Assembly (NCBI GenBank): GCA_947561395.2
Contig: OX387194.1
Location: 15,610,048-15,674,047, forward strand
Length of the DNA stretch: 64,000 bases
From: Buxus sempervirens
Taxonomy: Eukaryota > Streptophyta > Magnoliopsida > Buxales > Buxaceae
Reading direction: 5' to 3'
How positions within the stretch are numbered: position 1 is the stretch's first letter; every line of letters starts with the position of its first letter. Shown here in pieces: positions 1 to 64,000 of this stretch. The notes below the pieces were generated by a model that was not told where the DNA came from, did no database searches, and worked only from the letters and a program-made list of their open reading frames with translations. Both the position numbers and the translations under genes were made by a program.

Positions 1-669
1 TCTAAATGGTCACATGTTTGTCTTCTTTCTTCTAAAAATCTTGCTTTTGCTAGACTTCTTTCTCAAATAATCAGATTGAAAGCACAATTCCCTAATTACC
101 CAATTAAGAAAATTCGTCTAGATAATTCAGTTGAATTTACATCTCAAGCTTTTGATAGCTATTGCATGTCAATTGGAATTGATGTTGAACATTCTGTTGC
201 TCACACACACACTCAAAATGGTTTAGCTGAATCATTTATCAAAAGACTTCAGTTGATTGCTAGACCTCTGCTTATGAAATCAAATTTACCTAGTTCTGCT
301 TGGGGGCATGCTATATTGCACGCAACATTTCTGGTTCGAATTAGGCCATCTGCTTATCATAAATATTCTCCACTACAACTTGCATTTGGTGAACCACCAA
401 ATATCTCTCACCTTCGAATGTTTGGCTGTGCTGTATATGTTCCTATTGCACCACCACAACGAACTAAAATGGGCCCTCAACGTAGACTTGGTATATATGT
501 TGGTTTTGATTCACCATCTATTATTAGATATCTTGAGCCCCTTACAGGGGATATTTTTAAGGCACGATTTGAGGATTGTCATTTCAATGAAATAGTTTTT
601 CCGTCATTAGGGGGAGAAAATTCAGTGCCTAAAGCACGACAAGAAATCTCTTGGAAAATTTGTCCTTAG
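1..669 (+). pseudogene. copia integrase, core and C-terminal part
   Basis: The frame is open from base 1. It carries the second catalytic Asp in KKIRLDN, the catalytic Glu in NGLAESFIKR, and the GYVG-like C-terminal segment (RRLGIYVGFDSPS) typical of copia integrases, which insert the cDNA copy into the host chromosome. The first catalytic Asp and the zinc-binding HHCC region are upstream of the window. After about residue 200 the frame shifts: the downstream polyprotein resumes in another frame at 651 (KNLSLAHLDP). The ATG at 76 is not a real start. Confidence 0.88.
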
Positions 670-1232
670 CTCATCTTGATCCTCGTACTAATCAATGTAT
701 GATGGAAGTTGAAAGGATTATTCATTTGCAACAAGTTGCAAATCAATTACCAGATGTATTTACTGATACCACAAGTGTAGTAAAATCTCATATACCTGCT
801 GTAAATACTCTAGCAAGGATTGAAGTCCCTGAAGGACAACCTGCTAACAAAGCAGCAGATGAATCTAAGGCACACATAAAACGTGGAAGACCTATTGGTT
901 CAAAAGACAAAAATCCCCGAAAGAGGAAAATTCAAAGAAATGAAAGTGGTGCTCCTGAAGAGACCATAAAGCCCATTTTACAATCTCCTGGAAAAGAATC
1001 CCCTGAAGTGGAACCTCCTGAAGAGTAAACTCTTGAAGAGAAATCTCCTGAAGAGAAACAGATACATGAAAATAATGAGATCTCAATACATTATCTAAGT
1101 ACAGGAGAAATTTGGGATAGAAATAAAATCGTTGTCGACAACGTATTTTCATTTAAAGTGGCTATTGGCATTACCAGAAGTAATGAAGAAAATGAGCCAA
1201 AGAATGTCGACATAGAAATGATTGGCCAAAAT
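651..1232 (+). pseudogene. copia integrase-RT linker with PEE repeats
   Basis: Low-complexity linker between integrase and reverse transcriptase in the same polyprotein. It is rich in Pro, Glu and Lys, and at about 945-1065 it has an imperfect minisatellite built on CCTGAAGAG units (Pro-Glu-Glu). A stop near 1026 interrupts it. A basic GRPxGSKDKNPRKRK stretch lies at 886-930, common before the copia RT. No catalytic role is expected. Confidence 0.7.
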
Positions 1233-2152
1233 TGAAAGAAGCTATTGAAGCTGAATTAAGCTCATTAGAAAAACGAAAAGTTTTTGGGCCTATAGTCCAA
1301 ACACCTGAGGGAATGTCACCTGTTGGATATAAATGGGTATTTGTGCAAAAACGCAATGAAAATAATGAAATAGTGCGATATAAAGCAAGGCTTGTTGCAC
1401 AAGGTTTCTCGCAGAAACCTGGGATTGATTATGAGGAAACATATTCTCCCGTTATGGATGCGACTACATTCAGATTTTTAATAAGTTTGGTAGTCACAGA
1501 AAGACTGGATATGCAGTTGATGGATGTAGTTACTGCATATTTATATGGATCATTGGATCATGAAATATACATGAAAATCCCTTAAGGATATAAAATGCCA
1601 GAAGCATGTAATTCAAGTACATCAAGAAGCATGTACTCTATTAAGCTTCAAAGATCTTTATATAGATTAAAGCAATCTGGACGCATGTGGTATAATTGCC
1701 TCAGCGAATATTTATTAAAGAAAGGATTTGAGAATAATCCTATATGTCCATGCATTTTCATTAAGAAATCAGAATCCGGATTTGCTATTGTTGCAATTTA
1801 TGTTAATGATTTAAATCTTGTTGGAACCCCTGAAGAACTCATAAGAACTACTACTGCATTGAAAGATGAATTTGAAATGAAGGATCTTGGGAAAACAAAA
1901 TTTTGTCTTGGCCTGCAGCTTGAGCATTTCCCAAATGGAATCCTTGTTCATCAGTCAACATATACAAAAAAAGTCTTGAAGCACTGTTATATGGATAAAG
2001 CTCATCCTTTGAGTACTCCAATGATTTTACGTTCACTTGATGTGAAAAGGGATCCTTTTCGTCCTCCAGAAGATGATGAAGAAATTCTTGGTCCTGAAGT
2101 ACCATATCTTAGTGCTATTAGTGCACTAATGTATCTTGCAAATTGCACATGA
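1232..2152 (+). pseudogene. copia reverse transcriptase, interrupted
   Basis: RVT_2-type reverse transcriptase. Visible signatures are YKARLVAQGFSQ, the motif A region (LDMQLMDVVTAYLYG, where AF is usual instead of AY), SLYRLKQSGRMWY, and motif C read as YVND instead of YVDD. A stop after MKIP at 1584 and another near 2151 (TGA in place of an Arg codon) break the frame. The changed catalytic motif and the stops mean it is inactive. Confidence 0.9.
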
Positions 2153-2830
2153 CCTGATATAGCTTTTGCAATCAACTTATTATCAAGATATAGTTCTACT
2201 CCAACTCGAAGACATTGGAATGGAGTTTAACATGTACTTCGATATCTTCGTGGTACAACTGATTTGGGATTATTCTATCATATTGGCTCCACTTCACAGT
2301 TGATTGGATATGCAGATGCAGGTTATTTATCTGATCCACACAAAGGTCGATCTCAAACAGGATATCTCTTTACTTGTGGAGATACTGCTATTTCATAGAG
2401 ATCTGTTAAACAATCATTATCTGTTACTTCTCCGAATCATTCGGAGATTATTGCTATCCATGAGGCAAGCCGGGAATGTATTTGGCTAAGATCAATAATT
2501 AATCATATACGATAAAAATGTGGCTTTTCCTCAATCAGTGATAACCCAACAATTTTATATGAAGACAATGCAGCCTGCATCACACAAATCAAAGGCAGAT
2601 ATATCAAAAGAGACAGAACGAAACATATATCACCTAAGTTCTTTTTCACTCATGAACTTCAGAAGAAATGTGCTATTGATGTTAAGCAAATACAGTCAAG
2701 TGAAAATCCGGCAGATTTATTCACAAAAGCATTGCCTACAGCAACATTTAAGAAGATTGTGCAAAGCATTGGAATGAAAAAAGTTAAAGACATTTCATCG
2801 TGCTCTTTCCAGGGGGAGTATATGACTTAA
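2153..2830 (+). pseudogene. copia RNase H, interrupted
   Basis: Continues the RT frame. It contains PDIAFAINLLSRY, the RNase H start GYADAGYLSDPHKGRS, the acidic segment around EIIAIHEASRE and LYEDNAACI, and the typical C-terminal ENPADLFTKALP. This ends the copia polyprotein and would degrade RNA in the RNA-DNA hybrid. Several in-frame stops and shifts (near 2228, 2397, 2513 and 2540) inactivate it. Confidence 0.88.
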
Positions 2831-2931
2831 AAATTTATGTACTCTTTTTCCTTCGCCATTGGTTTTTTCCCACTGGGTTTTTCCTTGGCAAGGTTTTAAC
2901 GAGGCATAATTTTTGGTCATCCAAGGGGGAG

Positions 2932-3357
2932 TGTTATGAATCCTACATCAAAGGGTGGATGACCTCTCATCTTTTAACTCTTGGAATTCATGTAACCTCC
3001 CATCAAAGGTTATGTAACCTCCCATCAAAGGTTTTTGGTCTCCATGTAACCTCCCATCCCTTGGGCTCTCCACCATGTAACTTCTAACTCTTGGAATTCT
3101 TAACTCCTTGATGTATCTCATATCTCTTATATGTCTATATTCATCCATCTTTTGAGTTTCCCTTGTCTATTCACGTTCTTGTAACATCCTCGTAATTATG
3201 ACCCTTGGCCTATATAAAGGGGTCTTGAGGGGAATGCAATGTACACAGAAGTGAGAAAGTGTGTAAAGGATCATATGAGAGAATGAGAAATATCATTAGT
3301 TACTAAAGAACTAATTTCCTACAAGTTCACTTGCTTTCTTCTTCTTATTTTACAACA
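2932..3357 (+). repeat. 3' LTR of the copia element
   Basis: Begins TGTTATGAAT straight after the polypurine tract CCAAGGGGGAG (2921-2931) and ends TTTTACAACA. A TATA-like box (CCTATATAAAGG) is at about 3210. A short unit, TGTAACCTCCCATC, recurs with variation between 2991 and 3080. Length is about 426 bp, ordinary for copia. The partner LTR is outside the window. Confidence 0.8.
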
Positions 3358-4772
3358 ACCTTCAATTTATTGGTTAATTTTTCCAATTTAATTTTATATT
3401 TTTTATACCTTAATTAGGTCCTTATAAAGATGCTAATATGCTTAACTAATCAGAAAAATTATTGGATATTTATTTGTATTACAAAATTCTCAAAATCTGC
3501 AAATTTTACATAGAGCGCCTACCTCTACAGGGCTAAGCAATCCTGGGCGATCCTAGGCGCTCGTGCAAATTTAGACAGAAAATTCCAGATTTACAAAGTT
3601 TGGATTTTTAGGCTTTTTCTATATGTTTCTTTGGTCTAAATTAATCTGCTAACATTCTAAAACATACCTAAAGCCCTCTAGACTAATTCTCATTAATTAA
3701 ATACCATCCTCCAATTTTTTGCATGATCAAACCAAGTTTTCTTCATTATTTTAACAAATCCTTCAAGAATACCAATCACTAAAATACAAACACTTTAATT
3801 CCATGTAAATACTGTTCCGACTAATCCATTCAAACTATATTAAATCACAGAAAACGAAATCATGTAGTTCCTCCAGTTTTCCAAAGGTTACTACTTGCCT
3901 TATACGCTAAAATCCTTCTTCCATTGAAGCTTCTAATTCTGGACCTAACTTTTGCTCCCAAACGCACCAAGCTAGAGTTCTCTAATTCAAATCTCCACCG
4001 TTCACATTGTAGTTCCATCAGTCTTGAACAAAATCCCCATATTTGAAGGCGATCCACTGTACGGATTTTCCCCGATCACAATTTGATGATGACTGGTCAG
4101 ACAGCTCTATTAACAGCCTTCTTCATTTCTCTCCCTCTTTTCTCTCAATATAAAACCCACGAAAATCCTCTCTTGTCTCACTTTAATCTCCTATTTATAC
4201 TTGGCTTTAGAAGTCCTAAACCAACCCTAATAGGCTACTTTAATTTGGGCTAACCCAACCAAGGTCTAGTTAAAGTCTAACACCTTCTAATTTAATTCCT
4301 ACTTTTTCTCCATCTTTTATTTTTCTACTTAAAAAATACTAATTAAATCTCTTATCATCTAAACTCCTACTTACAACCTATTTTCGTGCATAATAATTAA
4401 TTAAACCTTAATATCACCTAAAACCTTATTTTCTCCAATTTAAGACTTGAAATCTCATAATTACCCTTTTTCCACATTTGGGCTTTTATTAATTCCTTTT
4501 AATTTCTAACTTGTCTAAATAAATTATTTTATTCTATTTTCTAATTCTAGTTATTATTTAATGATCTATTTATTAATTACCCTTTTCTGAAAATTACCAA
4601 AATACCCTTTTAGGCTAATTTCCTTAAAATTCTTTCTTTATTTACAACTTACTACTTATTTGAATTACTTATCCTCTAGATCTTCACTTTTTTATTTTAA
4701 CTAGGACTTAAACTCATGTTTCCTTTTATTTATTATTTATTTATTTATTATGCAAAAATTCGGGGTTTTACA
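3358..4772 (-). repeat. gypsy-type LTR, partial, minus strand
   Basis: On the minus strand it starts at 4772 with TGTAAAACCCCGAATTTTTG. Its whole length is collinear with 61576 to about 62980 on the plus strand, so these are two copies of one LTR family in opposite orientation. A TATA box (AGTATAAATAGGAG on the minus strand) lies near 4195. The segment stops at 3358 where the copia LTR abuts, so the remaining part of this roughly 2.4-kb LTR is on the other side of the copia element. The termini resemble Tekay-type gypsy LTRs (inference). Confidence 0.85.
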
Positions 4773-6363
4773 GCATTGGTTGGTGATGACGGGATCCATG
4801 GCTTTCAGAAAGGTCAGACACAGTGAAAACCCAAAAAAAGGTCACTGCATGCAAAAATGACCAGTCGTGGTAAAAGAGAAAAGAAAGAAAAGGCATCAAA
4901 ATGATCGAGTTCGGATTGAGCAAAGCAGAAAACAAGATGAGTCAGAAGCAAAACAGGGTGGTGAATCAAGAAAATCTTAAAGATACAAGGGATGAACAAA
5001 GTGAAGTTGAAAGGGCTCAAACCGGCAGGTTGCGTCTGAGTCAAAGCATCACTCGCCTATGATAACAATGTTACTGAAAACACGAAGCACACTTAGTCCC
5101 ATCTGATCCTGGGACCAATCCTCTCGGAATTGCAAACACTTGCACACACTAACACATTTGCTTTTCTTCTGTTTATCTCGGCTTAACCGTTTTTGAAACA
5201 ATTTCGATTTGTGCTACTAATTTGAGTATACAAGGTTCATGACCTAGATAAAAGGCCTCCTATTTCTGTAGCGGGCAATGATCAAGGAAAGAAATTAAAA
5301 AAAAAAAGATTTGTTGATGATACTCCTCAGTGGGTCACAACTGAAGGGTTTTCTTTTATTTCCTTTTAGGAATAATCAGGTGAGAGAAGGGGAAAGTGGA
5401 AAAGAAGATTCCTTTCAACAAATCCCCCCAGCGGGGTCTCTTCCAAAAATGAAGTGCTTCTCACTCCAGAAGCACTCGGGGATCGACCCAAATTAACCAA
5501 TGAAAAGAAGGCAAGAACCCTCCCAAGGAAAGAGGGACATCTCCCGTCAAATCCCCAGTGGAGCTTCATCGCCTAGGGAATGAAGCCTAAGGCGAGAAGG
5601 ACATAAAGCAGCGCCAGAGAAACGGCCAACAAGAGAAAAGATGGCATCATATTTTCACTTGGATGAAGAAGATCGATAAAAAGGCTCTTCCAAAAATTCC
5701 CTAGCAAAGTCATCCTTGAACTGAGAGAAGTCTCACTCGAAGTAGAGAGGAATCATCCCGAGAAAGAAGACCGGAAGAAAAAGATAACAAAAGAAGATTT
5801 CAATGCATGAAGAAACACAAAAAAGAAATTGCGGGCGAGATCTGCCCTCATGTTGTAATTTTTGATTTACCACTTCTGTAAATAGAGTAGGTTAGGTGTG
5901 CGAGCTCCTTTGAAGCGCCGAACAGTAGCAAGAGCACCTCCTTCCTTCCTCCCAAGATCCAAAAGCATCCCAAAAATCCAAAGAGAATATGTCTGAAAGG
6001 GTAAAAGAAATAAAAGCTCAAAAACACTTAAAAAGCTTTAATGGAACAAACAAGAGAAAAGGAACACTGTTGAGCACCTTTGCATCAACGCTGAAACAGG
6101 TCGGCGAATCTAAGTCCGATCCCATTTTTTACTTAAACTAAAGGACAAGGAATCTTTCTAAATGGCCAATGGCATGGAAAACTCCCCGAATTTGGAAATG
6201 ACACCAAAGCAACGCAGAGCTTGAAACGGCGCTTCCTCCATCTTTGAAAACATCAAAAGGACTTAGCTCGCCGATAATGTCGACAGAAATGCAAAACGCA
6301 AAAACGAGGTTCTTTTAATATTTGCCGTTCATCAACCAGGTGATTCTGACAAAGAGGGGCAGC
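4773..6363 (+). mobile_element. 3' internal region of a gypsy (TAT-like) element
   Basis: Purine-rich sequence with no long reading frame, ending in the polypurine tract AAAGAGGGGCAGC at 6351-6363 immediately before an LTR start. Long non-coding or eroded tracts between pol and the 3' LTR are known in the plant TAT group of Ty3/gypsy elements. The assignment rests on the tract plus LTR junction, not on protein homology. Confidence 0.6.
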
Positions 6364-7290
6364 TGTAAGCACCTCATTTTTGCACCCCCCCTAAAAAGCC
6401 CGAAAGTAAAACCCTAAAAGACAGGTCTAAACCCTTAAGAGCAAAAGATGACTTTCCCTCTGAGTCTAAATTGATTGCTATACCCTATCCCAATGGATAG
6501 AGCATCCTGATACGGTTCCAACGCAATTAAGTTTACAGGAATCAGAGCCCGGATGAAAAAGATATGAGCAAAACAGTCCCAGGGGCAAATCCGTCAAAGT
6601 TAAAATATCTTAATTAATCTAATTAAGATAAATGGAAAATAATGAGATTGGGGAAGTCTAATTCGTCCGAGTGAGCGGCTGAGTCACCTCAACCATCAAC
6701 TCAACCAAAAAAGTTCGTGACCGCATATAAAGTACGGTTGATTTTTCGACCACCACCCGCGCGAGCCAATCAAAACAAGCAGCGCGCGAAAAGTAACCGT
6801 ACTTACAGTACATGACTGTGCCTGACCAATTTGTCCCCCTATTAAATGCTGAAAAAACGGGGCCAAAACCGCACATAACCTATAGTTTCGACCAAACCGC
6901 ACAGTATGCGCGGTTACTATTCATTTTGGCCAAACCGCACTAAGTATGCGGTTTTGTCCCAGTTTGCTATAAAAGCAAAATCCGAACAGTGGGACAAGGA
7001 TGGCTGGTATTGGCTATTCCTTCTCCATCTCCCCTGCACACTGAAGCTCTAAACCCCCTCTCTCCCATCTCCTTTGTCTCCCACTCCTCCCAAATCCATT
7101 CTCAAGACCTACTAAGCTCTCCACTTCCCTTCTCCACCCCTACCAAACTTGAAGAAGCTAGCTTTGCTGCTGTTGGTGCAAGAAAAAGGGAGCTCCAGCA
7201 GCTGTGCTACTTCAAGGAAGTGTTTACTCTCCACCGAAAGGTTGTAAAACCACCAAGTATCATTCCTTGTCACCTTTCATTCCATATATA
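6364..7290 (+). repeat. TAT-like LTR, U3 and R portion
   Basis: Starts TGTAAGCACCTCATTTTTGC right after the polypurine tract. A core promoter is visible: a TATA box GCTATAAAAGC at about 6968-6978. Upstream, between 6720 and 6960, are repeated ACCGCA and TGCGGT words. The 100-codon ORF at 6989-7291 is pyrimidine-rich leader, not a gene. The 3' end of the LTR could not be placed. Confidence 0.65.
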
Positions 7291-9075
7291 AGAAATTGGA
7301 GTTGTTTCATGAAGCTCAATAGCACTTTGCCTATAGCTGCTTAGATCTAGCATCTATTATAACCTTTGCATGTTCTCTTACCATTTACATCACCTGGAGG
7401 ATCCCAAAAGGTAAAGGGGAAATGTTCGTTTAGTTCTAGTGAGAGGAAAAGAGACTTGTCTACACATTTTGAATCATTTGAGCTACTGTTTTAGGTCTTT
7501 TCCTTTTGATTGCTTGTGGGGGAGCATGTTCCCCTTTGGATGATGGTCCTGGGTACCCATAAGTAACCCCCATTTCTCTCCCCTTTTTATTAATTTGACT
7601 CTTTTGCTTAATGAGGTGCTGTTTGTGGGTGCTTAGCTCATTGTTCTTTTTTTTTTGTTATTATTGTGCTCTCCACCAGCCACGGTCATGCTCCCCTTAC
7701 CCCTATGACCCCCCTTTTGTATGACTCATACGGGCTGTTGTTGGAGACAACAGCAGCCCCCTTATCCTTGCCCGTTAGTGGGCATCCTTCAGCATGCCTA
7801 AACTTCACATAACAGTGGCTGTGTTTGGCTCTCTACAGCATTTTTTTTTACTATCTCCTTATTGTGTGTATGCATGGTTTGTCTATTTGTTTAAGCACTT
7901 CGAATGCATACATGTGTTCATGTACCCCCATTGCCATGTCTCCCCTTTCCCTACTGTTTAGCTGCTATTGCAGCAAGTTCACCCCACCTATTTGCACTCC
8001 CGGTCCAGTTCTTTAGTACACACATGAATGCTGCCCCCCCCCCCCCCCCCTGGCTTGATTTTTTTTAAGGTATGAATGCATGATCCCTTCCCCCATTTAC
8101 TTGCTGTTTTTGTATATACACAAGCATGCTCCCCTCACCTTGAAGCTCATTATAATGGCTCACACGAGCCGCTGCCGGGAGCAGCAGTAGCCCCTTTTTC
8201 TCTTCTCTTGCTGCCACACAGCACCACCCCAAAGCACCTTGCATGAATGCAATTCTTCCCTCCATTCTCCATGCAATTCCCTATCTCTACCTAACATGTC
8301 TTGCTTTTTATTAGTTGCTGTTTTCCCCTTATGCAGCAAGTTTCTGGTTTTCATTTTGTTTTGTTTATGTTTGTAATTGGTTCCCTTATGTGCACACACC
8401 ATATGCACACAAGCCTAATAGCCCCTTTTCTTGAATTCAAGCATGTGAGGTATTTGGTGTTTGTATTTTGAGTTGGTCTTGGTATTTGCTGTTTGAAAGG
8501 GCTAAAAGACCAAGGCAGGGACCAGGAGGTCCCTGTCTAATTGCTGTATGTGGCTCAAATGAAAAGGCAACCTCATGCCTTCTTTCCTCCTTTTTTTTAT
8601 TTGATTGAGAAAACCCAAAAAGAGACCAAAGAGGGATCTTCCCCTCTCTCTGAACCACTGTGGGCCCACGCAGGGGCCCACCCAGTTTTTAGAACATCAC
8701 AAGAAACCCAGAGAGCCAAAGTCCCCAAGAAAAATTACTTTTTGGGTTTTCTGGGCCGGAAATGCATACACAGAGCGGTTTGGCTCAAACCACACAGTAT
8801 GTGCGGTTCGAGCCAAACCACACCTGTTATGCGGTCAAAGCCCAGTAAACCCACCAATTTTGTGTAATTAATCAACCCCAAACCTCATAACCAAATCCAA
8901 TAAGCTGGGTTATCCGAGATAACCCCGAATGGGAATTGGCCATGGGCTTGACATAAGCCCTCTTTGGTATCCAATGGGCCTTCCAATGGGGCCCACATCA
9001 GACCAACATCACTTGGATTAAAAGATAAAAATCAATTAAAATAAAAGGGTCTCACACCTTTGGAGGTCCCATTCA
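7291..9075. repeat. degenerate LTR-like sequence
   Basis: No convincing gene. Read on the minus strand, 8750-9075 matches the plus-strand LTR-like region at about 57690-58220: the same order of GGGCCCATTGGAAGGCCCATTGG-like text, a GGTTATTGGGTAACC-like text and the ACCGCA words. This indicates a second, inverted LTR of the same group. There is a 17-base C run at 8034-8050. The boundary with the LTR at 6364 is unclear. Confidence 0.45.
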
Positions 9076-9930
9076 GACTTAATATCTATCTCAATAGGTT
9101 TTGCTTCATTGAGACATGGACATTATAGGGATTTTTTCCTTATGGAGTCATGATTTATCTAATGTGGGTAATCCACGTGTACTATAAGAAAATTTTGAAA
9201 GACTTCAACTGTCAGAAAAATACAAGGTGGTTTCCCTTTCCTTGATAGGCACTAGAATTGCAAAATTAACTTGCGTACCCAAAGAAAAAATTTTTTTTTT
9301 TTGAGGATTTTTGAAAGCATTTCCTCTAGAGCTAAAATCCTGTGGTACCATGAAACCACCAAATGAAATGTGTTTTTGGATGTGAGCCCTCAAGTGAAAA
9401 GGGGCATCCATCCGCACGTTTCACTCTACTACCACTGAGTGGCATCAGATGAAACGGTCTCAGGATTTCTAGATGCTCCATGTTTATCTTACAATCAGAG
9501 AAAACTGGTACACTGAAGTTGCATTGAATACTAGAAAAAGGGCATTGAAGTCACCATGAATTCTAGAAAGAGGAAAAAGAAATCGCATTGAATTGTTTTC
9601 ATAATAAAAAAAAAATTTGTGAAGATGGATCTGGATTATTCTCACCAATATTAATTAATCTTATATAAATATCAAAAAATTTCAGACAACAAAATCAAAC
9701 AAGGACAAACGAGAAGAAAAGAAATTACTATCTCATCCTTCACATTCACATCCCAGCGATAATTTATAGGATTGTTGAGGTGTTCCTAAGGTTTCTATGG
9801 TTAGAAAGAATAACATGACGACCTAAAATAATAATAATAAGCACGAAAGAGGAAGCAATAGACCCAAATTGACACAAATGTACAATTCGCCCACAAGTTT
9901 GAGTTTGGGTTTAGCCACTTACCACCGACC
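9076..9930. other. intergenic, nothing recognised
   Basis: AT-rich, no reading frame with family features and no clear element ends. Confidence 0.5.
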
Positions 9931-10670
9931 GGGATATTCAACCGAATGGTATTGGCTCCAGCCCATCTGGTCCAACTCAGGACTAGAGAGGGCCGGTCCG
10001 GTATTCTGGTCTCGTACCCTCTTTCTTAAAGAATGACCTGGGGTGCCCTTCACCGCCTGAGTCAAAATAGGGCGATAACGATCTGGACCGTCCGGTCCAA
10101 CTGAGGACAGCCCAGTATCTACCGGCCGATATTTGACTCGTATCAGTATCTACCATCCGGTCCAACTCGTATCAGTATCTACCGGCCGATATTTGACAAA
10201 CTGCAGTTCCTAATTTCCTTTTGATCAGCTCGGACCACCCAGAGTTTTTTTGGGGACCGGGCACTGCCAGTCTGGCCCCATTCCCAGTCCGGTAAACACT
10301 ACTTCGCACAAAAATATGAAATTGGTTCCTCCTAGAGCCCTACCTTTTCAGGACTTATGTTTTTAAATTCTTCACATACCAAATCAAATCTGATTAGCCT
10401 GATACCTGAACCAGTCCCATAATTCAAAAGACAGACCGGAAATGGGTCGATGGATTAACCACGGGCCGGACATCTCAACGATTTAATTCAAATCTCAGTA
10501 TAGTTGGTTTAGTTTGGTCAGTAAACCAGTATAAATTAAAAACCATAAAAAAGTGGATATCATTATCAACCGGTACAAGACTACCAAAAAAAAAAAAAAA
10601 ACGGGTACAAATTAACTAAAAAATAAAACCGGTACAAATTAACAAGATTGAATGCAGTCAAGAGAGTAGT
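9931..10670. repeat. GC-richer repeat with CCGGTCC words
   Basis: Marked shift to CCGGTCC and ACCGG-rich sequence compared with its surroundings. A 25-base direct repeat (CAGTATCTACCGGCCGATAT plus TTGAC) lies at 10113-10137 and 10173-10197, 60 bases apart. Related ACCGGTACAA words recur at 10570-10640. It looks like a degenerate non-autonomous DNA transposon, but no terminal repeats were found. Confidence 0.35.
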
Positions 10671-10843
10671 TATTCATGAACTTGGGAATGCGAGGTCTAT
10701 CAAGATCACATTCAATGCTTCCCCAACCACCAGGGCCTCCACCCTAAACTCCATTAATATATAGGAGACGAACCCAATGCTCATCTTCTCACTTTTTCCA
10801 AACCAAACCAAAGCTACAGGTTGTGCAGGGGAAGGAAGGCGAC

Positions 10844-12152
10844 GATGGACAAGAGAGGAGACAACGGTGTAGTTGCTAGTTATGCTCTGGGGATGGAGTT
10901 TGAGAGATGAGGAGACCGGGAAGGGAAACGCCAGTATGCGTACTGCCGAGACCTTGCTGCGTGTAATGCCGATGGCCCTAAGCATCACTGCACTTGTGCT
11001 CATGTTCAAGAACTCCCAGACCAGCGACTTCGGCTCCCTCTCCTACTCAAGTCTTGGGGCTTTCAGGTATTCATGCATTCATTGTGTTCTTGTCCTCCAT
11101 CCACAGTTTATATGTATACTTGTAATTAGCTAGCAGATTTATTTTATATTTTTAATCCTTATTCTGTGCCTTTCTAAAGAACCCATAACAACTTTTTGAA
11201 ATTAGTGGTTATTCTTATTTGAAATGATCAGAGCCAACATTCAATTTGTTCCATGCATGCGATCCATCCAATTTATATCAATCAGTAGATCATATAATTT
11301 TAATTATAATTCGATTTTTCTGTTTTCTTTCCAGACAAAGAAAATATATATTCCAAATCTTTAATTAATTGATATTCTTGTAGCTTTTTTGCTAATTCAC
11401 TGCTTGAACACCAAAAACTAGTTGGTAACACAGAAAAAGCTCAATAAAATCCAGTAGATTTGGCCCAATTGTTTGAATTTCTCAGAGTTTGATCATTTGG
11501 GGAAGTTTCTTGAGAGGATCACTTCAAAAAAAATTAAGCCTAGAGTCCGCCCATTTGGGACAAAGTATCTGTTGTTTGATGGGGAAAAAGAAAGTTTATT
11601 TTGACTAATCACTAGCTAACAAGAAATGCTTCATCAATACTTAGGTACCTGGTGTATGCCAATGGCATTTGTGCTGGTTATTCCCTTCTCTCAGCTTTCT
11701 ATGCTGCTGTGCCTTCAACCTCCACCATGTCTCAAGCCTGGACTCTCTTCTTCTTCGACCAGGTTAATTATACTTCTACAACTCAACAAAATTCCCCATT
11801 AGTTCAGAAACCTAAAAACCACAAAGATCATGTGATTAACTCTTTTCAAGTGATTTGTGCATATAATCGAACCATGTAGGTGCTGACATACCTCATACTG
11901 GCTGCCGGAACCGTGTCGACGGAGCTCCTGTACTTGGCTTACAAGGGAGACGAGGCAGTCACATGGAGCGAAGCCTGTGGAGTCTTCGGCGGGTTCTGCC
12001 GGAAGGCGACTGTATCGGTGGCTATCACATTTGCTGCAGTGGCCTGCTATGTGGCACTTTCGCTCATCTCCTCCTATCGGCTATTCAGCAACTATGATGC
12101 ACCGGTTGGGTACCCCAACAAGGGCGTTCAGATTCCGGTCTTCCTGGGATGA
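10844..12152 (+). CDS. CASP-like family protein (DUF588), three exons
   Basis: Four-helix membrane protein of the Casparian strip membrane-domain-like family, resembling CASP-like group 2A. Exons: start to 11066, 11645-11762, 11880-12152; both introns are GT-AG and the joined frame stays open. TM1 is in exon 1 ([14 protein letters not shown]), TM2 in exon 2 ([17 protein letters not shown]), TM3 and TM4 in exon 3 ([38 protein letters not shown]). The Cys pair in [10 protein letters not shown] lies in the loop between TM3 and TM4. The best-looking start, ATG 10844 ([12 protein letters not shown]), runs into a stop at 10907; removing one T of the TTT at 10899-10901 would link it to [20 protein letters not shown]. 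As written, the first ATG in the good frame is 10882, giving 191 aa. Family members build plasma-membrane scaffolds; this protein's role is unknown. Confidence 0.9.
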
Positions 12153-12417
12153 GCATATCCTCAAGCCATGACTCAGACCAAAGCTTCTTGTAGCTTGTTG
12201 CATATCCTTTGAACATATATAATAACAATGAAGGTGGATTATGCGTATGGTCATAAAGGATGTTGTTATATTTGTCTCTGCACAAAAGCTGCATCTCTGC
12301 TTGTTTGGTTACGAAAGTTTGCTTCGCTTGACATCAATTACAAATCTCAAAAAATTGATAGACTCAGAACCTTGCTAAATTAATTGATATCATCGATCAC
12401 TAATAAAACCTGCGACA
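12153..12417 (+). other. 3' flank of the CASP-like gene
   Basis: Probable 3' UTR and flank, with AATAACAATGAA-like weak polyadenylation signals near 12221. No other feature seen. Confidence 0.4.
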
Positions 12418-12910
12418 TAAATCACTGCTTATATACATGGTATTGGCCATAATTCACAAGAACATTCTGTAGTCTTAGTAAGAGGAGGAAGGGTTAAGGA
12501 TTTACCCGGTGTGAGATATCACGTTGTTCGAGGAACCCTAGATGCTGTCGGAGTAAATGATAGTCAACAAGGGCGTTCTAGTGTGTTGTAGATTCTTGTC
12601 CAAGACTTGTATCATTTGATGATGCCATGTGAATTGCTAGAAACATGTGAAGTGTATGGCTAACCCAATAACGAAAGTTTCGTAAGGGGACTAGAGCTGG
12701 CTACCATTAGACAAAAGATCTTCTTTCTAAAGAGATTCAATTCGGAACTATTATATGTCCAAGGTCCAATATTGAAATCATTTCCAAGGTTGTCCCTGAC
12801 TTTGTTTTTGTCAACAAATAATTTGAAATACCTTGACTTTTTTGGAACAAGTCCGAGTCAAATAGCAATGATTTGAAGCAATTTTTGTTACACTACTTCG
12901 GAAACCCAAG
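12418..12910 (+). pseudogene. rps12: nuclear copy of plastid rps12 exon 2 and intron
   Basis: Starting at AAATCACTGCTTATATACAT it reads [18 protein letters not shown], then [16 protein letters not shown] and GTLDAVGV, the chloroplast ribosomal protein S12. It carries changes such as Pro to His at 12443 and KDRQQ to NDSQQ. At about 12577 it passes into the plastid group II intron (GTGTGTTGTAGATTC, GTGCG in the plastid form) and continues to about 12910. In the plastid, rps12 exon 2 lies in the inverted repeat. Here it is a nuclear fragment (NUPT) and cannot be expressed as S12. Confidence 0.9.
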
Positions 12911-12915
12911 GACTC

Positions 12916-13008
12916 AAAATTTTTGAGTTGGATCAAGGTCAACACTTCCAATTGAAATCGCAAAACAAAATTTTTTGAGTTGGATCAAGGTCAACACTTC
13001 CAATTGAA
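12916..13008 (+). repeat. 41-base direct repeat at the plastid junction
   Basis: Two near-identical copies, 12916-12956 and 12967-13008, each running through GAGTTGGATCAAGGTCAACA and ending CTTCCAATTGAA. They sit exactly between the rps12 and petB pieces, as expected for filler DNA copied during end joining. Confidence 0.8.
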
Positions 13009-13661
<653 letters not shown>

Positions 13662-14330
13662 AGAAGGAAGATTATAGATATTTGTAATCAATCATATACC
13701 ATTTGTGGGAGGAAGAATAGTATTTCATTGCTACAAATATGGATTATTGAAAATAAAAATACATGTATTTGGATATTTCCCTTCAACTCCCCAATATTGT
13801 ATTATTTATTTGATACACATAGTTGGAGTGGATTCTTCGAAAAGAAAATAAATTATGAGAGTGTGTGACTTGAACTATTGATTGGTCAGTGCAGATATAT
13901 GATTTTATCTGCCACATTGGAATTCACAACCAAATGTGTCTCTATTCCAACCACCACGTAATCCCCATATAGAGGATAGGCTGGTTCGCTTGAGGAGAAT
14001 CTTTTCTATGATCAGACTATAATGATGTCGTGCATGAAGGCTCCGTAAGATCCGGTAGAATAAGCGATGTGGCATGATCTAGATTATGCTCTACCTATTC
14101 CATTTACTTGATAGTATGGAAACGCATTCATTTCCTCTGCATCGATCCCGATCTATGACACTATCAGAGTGAAACAAGGGATCTTAAGAAGAACAAGGGC
14201 TAGACTATATTAGTAACAAGTAAATCCTTTCTTTGTATGTACGTGTAAGAAGACTCGAGATAATTTTGGGTATAAACTACAATTGCAAGGCATGAGACGA
14301 CCCATAAGCACTTGATCATGATCAACTTTG
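13662..14330 (+). pseudogene. petD: nuclear copy of plastid petB-petD spacer and petD intron
   Basis: Collinear continuation of the petB piece, recognised from the conserved group II intron text of petD (CAGATATATGATTTTATCTGCC, GATAGGCTGGTTCGCTTGAG, GGCTCCGTAAGATCC, AGAACAAGGGCTAGACTATA). Many single-base insertions show age. The match fades at about 14310-14330. petD exon 2 was not found. Confidence 0.8.
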
Positions 14331-15260
14331 TAAGCCTATTTGGGTATTAAGCATTTACTTGTAAGAACTGAATTACTTGCAGCGGATAGTTGTAACTCCG
14401 GAAAATTTAATCTGGTAAATCTTTACTTACACAGAATCATATATATATATAAGTGGATAACATATAGATTTTATGTAGGTATCCATCAAATTTCTTGAAG
14501 CTCACCTCATTTCAACCAGCATAAACTCAATACTAGGGGTAGGCATAGCAATGACCCAAACCCACCCCTATAAGGCTTTTGCCAATACCAAACCCTAACC
14601 TGCTCCTATTGGGTTGGTAACGGCATAAGCGTGGAGTATAAAATTAAAAACAAAATGCACGTTGAGAATTATTTCAAGTTTAAATTATTTTATTTCATGT
14701 TTATTATTTAGTTTAATATATGTTATTGTTTTTTTTTTTTTTAAATTTATTTTGGGACTCTTAACTATAAGAGAATATTTTTGTGTTATTTTTAATTTAA
14801 TCTAATTTATAAGGATTTTGAACAATAATAGGATTCAATTTTTGTTTTGATTCATTAATGCGTTAATTAAAATTTTGAAATTATTTATTTAAATTTTTTG
14901 TAACATACAAAAACTGTTTTAGTAGTTACAAAATTATCCTAATAAAATAATTGGATATGATAATTTCAGCTTATCAACTAAAAGAAAAAACTACAACAGT
15001 AAAGCAAGCAATATAAATTCAATGAAATGTTGAAAAGTAAAGTATGTCTTAAATATGATAATAATAATTTGTATAATCATATCTTTTGATTTGATAATTA
15101 AAAATTAGTTGCTAGAAAAAAATATTAGAATCAATCTTAACATGCTACTAATTCATTAATTTATTATTTTTTCTTTTATTAGAAGTTTCTGGGATTTTAT
15201 CTTAATAATAAATATTTAATTTTGATTAATGTGTACCGCATAAATTCATTCTCACTTGAA
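14331..15260. other. AT-rich intergenic sequence
   Basis: No gene seen. TACTAGGGGTAGGCATAGCA at 14531 resembles a hAT terminal repeat, but no partner end was found. The rest is AT-rich with short microsatellites, such as (AT)n at about 14443. Confidence 0.4.
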
Positions 15261-15440
15261 TTTTTTTTTTTTTGGTTAAATCCCCTAGGCTAGAGCCATC
15301 AGGCACTCTATTAGAGGGAGGGGGTTGAGGGAGAGCCCCACCTGTAAATTGATAAAGGTTATATATATAATTATTATTAACAAATATTGTATTATTGAGG
15401 AGAAATGACATGAGATACAAATTAGTTCTTACAAATTAAG
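15261..15440 (-). mobile_element. LINE 3' end, short 5'-truncated copy
   Basis: A T run at 15261-15273 (poly(A) tail on the minus strand) is followed by CCCTAGGCTAGAGCCATCAG, GCACTCTATTAGAGGG and CCCCACCTGT. This is the same order of motifs as next to the tail of the LINE at 58956. It is a short dead-on-arrival copy of that LINE group. Confidence 0.55.
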
Positions 15441-15458
15441 ATATCATCCCTTACGGGT

Positions 15459-17405
15459 AGGGTTGCTTATCGAGCCGGCCGGCACCGCACAGCCCAACTC
15501 GCTTAAAACGTGCCCATGCTTGGCACGACATGGCCTGTGACCCCCTAGCGGGTCATGTTATGCCTAGGGGCAGGCAAACGGCTTGGCAAGGCATTGTAGC
15601 GCGCGAAGCATGCAGGCCCACTCGAGTCGTGCTTGCGTGGCCCAAAAAACAGTTAGCCGTTTTTTCCCCCAAAAAGTGCATTTTCCCTTCTTCTTTTTTA
15701 CAATTTTACCCCCAACAGCCATATTGGGGGAGGGGTATACTTGTAATTGACTCTAAATGATCATTTATACCCTTCCAATAGCCAAATAACAGCCATATTT
15801 GAGGATAGAGGTGGTAAAAAGCCACTTTGGTTTTCTATAAATAGGCTTAACCCTTCCCATTCCAAACCACACCTCTTCTACAATCTCTTTTACTCTCTTC
15901 ATCTCTATGGCTATCAAGTAATAGTTTTTTTTTTAAATTGCTCAAGCATCAAAGGTGGGAAGTGGACTTTAAAGGTTGAAGGCTTCAACTGAAAAGTTCA
16001 AGCTTCATTCTCAAGAGGTATTCTTTTATTTAATTTTCTGATTTTAAAATCATTATAAATATTATATATATAAGTAAGTCTCTCCGTCTACCTTTCTTAT
16101 TATTTGAAAGCCTAGTATAGTGGGTAACATATTATGTAGCTAAGTGCATCTCTAGGAAAGTTTTGTCACAAAGGACAAGATAATTGCCCAAGGAAACTGG
16201 CTTTTAAGCGGGACCGTTTGTGACCACTCCAGTTACCTAGGAATTTTTCTCATGCATTTTTGCGTACATTATTCCTGAATAGGGAGTGTATCACCAAAAA
16301 AATGTATTAATCAAAAAAAAATTTTTTTACGAATGTGAAAATGGATCCTAAGCACCTTCATCATTTTAACACCAAGGAAAGGGAGTTTCTTAGACCCCTT
16401 TCTGATCCAAGTTTTTTTGAAGATTTTGATGAGACCCAACCCCCATATGGTGACCCTCCCATCCAAGATCATGACCCTGAGTTCCTTCTCCTCTCCCCCC
16501 CCCCCCCCCCCCCTCTCGATCCCACAGAAATGAGATCATCTTCCCTACCACCTAGGAGCAGCAAGACGACTAGAACCTCTAGTGTCTGGCAAAATTTTGC
16601 AATTGAAATTATAGGGATGGAAGAGAGGGCAGTTTGTAAGCACTGCAAAAAAAATTACCCTAGACGTTGATCATAAATGGAATTCAACATATTTAATGCT
16701 AGATGCTGCACTAGAAATGAAACAATAACTTGATTGGCAAATAGCAGAAATTTTAAAAGATTTTTTAAAAGTTTTTTTGATGCAACAACATTCTTACCAA
16801 GGGTTTATTACCCAACATCCCCGAATATTTTAAATATACTATATCAAATAAGTAGTTGCTTTAAAAAATATAGAAACATGCCCGTTGCTAAGGATATTTG
16901 CCCAGCAATGGAATCTAAAATTGTAAAATATTGGCAAGAAATGCCCCATTGATATTGTTTAGCTACTGCAATGGACCCTAGGATTAAATTAGGAGTAAAA
17001 GATTTAATAGATGGAATAAATGAAATATGAGATCTTCTTTTCAAATAGATATAAATAAAATAAAAAACCTTTTAGAAATAATTTTTTTTGAATATGATAT
17101 TAGCAGTAACAGACAGGGTCTAACTTAGACCCAAAAAACACTACCAGATAGTTTCTCTTGGAATTTTTTAAGTGGTAGAAGAAGGGGGAAACAACCAACA
17201 TCTGGTAGTGGGGGATCATCTGAGCTAAGGATATATTTAGAAAGCCCCCCACTGTTTTTTAATACTATGGATGAGCATAGTTCTTTTAGTATTTTGCCAT
17301 GGTGGAAGCAAAATCATGTTAGTTATCCAGTGCTTTCCTCCATGGCACGTGATCTACTAACAGTTCTAGTTTCCACAGTTGCATTTGAATCAAGTCAAAA
17401 AAGGT
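15459..17405 (+). mobile_element. hAT transposon relic, 3' end missing
   Basis: Left end TAGGGTTGCTTATCGAGCCG, then GCCGGCC-rich subterminal sequence typical of plant hAT elements, then a decayed transposase reading frame on the plus strand. No right terminal repeat was found: sequence changes to LTR-like after about 17405. No target duplication could be tested. Confidence 0.7.
16335..17405 (+). pseudogene. hAT transposase, RICESLEEPER/ZBED type, decayed
   Basis: N-terminal BED zinc finger start (SSVWQNFAIEIIGMEERAVC, then CKHCKKNYPRR) at 16580-16670, preceded by a Pro run made by 19 C at 16495-16513. Central domain at 16740-17040: NILNILYQISSCFKKY, MESKIVKYWQ, TAMDPRIKLGVKDLI. C-terminal dimerisation segment at 17220-17395: ELRIYLESPP, ILPWWKQNHVSYPVLSSMARD, VSTVAFESSQ. 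Stops and shifts separate the blocks, and a large central part including catalytic residues is missing. Such proteins cut and paste hAT transposons. Confidence 0.85.
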
Positions 17406-19130
17406 CAAAAAATATTTAATTGGATTTGAAACAGATCAAAAAAAGGTGAAAAATTGGTCAAAACTATTCTGTCTGCATTTGGTATGCAAACAAGCCTTGA
17501 CCGCACTCTATTTGCGAACATTACGTGACCGCATTGAAAATGTAGACAAGGCCTGTCCGCAAACCAAATGCGGACACGCGTATTTTTGGGCGTTTTCGTA
17601 AAAATTCATTTTTTAAGCCTTGTTTCTATTTTTACCTCTCTCTAGGGTTTCGTTCGTCCCGTTTTGCCCTCATTGGTTCTCATATTTACTCCAACTCATG
17701 TTTCTAAAACTGAATTGGAACATTCTAGAACCTCTGGGGACCACCCTTGCCCTTGCTCTTGCTTATAAATAGAGAGCCTCTCCGCAAGCAAATGGCTAAG
17801 AATTGTGGCTAAGAATTGCTGAGAAATTAAAGATTAGAAGAACAAGTGAAGAAGAGAACCCCTGCCTCTTTGCTTTCTCAAGTCCAGGTAAGCTTCTCTA
17901 CCCCTTTATTTTCTAGTTTTAATTTCTAGGATAGTTTTAATCTCCTCCCTTTCTGTAGAATAAGGCATGTGGGTGATTGTAACCCCAAACCTAAATCCAA
18001 GTACCTCAAGTATCTTCTCTAGCCGTAAAGCATGAAGAGAGTTCTAGGGGAAAGGAGGACAAGAATGGATCCGTAGGGCAGACCCCCATATGCTACAATT
18101 TTAGAAATGTGTAGTTGTAATATTTTGTTTAGGTTGTGTGATGATTTATTGATGAAATATGGAGGAATACTATAGATATATGCTGTTCATAGTATTAGAT
18201 CTCATTTTCCTCCTAGATTTTGATTTTTCACATTGTTTTATCCCTTTTTATGTTTTTTAATGTTTTTAATCATTTAGGCTAAGATCTTGGATCTGCCATG
18301 GTCAATATGGTAGATCTGGAATCAGAAACCTTAAAGTAACCTCCAGGGTTTCATGAGGTGATTTTTGAATTATTTTTTATTTTTGAGAGAAGACCCTATG
18401 GTCTAAACTCTCCCTTTTGGATGTTTTTCATCATTATGGGTGAATCTGGTTCAAATCTCTCAATTAATGAGAAACCTGGACCAGATCAGTGCCCTAGATG
18501 GTTTTGATTCATTCTTCAACTTCACAAAGTGATTTTTAATTTATTTTCAATTTTGAGAGAAGACCCTATGGTCTAAACTCTCCCATTTTGATTTTTTTAT
18601 CAACATGGGAGTACTTAGTATTAGATTTCTTAATTAATGAGATATCTGGGCTAGATCTATACCCTAGATTGTTTAGGATCAATTTTTCAATATTTTGTAA
18701 AAATAATTTTTTTATTATTATGTGATTCCTAGATTTCAAGGATTTAACTTAGAGCTAGATTTTTTAAGTTTTTACTTTGGATTTATTTTCTTTATCTTGA
18801 TTTTAGTCAATCATGAAACCCAAGGAATGGTATATTCATAAGAAGGATCCAAAGTTAATTGGATCATTCATATGGAAGAAACCATACATTGTTTATGCTT
18901 TTTATTTTACTTTTGATTTGATTTTTATTAGCAAGCCTTTTTAACACATGAACAATATTTGGCAACCACCTTGTGTGGATAAATAGGGGTGCCTAACACC
19001 TTCCCCTGTTCATAACCTAATCTCCTTACCCATCTCTGGTTTATTTTTTAATTAGAGTTATTTTTGCACTAATTTTTTATTATTTATTTTATTTGATTAT
19101 TTTAGTGTCCATTCACACCCTAAAATTGAA
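17406..19130 (+). repeat. TAT-like gypsy LTR (5' LTR)
   Basis: Ends at a tRNA primer site. It contains ACCGCA and TGCGGA words (17500-17575) upstream of a TATA box GCTTATAAATAGAG (17761-17774). The terminal text CCTAACACCTTCCCC and GTGTCCATTCACACCC is that seen before the primer site of TAT-group elements. The start is uncertain, near the end of the hAT relic. An internal direct duplication, AGAAGACCCTATGGTCTAAACTCTCCC, lies at 18389 and 18558. Confidence 0.6.
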
Positions 19131-19143
19131 TGGTGGCGACTCC
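19131..19143 (+). other. retrotransposon primer binding site
   Basis: TGGTGGCGACTCC directly follows the LTR end. The TGGCGACTCC core is the usual minus-strand primer site of TAT-group gypsy elements. Confidence 0.65.
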
Positions 19144-19470
19144 ATGATTTTAATTGAGCCCGTGTGATGATAAAGGAAAGTCATTGAATTGATTTTCTCC
19201 CATGTCTCACAGGTATCAAATCATGAAAACTTAAAATTTGAAACATTTTGAGAACCATTTTACTCTAAAATTCAAATTTTGACAAATCCAACTTCAATAC
19301 TCCCATATACCTACACAACAACTCAACCAAATTTCTAATTGTGCTTGTTTGCATGTGCAAAACCAAACACAACAAGTTTTGCTTAAATAAGAGCTTGGTG
19401 AAGAGGAGTTAGCCATTTATCAAGAAATCACTTTATTACTCAAGTCTCTTTAAAAATTAAAAAGAACCCT
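19144..19470 (+). other. start of gypsy internal region or junction
   Basis: Short leader-like sequence after the primer site; no gag frame is visible before the copia relic begins. The exact junction was not found. Confidence 0.35.
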
Positions 19471-19474
19471 TTCA

Positions 19475-20338
19475 TGAAGCAAAAGTCTCATCAAAATCAA
19501 TACCCTCCACTTGGGTATATCCCTATACTACCAACTTAGCCTTGTTTCTCACAATAGTACCATGTTCATCTAACTAGTTTTTGAAAATCCATTTGGTACT
19601 AATAACATTGTGATTATCAGGTCTGGCCACAAGATACCACACATCATTCCTAATTAACTGATTTAGTTCATCATGCATGGCATTAATCCAGCACTCATCA
19701 GTAAGTGCTTCCTTTACACACTTAGGTTCAAGTTTTGACACATAGGAAGTATAGGTCATCTAATTTAATACTTTCCTACGAAGTCTCATCCACTCATTCA
19801 AATCACCAATTTAGAGCTCTTTGGGATAATTTAACTTAACTCTTGAAGAAGGTTCTTTTGTAGGACCTGGTGTAGATGGGGAACTCTCTTCAGAGTTTGA
19901 AGGATTGGACTCAAAAGACTTAGGATTTTGAATCTCAATATTCTGATAGAAATCACCTAACTCTAAAATAGACTCTCCCTCAACATGAGACTGACCAATC
20001 CCTTCATCCACCACAACATTGATGGATTCAATGACAGTGTATGTACGAAGATTGTACACACGGTAAGCCCTACTATTCTTAGAGTAACCTAGGAAAATTC
20101 CTTCATCACTCTTAGCATCAAACTTTGCTAAATTCTCCCTATCTCTCAGAATAAAACACTTACTCCCAAAGACACGAAAGTATTTAACAATGGGCTTTTT
20201 ATCAAACCAAATTTCATAAGGAGTCTTAGTATTCCCCGGTCTCAAGTACACCTTATTAATCACATGACAAACTATGTTAATAGCTTCTCCCCAGAAATAC
20301 AAGGCCACACTCTTAGCATAAATCATTACACGGGCCAT
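19475..20338 (-). pseudogene. copia integrase C-terminus and RT start
   Basis: On the minus strand 20338-19811 gives the integrase end: MARVMIYAKSVALYFWGEAI, YEIWFDKKPIVKYFRVFGSK, GIFLGYSKNSRAYRVYN. The acidic linker follows, then the RT start at 19759-19574 (CWINAMHDELNQLIRNDVWYL, TKWIFKN). It continues past a stop as LDEHGTIVRNKAKLVV and GIDFDETFA to about 19475. The RT active site is missing, so this piece cannot copy RNA. Confidence 0.88.
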
Positions 20339-20618
20339 CTCTTGAAGAACCCTGTTTTTCCTCTCAACTACTCCATTTTGTTGTGGAGTTATGGGTACAG
20401 AGGACTCTTGATGAATTCCCTCTTCAAGAAAAAAAATTTCCAGGATTGAGTTCTCAAACTCTTTCCCATGGTCACTCCTTATCCTACCAACCTTAGACTC
20501 TTTTCATTAAAGAGTCTCCGGCACAAAGCCTTGATCAACTCACTTGCTTCTGATTTTTCTCTCAATAATTCCACCCATGAGAACCTAGAGAAATCATCTA
20601 CTACAACCAAAATATACC
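20339..20618 (-). pseudogene. copia integrase core, 3' side of the insertion
   Basis: The minus strand reads RYILVVVDDFSRFSWV straight from the target duplication, followed by IRSDHGKEFEN and HQESSVPITPQQNGVVERKN-like text up to 20339. These are the core DDE segments of integrase: the first Asp in VVVDDFSRFSW, the second in SDHGKEFEN, and the Glu in GVVERKN. One or more single-base shifts are present near 20500. Confidence 0.85.
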
Positions 20619-20994
20619 TCCTATATAAAACCCTGAATTTTTAAGAAATTTTAACTAAGGATAAATAGATGATTAAAGGATTTAATGAGGTTACTTAAAT
20701 CCAATTTTCATGAAAAGGCTTAATTGGGTGGGTTTTCTCTTATACTTAGTTTAGACGAATTTCGTTTCTACCTTTTGATTTCAGTTTCATCGTACTTCTG
20801 TTTGTGATTTTTCAGTTTGGTTGTGGTGATTGGGTGAGTTGTGATGCTTTGGTTTTGGTTGTTGAAAGGAGTATGAAATAAAAATGGCATGTAGGAAGGG
20901 GAAAAAAATGTGAAGTAGGAGGTTAAGAAAGGTGCTGCTGTTGGGCTCTTTCTCATGGAGAAGAAAGACCCATGAAGGTGAATTGATGAACTAA

Positions 20995-21113
20995 GTATAA
21001 GAGAGAAGAAAGAGAGGAGAGAAATAGTGGGAGAGAAATGAAAGAGAGGAGAGAAACGAAAAAGAGAAATGAAAGAGAGGAGAGGAAGAGGTTACGGAAG
21101 AGAGAGAGAGAGA
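20995..21113 (+). repeat. purine-rich low-complexity tract
   Basis: GAGAGAAG and GAAATGAAAGAGAGGAGA units repeated imperfectly; part of the solo LTR. Confidence 0.8.
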
Positions 21114-21818
21114 ATTTACAGGGTTCGATGAAGAGAAGAGGTTCTAAGAAAAATAATTAAATTTCAGTACAAAAATGATATAGAAATTATAAATAAGGTT
21201 ATATTACAATAAAGTGTTTATGTTCAGTCAATAAGTCGATGAAATTTAGTTTTTAGTGTTTAATATATATTCTAATCAAAAGTAAGTTCATTTTTGGCAA
21301 GCAGTTTAATATTGAATAAATAATTAAGGTTTAGTCACAAATCAAGTTAGAAATTAATAATAAGGGAAAAACCCTAAATTATACCATGACTAATGCATTT
21401 TCTATATAAAAGAGATCCTTAGTGAATAATTAGAGGTAATAATACTTACATTAAGATGTTAGGAAGGGGTTTCTCATGTGTTGGTTAAGTCCAAGTTGGT
21501 TTTAATGTTAAAGTGTGTAACATAAGGCATCCTGAAAGGCAGAATGGCCTAGAGATTAAATGGGAAGTAAACAGCGAAAATTCACTTGGTTTTAGTTGTA
21601 CATTGGTTGTTGATTTCTTATGGGTATTGTGTTGGGATGAGGTAACACAGGCCCAGTGTGGCTCCCTCATCGGGGATTGCGTGCGTAATTGATAATCTTG
21701 TCAAGCATGTGATACACGGTTCTGGGGGTTGAGGAAGGCAGTTCACCCTAGCTCATGAAGGGCCGGGGGTTGTGAACTTGCATCCTCCTCAGAATGTGCC
21801 ACAGCAACCCGTAAAGTC

Positions 21819-21926
21819 AACTAGATGGTCTCATTGAGATCACTAACTCGATGGTCTAATAAAGATCACTAACTCGATGGTCTAATAGAGATCACTAACT
21901 CGATGGTCTGAAGAGATCACTAACTT
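21819..21926 (+). repeat. 26-base tandem repeat, about 4 copies
   Basis: Unit CACTAACTCGATGGTCTAAT plus AGAGAT, with a degenerate first copy (CAACTAGATGGTCTCATTGAGAT). It lies within the solo LTR. Confidence 0.85.
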
Positions 21927-22770
21927 GCTATGGTTGGACTGGGTTGTACTTGCCAGCTCATGCATGTCTCATGCTTGAGTGCTCCGCTTTGGAATAGCGA
22001 TCCTAGCTAGATCTTTCCATTGTAAGTCGTAAACTGGTGAATTGGGACAAGTGAATTAAATCTTTGTTATTACATGAGAATTTACTGAAATCGTGGTTTG
22101 GATTAATCTGATTTTATCTGTTTTATGATTCCACAGAATTTGAAGTAATGCCATTGCATGATATTGATTCAGATTTAGATGAGTTGCCAAAGTTTGATGG
22201 TATATTACATTATCATGCTATTTTACTGTTGAAACTGCATAAAATGTTCTTATCATGCATTATGCTGCTTACTGAGACGTTAGTCTCAAGCGTGTTTTGT
22301 TTTCAGATAAATCTGCAGAGCAACCAAAAACTGAGGTAGGCAGAACTAACGGGCTGGATGACGACTAAAACCCGGAGGATTATTATTATCCGGGATAGGG
22401 TTGGGCAGTGTTTTTATGTAGTCGTCTATTTTTTGGATTGTGTATAAATTGTAAATGAGAAAGAGAGAAAAGAAGGGAAAACCTTAGTAAACTTTACTTT
22501 AAATCTGTAGAAGTTTGATGGCTTAGTTTTTTTATTTTTTTGGAATGGTGTATATTATCTATATATTTTGTGTTTATCAGGTATTGGTTTGAGGGCTTAG
22601 CCCATTCTTATAAATACAGACGTTATATAGCCGTTTTTCCGAAATTTTTTGGATTAAAATATAACTGTTTGGTTAGTTTTTAAAACTTAGAAATGCGTTC
22701 TGGGACCTCACCTGATGTCAAGGAACCGGCATATACCTTTAATGAACATGTCCGGGTCCAGGGCGTCACA

Positions 22771-23441
22771 TCCTACCCCCAAGACTTTCAGTTCTAGAAG
22801 GACCCATTAGATCCATGTGTAACAATTCAAGAGGTTTGTGGGTTAGACATTCAAAGGTCTTTTTGTGACTAGACCTAGTTTGCTTTCCCAACTGACATGG
22901 CCCACACACATTTGGGTCAACTTTGGCAAGCTTGGGTAGATCTCTAACAAGTTCATGCTTGGATAATTTAGACAAGTTTTTGAAATTCAGGTGACCAAGC
23001 CTTTGATGCCACAATTCATGCATATCAATTTTGGAAGCATTGCACACAAAAGCAGGATTAGGAACAACACCATAACAATTATCAGGGGTTCTTTTAACTT
23101 GAAGCACACACAAGCCATTTGCATCAAACACAGAACACAGATCTTTAGCAAATTTAACTTCCATGTTTGAATCATACAATTGACTTATACTTATTAAATT
23201 AGCTTAAACCATCAACAAATAGAACATCACGCAAAGTAGGCAAACCAGAAATTTCAATCACACCCTTACCTACAATAGGAGCCTTGCTTCCATCACCAAA
23301 AGTAACTATGCCACAAGAATAATCTTCAAGAGATTTAAACATGGATTTATCACCACACATATGACGAGAACAAGCACTATCAAGATACAACCTAAGACTA
23401 TTTCTAGCCTTCAAAGCAACATGATCCACATGACAACTCAA
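22771..23441 (-). pseudogene. copia protease and integrase zinc-binding region
   Basis: Minus strand. Protease: LYLDSACSRHMCGDKSMF at 23400-23330, with DSA where copia proteases usually have DSG or DTG. Integrase N-terminus: MHELWHQRLGHLNFKNLSKL and CGPCQLGKQTRSSHK (H-H-C-C zinc site), then LELLHMDLMGPSRTESLGG, ending at the target duplication. A frame break lies between protease and integrase at about 23180-23200. Confidence 0.9.
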
Positions 23442-23894
23442 TTAACTTTTCTTAATCCAGATTTGCTTGGATTTAGAGGCTTTCTTAGTCATTGAGGCTA
23501 ATTGTTGACTTAAGAGTTTTATCTGATTTGAAATTTTTTTCACTTGTTTAAACAAATTCTCTTGAGGTTTTCTAGGTGAAAATTTCCTGGAGTTTTGGTT
23601 TAAGTCCCAACAATTTGGCCTTATATGTCCAGAAATACCACAAAAATGACAAACAGGAATAAAGTTCTGAGATTGAAATCCCTTTGTTGGAACACCCCTG
23701 GGTTTTGACCAATTAGACTTCTGAAGATGGTTCATACCTTGGTTTGTCTTACCCTTGAGAGGATTAGACTTACTCTTTCCTTTGGCAATCACAAATTTGG
23801 TCTTAGAAGAGGAAGGTGCATCCTTGGAAGCATCCTTGAAGCCTAATCCCCTTTTATCAGTTCCTAATTGACACATCCCTAGCATATCGTCCAA
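23442..23894 (-). pseudogene. copia gag, second zinc knuckle
   Basis: Lys- and Ser-rich gag tail with a CCHC knuckle (VCHFCGISGHIRPNC) on the minus strand near 23640. Zinc knuckles bind the element RNA. It ends at a stop at 23442 just before the protease segment. Confidence 0.82.
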
Positions 23895-24605
23895 GTTGGC
23901 TGAAACTGTAGAAAAATTCTGAAGCTGGGTTTTTGTCTTTTCAAGCTCTTCCTTAAGAGACTTGTTTTCAGATTCTAGGGATTCAATCTTTAACTTGTGT
24001 TCACCTAGACGTGAAGTAGACTCTTCAAATTTTGCTTGAAGATTTTCTTCCTTGAGCTATACTTCATTAAGCCTTTTAAGAGTGGACTTCACTTGTTTCT
24101 TTGCTTTCAAACACTCTTTAAAAAGCTTGTCATATACCTCTTGAATACTCTCCTCATCTTTAGACTCTCCATGAGAAACTATTGCATTCTCACTTGGTAT
24201 TGAATCTTCATGACTACTAGCATCACCACTCCCAACAATAGAGGTGAATGTCATATAACTTGGACTTTCCTCTGTATTGGAGTCCTCACTATCTCTATCA
24301 GAGGCACTCTCATCATCAGATAGAGTAGCATTCATATCCTTCCCTTGAAGTTTCTTAAACGTGGGACACTCAGACCTGATGTGACCAAAACCCTGACACT
24401 CATGGCATCTAATCTGCTGAAGTTTCTGCAACCGGGTGTCCGTAGGATTTTTTGAGTCCTTATACTCAGATTTGATTTTTGCTTTCTGATCTTTACCACT
24501 AGAACTCCCCTTAGACTTATGTCTTTCGTTACCTCTCCTTGGTTTCCACATTTTAAACATCTTCCTGAAATTCTTTACAAAGAGGGCCATATCTTCATCT
24601 GCCAT
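23895..24605 (-). pseudogene. copia gag, first zinc knuckle and coiled-coil region
   Basis: Minus strand. A basic segment is followed by a CCHC knuckle (IRCHECQGFGHIRSECPTF, near 24360-24410), a Ser/Asp/Glu-rich stretch, and a Glu/Lys-rich helical stretch running beyond a stop at about 24057 to 23900. Two separate knuckles in one gag is a useful lineage mark. Interrupted, so not functional. Confidence 0.85.
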
Positions 24606-24701
24606 AGATTCCTCACTAAAGTCATCATAAGTCTTTTCTTTTATAGTGTTAAGAGCAATATACTTATTCTTCTTAGTTGGAGGGAGGGTAAGTTCATAAG
24701 T

Positions 24702-25319
24702 CTAAATCAAACCTATAAGGTCTTCTATCCTAATACCATCAATGTCCTTACTCTCTTCTATAGCAGTAACTTTGAGTCTATATTTTTCAGGAAGAGATCT
24801 GAGGATTTTCCTTACCACTCTATTTGGAGGAATTCTATCACCAAGATTGAAACTGGAGTTTACTATATCACTTAGTTTGGTGTAGAAAGAATCAAAAGGT
24901 TCATCCGCTCCCATTTTCAATTCCTTAAACCTAGTGATAAGCGTCTGCAATTTGGAATTCTTCACAAGGATAGTTCCCTCATGAGTGGTTTCTAAAATAT
25001 CCCAAATTTCTTTACTTGTTTGACAAGTGGAAACCCGTTTGAATTCGTCAGTAGATATTGCACTAAAAAGTTCATTAACACCCTTAAAGTTGTAGTTCAC
25101 TTCAACTAACTCTTCTCCGGTATAATGGTCTGGGTTTTTGGGTTTTTCCTCACCATCTATAATAATAGTGGGAGAAGTCCATCCTCTCTCAACACTTCCC
25201 CAAACCTTTTCATCAATAGCCTTCAGATAGGCTCTCATACGGACTTTCCAATAGGCATAATTACTGTCATCAAAGAATGGTGGGGCAGTGGAAGACTTGT
25301 CCATGACTAGCAAAGTCAA
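24702..25319 (-). pseudogene. copia gag N-terminal domain (DUF4219/UBN2 type)
   Basis: A 205-residue minus-strand frame beginning near MDKSSTAPPFFDDSNYAYWK, the usual gag start of plant copia elements. It is followed by the UBN2-type helical gag domain (CQTSKEIWDILETTHEGTI, RFKELKMGADEPFDSFYTKL, RVVRKILRSLPEKY). It forms the particle shell. It lies 13 bp from the primer site, so the start is well placed; the ATG at 25304 is preferred. It ends in a stop at 24702. Confidence 0.9.
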
Positions 25320-25331
25320 GGATCCGATTAA

Positions 25332-25345
25332 CCTCTATGATACCA
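25332..25345 (-). other. copia primer binding site
   Basis: TGGTATCATAGAGG on the minus strand, close to the initiator-methionine tRNA complement TGGTATCAGAGC used by copia elements. Confidence 0.8.
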
Positions 25346-26566
25346 ATTAATAAACACGGTTTAGACTCTAACAACACCTAGAGGGGGTGAATAGGTGTAA
25401 ACGATTGTGGAATAAAATTCTAATAATTAAAGACAAGTCCTTAATTAACAGGCATGCACAAGTCTTAAACGAATAGCAACCAATCGCACAAAATTGCAAA
25501 TAAAGTAATGAGACAACACACGCAATTTTGGTGACAAAGGGAAAACTCTAAGAGAACTCTCAAAGAGAAAAACCCTCCGGACGATCAGGTGCCACCTTAG
25601 AAAATTCACTATAAGAAAAAGACTTACAGAAAGTGGTTCAACCGACCCAATACAAACTCTGACTCACAGTGTAAGTATCTGAAGAACTCTTCAAATTTGC
25701 AACCTTGCAACGATCCATAACTCTAAATATTTTCTTAGTGAAGCACCAAACGAACTCGCTCAGCAACCGTAGGAATTCCCACAAGCAAGCTCTCCAACCC
25801 AGAACTCCAAGGTAAGAGAAGAGAAAAGAAAGAAAGGTTTTTATGGCTCAAAGTTAGAAAGGGAAGGAGAAGAAGTTCTCTTCCACACACACGATTTTAG
25901 GGTTCTAAAAACATCTTGGGTAACCCTAAAGAATGTCTAAACAATCCTTATATAGATTAAAAAGAAGTGAAGAAAGAATAGGAAACAAATCAAAAAAGAT
26001 CAGAATTTTATAACTGATTTTCCGTATTGAACGTTCGAACGTTCATCGAACGCGGCTCTAACGTTCAATACGAAGAACTACTTCACCTCTTCTCGTTCGA
26101 ACGAAAGTCTCACGTTGAGTTTAAATAACACAAACGGTCGAACGTTGAGACTAACGTTGGCAAACACAACTCTCGGGTTTCTCTGCAGACCTTGAACGTT
26201 CGAATGATAAGTCTTGCCTTCTCGAACGCAACTCTCGGGTTTGACTGTATGTACTGAACGGTCGAACGGCAGGTTTTGTCTTCTCGAACGCAACTCTTGG
26301 GTTTGTCTATATGCACTGAACAGTCGAATGGCAGGTCTTGTCTTCTCGAACGCAACTCTCGAGTTTGTCTGTGTTTGAACTTTGCACTGAGCGTTTGAAT
26401 GACACATCAAACGACTATCTAACGATTACTATAACTTCCTCAATTTGACTCCGACGTAAACGCCATTTGAACCAAGACTCCTATGACCTATCCCAAACAC
26501 TTTGAACACATTGAACACTTACTTTTTGACACGGAATTAAGCCAATATAAAATATTGAACCTAACA
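25346..26566 (-). repeat. 5' LTR of the minus-strand copia element
   Basis: Starts at 26566 with TGTTAGGTTCAATATTTTAT and ends beside the primer site. About 1.22 kb. A TATA-like box (TCTATATAAGGATT on the minus strand) is near 25950. It carries a 62-base minisatellite in its U3 part. Confidence 0.82.
26159..26406 (+). repeat. 62-base minisatellite in the copia LTR
   Basis: Four copies starting at 26159, 26221, 26283 and 26345, spaced exactly 62 bases. Core words are CTCGAACGCAACTCTCGGGTTTG and GAACGGTCGAACGGCAGGT. Next to it, 26025-26105 is dense in the palindrome-like word GTTCGAACG. Located in U3, so it may be an enhancer array (inference). Confidence 0.9.
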
Positions 26567-27764
26567 AAAACTAGCGCTTTGACATGCCTATTTGTTTATG
26601 CCTTGGCTAAAATTAGGATATTCACTTTAAAATAGGATCCAAGTTTTCGCTGATATTAAGGGCTGGATGCTCACGGCTTACTTCCAAATGATTTGAGCAT
26701 GATATTCCTGTTGAAGAATGATTTTCTTATGGAGCGGTGATGCAGACTTGCCGGCATAGTTCGACGGAGTCTGACAAAATATTTGAGAGTTTGCCGGGGG
26801 AAGTAATTTGCTCACGACTTCGAAGAAGCTGTGGTTGAGCATTAACGGCAATTGACGCCATTTTTTCCAGCATTAGTAGCATTGGTTCGGAACATTAGAA
26901 AAAAGGAAAGAAAGAAGAAAAACTTTTTCTTTGAATTTTTTCACCGGGAAGACATCTTCCATTCATCAAACAGAGAGAGCCAAAAGAATTCAGAATCAGT
27001 GCGTATCTTTTTTGGTGTATTATAAGTCACCTTTTTGAAGAAAACATAGAATTAAAATTATTAAACAAAATAATTCCATTTGAAGATATTCCACCAACGC
27101 AAACCAAGTACCGGAAATGAGAAGCTACCTTTGGGGACAAATGTGGAATTTGATTTTTGAATAGCCAAGTTATGTAAATGATAATTATTAAGAAGCATTT
27201 TCTATAAAGTGCATAAATTTGCATTGTAGCTATTTCAATGATGTTAAACCCAGCCAAACCAAGAAACGCATTTTTGAATATGTAATATTATTCTTGGTGG
27301 GAAACCTGGGAGATGCATCAGGATTCTTGAAGCTCACCCCATGTCAGCCTGCACAAACTCAAAATGAGAGAGAAAGAGAGAGACTTTACACACTATGCAC
27401 TTGACACCTTTAGGACAAACTTTACACACCTGTATTGCCTCTTCATAGTTTTGCAAACAATGCTTCTAATCAAGCTCCTTAATCTACTTGACGAGAAGGT
27501 AGCGGAGAGTAAAATTGTAAAACTCTGACAAATAGTAGACTAATGTTGATATATATGAAGATTTTCCACTTGCAGTTTTTACATAATAAAAGACTGCAAC
27601 ACAAAACTTCCAAACACCAACACCTGCAACAAATTCGGTCTTGACGTTTAAAGATGACTATTAGCTATATCCGTTCTCTTTACGGAAATTACAGGAAAAT
27701 CAATCACCACATGCTTAGTAGGTTTAGAAATGCTTCATATTGTTTACAAGAAAATTTCAATCGA
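26567..27764. other. flank between copia element and NRPB12
   Basis: No confirmed gene. On the minus strand 26861-26732 gives a 42-codon frame starting MASIAVNAQPQLLRSREQIT, preceded by a leader-like sequence; it may be a remnant first exon cut off by the copia insertion (confidence about 0.2). A GA microsatellite is at 27366-27383. Confidence 0.35.
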
Positions 27765-27789
27765 CCCCCCCCCCCCCCCCCCCCCCCCC
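27765..27789 (+). repeat. 25-base poly-C run
   Basis: Uninterrupted C run, read as G on the NRPB12 transcript, starting 10 bases after the stop codon and so inside the 3' UTR. Confidence 0.95.
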
Positions 27790-27799
27790 ACTGTGATCC

Positions 27800-30700
27800 T
27801 CATCGAGCTTCATACTGAACAACTGTGACAAACAAAAGATGTCATGGTAATAAAGTGTACAAGGACTGTAAATGGTCATGACAGCATAAGCTAAGCAGAA
27901 AACAGGTAAAAACAGAACATGCAACACAGATTAAGTTCTGCCAGTAAGGATCATCATCAGTATCAGTTTTTGTATCTCTCATCAAGTTAAAGATTGCATG
28001 AATACTGAAATATTTGTGTAACTGTAGTCATATGGCACAAAGAACCTCTGGGTATGCCATGCATTGGACAAGAGTTCAAGACGTTCCACCCAGTAACCAG
28101 TATCTTCTGGATTCTTAGGCATAATTACTCCAAATATCCTTTTACTAACATCCTGCATTAAACGGAAAGCTAAATCCAAATATCCACATTAGTGAACTTG
28201 GATCAGTTTACCTTACTAGAAGTCACACTGGAATTATATTATTTTTGGGTCTCATTATATTGGCATTCTAGTAAAAGAAAGGACCTAGATGGAATGTGTT
28301 GAAGTCAACCTGAATAGACATCCTGGTTGAAGATTCATTTATTAACAAATTGGCATAGCAGAACAAGACTTCTGGTGCTAACCCCAACTAAGAATGCATC
28401 ATAATTATTCTCCTTCAATGTCAAACTTCACAGTAGACAAGGAGGATTTTCATGATTAGATAACCACTTGAAAGAGTTACTAAAACCTTTGTTTGCTCAT
28501 CATTTATTTTCCACTGAAGTTTTAAGGCCCCATTCACCAACCACGCTTTGGTTGGAACTGGCTTTTGATGATGATGAATTTAGTCCCCAGAAGCTCAATT
28601 CTTCTTTGATATAACACTATAATTATATAAAACTGAAGCTACTGACAAAGAAAACCATGTTCCTTCAACAAACTTATTACAACCTGTGGCCCTATACTAT
28701 CACACACTTCAAGAAGAACTACTTCTTGTAATAGGGAGAAATTCCTCTTAGATCTTCCATTCACTCCTTTGTATCATTCTCCAATGAGACTGATACACGT
28801 ACCCCTTGAATTGGCAAGCATTTCCTTGCATTCAAAATTCTTAAACCAATTCAAGGGCACGTGTATCAGTATCATCGGAGACTGATACAAGGAGAGGATG
28901 AAAGATCTGAATGGAATGGCTCCGATTGTAATATGCCTTAAACCATTGAACTGCCCATTGAACCATCCCTCATGGTGCATACATGTAACCATACACAACA
29001 CTCCATGCACATGGTACATGGGTGAAGAGTTAAACCAGCCTCATGCACCAGAACATGGGCATCCTATGAGGACTAAGTTGGTTGTAGTCCCTAGTCTCTA
29101 TTAGTGGAGAGTGAGAATATGTCAGTTATAGTTTGAACCTTTGTTAGTTAGGGTTGGTTAGTTGAGAGTGAGAATTTGATTCTAAGCTTTTAACAGCTTC
29201 TAATTAAGAATTTTAGAATTTAATCCCTTGCCATAAGCTCAAACTTTGAAATTTGTATCTTTTTTGGTCCTATGTATGCACAAAAAGAGTTAAGGGAGTG
29301 GCATTTCATACACTATTCCACATGACTTCTTTTAGAGAAAAATGTTAAAGACATTGCTGAACAATTTATAGTGGCCACAGTAATGGATGTGGCTTTATTA
29401 TTTCAGGTGATGGTCATATTATAAACAATGTTACGCCACAATTAAAGATAAAAGTCACAATGGTGCAACCACCAGTGGAGGTGGTGGTGCTGCCACTGTC
29501 ATAATAGAATGTGATGACTGGCTATAGCAATAGAGGTTGTGTTATTATTGTGGGTGATGATGTAAGTTTAAGTTTTCGTATGCAACCACTGGTCTTACTG
29601 TGGTCATGCAACCACTGAAAGTGGTGGTTCAATGATCAAACATGACGGTGATGTTACTGAAGGCAATGGGGGCAATTTTACATGCAAGTATTTACATTGT
29701 AAAATTTACATTCTCCATAGAAAATGTTATCTAAATCTTATTTTGTACTAAAACAAATGGAGCTCTAGAACTAGACTGTATGCACCGAGGTCTAACTTAT
29801 AAAATTCAGAATTATGTCCAAGTGCACCTGTACTTCTGAGTCTTCACGCTCACCTTCTTCTTGAAGATGCTCCCCATTTGGGACCACCAACTGATATTTC
29901 ACTTTCAGAAACAACTCTTAATTGCTTAATGAATGCTGGTTCTATGAAATTGCGTTCATTTTGCACAACGAATTGAGCTGAAGGTGCAAAGGCATAACTG
30001 GCAGAGAATAAGGGCAAAATGGGATTTTGATAGAAGTTGAACTTCTAAAAAATCTCGATTATTATAATGAAGACTCCAAGACCATTACAATTCAAGAAAC
30101 AGTGCACAAATCGGAGTTCAGATGGAAAAGTTATGAACAATGCATTGTCAAGGGCATGTTGGTCATTTTCGAAGTATACCACATGTTAACAATCTATGCA
30201 CCATGCAATGGCCACGTAGCTAAAAAAATTGGATTGGCAAAGGACAAAAGGAGAAAAATTAATAAGGAGAAAAGACGTAAAACAATAAAGAAATGATAAA
30301 TTAATTAACAAACAAAAAATAAAATAATAAAAAGATGGGTCAAAGGGGGTTAGGAGGGGAGGTGAGGGGGTGGACGTGCATGCAAGTCTACCTGTCTCTC
30401 TTTTTGACCTTAAGGGCGGAGGCCATTCTCCCATAAAATTTTTTGGACTTGCAAGGCTGTGCCATGCTCAGAAAACGGTACAACTAAAACTAGTTGCACT
30501 GCTTTCTAAAAACAGCACCAGCATTTTTTATGCTCTATCATTATATGTGGACTACACAACCCAGCCTAGCTATAAAATCCAAATTTGAATACTTTTGAGG
30601 GGCTTTTTTCTGATTTCCTCAAGAACATTCCAACCCCCAAAGCATTAAAAAGTCTACCAAGCCTTCTCCAACCCTTTCATTCCATTTTAATCCACTTTTT

Positions 30701-33700
30701 GTAGCCTAAGATCATCATCTAAATCCACCGAAAAAGTCTATTCACTAGTAATTACTCAGGAGTGTGTAGTGTCCTTGAGTGGTTTCCAAGTGAGATGAAG
30801 GCAATCCTAGCCAGCTAACAGTTGTTTTGACCCTTCCTAGGAGCTTACTCATAGAGAAAGTTTCATTAGGAAGCTTAACACCCTATCCAACTAAGTATAA
30901 CACCCACCTTGATGCAACACAATTGCTGTCCAAAACTAAGGGGCTCCTAAACATCAAGATCAAAGCTCCCATAGCAAGGTAAGTTTCTTTTTGGTTTAAA
31001 GTTCAGTCATGTGCATGTTCATTTCTTTAAATTTCCAAAATGATGAAATGAAAGCATATTAACTCTTGGTTTTACATATATCACACTAAGCTCATTCTTT
31101 TACAGTGTTCATTACATTCCACATGTTTTAATGTAAAATTTTGATAATCTCTGGTTCCTATACAACCATGGGAATTGAATGATCTCAAGAGTAAAGTGTA
31201 AGTTCTTATGTTGAGATGTTTTGGAAAGAGATTGGTCACCAACTAGTCCAGTCACCATGGGGATGCCATGGAAGGTTCAAAAGCAGGGTTAAGGCAGAGA
31301 AAACACATGGGGAGAACAACTGAATCCTTTTTTAATTCTCTTTTCTACCTTTTTCATTTTGGATGACTGTTATAATCTCTCCTTTCTCTTTTTTGGATGG
31401 CACACACACACACACTTGAGCACTCTAATGGTTTGTTAATCGTACACACAAACTTATGAACGTCTCTTTTCCTTTATTATGATTGATGGATGATGAATGT
31501 ATGCAAAAGAAATGAGGTAATTCACTGCTCTTCCTCATGGGAGATGGCTGTAAACCCCTCTACCAAAGGCTGGAAAACATTTCAGGCTTTATGTACCACT
31601 CAAGACTTCTTAAACAACCATGAACAGCAGCCTTGTAAGTGATTTCCTCCTTATTTTGGCCCCAAAATTAAAATTAAACTTGCATCTTTTTGTAAAAGAA
31701 CCATGACCAGACTTCTATAGGTCTGGGCACCACTGAAACAACTCAAATGTGCTTTTTAATACCGGTCTCATGCTTGAGAAGTACAGCTCATTAATTGAAC
31801 TCTAAAGAGTCCATTTTTGGACTGTTTGATGCATAGAAAATGATTAAACACGGTGTTTTTGGTTCCAAATAGAATCTGAAAATGTTTGGGCCAAAGACAG
31901 CAATTTGGCTACCTTCTTCTTCTAGTTCCTTCTCTTGCAAATCATTTTTTAAATTGATCGATCAGGTCGGTTCTTCTACTCCAGTTTCCTTTTCCGTTTC
32001 TCATTTATAGAAGCCCAAGATTTCCCCCTAAGACTAAGGCCTTTCTATGGACTGTCATCCTTTACAAGCTTAATACGGCTGATTGTCTCCAAAGGAGATG
32101 GAAGACAAACACTTTATCTCCTCATGTGTGTAGCATGTGTATGGAGGCTGGGGAGAGCATTGATCACCTCTTTGTTTAGTGCCAGTTTGCTAGTGTTATA
32201 TGGATGTGGCTGGTGCAGTTAATAGGAGTCTCTTGGGTTCTCCCAAACAATTTAGCAGCGTTGTTTGAGCAATGGAGATTCAGAGGATTGGGGAAGAGGG
32301 GGGGCATCGTCATCTATAGTTCCATTTTTCATGTAGATGTATGGCACATTTGGCTAAAGCGAAATAGTAGGATATGCCAGGACTCTCGGTCGTCAGTGGA
32401 TCACGTGTTTAACTCTATTTTCGTTGCAGCAGCACCATGGCTGGCGGTTTTACTAGAGTTTCGGGGCACCCGTGCAGTGGTCATAGTGAGGGGCTGGTAT
32501 AGGTAGTGCTTATCTTTGCTGGTGGATGAAGGGTCGTAAGGATGGTGTTAGGTGAGATCATGGAGGCTAGCTTCGATTTACAGGGAGCAGTGTATCTTAA
32601 TATCGGAGTTGAATGCCTTATTCAGCTTCGGTTCAATTACATGTTTTTGTTTTAGTTGTTTTTTTTGGTGATTTCCGGTGGGAGATGGTTGATATGGATT
32701 GTATTGTGATAGGTAGAGTATGTTTTTGCATTGGCATGTCCATGTTTCGGGAGGTGCTTGTAGAGTTGTGATGTACATTCCTTTTTATATTATATATAAT
32801 CCTAATATCATTACTCATAAAAATAAAATAAAATAAAAAGACAGCAATTTCATTGCCTCTGGAAATCCTTTATTGGCAGCAAAACATCAGGATTATAGGC
32901 TGAGATACTTGGACCATTCTTTCTGATTTTGATTAGATGGATTCGGCCACTTTTGGGCCCGCACAGGTCCTTCATTTTGCTCAGCTAGACATACCATGTA
33001 TAGGCCCAAACACGTAGCAAAATCTAAAAATTGTTTAAATACAATGATTACCATTCACACAAGATGGTACAAAGGAAGATCGTCTGTACCGTCTAGAAAA
33101 GCTGGTAAAATAGCTTGTACCGGTCATGTTAAATTGCAGAGTGTAAAAAATGATGTGACTGTTCCTTGGACATAACACTCTGCAGATATTGAAAGGAGCT
33201 GAAAGTAGGGCCTAAATCACTTGAAAATAAACCAATCAAGCCCCCACTTTGAATATGGGCCTTGGCTCATTGATTGAAGGATTATGGGTCTTCCAAGTTC
33301 CAATAGAGCCTACCTAACCAACCCACATTGTAATGCCTTGAAATTTTAAAAAGGGTAGAATAGTAAATTTGCAATTATAACTAAAATAATTAAATAGGTT
33401 AAGTGGGTTAGCCTCTTTATTTAAAATAAAAGAGGTATACCTAACCCAAATTCTCTACGGATTTTGGGTACGATCGTAATTAGACATATTAGAACCCCAG
33501 TTTAAATATAAGTTCTAAATTAGAATTAGGATCTTTTGCTATTCTCTAGATTGATTTGGTCGTGTGGCGATTTTTGTGGAGGAACCCTAGGCTTATGGAT
33601 GTGTGATTCTAGAGGAAGAAGAAGGAGATTTCACGATCAAATTCAAGGAAATCAATAACAAAGGAATCTAAGGCCTTGAGGTAGGTTGATCTACAATTTT

Positions 33701-36700
33701 CAAGTCGTTTGTAAAACCCTAACTAACGAAATCATGCCTGAACCTATCTCTGTAAATTCTGGGGGCATGAGATCATGCTTGTTAGTAATATTGTGATAAT
33801 TAAGTAGAGAATTCATGATTTGCATGGTGATTTAATTGATTAATAGCATAGTTGGGTAAAATCCTAGAATTTTGCATGATAGAGTGAAATTATGATTCCA
33901 TTGATTAAACCTTCTTTTTATTCATTGGTTTTGCTTCTAACATATCTAAAAACATGCTACTAGGTTCATTTGATTGATTGCTTGTGTGTTTGATTGAAAT
34001 CATGAAAGTTGAATATGCAAACGAAAATTAAAACTTTAGGATTTCAATGGTGAGATGGTCAAATTGTAATCCGGGTGAATTTGGTGTGTTTGGATAGTTA
34101 GGAAATCTATTAGGTGCTTAAAAACATGTTAAATTCAATGGATGTGGAGAAATTCATATAGGAAACACAAAATTATGAAATCTGGAAAATTTACAAATGG
34201 GCGCTTGACCCTGCTCGAGCGCCACATCAGGTGCCTCGCTTGTGCTTTATTTTTACTTTCAAAACCCGAAAGTGATGAATTTTGGAAATAGGGAGTGTCT
34301 GATCCAACGCCTGAGCGTTGGTTAATTTTGTTGGACACCCGAAACCAAGCTCGAGCACTGGTTTCTAGGTTTGAATTTGGATTTGAATGATTAGACACTT
34401 GAGTTGACGCTCGAACATCAAAGCAAGCGCTCGGAAGTAAAATATGAATTGATTGGGTGCTCGAGACAGGGCTCAAGCGCCAGCCCAAAATTGTGTTTTT
34501 GTGTTTTTTTGGACGATTTGTTCAATTTTAATTATATCTATGCCTTGATACATGACTAAATACATGATTATGAGCTTCTATAGATTGGTTATTGACCATT
34601 GATATCTATTAAATTAGAATTTGACATGTTTGTTGGAAAATTTGCCATGGTTGTTGGTGAAGACCATGTCTGAGGCATGTATGAGTTGCATTAAGCATTA
34701 AATAGGACTTCTTGTGTTTCATGCATGAGTATAGCATGATATTGACATTGTTTTTGGAACGGGTGAACTATGAGGGTCTACCAACAGTCACCAACATTCC
34801 ATGTTCATATATTTGATATCCTTACATGTCATAGTGAGAACTTTTCCCGAAACTTCAATATCTAGCGAATAAGTTGGGAATACCAAATGACGTAAGACCT
34901 TGAAGGATGAATCTCTAAGGAGCATTATTAGGTTGAGACCGTGTTATTGTTTAGAGCCAAACAACACAAAGGTGTTATAGGCATCTTGGGATTAGGTCTC
35001 CATTCCGCAAATAGTAGCTCGATATAGTACTCTGATCTGTTGAAAGCCTTTAGAACTACGATGTACACGTTGAATACTTTAAATTGCCCCAAGTGGTGTC
35101 CGTAAGTTGGAATATGTGTTGGGTCGGGGATATCGGAACAATTTCACAAACACAAGCAATTATAAGGGGGCCGGTGGAGATGACTCTTATAATGTGCAAC
35201 TCTAAGGTGCTTCATGATGCGAAGATAAATATCTCTAGAGGTTTTTACACATTTTTTTTTTACTGCATTCATTATATACAAGATTGTTTGAGCATGACTC
35301 GTGGATTTTGGAATTTTTTATGTAGAGTCCTTAGGAATCCATATACTTGATCACATATAGTGATTAGGGGGTCTTTCATGCATTTGCATTTATTATTGTT
35401 TCTATATTTTGATTTTTAATTCAGCATGCTATATTTGTTTCTTTTTATTCATACTGTTTATATTTTTAGGGTATATTTCTAAGGCTTGAGTTCTCCATGG
35501 GAACTTTTTTTTTGCTGAGTAATTAGGTGTGTGTGTGTGTGTGTGTGTGTGTGGTAAGAAGTGTACAGTGGTTACAAATATGATTTGACCCTTGAGCAAC
35601 AAACCTATACAACCATCGAAGCATATAGCAGACTACACCAAGGTACAAGAACTACAAAGCCCGTCACATGCCCCATCCCACATCAAAAGACTCAATATAA
35701 AATTTCTGAACGACCATGAATTGTAGCAAAACAAGCTATTCCACTACAAGTGAAGGCCGTCACAACACAAAAAGCCGTCACCGGAGATGACGTAAAATCC
35801 CCACCACCACTTTATAACCTAAGTAGACTATGAGAAGCAACATGACTGCATCCATCCAATAACTCTGACACTCCAACCCCTTGGAAATCTGGAAGAACGA
35901 AGGCCCAAGATGTTGCGAGTACTAGAATAGTATCAAACACATGATCCACTAGTCTCCTAACATCCTAGAATATCCCGACATTCCTCTCTAGCCAAATGTG
36001 CCACACCACCTCATGAAAAAAAAGGTTGTAGATAATACCTCCTCTCTTCACCAAAAACTCGCCATTGTACAAACCATGCTTCCAAAAAATCCGGCAACAC
36101 TCAAGACACTCCAATCAAATGAAGCAACCACATCCACATGTCATATGCAAACTAGCACTGCACAAACAGATGACCAATACTCTCTCTTGCTCTCATACGC
36201 ATAAAACATACCCGAGGGAATAAAGACATTGTCTTCCACCTTCTTTGGACGCAATCAATTGTATTAATCTTATACAAGAGGGCAGTCCAAAGAAAGGCCT
36301 TAACGTTGTCTTCCACCTTCTTTGGAGGCAATCAGTTGTATTAATCTCAATGGGAGTTGATCTATAGAAGTAATACCTACTGGACTATTTGCTCATTCCC
36401 TATTATTTTTACAGGTGTGTATGATGCAGCTTTTGAGGAGCAGGATGGTACTTAAATTGTGGACATAATTCAGCGTGGTTGGACCTTGGCTTAGTCTACC
36501 TAGAGTTATAGATAAGAGTTATTTGATGTCATGACCTAATAGAGTAGGGTTTATTTGTATTTCTTCTAATATTGAACTATGAATAGTGGAATTGTGATAG
36601 AACTCTTCTATCAGTCCCTCAAGCAACCTCCACTCCTCTAGGATTCATGGTAGCAATCGGCAAGATTAAGGATAGTAGATGAAGAATAGAAGAATAGAGA

Positions 36701-39700
36701 AGAAAAAGATGGTTGTAATTTGTATTGATCTGTAAATGAACGATTACATTAATGGAGGTATTCGAGAGACCTCCCCTCTCCAATTAAGCTCATACAATTT
36801 TTCATGCCCTCATTCTCTCCCCATCTTCTCTTTTTGATTGCTCGTAACTAACTCCCCTAACAGATATTGTCCACGTCATACCTGTTATCATTCTCTACTG
36901 CAAACACTAACTAATTCCTAACTATCTCCGCATCACTTTAGCTTCATGTGAGTCATCTCTTAGGCTAAAGAGTTGGGCCCTTGAAAGCTTGATGTGGCTG
37001 CTCTTCCTCTCCTGATGTGGCTGCTCTTCCTCTCCTTGTATATGTGAATGGAATTGGAGGTTTGCTAACCCTTGGGATCCCATCAAATTGTTATTCTTAT
37101 AGCTACTCTGATATTCTTCTCATTCATATATAGTGGATTTAATTTGTCTTAATGTGCAAGATGTTTGTATTTCAGTTTTATTTCCTTTTAAATTTTATTA
37201 TACTGATGTATGGTACATCAAGTACTTGAAAGTTGGGAGTTTGCTTGGGTTTTCACATTGGGGTGTGTAGAAGCTGCAGTTATGTCTTAGTATCATTTAC
37301 CCCATTACTATTTATATTATTAATTAATTATTACGAATATAGGGATAATATAAGTATAATTTTCGAGGCGTGACACACATCATATGAATTTGGATTAAAT
37401 ACAATGAACAAAAAACTTTTGGACTTAACCAATATGGAGCAGTCTGATCCAGCCCATATTTTGAAATCCCATACAGGCTTCAAAAATAAAATAGATGAGC
37501 GAGAGAGTCAATCTGGTCCAACTAGAAAATCCAAAAGGAAACCCATCAATGACGGGATGACATCTGTGAGTCATAACTAGGTTACTTAGCCGGAATTTTT
37601 GACCCAAACTAGACATTTTGACCCGGGTGACTGCCTACACCCATTGTTTAACCCTATAGCTAGTCGCACATTCAAACTGGCTAACTGAACTACCGCTAAG
37701 CCGAAAATCCAAACCGAGTCAACACCTGAACCACATGCATGGATGGATTTACAGTGACTAGGGTTGAATAATCTAGTCCTTGAGCTCACATCACTTGTAA
37801 AGCAGCAATACCTATAATGGCAAGCGAGGATATCTCTATTCATTCAGATACTAAGCAAACTATCTTCAATTTGACTCGTTCTCAATCTTCACTTCTATTC
37901 TATCTTTTGGCTAACTTCCTTGAGTCAAAAACAGGGTCATAATCTTACAATGATGACCAGGTTTGAAGCATTTCATTGCTGTTAAAACACAGGCCCTTTT
38001 CTTGCCTTTCTCAATCTAGCTGTCAACCTTCTAATTAGAGAGATTTGGCATGATTATAACTAATTTTGTATTGCAAAATAAGGTTTAGCAAATTTAGTTC
38101 ACATAAGCCTTAAAGATGAACTTACCATTAAGTATTGGGAGAATTTACATGTTCATGTCCCCATTAACAACATAGCATATATATATGGTACATGGATAAA
38201 CGTTAAATTTGAAGCCTCAAGCATGGGCATCCTACAAAATGTTGGAAGGAATTACATATTGGCTTTCCTTTTCAAGAGATCTGGCTGTTCCTCTAAAAGG
38301 AAGTATCTTTATTAACTATTTCCCTCAACATTTTAACATTCAGCATAAGAAAAAAACCAGATCTATGCAACCAGTTCCCTTGGTTATGCTAGATATATGA
38401 ATAGCAAAGGACGGTAGCATGATGTTACAGAGATATCAGGCATAGAGTGATATCCCACAAGAAGATGGAAATTGGGAAATATATAAATTGATGCAAGATA
38501 GGTATCAATAAAACAACCCTGCAGACAAGGTTGCTGCCTAGCACATGGGAAATGATACGTATCTGTAGTCGTGCACAGCCCATCATGCACATGGGATGTC
38601 ACTGAAGAGTTACATATGAAGCCTCATGTATGGACAAAACACAGGAAATTAGTTGTTTGTTTGTCCGGTCCATAATTTCTGTTATTGGAGAGCAATAACA
38701 GGTCATTTTGTTAAGATAAATTTAGTAAGTTATTATCTTAACTTCTGCTAGGAAGTGTCTGTTACTAGAAAGTGATAGTATATCAGTAAGTTGTAAAAAA
38801 AAGGGGGGAAAACAAATAGTTTTTGAAAATAAGATCTAATTAAGCTCAACCACAGCATCCTAGAAGATGTACTCTCTAATATACCATAATCATGATTCAA
38901 AATTATAATAAACAGGAGCATTCATTGAAACAACATATATTCATGACATTCTGCTCCACAGCGAAAAAAGAAAAAAAAATAATATTTTTTGAAACAGAAT
39001 TCTGAAAACATCCATGAGACTAGAGTTTTAAATTCCTCTAAATTTCCTGCCAAGAATGACACCAAAATTTCCCTATTCTTGAAATTTTTGTTTACGTTTC
39101 TTTTATGGAAAAATAGTTCCAACAAGCAAGTTTTTTCCAAAATCAAAATCTAAAACGACAAGTAGAACGCCGTGTATCAACCTAAAGTAAATTTCTAGAT
39201 AACACATAAACAAAAGGAGAGAAAAATATATTGAGGTTGCTTACTTCTACGAGTTCGCTTCTTGTACAAGATGCGGTAACCACACTCCCTGCACTGAATC
39301 ACATCACCAGGCTTCAGAGTGTTTTCCTGTCCACAATCTATAAACAAAAAAACAAAAAAACAAAAAAACAAAAAAACAAAAAAACAAAAAAACAAAAAAA
39401 CAAAAAAACAAAAAAACAAAAAAACAAAAAAACAAAAAAACAAAAAAACAAAAAAACAAAAAAACAAAAACAAAAAAACAAAAAAACAAAAAAACAAAAA
39501 AACAAAAAAACAAAAAAACAAAAAACAAAAAAACAAAAAAACAAAAAAACAAAAACAAGCAAATAAATAATTTCAGAGCCCAAGCCATTATCAGTAATGG
39601 ATGACTGAATACTTGTCATAATAAGAAAGGAAACAATCTTTCAATATAAGAAGAAAGAGAAGAGGAGGATCGCATCTACCTCCACAGATGTAAGTCACTG

Positions 39701-39719
39701 GTTCCGGCTGTGGATCCAT
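27800..39719 (-). CDS. NRPB12: RNA polymerase II/IV/V subunit 12 (Rpb12/NRPB12)
   Basis: Small zinc-ribbon subunit shared by nuclear RNA polymerases, needed for assembly and open-complex stability. Minus-strand coding exons are 39719-39680 (40 nt), 39337-39245 (93 nt) and 27822-27800 (23 nt). Together they give 156 nt, 51 residues plus TGA, the normal plant length. Exon 1 encodes [13 protein letters not shown]; exon 2 contains [19 protein letters not shown] and ILYKKRTRR; exon 3 completes IVQYEAR. The four zinc Cys (positions 12, 15, 29, 32) are present. All junctions are GT-AG and phases agree. Intron 1 is 342 bp, mostly an A/T-rich octamer repeat; intron 2 is 11,422 bp and full of transposons. 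A 5' UTR intron (40067-39749) precedes the start. Exon 3 was found by matching the conserved C-terminus with an AG acceptor in the right phase; splicing over 11 kb is inferred. Confidence 0.9.
27982..28166 (-). other. exon-like open frame in NRPB12 intron 2
   Basis: Minus strand, directly after a good acceptor (CCGTTTAATGCAG), the frame reads [20 protein letters not shown], then [10 protein letters not shown] and [11 protein letters not shown], to a stop. Its composition looks protein-like rather than random, but I do not recognise the family. Splicing NRPB12 exon 2 to this acceptor would hit a stop after two codons. It could be a gene remnant or alternative terminal exon. Confidence 0.3.
28789..28870. 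repeat. 25-base inverted repeat (hairpin)
   Basis: ACTGATACACGTACCCCTTG at 28789 pairs with CAAGGGCACGTGTATCAGT ending at 28870. The arms are 26 and 25 bases with a single bulge around a 31-base loop. It may be a solo miniature transposon or a foldback. Confidence 0.85.
28871..29830. other. intronic sequence, unassigned
   Basis: No gene seen. 29370-29640 is rich in GGTGGTGG and CAACCACTG words, some in inverted order, but no element ends were defined. Confidence 0.4.
29831..31700 (+). repeat. possible gypsy-type LTR, ends not found
   Basis: A TATA box GCTATAAAATCC (30570-30580), a long AT-rich leader and pyrimidine-rich downstream sequence have the texture of the other LTRs here. No TG or CA ends, target duplication or partner copy was found. 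The 89-codon frame at 30027 shows no known domain. Confidence 0.25.
31893..31906 (+). repeat. LINE target duplication, left copy
   Basis: AAAGACAGCAATTT, identical to 32837-32850. Confidence 0.92.
31907..32836 (+). mobile_element. 5'-truncated LINE with perfect target duplication
   Basis: 930 bp between two copies of the 14-bp sequence AAAGACAGCAATTT. It begins inside the C-terminal part of the L1-type ORF2 and ends in an A-rich tail (ATAAAAATAAAATAAAATAA). The zinc-binding segment after RT (zf-RVT) is visible from about 32070: [33 protein letters not shown], then [21 protein letters not shown] stop interrupts it at about 32177. A classic target-primed insertion into NRPB12 intron 2. Confidence 0.93.
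35505..36344 (-). mobile_element. LINE 3' fragment, minus strand, nested in the LTR
   Basis: The minus strand encodes the same zf-RVT region as the LINE at 31907: [44 protein letters not shown], with stops. Its poly(A) tail is the T run at 35505-35513, with a (GT)n microsatellite just inside at 35527-35554. The 5' end holds a 75-base tandem duplication: TCTTCCACCTTCTTTGGA appears at 36232 and 36307. Possible diverged target duplication: TCTCCATGGGAA at 35492 and TCTCAATGGGAG at 36345. Confidence 0.75.
35527..35554 (+). repeat. (GT)n microsatellite
   Basis: About 13 uninterrupted GT units. Confidence 0.95.
36591..36862 (-). repeat. possible small copia-type solo LTR
   Basis: The minus strand begins TGTTAGGGGAGTTAGTTACG at 36862 and runs to ...AGAGTTCTATCA at 36591. 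TG...CA ends and leader-like TTGTAATTTGTATTGATCTG fit a small LTR. No target duplication was found. Confidence 0.3.
37381..39009. other. intron 2 sequence near exon 2, unassigned
   Basis: AT-rich, no recognised element or coding frame. Confidence 0.4.
39342..39556 (+). repeat. octamer repeat (CAAAAAAA)n in NRPB12 intron 1
   Basis: About 27 units of CAAAAAAA, with two shorter ones at 39466-39473 and 39517-39523. On the transcript strand it is TTTTTTTG, occupying nearly two thirds of intron 1 and ending five bases from the 3' splice site. Long reading frames across it are artefacts. Confidence 0.95.
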
Positions 39720-39748
39720 AGATCACGAAGAATGGTAAATTAGGGTTT

Positions 39749-40067
39749 CTGATGAGACGAAAAGAATCAAAAGTTAGGGGGTTTTTTTTAATTTTAACGA
39801 AGTAAAAAAGATATCATATAATTCTACAAGACAATGAACTGAAAAATGATGAGATCTGGAAACACTAAACAAAAAACAGAATAAAGTAAACGAAAAAGGC
39901 AAAATGAGATTTCAATTACAGAACAATATAAGAATGCGGGTTGGATTTGAAGGGAAGATGATAAGAGAAATCTGAAAGACGAAATCAAAACTCATAAGAA
40001 TCTAAAATCAGAAAACACGGAGAAGCTATAGAAAAGCAAGAGATTTAAAGTATTGACATTTGCTTAC
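39749..40067 (-). other. NRPB12 5' UTR intron
   Basis: Minus-strand donor CTGAG|GTAAGC at 40067 and acceptor TCTCATCAG|AAACCC at 39749. Both sites are preserved in the duplicate. An intron in the leader of a housekeeping gene is common in plants and often raises expression. Confidence 0.7.
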
Positions 40068-40661
40068 CTCAGATGAACAGAAGCGCAGAGGCTTTTGGTT
40101 TAGGGTTTCAGCAGAGAAAGAGAAGGATTGAGTACTTAAAAAAATGGAGCTGTAGTCTGGCTCTGTTTGTTTCACCAGAAAATATTTTCTGGAAGAAAAT
40201 TTTCCAAGAAAAAGTTTTCCTTTTTTGTTTTTTCCAAGTGTTTAGATGTAACCAGTGGTGGCAATCGGTCGAATACGGTACGGATCTACCAGGATCCGAA
40301 TTCGATCCGAAAAAAATTTACCGATATCTGACGGATCTTCAATACCTAAATTCAAATTTGAAACTCAATTAATATCCGAAATCCGAATTCTATCCGAAAT
40401 CCGAATTCTATCATGTTTGAACCTGAAACTTAAAAAAGCAATTTTAACAATTAAGTAAATTTAACTATGAATTTTAACACCCAAAAAAAAACGGAAAAAG
40501 GAAGATTCATGAAATAAGAGTGAACATTGCAGGCAACTACAATCTTTATTACATTCACAAGAACATAAAATGGATTAAATGAAATAATACTCCAACCACA
40601 TTTGAGTTACTAGCTGGAAAATGCTATCTAACGTCGATGCACCCACGACTGATCTTCTTTC

Positions 40662-42445
40662 TAGGGGTGGCAATTGGTCAAATACAGTATGGATCTACCA
40701 TGATCCGAAAAAAATTTACTAATATCCGAATTTGATCCAATATCCGACAGATCTTTAATACCTAAATCTGAATTCGAAACTCAATGAATATCCAAAATCC
40801 GAATTCGATCCGAAATCCGAATTTGATCCGATATTCGACCGATCTTTTATACCTAAAACCAAATTCAAAACTGAAATCCGAATTCAATCAGAAATCAGAA
40901 ATCCGAATTCCGAATTCAATCCTGTTTGAACCTGAAGCTTAAAAAAGCAATTTTAACAATTGAGGTAACTAATTTTCTTTTCTAATAATTGTCAACAATC
41001 ATTTCTTCTCATAAGAAAAGATAAATAAATACCTATGTACATAAGAAAAAATAAATAAACCAAATGTAACATTTCATTACAGAATGGCATGCAGAACCAA
41101 GACTGATCACCACACTCATGCCGCTATGCCATTATAACTTGCTGCTACAGCATACCCAATGATTACCTCAACCTCCTACAGAATTAAGTAAATGTAACAT
41201 ATGATTATAGAACCTAAAGGGAAAATATTAGACCCAGGTAGTATCATAATACCATAATATATTTGAAACTAAAATATTATGGCAAATTCTTGGCCAAGTT
41301 TAACTCTCAAACCTCTGTGCTTACTTTAGATGGTAGTGCCTAAGCAGAAAGTTATTTACAAGAAGAAGCACGTTTAGACCTTAACTACCTTGCTAAATAG
41401 CCTCATGCAACAAATAACTTACATTTACACCCTCTGGATTCTACCCCATTGATATTAATGCCTTTCCATACAGGAAAAAAGGGAAATAATGAATGTCTGC
41501 TCAAAAACAAGTGGGGAAAAAGAACAACAAATGGGCTGAAACTCGTTGCGAGAAAGAAACACACAATTTCGTTACGGCATTTCGTCATGCAGCTGAAACT
41601 CGTTGCTAGAATCGAAAATGATAGCGGATGCTCAGCATTCAAGTGGCTTTCAGCAAAGACACTGCAGCAAATTGTTGTAATGGCAACGAAGAATGTGCGA
41701 AAATTAGACAAACACAGTTGTCTAAAATAGTTTCAATTTTATTTTCTTGGGTTTTCCTTCCTCATTAATGAAGAACTTGGCCATCGTAGAATCAGCGTAT
41801 GGTTAACTAATTGGAAATGCAGAACTGTTAAGATTCTTAACAGCTAATGAAGAACTTGAATAAGCTGTTAAGATTCTTGGGACGAGAGACTTATAGACTT
41901 AACAAAGAATCTGTTGAAACTTGAGAGAGCTGATGGCGACCGTGCCGTTCGTAGTGGTGTTGAGGAAGATGGTGATGACACCGTGGGCAGTAGCGTTCGA
42001 CGGCGGTGGTGACCGTGGCGTTCGTACTTCGCAGTCGACGAACGAAGAACTCCCAAATTTCGCAGAGTCAGCAAAGAAGAGAAGAGAGTTAGGGAAAAAT
42101 GGCAAATCGTTTTTTGGTTAGGAGCTTAGGGTTAGGGCAAATCGGTTTTTGGTTTTAGCTTATGGTTGAACCACGCTTTAAGTTGTGATGGTTTAACCAT
42201 GGTCTAATTTCTGGTATGGGCTAAGTTTATCTATATCTATACTATTAACTTATTAAGTATGTTTTCGGTTCAGATCTTTTTCGGATCGGATACATGTATA
42301 TCCGAATTCAAATCCGAATTTTTTTGGGATCCGAAATTCTAGATCCGTATCCGAACCACAAATTTAAATCCTATATCTGAATTTGGAAATTTCGGATCGA
42401 ATTCGGGTCGGATTCGAATATATATCTGACCCATTGCCAGCCCTA
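40662..42445. mobile_element. non-autonomous hAT-like element with 8-bp target duplication
   Basis: Terminal repeats TAGGGGTGGCAATTGGTC and, at the right end read inverted, TAGGGCTGGCAATGGGTC (16 of 18 match). The perfect 8-bp target duplication CTTCTTTC is at 40654-40661 and 42446-42453, the hallmark of hAT. Subterminal regions are packed with ATCCGAAT and TTCGGAT words in opposite orientations. Internal 1784 bp has no transposase. Confidence 0.93.
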
Positions 42446-42453
42446 CTTCTTTC

Positions 42454-43433
42454 TAATATCATCGCTAATTAAACTCCACCATAAAATCTTCACATTGTGC
42501 TCTGTGCTCCAAGATGAAATCTTATGGGGTCGTTAATTCCTGCAAATATCTCTAGAATTTAATAGATCTTTCCATCACTGGGGTAGCTCCATCTATACAA
42601 TTCTTCAGACCAAGAATTCGATCACGTTGAGAAATTATAGGAACCCCCATCACTCACCATCGTTGCAAATTAGCAAGATCCCCTCACCACCCAACCCAAA
42701 ATCCGCATCAAATTATCTTTATACTAATTACAATGCAATGCAAAACGAATACAATGAGACAGGATATTACAACCCATTACAGAAAGACAAAAACCCTAAG
42801 TCATGGATCCATTGCATCCATCGCAATTCTTGGCGTAGCCATTGGAGTCGTACCTAAAGGTCTGGGGCAGAACTACGTGGTCTGAAAATTTGAAAGAAAT
42901 ATGGGTATTTAGTAGGAAATTAGCAATGAATGGCAAAGGGGTTTTTCTATGCGTGGATGAAGCTCTGCAATACCAACGAAGGTAACCTTGAAACCGACGC
43001 CATGAAAGAACATAAGAGCAGTAGAAAATTTCTAATTCTACGATATCAACAGCCATGAACCCAAAAAACAAGGAAATAATCCTGAATATTGCAGGAAGAG
43101 AAGTATGAAGCAAACCTTAAGAGCTCTTGGTCTTCAGAAAGCTTTAAACAGCACAGCACAGAGAAAACCCCCAAACGTCACTTCTACAATGAATCAAAAG
43201 AAGAAGATGGAAGATGGTGATGAGGCCGTCAAATTTCCTAAGGTTGATGAAGGGAGGTGGTGTTCGTACTTCGCCGTCGACGAAGGGAGAAAACCCCCAA
43301 ATTTCGCAGGGCAAAAGTCGGCAGACAATAGAAGGTTAGGGCAAATCGATATTTGGTTTTACTCTTTTAAGTTATGGTTCAAGCACGATTTAATTTTTGA
43401 TGGTTCAAGCATGGTCTAACAACTCTGCGCTGA
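42454..43433. other. right part of spacer, unassigned
   Basis: No gene recognised. The minus-strand frame at 43113-42796 ends in a Cys-rich tail (KNCDGCNGSMT) but has no known family. Bases 43250-43425 repeat part of the nested element. Confidence 0.35.
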
Positions 43434-43966
43434 GTTACATCTAAACACTTGGAAAAAACAAAAAAGGAAAACTTTTTCTTGGAAAATTTTCTTCCAGAAA
43501 ATATTTTCTGGTGAAACAAACAGAGCCAGACTACAGCTCCATTTTTTTAAGTACTCAATCCTTCTCTTTCTCTGCTGAAACCCTAAACCAAAAGCCTCTG
43601 CGCTTCTGTTCATCTGAGGTAAGCAAATGTCAATACTTTAAATCTCTTGCTTTTCTATAGCTTCTCCGTGTTTTCTGATTTTAGATTCTTATGAGTTTTG
43701 ATTTCGTCTTTCAGATTTCTCTTATCATCTTCCCTTCAAATCCAACCCGCATTCTTATATTGTTCTGTAATTGAAATCTCATTTTGCCTTTTTCGTTTAC
43801 TTTATTCTGTTTTTTGTTTAGTGTTTCCAGATCTCATCATTTTTCAGTTCATTGTCTTGTAGAATTATATGATATCTTTTTTACTTCGTTAAAATTAAAA
43901 AAAACCCCCTAACTTTTGATTCTTTTCGTCTCATCAGAAACCCTAATTTACCATTCTTCGTGATCT

Positions 43967-44306
43967 ATGGATCCACAGCCGGAACCAGTGACTTACATCT
44001 GTGGAGGTAGATGCGATCCTCCTCTTCTCTTTCTTCTTATATTGAAAGATTGTTTCCTTTCTTATTATGACAAATATTCAGTCATCCATTACTGATAATG
44101 GCTTGGGCTCTGAAATTATTTATTTGCTTGTTTTTGTTTTTTTGTTTTTTTGTTTTTTTTGTTTTTTTTGTTTTTTTTGTTTTTTTTTGTTTTTTGTTTT
44201 TTTGTTTTTTTGTTCTTTTGTTTTTTTTTTGTTTTTTTGTTTTTTGATGTGATTCAGTGCAGGGAGTGTGGTTACCGCATCTTGTACAAGAAGCAAACTC
44301 GTAGAA
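43967..44306 (+). pseudogene. NRPB12: NRPB12 duplicate, truncated
   Basis: Exon 1 is intact (43967-44006, [13 protein letters not shown], donor GGTAGATG). The T-rich intron runs directly into the middle of exon 2 at 44246 (GATGTGATTCAGTGC). The 3' splice site and the first 32 nt of exon 2, including the second zinc Cys (CGDC), are missing. The remnant to 44306 carries one Arg to Gln change (CAA, 44294). No exon 3 follows in the window. It cannot make Rpb12, but its promoter, leader and UTR intron are preserved and it could be transcribed. Confidence 0.92.
44124..44245 (+). repeat. degenerate T-rich octamer repeat
   Basis: Counterpart of the intron 1 repeat, about 120 bases with unit length varying between 6 and 10; ends inside former exon 2. 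Confidence 0.9.
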
Positions 44307-44540
44307 GTAAGCAACCTCAATATATTTTTCTCTCCTTTTGTTTATGTGTTATCTAGAAATTTACTTCAGGTTGATACACAGCGTTCTACTTGTCGTTTTA
44401 GATTTTGATTTTGGAAAAAACTTGCTTGTTGGAACTATTTTTCCATAAAAGAAACGTAAAAAAAAATTTCAAGAATAGGGAAATTTTGGTGTCATTCTTG
44501 GCAGGAAATTTAGAGGAATTTAAAACTCTAGTCTCATGGA

Positions 44541-44581
44541 TGTTAAAACTAACAAAAAAAAGGGTTTTGCTAGAATTCTAC
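44541..44581 (+). repeat. 41-base inverted repeat, left copy
   Basis: TGTTAAAACTAAC, A run, GGGTTTTGCTAGAATTCTAC; its reverse complement is at 48457-48499. It begins exactly where the right NRPB12 arm ends. Confidence 0.88.
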
Positions 44582-45672
44582 AAAGAAATTGGAGAGTTTC
44601 CACAAGTGAAATCGAAAGGGAAAAGAATAAAGGGAATCAACATGATCAAAGAGGAGGGAAAACCGTACTTGCAAAGTGGAGATATCGATGGCCATGGCGT
44701 TTTTACTCAACTGCCTCAACTGCTTCGGAGGCTGTACTGAGAGAGAATCAGGCGTTTCTTTCGCATGTAAGTTGTCTGCATGCAGAATAACTTTTCAGAA
44801 GGTGACAAAGGCCTATGCACAAGTGTGCATATATCAACCATATATCTGTCACAACGGAGGAGCAAAAATTTATTGTCTTTCTTCATCGCTAAAAGAAGAG
44901 AAATTTTCGGCCGTTAATTTTGTATGCTGTAAAATATGGAGATCAAAATCTGGTTAGGTTAGCCTAACGAAGTGTTTTCGCCTTAATAAGACCCACAATC
45001 TGATCAAAATCTGGTCGGCCGTTACTATCCCTCTACTCTATAACTAGATTAGACCCACAAACATTTCGACACGAGGAGATGACCTAATTTCAGATCTCAT
45101 TTTCCATCAAAACAGACATTACAGAGACAATCCAAGAACAGAGTAGCTTTCAAAGCCCTGTTCTTAACCTTTACTATTCCCAAATCAAACCCATTGCTTC
45201 TCCAGTCCTCGAATACAAAACGAGAATCTGAGAGAGTGAAATGTGGAGGAAGAACAAAGGAAGAGAGAGTGAAACAGGAAGCGAGACTTAATAAGTCTGT
45301 CCTCCTCACTTTGTCGGTCTCACAACACAGAGCATCCAAAAAGAAGATCATTATGTAGATCTGAACCGATCTGAACTGCAGATATAAAAAAAAATTGTAG
45401 ATCATTATGTACCTGGAGGAACGATGCAAGCGTATACTTGTGCAATTCGCCCGTTCGCCACCACCGCCGGACGAGAGAGAGTTGAAAACTTGAGACTTGA
45501 GAAGATGAGAAGAAGACGAGAGAGTGTAGAGAGGGAGAGTTGGGACTTGGGAAGACGAGAGGATCAGACTTCAGAGGAAGATGAGTCGAGTCAGATTTCA
45601 GAGTGTTGCTTGAGGGGTTAGGGCAAAACGCAAATGTTGGTTTTATACGAAGAGGATAAAATTACTTACTTA
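44582..45672. other. unassigned, possible gene fragments
   Basis: On the plus strand 44688-44766 reads MAMAFLLNCLNCFGGCTERE and ends before a GTAAGT donor, like a small first exon (confidence about 0.2). The rest has no recognised content. Confidence 0.3.
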
Positions 45673-46825
45673 TCCTCAATACCATATATAATTTACAAGT
45701 ATATTATACCTATTTAATCAGATTCTGTTCTGGTATTTTTCATTATGCAGTATGCAACCAATGGCTACATGGAATAGTTAAAATTTAAGAAATGCATAGG
45801 AAGCCTGAAAATTATTCTTAAGTGTAGTGATGGAATAGTTAAAATTTATATTCTTTGCTTGTGTGAATCTTCCTGAGACTGTAATTCTCAAAAAAAAAAT
45901 TTATTATACTATGGTTTGCTTTAATTTTGTTCTCAAGCTCAACCTGTGTATCTTTAATGATATTTGATTATGGCATTTGAAATTGGATTTTCAGTAGCTA
46001 TATTGGACTTATGGCAGCTTCCATGAGCTTCCTTTCATATGAAGTTTGTTTATAAAACTGTTATAATATTTTATTTTCTGGGAAAACTGATTATTGAATT
46101 ATTCTTAAAGGTACTTTGAATTGATGTTATTCATCTGTAACCCCATAAGTAATTATTGTTTGAGATTAAAGGTACTATTTTGTATCACTTTGAGATTAAA
46201 GGTACTTTGAGATTAAAGCTACTATTTTATAGCACTTTGAGATTAAAGTGCTATAAAATGTATGTTTATAGCACACAGCAATTTTGTTAGTGTTTAATTA
46301 GCAACCAATTTTTTTTGCAATATGTTACTCTTTAATGGCACCTCATGGATAATGCATGTTTTTTTTTCCTTCTCATTTTAAAGCTTGATGAGTCAATCTA
46401 GAAAAGCTCATAATTCATCTCAAAAGCATACATGACTCAGTTATAGACTTCTGTTTGCTTTTGAATCGAACTTGACATATCACCTAAGGTCCTCATTTAA
46501 ATGATCTGAAGTATCAGGAGAGTAAAATATAAAAAACAAAATCAAACACAATCTACTGTAAACACTTACTATTACAAATAAATATAAAAAACAAAATGTG
46601 TGCATAGTTTAATCTCTAAACCTAGGCATAATAAATAAATATAAAAAACAAAACATTATTTTTTAAGGAAGTGATTATGACTTTATTACAAATAAAATTT
46701 TTATATAATTGCTCATATAAAGAAAACACATGGGATCATCATTATCTTTCATCTCGTCTGCTTATTATTTTTTACTTTTAATCTAAATAAAATTCCCACG
46801 TGCAACGCACGTGCATATTTACTAG
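45673..46825 (+). mobile_element. Helitron-like element, 3' end clear, 5' end tentative
   Basis: The right end has the Helitron signature: hairpin CACGTGC-AAC-GCACGTG at 46799-46815, a short spacer, then CTAG at 46822-46825 followed by a host T. A candidate 5' end is the TC at 45673 (TCCTCAATACCATATATAAT), preceded by A, consistent with insertion between A and T. No helicase gene. The 3' end is much firmer than the 5' end. Confidence 0.5.
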
Positions 46826-48184
46826 TAATATACAAATACTAGACGACTAAGGAAAATAAAGAGAAATATTGAATGAAGAATTAATTAACAGTGGACTTAC
46901 CTGATTTTAAAAGAAAGATGAGGAAGCTTCACCGAAGATCGAGAAAGCTTCAGCGGCTGCCAAAATTCGTTGGGGAGGTTTGTTGATTGCTGGAACAGAA
47001 CAGATAGTTGGAGTCTACTTGAGTCACTGCAAGTTGCAGAAAATCTTGTTATTTCCAGAAACAAGGCGAACCGAGAACAAATTAAAAGATGGAGAGATAA
47101 TTAAATGAAGAATTTAATGAATCGGAGGCCGTAAATCCCGATCGCTTGAGTTGGAGGAGTTTCTGTGTATAGTCTATGGTGCATGGTTTGATTTGAGTGA
47201 CTTGCCGGGCAGAAAAATATGGGTAAAGGAAACAAACTTCGATTGAAGTTTCCTGTCATTACTTAATGCATGAAAGTTTCCCCAAGTCTTTGTTCTTTTG
47301 CAACATGAAGAGGAACAGAAAATCCATCGTTATCCAATTAATCGCCACAGAGAAGGACAACATCGCGAATAAGAGACCGTAAAGCAACATGAAGAGGGAC
47401 AGAAAATCCATTGTTATCCAATTAATCGCCACAGACAAGGACAACATCGCGAATAAGAGACCGTAAAACAACGACAGAAATTGCAAAGAACAAAACGACA
47501 GGGAAGATAAAACCAACAATTTATGAGTAATCGAAGGGGACGAACACAACAAAGTTGAAACGGCCGACCTTGAGCAGTAAATTCCTCCAAATTTCCACCA
47601 TGCGAGATCTCAGTTTTCACCAATTAATATCAGAGACACGAAAAAACAAAGACCCCAGCAAACCAGTCTTCCACCTTCAGATGTCCCACTCCCCTCTCGG
47701 CTCTCGATTTTAGGAAAACAGCATTTTGAGTTTTGAGAAGTATTTTATGAAACCTAAAATACCGGACTCTCCCATATCCAACCAAAATCCGAATAGGGTC
47801 AGAATGACCTAACAGAATAAAGAGCCCTAGATTTCCAAGGGAACTTATCAACCATCATGGTCGGTAATACATAGATCGATCGTCCGAAAAGGAGAAAATC
47901 AATGATAAACAGGTAGTAAATCAATAAATCCATGAAACATATACAAGGAAATTTGAGAAGACAAGGGACTTACGAGTTTCCGTCGATTGTAGCGGCCGGT
48001 GCTCGGTTTTCTTCGTATGCGCCGACCAGAATGAGTATAAGACGAGAGAGAGTAAAGAATGAGAGTGTAAAATGAAAGGGGAAAGGAGAGGAGGCGGATC
48101 GCGAGAGGAGACGAGAGAGAGTAAAGAATGAGAGTGTAAAAAAATGAAAGGGGAACGGAGAGGAGGCGGACCGCGAGCGGAATT
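46826..48184. repeat. CACTA-like internal region with tandem duplications
   Basis: Contains an 84-base tandem duplication (47300-47467, starting GCAACATGAAGAGG) and a 69-base one (48041 and 48110, starting GACGAGAGAGAGTAAAG). No transposase seen; the left limit of the CACTA-like element is unknown. Confidence 0.4.
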
Positions 48185-48456
48185 AGGTTAAATTTTCAAC
48201 GGCGGTAATTTTTACCGCCGCTGATTAATAAATGCCACCACCGGCGGAAGCTTACCGCCAGTGACAACACCACGAGGTTATTACCAGCGGTAATTATCTT
48301 ACCGCCGGTGTTTCATGTTCACATTTTACGCAGATTTATTCCCTTTTAATTTTTAAAGGCGGTAATTGTTATTACCGCCGCTAGTTTAATTTTTAGAGGC
48401 GGGATTTACCTACCGCCGCTAAAAGCCCGTCGCTAATTCCCTTCATTTTTGTAGTG
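48185..48456 (-). mobile_element. CACTA-type (En/Spm) terminal region
   Basis: The minus strand from 48456 begins CACTACAAAAATGAAGGGAA, the CACTA terminus. It is followed by at least seven subterminal ACCGCC/GGCGGT words in both orientations, which in this superfamily are transposase-binding repeats. The opposite terminus was not found in the window. Confidence 0.8.
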
Positions 48457-48499
48457 GTAGAATTCTAGCAAAACCCTTTTTTTTTTGTTAGTTTTAACA
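48457..48499 (-). repeat. 41-base inverted repeat, right copy
   Basis: Reverse complement of 44541-44581 apart from A-run length (10 against 8). It directly abuts the CACTA terminus. Confidence 0.88.
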
Positions 48500-49370
48500 C
48501 CTATGCACTGATGTAAAGCATAACTTTTTTATTTGGAGAAACTGGAACGATATAGTAGCTGATGTTTTTGTCAGCCCAAACAAAAGAAGCCCCGAGCTCG
48601 ATACATGATGAATTATAAAACCAAATATATCAAGAATATGGTGGATTAGCAGTTTCTCCAGCCCCATTGTAAGATCATGACCTTGTTCATAATGGCTGTG
48701 ATCCCTTCATAACATTTATTCATATTTTCAGATATCTTAAAGTAATGATCCTTTATTGTTATTCAACCAAATGATCGTGATATGCGAAATACATTTCTAT
48801 AATATGATTTGAGACATTGCAAGACTAATGCCTCATTCATCCGGTCACCGGACACTCATGGTCACTGGTGGTGGTGGTGCAGGTGTCTTTTCTTGTTATT
48901 GTTGTGTTTGTTTTCCAAGTAATAGACTATATTTAATGTTGAAACTTTTTTGTCTAAATGAAATTTTCCCAAATTAAAGTTGGACGGTCTGCTGTTCATT
49001 TAGCAAAGAATTGTTGAAATTTGAAAAAAAGAATTTTGTTAGAGAACATGTCATTCTAGGCATTCAGATTGTATCTACTATCTATAGGTACATGAGCTAG
49101 GGGCTATTTCATTTGAATATGGCTTAGGACTATGGGTTCATGGCAATTGTCAGATATGATGATGGCAACTAGAGCTACACACAACTGTAAAGACTACTAA
49201 GCCACATGAACCATGCAATTGCGATTTTTTGAGCAAACAGTTTTGCAACCAAAATTTTACTACAGGTTTTAGTGGTTATAAGATTCTTTACTTCTCCTAT
49301 ATGCAAGGTTCTTGTATCATGTTTATTTATTATGTTATGCAGTTGTTTAAAGGTTGTTCTTGATATCTTA
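48500..49370. other. unassigned sequence
   Basis: No recognised gene or element. A GGTGGTGGTGG microsatellite is at about 48866. Confidence 0.4.
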
Positions 49371-49815
49371 GACAAGCTCTTGAAGCCAGATATAAATGCA
49401 CTGCTGCATGATTTTGGTTTGCAGGTACAATTTTCTGCTAAGGAAGTTATTTTTGTTTTTCCTGTTCCAATATGTATTTGGAAGACTCTGAATGTTTGCT
49501 TTTTGAAGCTTATTTATGAGTTATGCTTGGATCCTTTGACATGTGGTCCTACAATGAATCTGTTGAGCAATAAAAAGTATCAGTTCTTCGTAAAGGTAGA
49601 ATTGGAATTGTGTTTTAAATTATAATGCACCCTATATGAAGTCTATTTTCTGATTTCTGCCATTCAAAGTATAATTAAGTTCTAATTTATTTTGTTCTAT
49701 TTATTTAATGGCCTTCTCTTGGCATTACAGCACGAGGACACAATTGGTACTACTCCTCTTCCTAAAAGAAATAGCAACCAGACCCTCTGTATCAGTTCCC
49801 TTCATCAGATCTGTT
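49371..49815 (+). pseudogene. gene fragment, probably URB1/NPA1-like
   Basis: Two exon-like blocks. The first ends at 49594 (ELCLDPLTCGPTMNLLSNKK, then YQFFVK) with a GTAGAA donor. The second, after the acceptor GGCATTACAG, runs from 49731 (HEDTIGTTPLPKRNSNQTL, then ISSLHQ). The blocks join in phase and, from memory, resemble a conserved segment of the plant nucleolar pre-ribosome protein URB1/NPA1; this was not confirmed. An upstream block DILDKLLKPDINALLHDF (from 49356) ends at a GCAGGTACAA donor. Flanking exons are missing, so it is a fragment. Confidence 0.45.
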
Positions 49816-49937
49816 TCTTCTTTTTGTTTTATGGAAAACTTATTTATATGCAGAAATTGGTGTTTCATCTTTTCCAGTAAATGAGGTTTATCTATTTGGC
49901 CTTACAGAGCTTTTCTACAATGTGATGGCCTGCACTT

Positions 49938-50367
49938 AGATCTTTCTTTGTTGGACAGGCGCTTGGTCTTGGATTCCAGCCAAGTCCACAACTTCTCCAA
50001 CCAATTAGGAGCCATGACTTATGCTGCATCGTTGTGCCTACACCAAGATCCAGAATCTAGACCTCCCATGTCTAAGGCAAGATATCTCCACCTAATTAAT
50101 ATATATTGTTTTCCTTTGGCACGTATAGGGTACAATTAACGTATGTATCTTTCATGTCCTTTTAATATTGACTTTTTCCTACTACTTTCATGTTTTTTTG
50201 TCCCCTTAATAAGTAGGTTCTTAAAATATTGGAAGGAGGAGATGCACTCATTACCCTTGGTTTGGAGTTGTACTCGGGAGGCAACAGAAGTGGGCGTATG
50301 CGAGGTTTGAGCTCACAGCCACAAAACGAAATGAGATATAACCATTCCCGAAAGCTTTCACACTGAG
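49938..50367 (+). pseudogene. receptor-like kinase C-terminal fragment
   Basis: Block 1 (about 49938-50089) reads LLDRRLVLDSSQVHNFSNQ, then AASLCLHQDPESRPPMSK. This is the end of a Ser/Thr kinase domain, with the invariant subdomain XI Arg in ESRPPMSK. Block 2 (50218-50367), after acceptor AATAAGTAG, reads VLKILEGGDALITLGLELYS, then SGRMRGLSSQPQNE, to a stop at the TGA of 50365-50367. The donor after MSK is GCAAGA, a GC-AG intron. The rest of the kinase is absent, so this is a fragment rather than a gene. Confidence 0.7.
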
Positions 50368-50599
50368 CATCTGAGAGATCTTTGAATGTATTTTTTTTGG
50401 TTTATTGTATCATTTGTTTGTGTAATAAAGAAAGACTAACGTGGTTTAATTTTTTTAATTTTTGTTTGTATGATTTCTTTTTTATTTTTGTTTGTTGTAT
50501 CATTTGTTTTTTATTTTTGTTGTATAATTTTATTTTTTTTAATTTTGGTTTCTTGTATCATTTATTAAAGCCCAATGATTTGATTGGAAAAACTAATTT

Positions 50600-50835
50600 T
50601 ATTGTTTAAATTCGATGAAATTTAATCGGATTTTCGGATCTCTTAACGAATTCAAATATTTAATCGAATTCGAATACAATCGGATACGAATACAGATGTA
50701 ATATTCTTTATCGGATTCGGACTTGGTAGTGTATTTCAAATATCCGTCGAATACTTAAACGAATACGGATATCCTATATCTTAAACGGATTCGAATTTAG
50801 ATTCAAAAGGATCCACTCCGTTTACAGTCCTAGTA
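50600..50835. repeat. hAT-like terminal fragment with TCGGAT words
   Basis: Dense in ATCGGATTC and GAATACGG words like those at the ends of the 40662 element. It ends in TTTACAGTCCTAG (inverted, CTAGGACTGTAAACGG), a hAT-like terminus. Confidence 0.45.
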
Positions 50836-50967
50836 GCGATGAAATAAAATTTATTTGAATTATCAATCCTCTAAATTTTCTTTTTTTATTTCCACTATAA
50901 TCAATTCCCCTATTTTCTTTTATTTATTTATGCCTTAATTATTATCCAAAATTCCGGGGTTTTACAT
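50836..50967 (-). repeat. gypsy-type LTR start, short fragment
   Basis: The minus strand starts at 50967 with TGTAAAACCCCGGAATTTTG, the start motif of the gypsy-type LTRs seen elsewhere here. Only about 130 bases remain. Confidence 0.55.
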
Positions 50968-50994
50968 GTTGATTGTTATATTCAGTTGTAGTCA

Positions 50995-51380
50995 TCATTG
51001 GGCCAGCATATGACACCGAAAGAACAAGCTCAATGTCGTGAAGATGCTAAGCTTTGCCTTGGTCTCATGACACTTGATCGAGAAACATATATGAGAACAT
51101 TCAAAATCTTGAAAAAGATTTGTCAAACAATCATTCAGAACAATCCAAATTAAAAGCACAGCTGAAGGATTTGGAAGACTAGGAACGTAAGCTAAATGAA
51201 TCACTCTTGCATTGCAAAACAACAACAAGTGAGAGCGAGGCCTTAGTGACATTCGTAACCAAAGAACTTGAAGCTGTTGATTCACTTCCCATTGCTTGTG
51301 ATGAAAATTTTGCAACTTCAAAAACCATGAAAGGGTTGCTAGAAGACAAACTCAATGAGATTCGAAGCCTAAATTGGGGA
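50995..51380 (+). pseudogene. coiled-coil coding fragment, unidentified
   Basis: Plus-strand blocks rich in Glu, Lys, Leu and Ser: MTPKEQAQCREDAKLCLGL, then in another frame NLEKDLSNNHSEQSKLKAQL, KLNESLLHCKTTTSESEALV and GLLEDKLNEIRSLNWG. A TAG at 51180 and a shift near 51090 break it. A coiled coil is likely; the source, host gene or retroelement, is unknown. Confidence 0.45.
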
Positions 51381-51542
51381 TGAAAGTGTACTAAACTTAT
51401 CTTACATTGTCTTCTTCTTTTTCTTTCTTCCTTCCATGAATGTTAGCTTTCTTTTTCTTTTTTCTAATTCAACAATGAATGTTAGCTAAGAGCTCAATTA
51501 ATCATAATATCACTTTAACATTTATTTTCTTTTTTTTTTAAA

Positions 51543-52174
51543 CTAGTAGGTACCACGTGTGTTGCACGTGGAGGAATAATTTAAGTTAATTATTGCATAA
51601 AAATATTTTTTAGTATACAAGCATTTATTTTAAGATAAGTTATTCTATGAATTTGCTCAGTTAAGGCAAAAAGATATTACGTATCAAAATTAAAAAGAAA
51701 AAAGTGAAAGAGAGGAAAAAGGGCCTCTGAAAATTTATATATACATTATTAGATTGGAATTGAAGAGCAAATCAATATTGTGCCACCCTACAGATCACAA
51801 ATATAAAAGCAATTTACTGTAGTATAAAGGACCGTATAATTTATCGTGTTTATACTTGTTTTAGGGGCAAACAAATTAATAAGGGCTTATAACTCATATT
51901 TGTGAAGGAATGAATGACTCTTAAACTAATGATTCACAATCTAAGCAGGCAACCTTGTGATTTTCAAACCAAAGATAACAACACACAACATACCAAATGT
52001 ATAAACTTGTTCTTTAATTGAAGTATAAATGACAAAGAGTGGTGGTCAAATAACTTGCATAAGAAAAAAAGTTACAAGCAAGTGAAATCTGAAATGAATT
52101 CAACAAATTTGAAAAATATTGTATGACATTATCATATAAATGGCAAATGTTGTCCCATCATGGTGGTCTAGTAG
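51543..52174 (-). mobile_element. Helitron-like 3' end, minus strand
   Basis: Read on the minus strand, the hairpin CCACGTGCAACACACGTGG (51552-51570) is followed by TACCTA and CTAG, ending at 51543 with a host T next. It matches the 3' end at 46825 in structure. The body extends rightwards, but its 5' end was not found and it may continue beyond the solo LTR at 52175. Confidence 0.55.
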
Positions 52175-54623
52175 TGTAAGACCTCGAATTTTCCCTAAAT
52201 ATTAAAATAAAATAATAATTAATATTCTTGAGGATTTTAATTGATGGAAATAATTTATTATTATAGGTGATATTATAATTAGTGGAGATCAGGAGTTTGG
52301 TGCAAATCAAGCCGTTCGATCGTGAGTTATCGAGGTAAAAGTTGATATTTTAATGTTGCTGTATTTTGATTGGGCGAATTACATTGTGACTGATGCATGT
52401 GCATCACATGGAATAATAGGTATATAAATGTAGAGTATTAGCCCTAGGAGAATACGCTGGTGTTCTCTTCGTATTTTTGTAATTGCTGGGTATTCGACGG
52501 CCACGGAAGATAGAAGTCGCATGACTGAAAGAAGGAAGAAGAAGAAAAGAAGGGAGAGAGAGTTGCTTTGGTTTTCATCTCCTGAGCATTGTCTTGTGTC
52601 TATGAAGAGGATTGATCGCTGCTGTTCAGAGGAGAAGGAGTGGAACAAGCATAACAGGTAGGTAGCACTCGTTTTTTATGTTTGCTTCGTATTCAAGGAT
52701 TAGTCGATTCGTTTGCATGTTTGTATGATTTATTTATATGTATCTAGTATGATATTGACCTTATACATATGTTAGAACTTATTAGAACATGATAAATCGG
52801 GCTTTTACACACTGGTTTGCCGTTTCGCAAGAGCGCCTACCTTGAATAGGTGAGCATCCGTTAGTGCCCATAGGCGCTTATACAAAAATTTTGAACGCCC
52901 ATTATCGCTGACTGACAGGATGTTGGTGATCGATTTTGAACTACCGCCTACCTAGAACGCCTAAGCGATCCTAGGCAATCCTGAGCACCCAGTGCAGAAA
53001 AATCCAATTTTTCCAAATTTAATCCTTGTTTCAATTTTAAACCATTTTAACCAATTTTAATAATTAAATAAGATGTTTTAAAACCAAAATAAATTACCAA
53101 TTATTTGTTTTACAGAAAAATAAAAATAGGGAGATGTTGAGGGTATTAGTTGCCGAGTTTTGTAATTAATGAGAAAATCTCAGTTTTATGATAAATAGAT
53201 ATATAATTTGGGATAATTAACTATGAGGCATTTTAATTTATATTATCAACAAGATTATTATATACAGGATTTCCATATCAGAATTTCAAACCCAGTTAAC
53301 CCGATATTAAGAGAAATTACAGATTTAACCTTTATATGCCGCTAGACACTATTATTTACAGAAATATTAGTCCTTAGGGATTCTTGGTGTCTAGTGGGCA
53401 TAGCTCGTTATGGATCCATAGTTTTGACTAGTTAGCTAAGGGATATTTCATTTGAGTTGAGTTACTCCCTTGTGCGAGCGCGCTTCCTTTGTAAGTTGGG
53501 TTGCTCTAGAGGGTCCTATGTCTGAAGGGACACCCTGGTGAGCCACTGGTGATTCCTTGTACATGTGGATAAGTGACCATCTTCATGTATTGATTTCGGT
53601 GCTGCATGCTGGTGGTTCATGCCAACTCGGTTGAGTCGTGTGCAATAAGTCGATGACTATGGCTCTTATCTAAGGAGATGTCTCGGGTTTGAGTATCATT
53701 AGTAGCGTCACCCCTAAGCTGCACAGTGGTATAACATATGGTTGAGAGTCATCTCAAACGTGTATCTTTTCTTGGTGAGTCCTACAATGCCATTAAAATC
53801 ATGAACACTATTATCATTATCATTGGAAACATGCTGGAAGCATGTATATGGTACCTATGGTTTGGATGTGACTGTTTAGTACATCCCGGTTTTATTTGGA
53901 TTCTGCTATTGGATTCTAAATCTTGATCCTTGATATACATGATACTGCTCACTGATACTAAAACTGTTTTATATGTTGTTTTGTATTCCATGATCGTTAT
54001 GAATGATTATACGAGCCTGTTTATTCGAGATTGCTTAATCGTGCATGAACACCTATTTTTGTATATATGAATTGTTTATAGCATGCATGTGTTACCTACT
54101 GAGATATTCGTATCTCACCCTACTTCTCATCTTATTTTTCAGTTGATACGCGAGAGGAGGATTCTAGTGGGGATTTCCAGAGTGAGCTTGCTGATTTTTC
54201 ACCGGAGGAGTACTTTTATCCGGATCAAATTTGAGGTTGAGGATGGATGAGGATTTATGATATTACATAGTTTATTTTATTTTGTTTCTTTTATTTGGCT
54301 TTGATGTATCTGGAGACAGAGAGATTGAGTGATTAGAACCCTTTGATTATTACCAGACTTGATTATTTGGATTGGATGGTTTACTTTATGGTTTATTATG
54401 ATAATGTTAGGCTACACTTCCGCACATGGATGTTTCCGCACTCTGATAATTTATTAATAAATGGTTTATTTAACTCTTCAGTCTGGTTTATTGTTGATGA
54501 TTGTTTGATATGGGCCCAGTAGCACCTTGAATTCGGTTGTTGAACTGGATCCGGATTGTTATAGTGGCGAACCGGATTCGGGTTAGGTGCCAGTTTGCAT
54601 TAACCCGAGTTTGGGGCGTTACA
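52175..54623 (+). repeat. solo gypsy-type LTR, about 2.45 kb
   Basis: Starts TGTAAGACCTCGAATTTTCC and ends GTTTGGGGCGTTACA. The flanking 5-mers AGTAG (52170-52174) and ATTAG (54624-54628) differ at one base, consistent with an aged target duplication. A TATA-like box TATATAAATG is at about 52420. Bases 53380-53760 are collinear with 63640-64000 and, inverted, partly with 57000-57300: the same LTR superfamily. GCGCCTACC and CCTAGGC words are at 52830-52990. Confidence 0.88.
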
Positions 54624-56379
54624 ATTAGATTGATGATCCCAACCAATTTAGAATACAAAAGACGTGCTATAATATAATGCTCAAGACCCGATGGATATCT
54701 TGAAACAAAATTAATAATCTTGAAGAAACTATAAGTAAGAATGTTTGTTTCATTAAAACAAAATTAACAATCTTAGACAATGAAATCATGTATAAAGTAT
54801 ACGTAAATAAAATTTAAATGGAGAAAAAGCATTATAATTACACAATAATATGTAGAAGACAACTCCAAATTTGTTGCATATATCATGGTGGCAAATGTAG
54901 GAATTTTTAGTTTACTAACTTAATAAGTAAGATGATATTATAGAAGCATATAAGGAACACCAAACAATTTCCCTCTAAATGCCACAAAGCCCTTACATGT
55001 AGATCTTACTATTTAGAGATTCAGATTTGTGGGCTATTACATAAAGTATCAAAACCTAAGAGTTTTTCCCCCTTTCTTTTTTTTTTTATGTTTATCTATT
55101 AAGATCTAAAAAATACCATTGATTCATTTATTGACCGTTGTATTGAGGACCTAACTGCAAGAAACTGTACACTTTTCTTTATCACTTGAGCTTAATTGGA
55201 CTGGAATATGATATGTATTTAGAATTAGGTCAGTTCTCCATACGGTCTTGTTTCATTATGTTTCGGTTATTTCAATACATAAGTACAATTTAGGTTCACC
55301 TTTTTAATTAATTTTCTATGTGTAGGAATATAATTAAGAACAACAAACTAGAATATTGAATCTTCGTTTATTTTCTCCTTTAGGTGTGCATATTTGGGGC
55401 TTTTAGGGTACTCCATAGTATTCGTACTTATCTTCTTACCCTCTCTTTATTATGTTCTTGCTTTTATGCAATTATTTTAACTATTACATATACAAAGTTA
55501 GAATGGTATCAAAGCTTAGTGTTTTGAGTCCTTCCATTAGAAACAAATCATATTCTTAATTTTTTTCTTTTTAGTCATACAAGATCTAGTGTTTTATTTC
55601 TTTCTTTAGGATTATATAAGATATTTTGATTGTTGCTTTGTAGCCTTCACCTTCTTATAAATTATGATGATCTTGTATTGTGATCAATGGTAATCATTGT
55701 TGATGTGCATTGAATTTTTGAAATGATAGTTCGTTAGGATAATTAAAAATGAATACAAAGAACAAAAAGAAAAATAAAGGAAGAAAATTTATCAATAAGA
55801 TGTGGGAAAAAAAACTTAAAAATATTAATAAAAGTGGAGGCAAAAAACAAGAAATACTTAGAAAAGACAAAAATGCTTAATATTGTTACTCTATTCATTC
55901 CCTTAAAAATTTTTTTAACCTTAATCTCAATTCTTTTCATCATATTATTGAGTTTCTTTTCTTCATATTATTATGTTTTTCCCTTTGGTTTTTTTAGCTT
56001 TCACTTTTTACCTTTTGACTTGTAATTATATCACTTCTATCTTTAGACTTGCAATTACCAATAAGAGGAATGGAAAACTCAACAATATATAAGAGTTAAG
56101 CAAATAATCTGAATAATATCAGATGAGAACGTATGTTTATAATACAACTATATATTATAAAGGCAATTAGTAGTTAATAGAAGGAGCTAAAGGATCCTTC
56201 TCAGTATTGGAGCTAAACTTCTTTGCCAATACAAAAAGTAAAATGGGATACCATTTACTGCTACAACATGTTATATTTATGGTTATATTTGTCATTTAGA
56301 TGACGTGTTTTATTTTTCATTGTAAGCTCCAAGTGCATAAGAAACAGGTTATGCTCAAGGCATATAAATAGCATGGTCA
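54624..56379. other. AT-rich intergenic sequence
   Basis: No gene recognised. It may include the rest of the Helitron-like body interrupted at 52175. Confidence 0.4.
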
Positions 56380-57395
56380 TGTAACGCCCCGGATCCGGTA
56401 TTTTTTTTTCCAATGGATCAAGGCATTATTTGAATGATACTAAAGCAATTAAGAACAAAAGCATAATAGGATAAAGGTAATCAGAGTATGCAAGAATACT
56501 TATTCTATTCATTAAAATTCTAATTTGCTATTACATCAAGTACTCAAATTAAAGGGTCAACTATAACTCACAAACTCTCAAATTGCTACCAAATCATCTA
56601 TTATTATTCTAAGAAAATAAACTCTTTTGTTAATACATGTTTCACAATCTTTTGAACTCCCAAGTCTTCAAAACTACTAACAATTAATCCCAATAGCGTC
56701 CTCTCCAATGAATCCTGAAAACAAAACATTGAAAACAAAGGTGAGATATAAAATCTCAGCAAGCAATAACATGCATGAAGGAAACAGTCTATATAGTTTG
56801 AAATCATTTTTCATGAGATTCTGACGATAAATCCAAATACCAAATATCAAAGAATAATATGTCATGAATCCAAAACCACATAATTTCAAAGCAAAAACCA
56901 ATAATACAATCAGCACACCACACAATTTGTGATATCACAGGACTCGTGAAATAAGACATCTTTGAGAAGTTAATAACCCGATTCCAAATGCCACCTCTTG
57001 ACATATATTGGCCGAGATACATGAACTACAACATAGGGAAGTACCCACTCAGATACAGGGATTAAGGTTGGCATGTCCAACCTCAACTTCCCACCGAGAT
57101 ACACAGATAAAGGAATATGATTGTTGCGAGTTCCAACTTCCCACCGAAATACAACGATAAAGGAAGAGGATTGCCGAGATACACGGACTAAAATGCATAA
57201 ATGGACCACGGGATTAACTAAACAAAGAACGAACTACTTCACTATCTAGCTAAACTATGGATCCATAACAAGCTATGCCTGCTAGACACAAGGCAATCAA
57301 ATACTCAACATGTTATTTTAGATACCAAAAACATCATCAATAATTCACAAGTCAACTCCAAGATACATGGAGGAAGTCCAAATCTCAAGCTGTGC
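56380..57395 (-). repeat. gypsy-type LTR, 3' portion, minus strand
   Basis: The minus-strand end at 56380 is ATCCGGGGCGTTACA, as in the LTR ending at 54623. Bases 57230-57290 inverted read TGTCTAGCAGGCATAGCTTG and TATGGATCCATAGTTT, matching 53385-53430. A GAGATACA(C/G)GGA-type word recurs five times at 57010-57190. The 5' part is cut near 57395 by another LTR. Confidence 0.75.
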
Positions 57396-58500
57396 GCACG
57401 TCCCGTGAGGCGTTGCACTAAAAAGTGGAGGTATCGGAGTAGCCACTACTTGATGGGGTGCAAGTAGACACCTGGGTGCTTATACAGGTCTATTGGGATG
57501 GTCTACAGCTCTTTAGAGATTCGAGGAAAGGTCTCGGTTATGTCTAGGGAAGTCCAAAGACACCCCGGCTAGCCCCGTCGGTTGACGGGTCCCTCGGGTC
57601 TCCCTGGTTCGAGTCAACTTAGTCTCACCCTTATCCCTAAGTCAGCATGCATGTTTGTTGAGACTGAGCGGGGACCACCAAAGGTGTGGGTCCCCTTGGT
57701 CTTTAATTGATTTTATCTTTTTATTCATTCAGTGAAGTGGGTTGGGTATGGGCCCGTTGGAAGGTCCATTGGTAACCATGTTGGGCTTCAATTAAGCCCA
57801 TGGCCTAGCTAGGGTTATTGGGTAACCCTTTTATTGGTTTTGGTTATTTGGTTTTGGGTTAATTAATTTACCTATTAACTAGGTGGGTTAAGACTTTTAA
57901 GACCCGTTGGGCTTGGACTTGGCCCATGGGTAATTAATCAAGTGGCTTGAGACCCATTTATGAAAATGGGCCTTGTTTTGGGCCAGACTGGGTGTGGGCC
58001 CTGTTGGAAGGCCCACAATACCTTGGTTGGGTCCGCTTGGACCCAAGTCTCAAAATGAGGACCTGGGTTGACCCAAGAGCCCATCTAGTTTAATTTAATT
58101 AATATCGGGTCGGGTCGGACCGAATCGAGTCTGCAAAATCAGGTTTTATGGGTTATTTGGGGGTTGACCGCACATGTTATGCGGTTTAGGCATAACCGCA
58201 GATATGGTGCGGTCCGGGTCTGACCTGAATCCCAAAAAAAACTGCCAAAATCTCACCTAAAGCATGCTCGCTAGTTTCCTTGGGTTGTTTGCAACTTACT
58301 GTGAGTTCCAAAGTGAACTCATAGTGGGTGAATGCCCTCTTTTGGCTTAGATAGCCTCTTTTCTTGAGGCCTTTTACACAATAATAAGGAAGAGAAGCAT
58401 GGAGGCTCCCCCTGTTTTTTGGAGTTGGTCTTTAGAACCTATAGTGGGGACTCCAGTAACCCCTACTTTGGTGCCTTAAAAACCACATATTATTCTTCAT
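57396..58500 (+). repeat. TAT-like LTR fragment
   Basis: From about 57650 it is collinear with the inverted region 9075-8660, including GGCCCGTTGGAAGGTCCATT and the ACCGCA/TGCGGT words at 58168-58215. Ends uncertain. Rich in GGGCC and CCCATT words, giving higher GC than its neighbours. Confidence 0.5.
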
Positions 58501-58955
58501 ACGCGGCGTTAACCATGACCTAAAGGGCCTTTATCATCGATTCATTCATCCATTCAATCATCCACTCATATTATTCATGATTAAACATATAAAGATGCTA
58601 ATAAAGACGCATATGCATATGGGTGACAAAAAAAATGCATGAAATCAATAAGTAAATGAAATGGTTATGCCCAAAAATGACTAATAGTAACATGTTAGAT
58701 GAGATGATGCTGCCACTACTTACATGAAACCAAAGAAAAACCCAATCTTCTCTTAAAAATATCATTTATATGCATGTAGATGGGATGATGCATGATTGAA
58801 CAAGGATTTTATATTTCTACACATGGCTATGAACATGTATGAAAACATAGAAGTACGAAAAGCATAGAAGTGATAAATAGCCTATTCTAATTGAAAGGAA
58901 AGAGGGAGAGAAGATATTAGGGGTACAAAGGAACTTTACAGAGGACAAACCCCTC
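58501..58955. other. unassigned sequence
   Basis: AT-rich, no gene or element recognised; includes the LINE insertion point at its right end. Confidence 0.4.
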
Positions 58956-59084
58956 TTTTTTTTTTTTTTTATAACAAAAACCCACTAAGGCAGGAATAAC
59001 CTTAGTGGCACTCCATCGGTGGGTAGAGGGTTGAGGCAGACCCTGACCTGTGTATTAATTCCAAAAAACAATATACACCAGCAT

Positions 59085-59110
59085 GGGGGGGGGGGGGGGG
59101 GGGGGGGGGG
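59085..59110 (+). repeat. 26-base poly-G run
   Basis: Uninterrupted G run inside the LINE 3' UTR. Confidence 0.95.
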
Positions 59111-59150
59111 ACATAGGGCCTTACCCCTGCAAAACAAATTAGAAATAAAA

Positions 59151-60053
59151 CTACTGCCTGAAGGCATACGACCCAGTTCTATACTGAAACAAACAATTCT
59201 TAACTTTAGAAGAAAGCAATGAAAAAAATTCATATATGATCTTAGATGAGTGATCACATCCTTCATTTGCAAGAACATCAGCTACAGTATTAGCATCTCT
59301 GTAGACATGCTGAACCACCCTGTTTGGTATGTTTAGTCTTCCTTTGATCTCCTTCCACCATATCAAAAATTTCCAAGGTATTGACGCCAATCCATTAATT
59401 ATGTCCACCAGAATTTTTGAGTCCGATTCAATTACCAGATCTTGGAAACCATAGCTGTCTGCCAATCGAAGACCATCTCTTAGAGCAAAAAACTCAGCCA
59501 AGAGGTTAGATTGGACTCCATAGTGAGCTGAAAAACCAGCAATAAATGCACCTGATGAGTATCTGATAACTCCACCCCCTCCTGAAATTCCTGGATTTCC
59601 TTTAGAAGCCCCATCCACATTCAAAATTATTTCTGAACTTCTTTGCCTTAACCAACGAACAAACTGAATTTTAGGAGGTCTAATGAATGGAGAGAACAAC
59701 TGCATTTGTTCAAGAACCAAAGCTTCTTGAGCCTTGCAATTACTAGAAGGATTAGTAATATATGCAATTTCCTGGAACCAATGATAAACATTCCTTGTAA
59801 TTTGGTTAACTGACATAGGTTCCTCATCAAATCTGCTCTTACATCTGGATAACCATAGCTCCCAACAAATTAACAAAGGAGTTTCTTTAAAGAGGAGACT
59901 ATATTGATCATTTGAATGAACATTAAACCAAAAAGAAACTTTGGACGCCAGGTCATGCAGCAGATGGAATTGGCATTCAAAACAATTGGCAAAAAACTCC
60001 CACAATAAGTGAGCAACTTCACCAAAAGTGAAAAGGTGATTCAAACTCTCCAT
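59151..60053 (-). pseudogene. LINE ORF2 C-terminus with RNase H
   Basis: 300-residue open frame on the minus strand. After a spacer comes a plant-LINE type RNase H (RVT_3): ILNVDGASKGNPGISGGGGV holds the first catalytic Asp, LLAEFFALRDGLRLA the Glu, LVIESDSKILVDII the second Asp, and VYRDANTVADVLANEG the last Asp. All four acidic residues are kept. The frame continues from 60078-60836 across one stop or shift. ATG 60053 is not the natural start. Confidence 0.92.
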
Positions 60054-60077
60054 TTTTTTGTTTGTGCAACAGTTGCA

Positions 60078-60836
60078 CTAAGAGCATAATTGAATACCAC
60101 ACTTTTGAATTCGGTCATCAGTGGGCAAAGCCCCCTTCAAAAGTTTCCAAAAAAAGACGGCAACTTTTTTTGGAATAAAGTTAACCCAAATACTTTTACT
60201 CCATGCACAATTATCCCCACGTTTTCTGATTATGTTCCAAGCAAAGTAAGTGGAAAAAAAAATACCTGAAGAAGTTGGTTTCCATAATGGTTTGTGAGAT
60301 TGGAAAAGCCGATAATAAACTTCAGAGATTAGAGAGGTGATATCATGAGGAAGAATTTCATTCAGTAACTCTATATTCCAAGAGCCATTAGGATTAAGAA
60401 AGTCAATCACTTTTGCATCAGGAAATTGAAGCTCCTCATCTTGAACATAATCGACCATTTTTCCTAAGTGAGACCATTGATCAAACCAGAAACTGATATT
60501 GCCTTCTTCAAGAGACCAAACAGTGTTGTCCCAAATAACCTCTTTCACCTTTAGAATTGATTTCCATATCTTGGAACTACCACTTCTTTCATGCAGATTT
60601 TGAGGATATCTTGCTCCACAATATTTAGCCCTCATAAAATCTGACCATAAATTGTCCCCATACAAAGATCTCCAACCCATTTTTATTTGGAGACTCTTCA
60701 TAACATCTGAAACAGACTTAATATCCATACCCCCTTCAGATTTGGGGAGACAAATCTTTTCCCAACATACCCAGTGTTTCTTGGAGCCATGTTCAGAGCT
60801 CTCCCCCCAAAAAGAAATTCGCAAAAAATGCTTCAA
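60078..60836 (-). pseudogene. LINE ORF2 post-RT region with zf-RVT
   Basis: 252-residue minus-strand frame between RT and RNase H. It contains KHWVCWEKICLPKSEGGMDI, typical of the RT thumb/connection, then SFWFDQWSHLGK and WVNFIPKKVAVFFWKLLKGA, the start of the zinc-binding zf-RVT segment. It breaks just before its Cys pair (the stop follows IQLCS). Confidence 0.88.
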
Positions 60837-61575
60837 TTCTTTTCATAACAGCTTTAAGGAAGGGAATAGCAGATAATGAGTGAATAGGTATACTTGAAAG
60901 GACACTTTGAATGAGAGTCACTTTGCCTCCATGAGAGAGGAGCTTAGACTTCCAGCCACTAATACGTTTTTGAATCTTTTCAAGTAACTCAAAAACATTG
61001 GCAAAGAAGCTCTACCATTAAATAATGGAACACCCAAATACTTGATAGGCAAGCTGGCTTTCCTGATTCCAGACATTGATTGAAGCATATCCAGGTGAGA
61101 ATGAGAAAGTCTAGAGGATGTGATCAAACAGCTTTTGGACTTATTCACCAATTGACCAGAAGCTTCCTCATAAATCTTAATAAAATTCAAGAGATTAGCT
61201 AAGGAAGATCTCTTACCATTTAAGAAGACAAGAATATCATCCACAAATAGTATATGAGACACTTTAACTGATACTCTTCCAGTATTGAAGAAACCAATGG
61301 AACCATCATGCACCAGAAAGGACAAGCCTATACTAAATACCTCTTCAGCAATGATGAAAAGCAAAGGAGAAAGAGGATCCCCTTGACGAAGACCTCTAGA
61401 AAGACTTGAAGAAGCCACATGGAGAACCTTTAAGAAGAACACTAAACCAGCAATTATTTAAACACCGAGTAATAAGATTGCACCATGAATCTGAGAAGCC
61501 AAACCTTCTACAAACCTCGATGAGAAAATCCCACTCCATTCTATCAAAGGCCTTTGCCATATCAATCTTGACAAT
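60837..61575 (-). pseudogene. LINE reverse transcriptase, partial
   Basis: Minus strand. Motif A: VKIDMAKAFDRMEWDFLIEV at about 61560. Motif B: LSRGLRQGDPLSPLLFIIAE at about 61390. Motif C: SHILFVDDILVFLNGK, with FVDD where plant L1 elements usually have FADD; both catalytic Asp are present. The thumb follows (PIKYLGVPLFNGR). Frames change at about 61440 and 60917. The first RT motifs were removed when the LTR inserted at 61576. Confidence 0.92.
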
Positions 61576-64000
61576 TGTAAGACCCTGAATTTTCACCTAA
61601 TAAATAAATAAATAAATAATAAATAAAAGAAAATATGAGTTAAGTCCTAGTTAAAATAAAAAGGGAAGATTTAGAGGACAAGTAATTCGAATAAGTCATA
61701 AGTAGTAAATAAAGAAAGAATTTTAATGAAATTAGCCTAAAAGAGTAAAAGGGTATTTTGGTAACTTTCAGAAAAGGGTAATTAATAAATATATCATTAA
61801 ATAATAACTAGGATTAGAAAATAGAAGAAAATAATTTATTTAGACAAGTTAGAAATTAAAAAGGAATTAATAAAAGCTCAAATGTAGAAAAAGGGTAATT
61901 AGGAGATTTCAAGTCTTAATTCGGAGGAAATAAGGTTTAAGGTGATATTAAGGTTTGATTAATTATTATGCACGAAAATAGGTTGTAAGTAGGAGTTTAG
62001 ATGATAAAAGATTTAATTAATAATGTTATAGTAGAAAAATAAAAGGTGGAGAAAAAGTAGGAATTAATTAGAATGGGTTAGACTTTAATTAGGCCTTGGT
62101 TGGGTTAACCCAAATTAAAGTAGCCTATTAGGGTTGGTTTAGGACTTCTAAAGCCTATTATAAATAGGAGATTAAGGTGAGACAAGAGAGGATTTTTGTG
62201 GGTTTTATATTGAGAGAAAAGAGGGAGAGAAAGGAAGAAGGCTGCTAATGGAGCTGTTTGACCAGCTATCATCAAATCGTGATCGGGTAAAATCCGTACG
62301 GTGGATCGCCTTTAAATTTGGGGGTTTTGTTCATGACTAATGGAACCACAATGTGAATGGTGGAGATCCGAATTAGAGAACTTTAGCTTGGTGCGTTTGG
62401 GAGCAAAAGTAAGGTCTAGAATTAGAAGTTTCAATGGAAGAAGGATTTTAGCGTATAAGGCAAGTAGTAACCATTGGAAAACTAGAGGAATTGCATGATT
62501 TTGTTTTCTGTGATTTAGTATGGTTTAAACGGATAAATCGGAATTGTATTTACATGGAATCAAAGGATTTATATTTTAAAGTTTGGTATTCTTGAATGAT
62601 TTGTTAAAGTAATGAAGAAAGCTTAGTTTGATCATGTAAATAATCGTAGGATGGTATTTAATTGATAAGAATTAATCTAGAAGGCTTTAGGTATGTTTTA
62701 GAATGTTAGTAGATTAATTTAGACCAAAGAAACATATAGCAAAAGCCTAAAAATCCGAACTTTACAAATCTAGAAATTACTGTTAAATTTTACACGAGCA
62801 CCTAGGATCGCCCAAGATCGCCTAGCCCTGTAGAGGTAGGCACTCTAAACAGAATTTGTAGATTTTAGTGATTTTTGTAACATGAATAAATATTCAATAA
62901 TTTTTCTAATAAGTGAAGCATACTAGCATGTTTATAAAGACCTAATTAAAGTATAAAAATTTATAAAATTATATTTTAGAAATAACCAAGTAATTGGAGG
63001 TCCTAAGGGTAGGATAGAATATGAAAGGGACCAATTTGAAAGGTAAACAATGGGAATGATACTAGCTTGTAATTATGGATTAAAAACATCTTCTAAACTT
63101 GATTTTAGATTTGTAGAGTATGCTAGAAATTGTAAATACAGAAAATTGGAATAAATAGTATCTTAGGTAACAATATGAGAACTTGGATTACAAAAAAAGG
63201 GATTAATAGGGAAAACTCTAAGCAAGACTTGAATTACTTTTGGTTTGTACTTTAAATATGAATATTGGTTTCTAGAATTGCATAAAGTCTGATTTTTATC
63301 GAAATTATGATACATGAGTTTTATTTTTAATATAATTGGGAAATTGCATATGTTATTTCGAAAAAGGCTTTATTTGGATTTTTAAGGATTGAATCGTGGA
63401 ATTCTCTTGGAATTGAATATTTTGGTATGGATTGGTATATGGTATGATGTTATTAGCTTTTCTTTTATGGTTGGGTGATACGGCTTCTGTGGTTGAGTTG
63501 ATACTAACTTTTACGGCAGAGATGGGTAATTCTCTGTGTAGAGATGTGTAATCCTTTACGGGTAAAAGCGTGTATGCCTCCTACAGTAGCGTGTCATCCC
63601 GTATGTGGTTTTATCATGGTTTGTGTCAGTGGCCTTAGCTGTATATGGATCCATAGTTTTGGCTGGTTAGCTAAGTAATATTTAGTTTGGGTTGAGTTAC
63701 TCCTATATGCGAGCGCGCTTCCCTTGCAAGTTAGTTTGCTCTGGGAAGGTCCTATGTCTGGAGGGATACCCCGGTGCACCGCTGGTGATTCCCTGTACAT
63801 GTGGATAAGCGACCATCTCCATGTATTGATTTTGGTGCTGCATGCTGGTGGTACATGCCAACTCTGTTGAGTTCGTGCGCAATAAGTCGGTGACTACGGC
63901 TTTTGTCTATAGCTGCACTACATGGGGCTTGAGTATCATTAAGTAGCACTGCCCCTAAGCGGCACAATGGTATAGCAGTTAGTTGAGTGTCATCTCAAAT
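61576..64000 (+). repeat. gypsy-type LTR, runs out of the window
   Basis: Starts TGTAAGACCCTGAATTTTCA inside the LINE RT. Bases 61576 to about 62980 are collinear with 4772-3358 inverted. TATA box CTATTATAAATAGGAG at about 62155. Bases 63640-64000 match 53390-53760 in the LTR at 52175. The copy at 52175 spans 2449 bp, so nearly all of this LTR may be present. Whether it is solo or part of a full element cannot be seen. Confidence 0.88.

Follow-up and report, generated by a model that had tools for sequence, protein, structure and literature searches.

The Karma LINE sits in an intron of the oil palm DEFICIENS gene (mantled), where hypomethylated Karma misdirects splicing. For Arabidopsis, excerpts of a study of intronic transgene insertions describe a need for IBM2 and EDM2 against ectopic 3′ ends, and one insertion, which enlarged an intronic region to over 20 kb, that was never seen rescued (PMC5364540). 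According to excerpts of two further studies, cmt3, ddm1, met1 and kyp suvh5 suvh6 mutants show correlated defects of downstream exons at intronic transposons whereas RdDM mutants do not (PMC4417168), and loss of intron methylation leaves full-length transcripts mostly unaffected, though not those of IBM1 and PPD7 (PMC11265718).

Here we describe a gene for the polymerase subunit NRPB12 in a 64,000-nucleotide stretch of Buxus sempervirens DNA on C21 (the window), in which a long, transposon-bearing intron appears to separate the last codons from the rest of the frame. No paper on NRPB12 introns was found in the literature library searched. The need for the C-terminal part of Rpb12 is well founded: in an excerpt of the relevant work, the N-terminal domain of the yeast protein alone gave no complementation, and an archaeal C-terminal peptide of 17 residues was enough to support basic functions in vitro (PMC2680338).

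Gene model and terminal exon

The initial annotation had proposed three exons, an 11,422-bp intron before the last eight codons and a product of the normal Rpb12 length. Direct reading of the sequence confirmed the exons and the intron, with GT/AG ends (Table 1). The sequence after exon 1 reads GTAGATGC; exon 2 has TTTATAG before it and GTAAGC after it, and TTTGTTTGTCACAG precedes exon 3. The joined exons form a 156-nt frame of 51 residues that ends in IVQYEAR-stop, matches PF03604 (E=1.3e-18; 66.8 bits, where the cut-off is 24) and carries the zinc ribbon CX2C...CX2C, with cysteines 12, 15, 29 and 32 in the translation. The length proposed for the product agreed with the PDB, where residues 1-51 aligned on residues 1-51 of Pol II/IV/V subunit 12 chains (best match E=2.7e-31, among 14 distinct sequences). 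All five alignments shown ran to the last residue, with a conserved basic C-terminus (VQYEAR, VQFEAR or similar). We take these relatives to be plant Pol II/IV/V subunit 12, human RPABC4/POLR2K and yeast Rpb12, the five aligned chains presumably being two plant, two animal and one from fission yeast. As judged from its sequence, the window locus is a functional-looking NRPB12 gene.

Table 1. Features of the NRPB12 locus in the window and of its copy on C3. Positions are those of the window unless preceded by C3.
Feature	Position	Strand	Remarks
NRPB12 exon 1	39719-39680	minus	13 codons + 1 nt; read directly and translated
Intron 1	39338-39679	minus	342 bp
NRPB12 exon 2	39337-39245	minus	93 nt; three of the four zinc-ribbon cysteines
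Intron 2	27823-39244	minus	11,422 bp; GT-AG
NRPB12 exon 3	27822-27800	minus	23 nt; final two bases of an Ile codon, then VQYEAR and stop
Palindromic MITE	28734-28925		target duplication TTGTAATA, 8-bp direct repeats; repeated across genome
LINE-like 3′ fragment	31907-32836	plus	antisense to gene; 14-bp direct repeats AAAGACAGCAATTT at ends
Solo-LTR-like element	33329-37375		TG...CA; 4,047 bp including nested pieces; target duplication CACAT
Truncated LINE-like insertion	35505-36307	minus	nested in solo LTR; strand inferred from T-rich left end
Solo-LTR-like insertion	36595-37085		nested in the larger one; 491 bp; target duplication AATTG
Inverted partial copy of the gene's 5′ part	43430-44544	plus	covers promoter region, exon 1, a damaged exon 2 and the first part of intron 2
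Segment shared with C3	27147-58957		C3:37496629-37537286; broken by copy-specific insertions
C3 NRPB12 exons	C3:37523973-37523934, 37523789-37523697, 37497305-37497283		complete gene
PF03604 match, window gene			
PF03604 match, C3	C3:37523707-37523799		
PF03604 match, window fragment	44246-44293	plus	

Intron 1 of the window gene is swollen by an 8-bp repeat (TTTTTTTG), present in about 27 copies that end beside the 3′ splice site, and on C3 this intron is only 144 bp long. Simple-repeat and homopolymer tracts, which are difficult to assemble, are present in the window.

Exon 3 had been put forward as the only in-phase continuation encoding the IVQYEAR end, and this held. Among the 572 AG sites between 26000 and 39244 that are in the right phase and open for seven codons, the site at 27822 scored 34 and led into a stop, against 15, and no stop, for the runner-up, and 200 first-order Markov shuffles reached a maximum of 23. 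The same scan on C3 gave 34 against 19 for the next best of 1,352 open acceptor sites. With no close rival among the in-phase open AG sites of either copy, a nearer last exon was rejected. A degenerate pattern of the end had one exact match in the window and three with two mismatches, about the chance level. Genome-wide (676.5 Mb), the pattern GTTCARTAYGARGCNMGNTRR matched twice and its reversed control not at all; each match has an NRPB12 exon 2 upstream of it, one being the window exon and the other the collinear exon on C3. These scans indicate that the exon-3 match is not a chance one.

It is nevertheless conceivable that exon 2 is read through or spliced to a nearer last exon, 27822-27800 being a relic and the usual product ending differently; retention of intron 2 would indeed give a product of 60 residues (44 + 16). 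We regard this as very unlikely, as no second IVQYEAR-like end occurs among the scanned acceptors of either copy, the C-terminus is conserved in the aligned PDB chains and, in the excerpt cited above, functionally important (PMC2680338), and exon 3 (23/23 positions) and its acceptor are identical in the window and on C3. Both are part of a 111-bp run identical between the copies; identical runs of about 111 bp also occur elsewhere in the intron, so the exon-3 run alone is no proof of constraint. Taken with the scans, a real 23-nt terminal exon is almost certain.

The copy on C3 and the number of NRPB12 genes

The C3 gene retains its coding splice sites and stop, and its intron 2 measures 26,391 bp (37523696-37497306). 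It differs from the window gene at 3 of 156 coding nucleotides (two silent changes and Thr9 to Ser); set against about five expected at 3.1% divergence, the counts are too small to prove selection. Just past the stop, the window copy carries a run of G25 and the C3 copy G6. The two genes share a duplicated segment of about 32-41 kb. When 124 kb of C21 were compared with 150 kb of C3, this was the one collinear block among the listed matches of at least 150 bp, the other listed matches of that length being scattered and repeat-like. Between 27147 and 39106, 365 of 11,806 aligned positions (3.09%) carry substitutions. An origin of the C3 copy from alternative haplotypes or whole-genome duplication was rejected because homology ends on both sides of the one block (matches of at least 150 bp), and the relation of C21 to C3 fits a segmental duplication. 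At plant substitution rates between 7e-9 and 1.3e-8 per site and year, the duplication would be roughly 1-2 million years old.

The difference between introns of 11.4 and 26.4 kb is almost wholly one CACTA insertion. This element, 14,828 bp long and 141 bp into the C3 intron, bears CACTACAAGAA at both ends and is flanked by TAT and TAG. Its assignment to the CACTA class follows from its termini, a 3-bp target duplication of which one base differs, and a tnp2-type transposase within it (Transposase_21, E=3.1e-99). Reverse-transcriptase frames are also located within the element.

The copies are just about 3% apart and the window holds hard-to-assemble simple-repeat and homopolymer tracts, which would suit an assembly or haplotype artefact as the source of the long intron or of the C3 gene. 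Such an artefact is hardly credible, however, given that homology stops on either side of a single collinear block in the 124 kb against 150 kb comparison (matches of at least 150 bp), that the insertions carry target duplications, and that two separately placed loci agree on an 11-kb intron.

A genome-wide search with PF03604 gave three matches (20 of 20 candidates scored): the two genes and a window fragment. Because this search, with all 20 candidates scored, revealed no short-intron NRPB12, function of this subunit probably relies on splicing an intron of 11.4 or 26.4 kb, although a third NRPB12 gene could have been missed, for example in an assembly gap. The initial annotation had an essential gene apparently depend on the 11,422-bp intron. 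This stands insofar as all complete copies found are long-intron genes, but not for the window gene itself: NRPB12 need not depend on it, because the intact C3 paralogue, with its 26.4-kb intron, has the same structure.

The working gene might be that on C3, and the window copy a decaying duplicate whose frame is intact merely from youth. The swollen repeat adjoining the intron-1 acceptor, the G25 run just past the stop where C3 has G6, and the divergence of only about 3% would all suit such decay. On the other hand, the window copy has kept its frame, its coding splice sites and exon 3; the C3 intron is the longer one, at 26.4 kb, which makes C3 no obvious winner; and Thr9 is found in both Pol II/IV/V chains shown and in the window copy, while C3 has Ser9. 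On balance we consider decay of the window copy possible but somewhat unlikely, and it is compatible with splicing across a long intron, which would then act on C3.

The remaining PF03604 match belongs to the inverted partial copy at 43430-44544, a pseudogene with no intron-1 3′ splice site and no exon 3, from which about 30 nt of exon 2 are missing as well and whose homology to the window gene stops early in intron 2. In the ungapped columns of a three-way alignment, 27 single out C3, 6 the fragment and 4 the window gene, and in 3 all differ, these being upper counts as the alignment takes in unrelated ends. With 27 C3-specific columns against 6 and 4, the fragment most likely arose on C21 after the split between C3 and C21.

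Contents, history and length of intron 2

The claim that intron 2 is loaded with a LINE, a solo LTR and nested insertions was broadly correct. LINE-like pieces, a solo-LTR-like element and nested insertions are present, but the identified elements with their target duplications make up only about 5.2 of 11.4 kb (about 45%, summed by hand), and some 6 kb is old or unrecognised sequence. The names LINE and solo LTR are based on structure and dispersed copies. For the LINE-like fragment at 31907-32836, whose ORFs have no Pfam match, the label reflects structure; part of the nested insertion at 35505-36307 resembles this fragment in inverted orientation. The solo-LTR-like element has many dispersed relatives, 73-86% over parts of its main stretch, among the 38 of 1,554 candidates scored. 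No transposon family was matched in Pfam by the nine intron ORFs queried, which comprise all ten of at least 80 residues except one of 85 residues (30331-30588, plus). A PF12887 match of one ORF (E=0.022) was below the cut-off and was taken as chance.

For the part next to exon 2 (37377-39244), matches were confined to the two NRPB12 loci, the window fragment and a weak 117-bp site on C19 (5 of 5 candidates scored). For 27823-31902, minus the MITE, the 40 of 250 candidates scored gave no match outside the two NRPB12 loci; 32851-33323 was searched solely within the whole-intron query (38 of 1,554 candidates scored). A nested gene at 28152-27985 (minus; 56 residues, 57 on C3) was rejected, with no match in Pfam or NCBIfam and no credible one in the PDB (best E-value 0.39). 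This frame is preceded by AG and has no genomic counterpart beyond the two NRPB12 loci; its substitutions (two silent, one not) are not conspicuous beside those of other open frames, and entered from exon 2 it meets an immediate stop. A structured RNA was also rejected, the four Rfam matches between 26000 and 46000 (E up to 1) all being under their gathering scores; two fall on the palindromic MITE and two outside the intron.

Apart from the CACTA element, intron 2 is collinear between the copies, with small indels of which the largest is 84 bp, so its 11-kb form predates the duplication.

To place this length within the genome, we used large-subunit-type polymerase genes found genome-wide with the domain families PF00562 and PF04998, taking as contiguous gaps the distances between adjacent HMM matches within a gene that follow each other on the profile to within about 20 positions. 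The 11 contiguous gaps measure 10.1, 7.3, 3.9, 3.3, 2.4, 2.4, 1.4, 0.9, 0.4, 0.3 and 0.2 kb (computed by hand); they are HMM gaps rather than annotated introns, and some of the genes are possibly pseudogenes. Wider gaps, with 57-129 unmatched profile positions, include 11.6, 10.7, 7.7, 6.9, 0.7 and 0.7 kb and may hide exons. By this measure the window intron exceeds all 11 contiguous gaps of this small sample yet is near the largest, and is long but not out of line, whereas the C3 intron is well beyond the longest.

Proposed history and comparison with known systems

The reading that we consider highly likely is that of a conventional long-intron gene, in which an old intron grew by transposon insertion, was duplicated, gained a CACTA element on C3 and is removed by splicing of exon 2 to the distant exon 3. 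Intron 2 was probably long before the transposons came, about 6 kb of it being no identified element, and would have grown to 11.4 kb through the MITE, the two LINE-like fragments and the two solo LTRs; we infer that the gene was next duplicated between C21 and C3 with its surrounding segment, and that intron 2 on C3 later took up the 14.8-kb CACTA element. Transcription by Pol II most likely runs across the entire intron, and the spliceosome most likely links exon 2 with the 23-nt exon to give the normal 51-residue subunit. Against this reading speak the lengths themselves, since the window intron exceeds every one of the 11 contiguous gaps and that on C3 is far longer.

If intron 2 behaves like the heterochromatic introns studied in Arabidopsis, suppression of early intronic polyadenylation in NRPB12 may be aided by IBM2/EDM2-type machinery and by CMT3/MET1/DDM1-dependent marks. 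This step may be unnecessary, since, in the excerpts cited above, RdDM mutants were without the correlated defects and full-length transcripts mostly withstood the loss of intron methylation (PMC4417168, PMC11265718). The Arabidopsis region of more than 20 kb that was not seen rescued (PMC5364540, same excerpt) bears on the C3 copy with its 26.4-kb intron. A more far-reaching idea is that the intron serves as a chromatin-sensitive gate, loss of silencing leading to early polyadenylation and less NRPB12, with the feedback kept through the duplication. We hold this to be highly improbable; if true, the gate would lower the supply of a subunit common to Pol II, IV and V and needed for both transcription and RNA-directed silencing.

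On the conventional reading, the locus offers a clean case for how much intron growth a tiny, essential housekeeping gene can tolerate. The two copies have the same exons, are about 3% apart and have second introns of 11.4 and 26.4 kb, so that the cost of 15 kb of extra intron would be measurable in one plant. For annotation the locus carries a warning: a last exon of 23 nt at a distance of 11-26 kb is easily overlooked, and the gene would then be called truncated.

In its layout, NRPB12 illustrates a known kind of gene well rather than a new one. As with Karma in oil palm DEFICIENS, a LINE, here LINE-like, lies in a plant intron; the misdirected splicing is a feature of Karma. The Pol II/IV/V subunit 12 chains of the PDB match the product over its full length, including the last residue, the comparison being one of proteins. 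Conifer long-intron genes (PMC4108047) likewise have introns longer than those of most plants, and conifer genomes of about 9 and 12 Gb are far larger than the 676.5 Mb here. The closest likeness in kind is to Arabidopsis IBM1, RPP7 and PPD7, served by the IBM2/EDM2/AIPP1 complex, where, in the excerpts of these reports, a transposon or repeat in a long intron is crossed to reach downstream exons (PMC4417168, PMC5364540, PMC11265718). By sequence, intron 2 of NRPB12 has the same arrangement of transposon sequence inside a long intron, and unlike those genes the Buxus gene encodes a shared polymerase subunit, with an intron of 11.4-26.4 kb and a last exon of 23 nt.

Repeats and the inverted NRPB12 copy

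The window NRPB12 (gene 1) carries about 27 copies of an 8-bp repeat (TTTTTTTG), versus about 2 in the second intact NRPB12 on C3, and the G run following the stop codon comprises 25 G in the window versus 6 on C3. In the truncated inverted copy, a tract resembling the 8-bp repeat directly adjoins exon 2, and the intron-1 acceptor is gone. This copy is probably younger than the C3/C21 duplication.

Frames and mobile elements

A genome search found the 56-residue frame at the two NRPB12 loci only, and no identity for it was obtained from Pfam, NCBIfam or PDB. Judging from adjacent frames, we take the retroelement bordering the duplicated block (the segment shared with C3) on its right side to be LINE-type. 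On C3, reverse-transcriptase frames were observed inside the CACTA element.

Features in the window and in the C3 paralog
Feature	Position	Strand	Remark
Copia-type gag	24702-25334	-	beyond left edge of duplicated block
25-G run	27765-27789	sense strand of gene 1	begins 10 nt past stop codon
Protein-like frame, 56 residues	27985-28152	-	preceded by AG
8-bp repeat, ~27 copies	39342-39555		gene 1, extends to intron-1 acceptor
Truncated inverted copy, 5' part of NRPB12	43430-44544	+	head to head with gene 1
Retroelement frame with RVT_3/RNase H	59151-61457	-	right edge of duplicated block
CACTA element, 14.8 kb, with tnp2 transposase	C3:37508728-37523555		within intron of NRPB12 paralog
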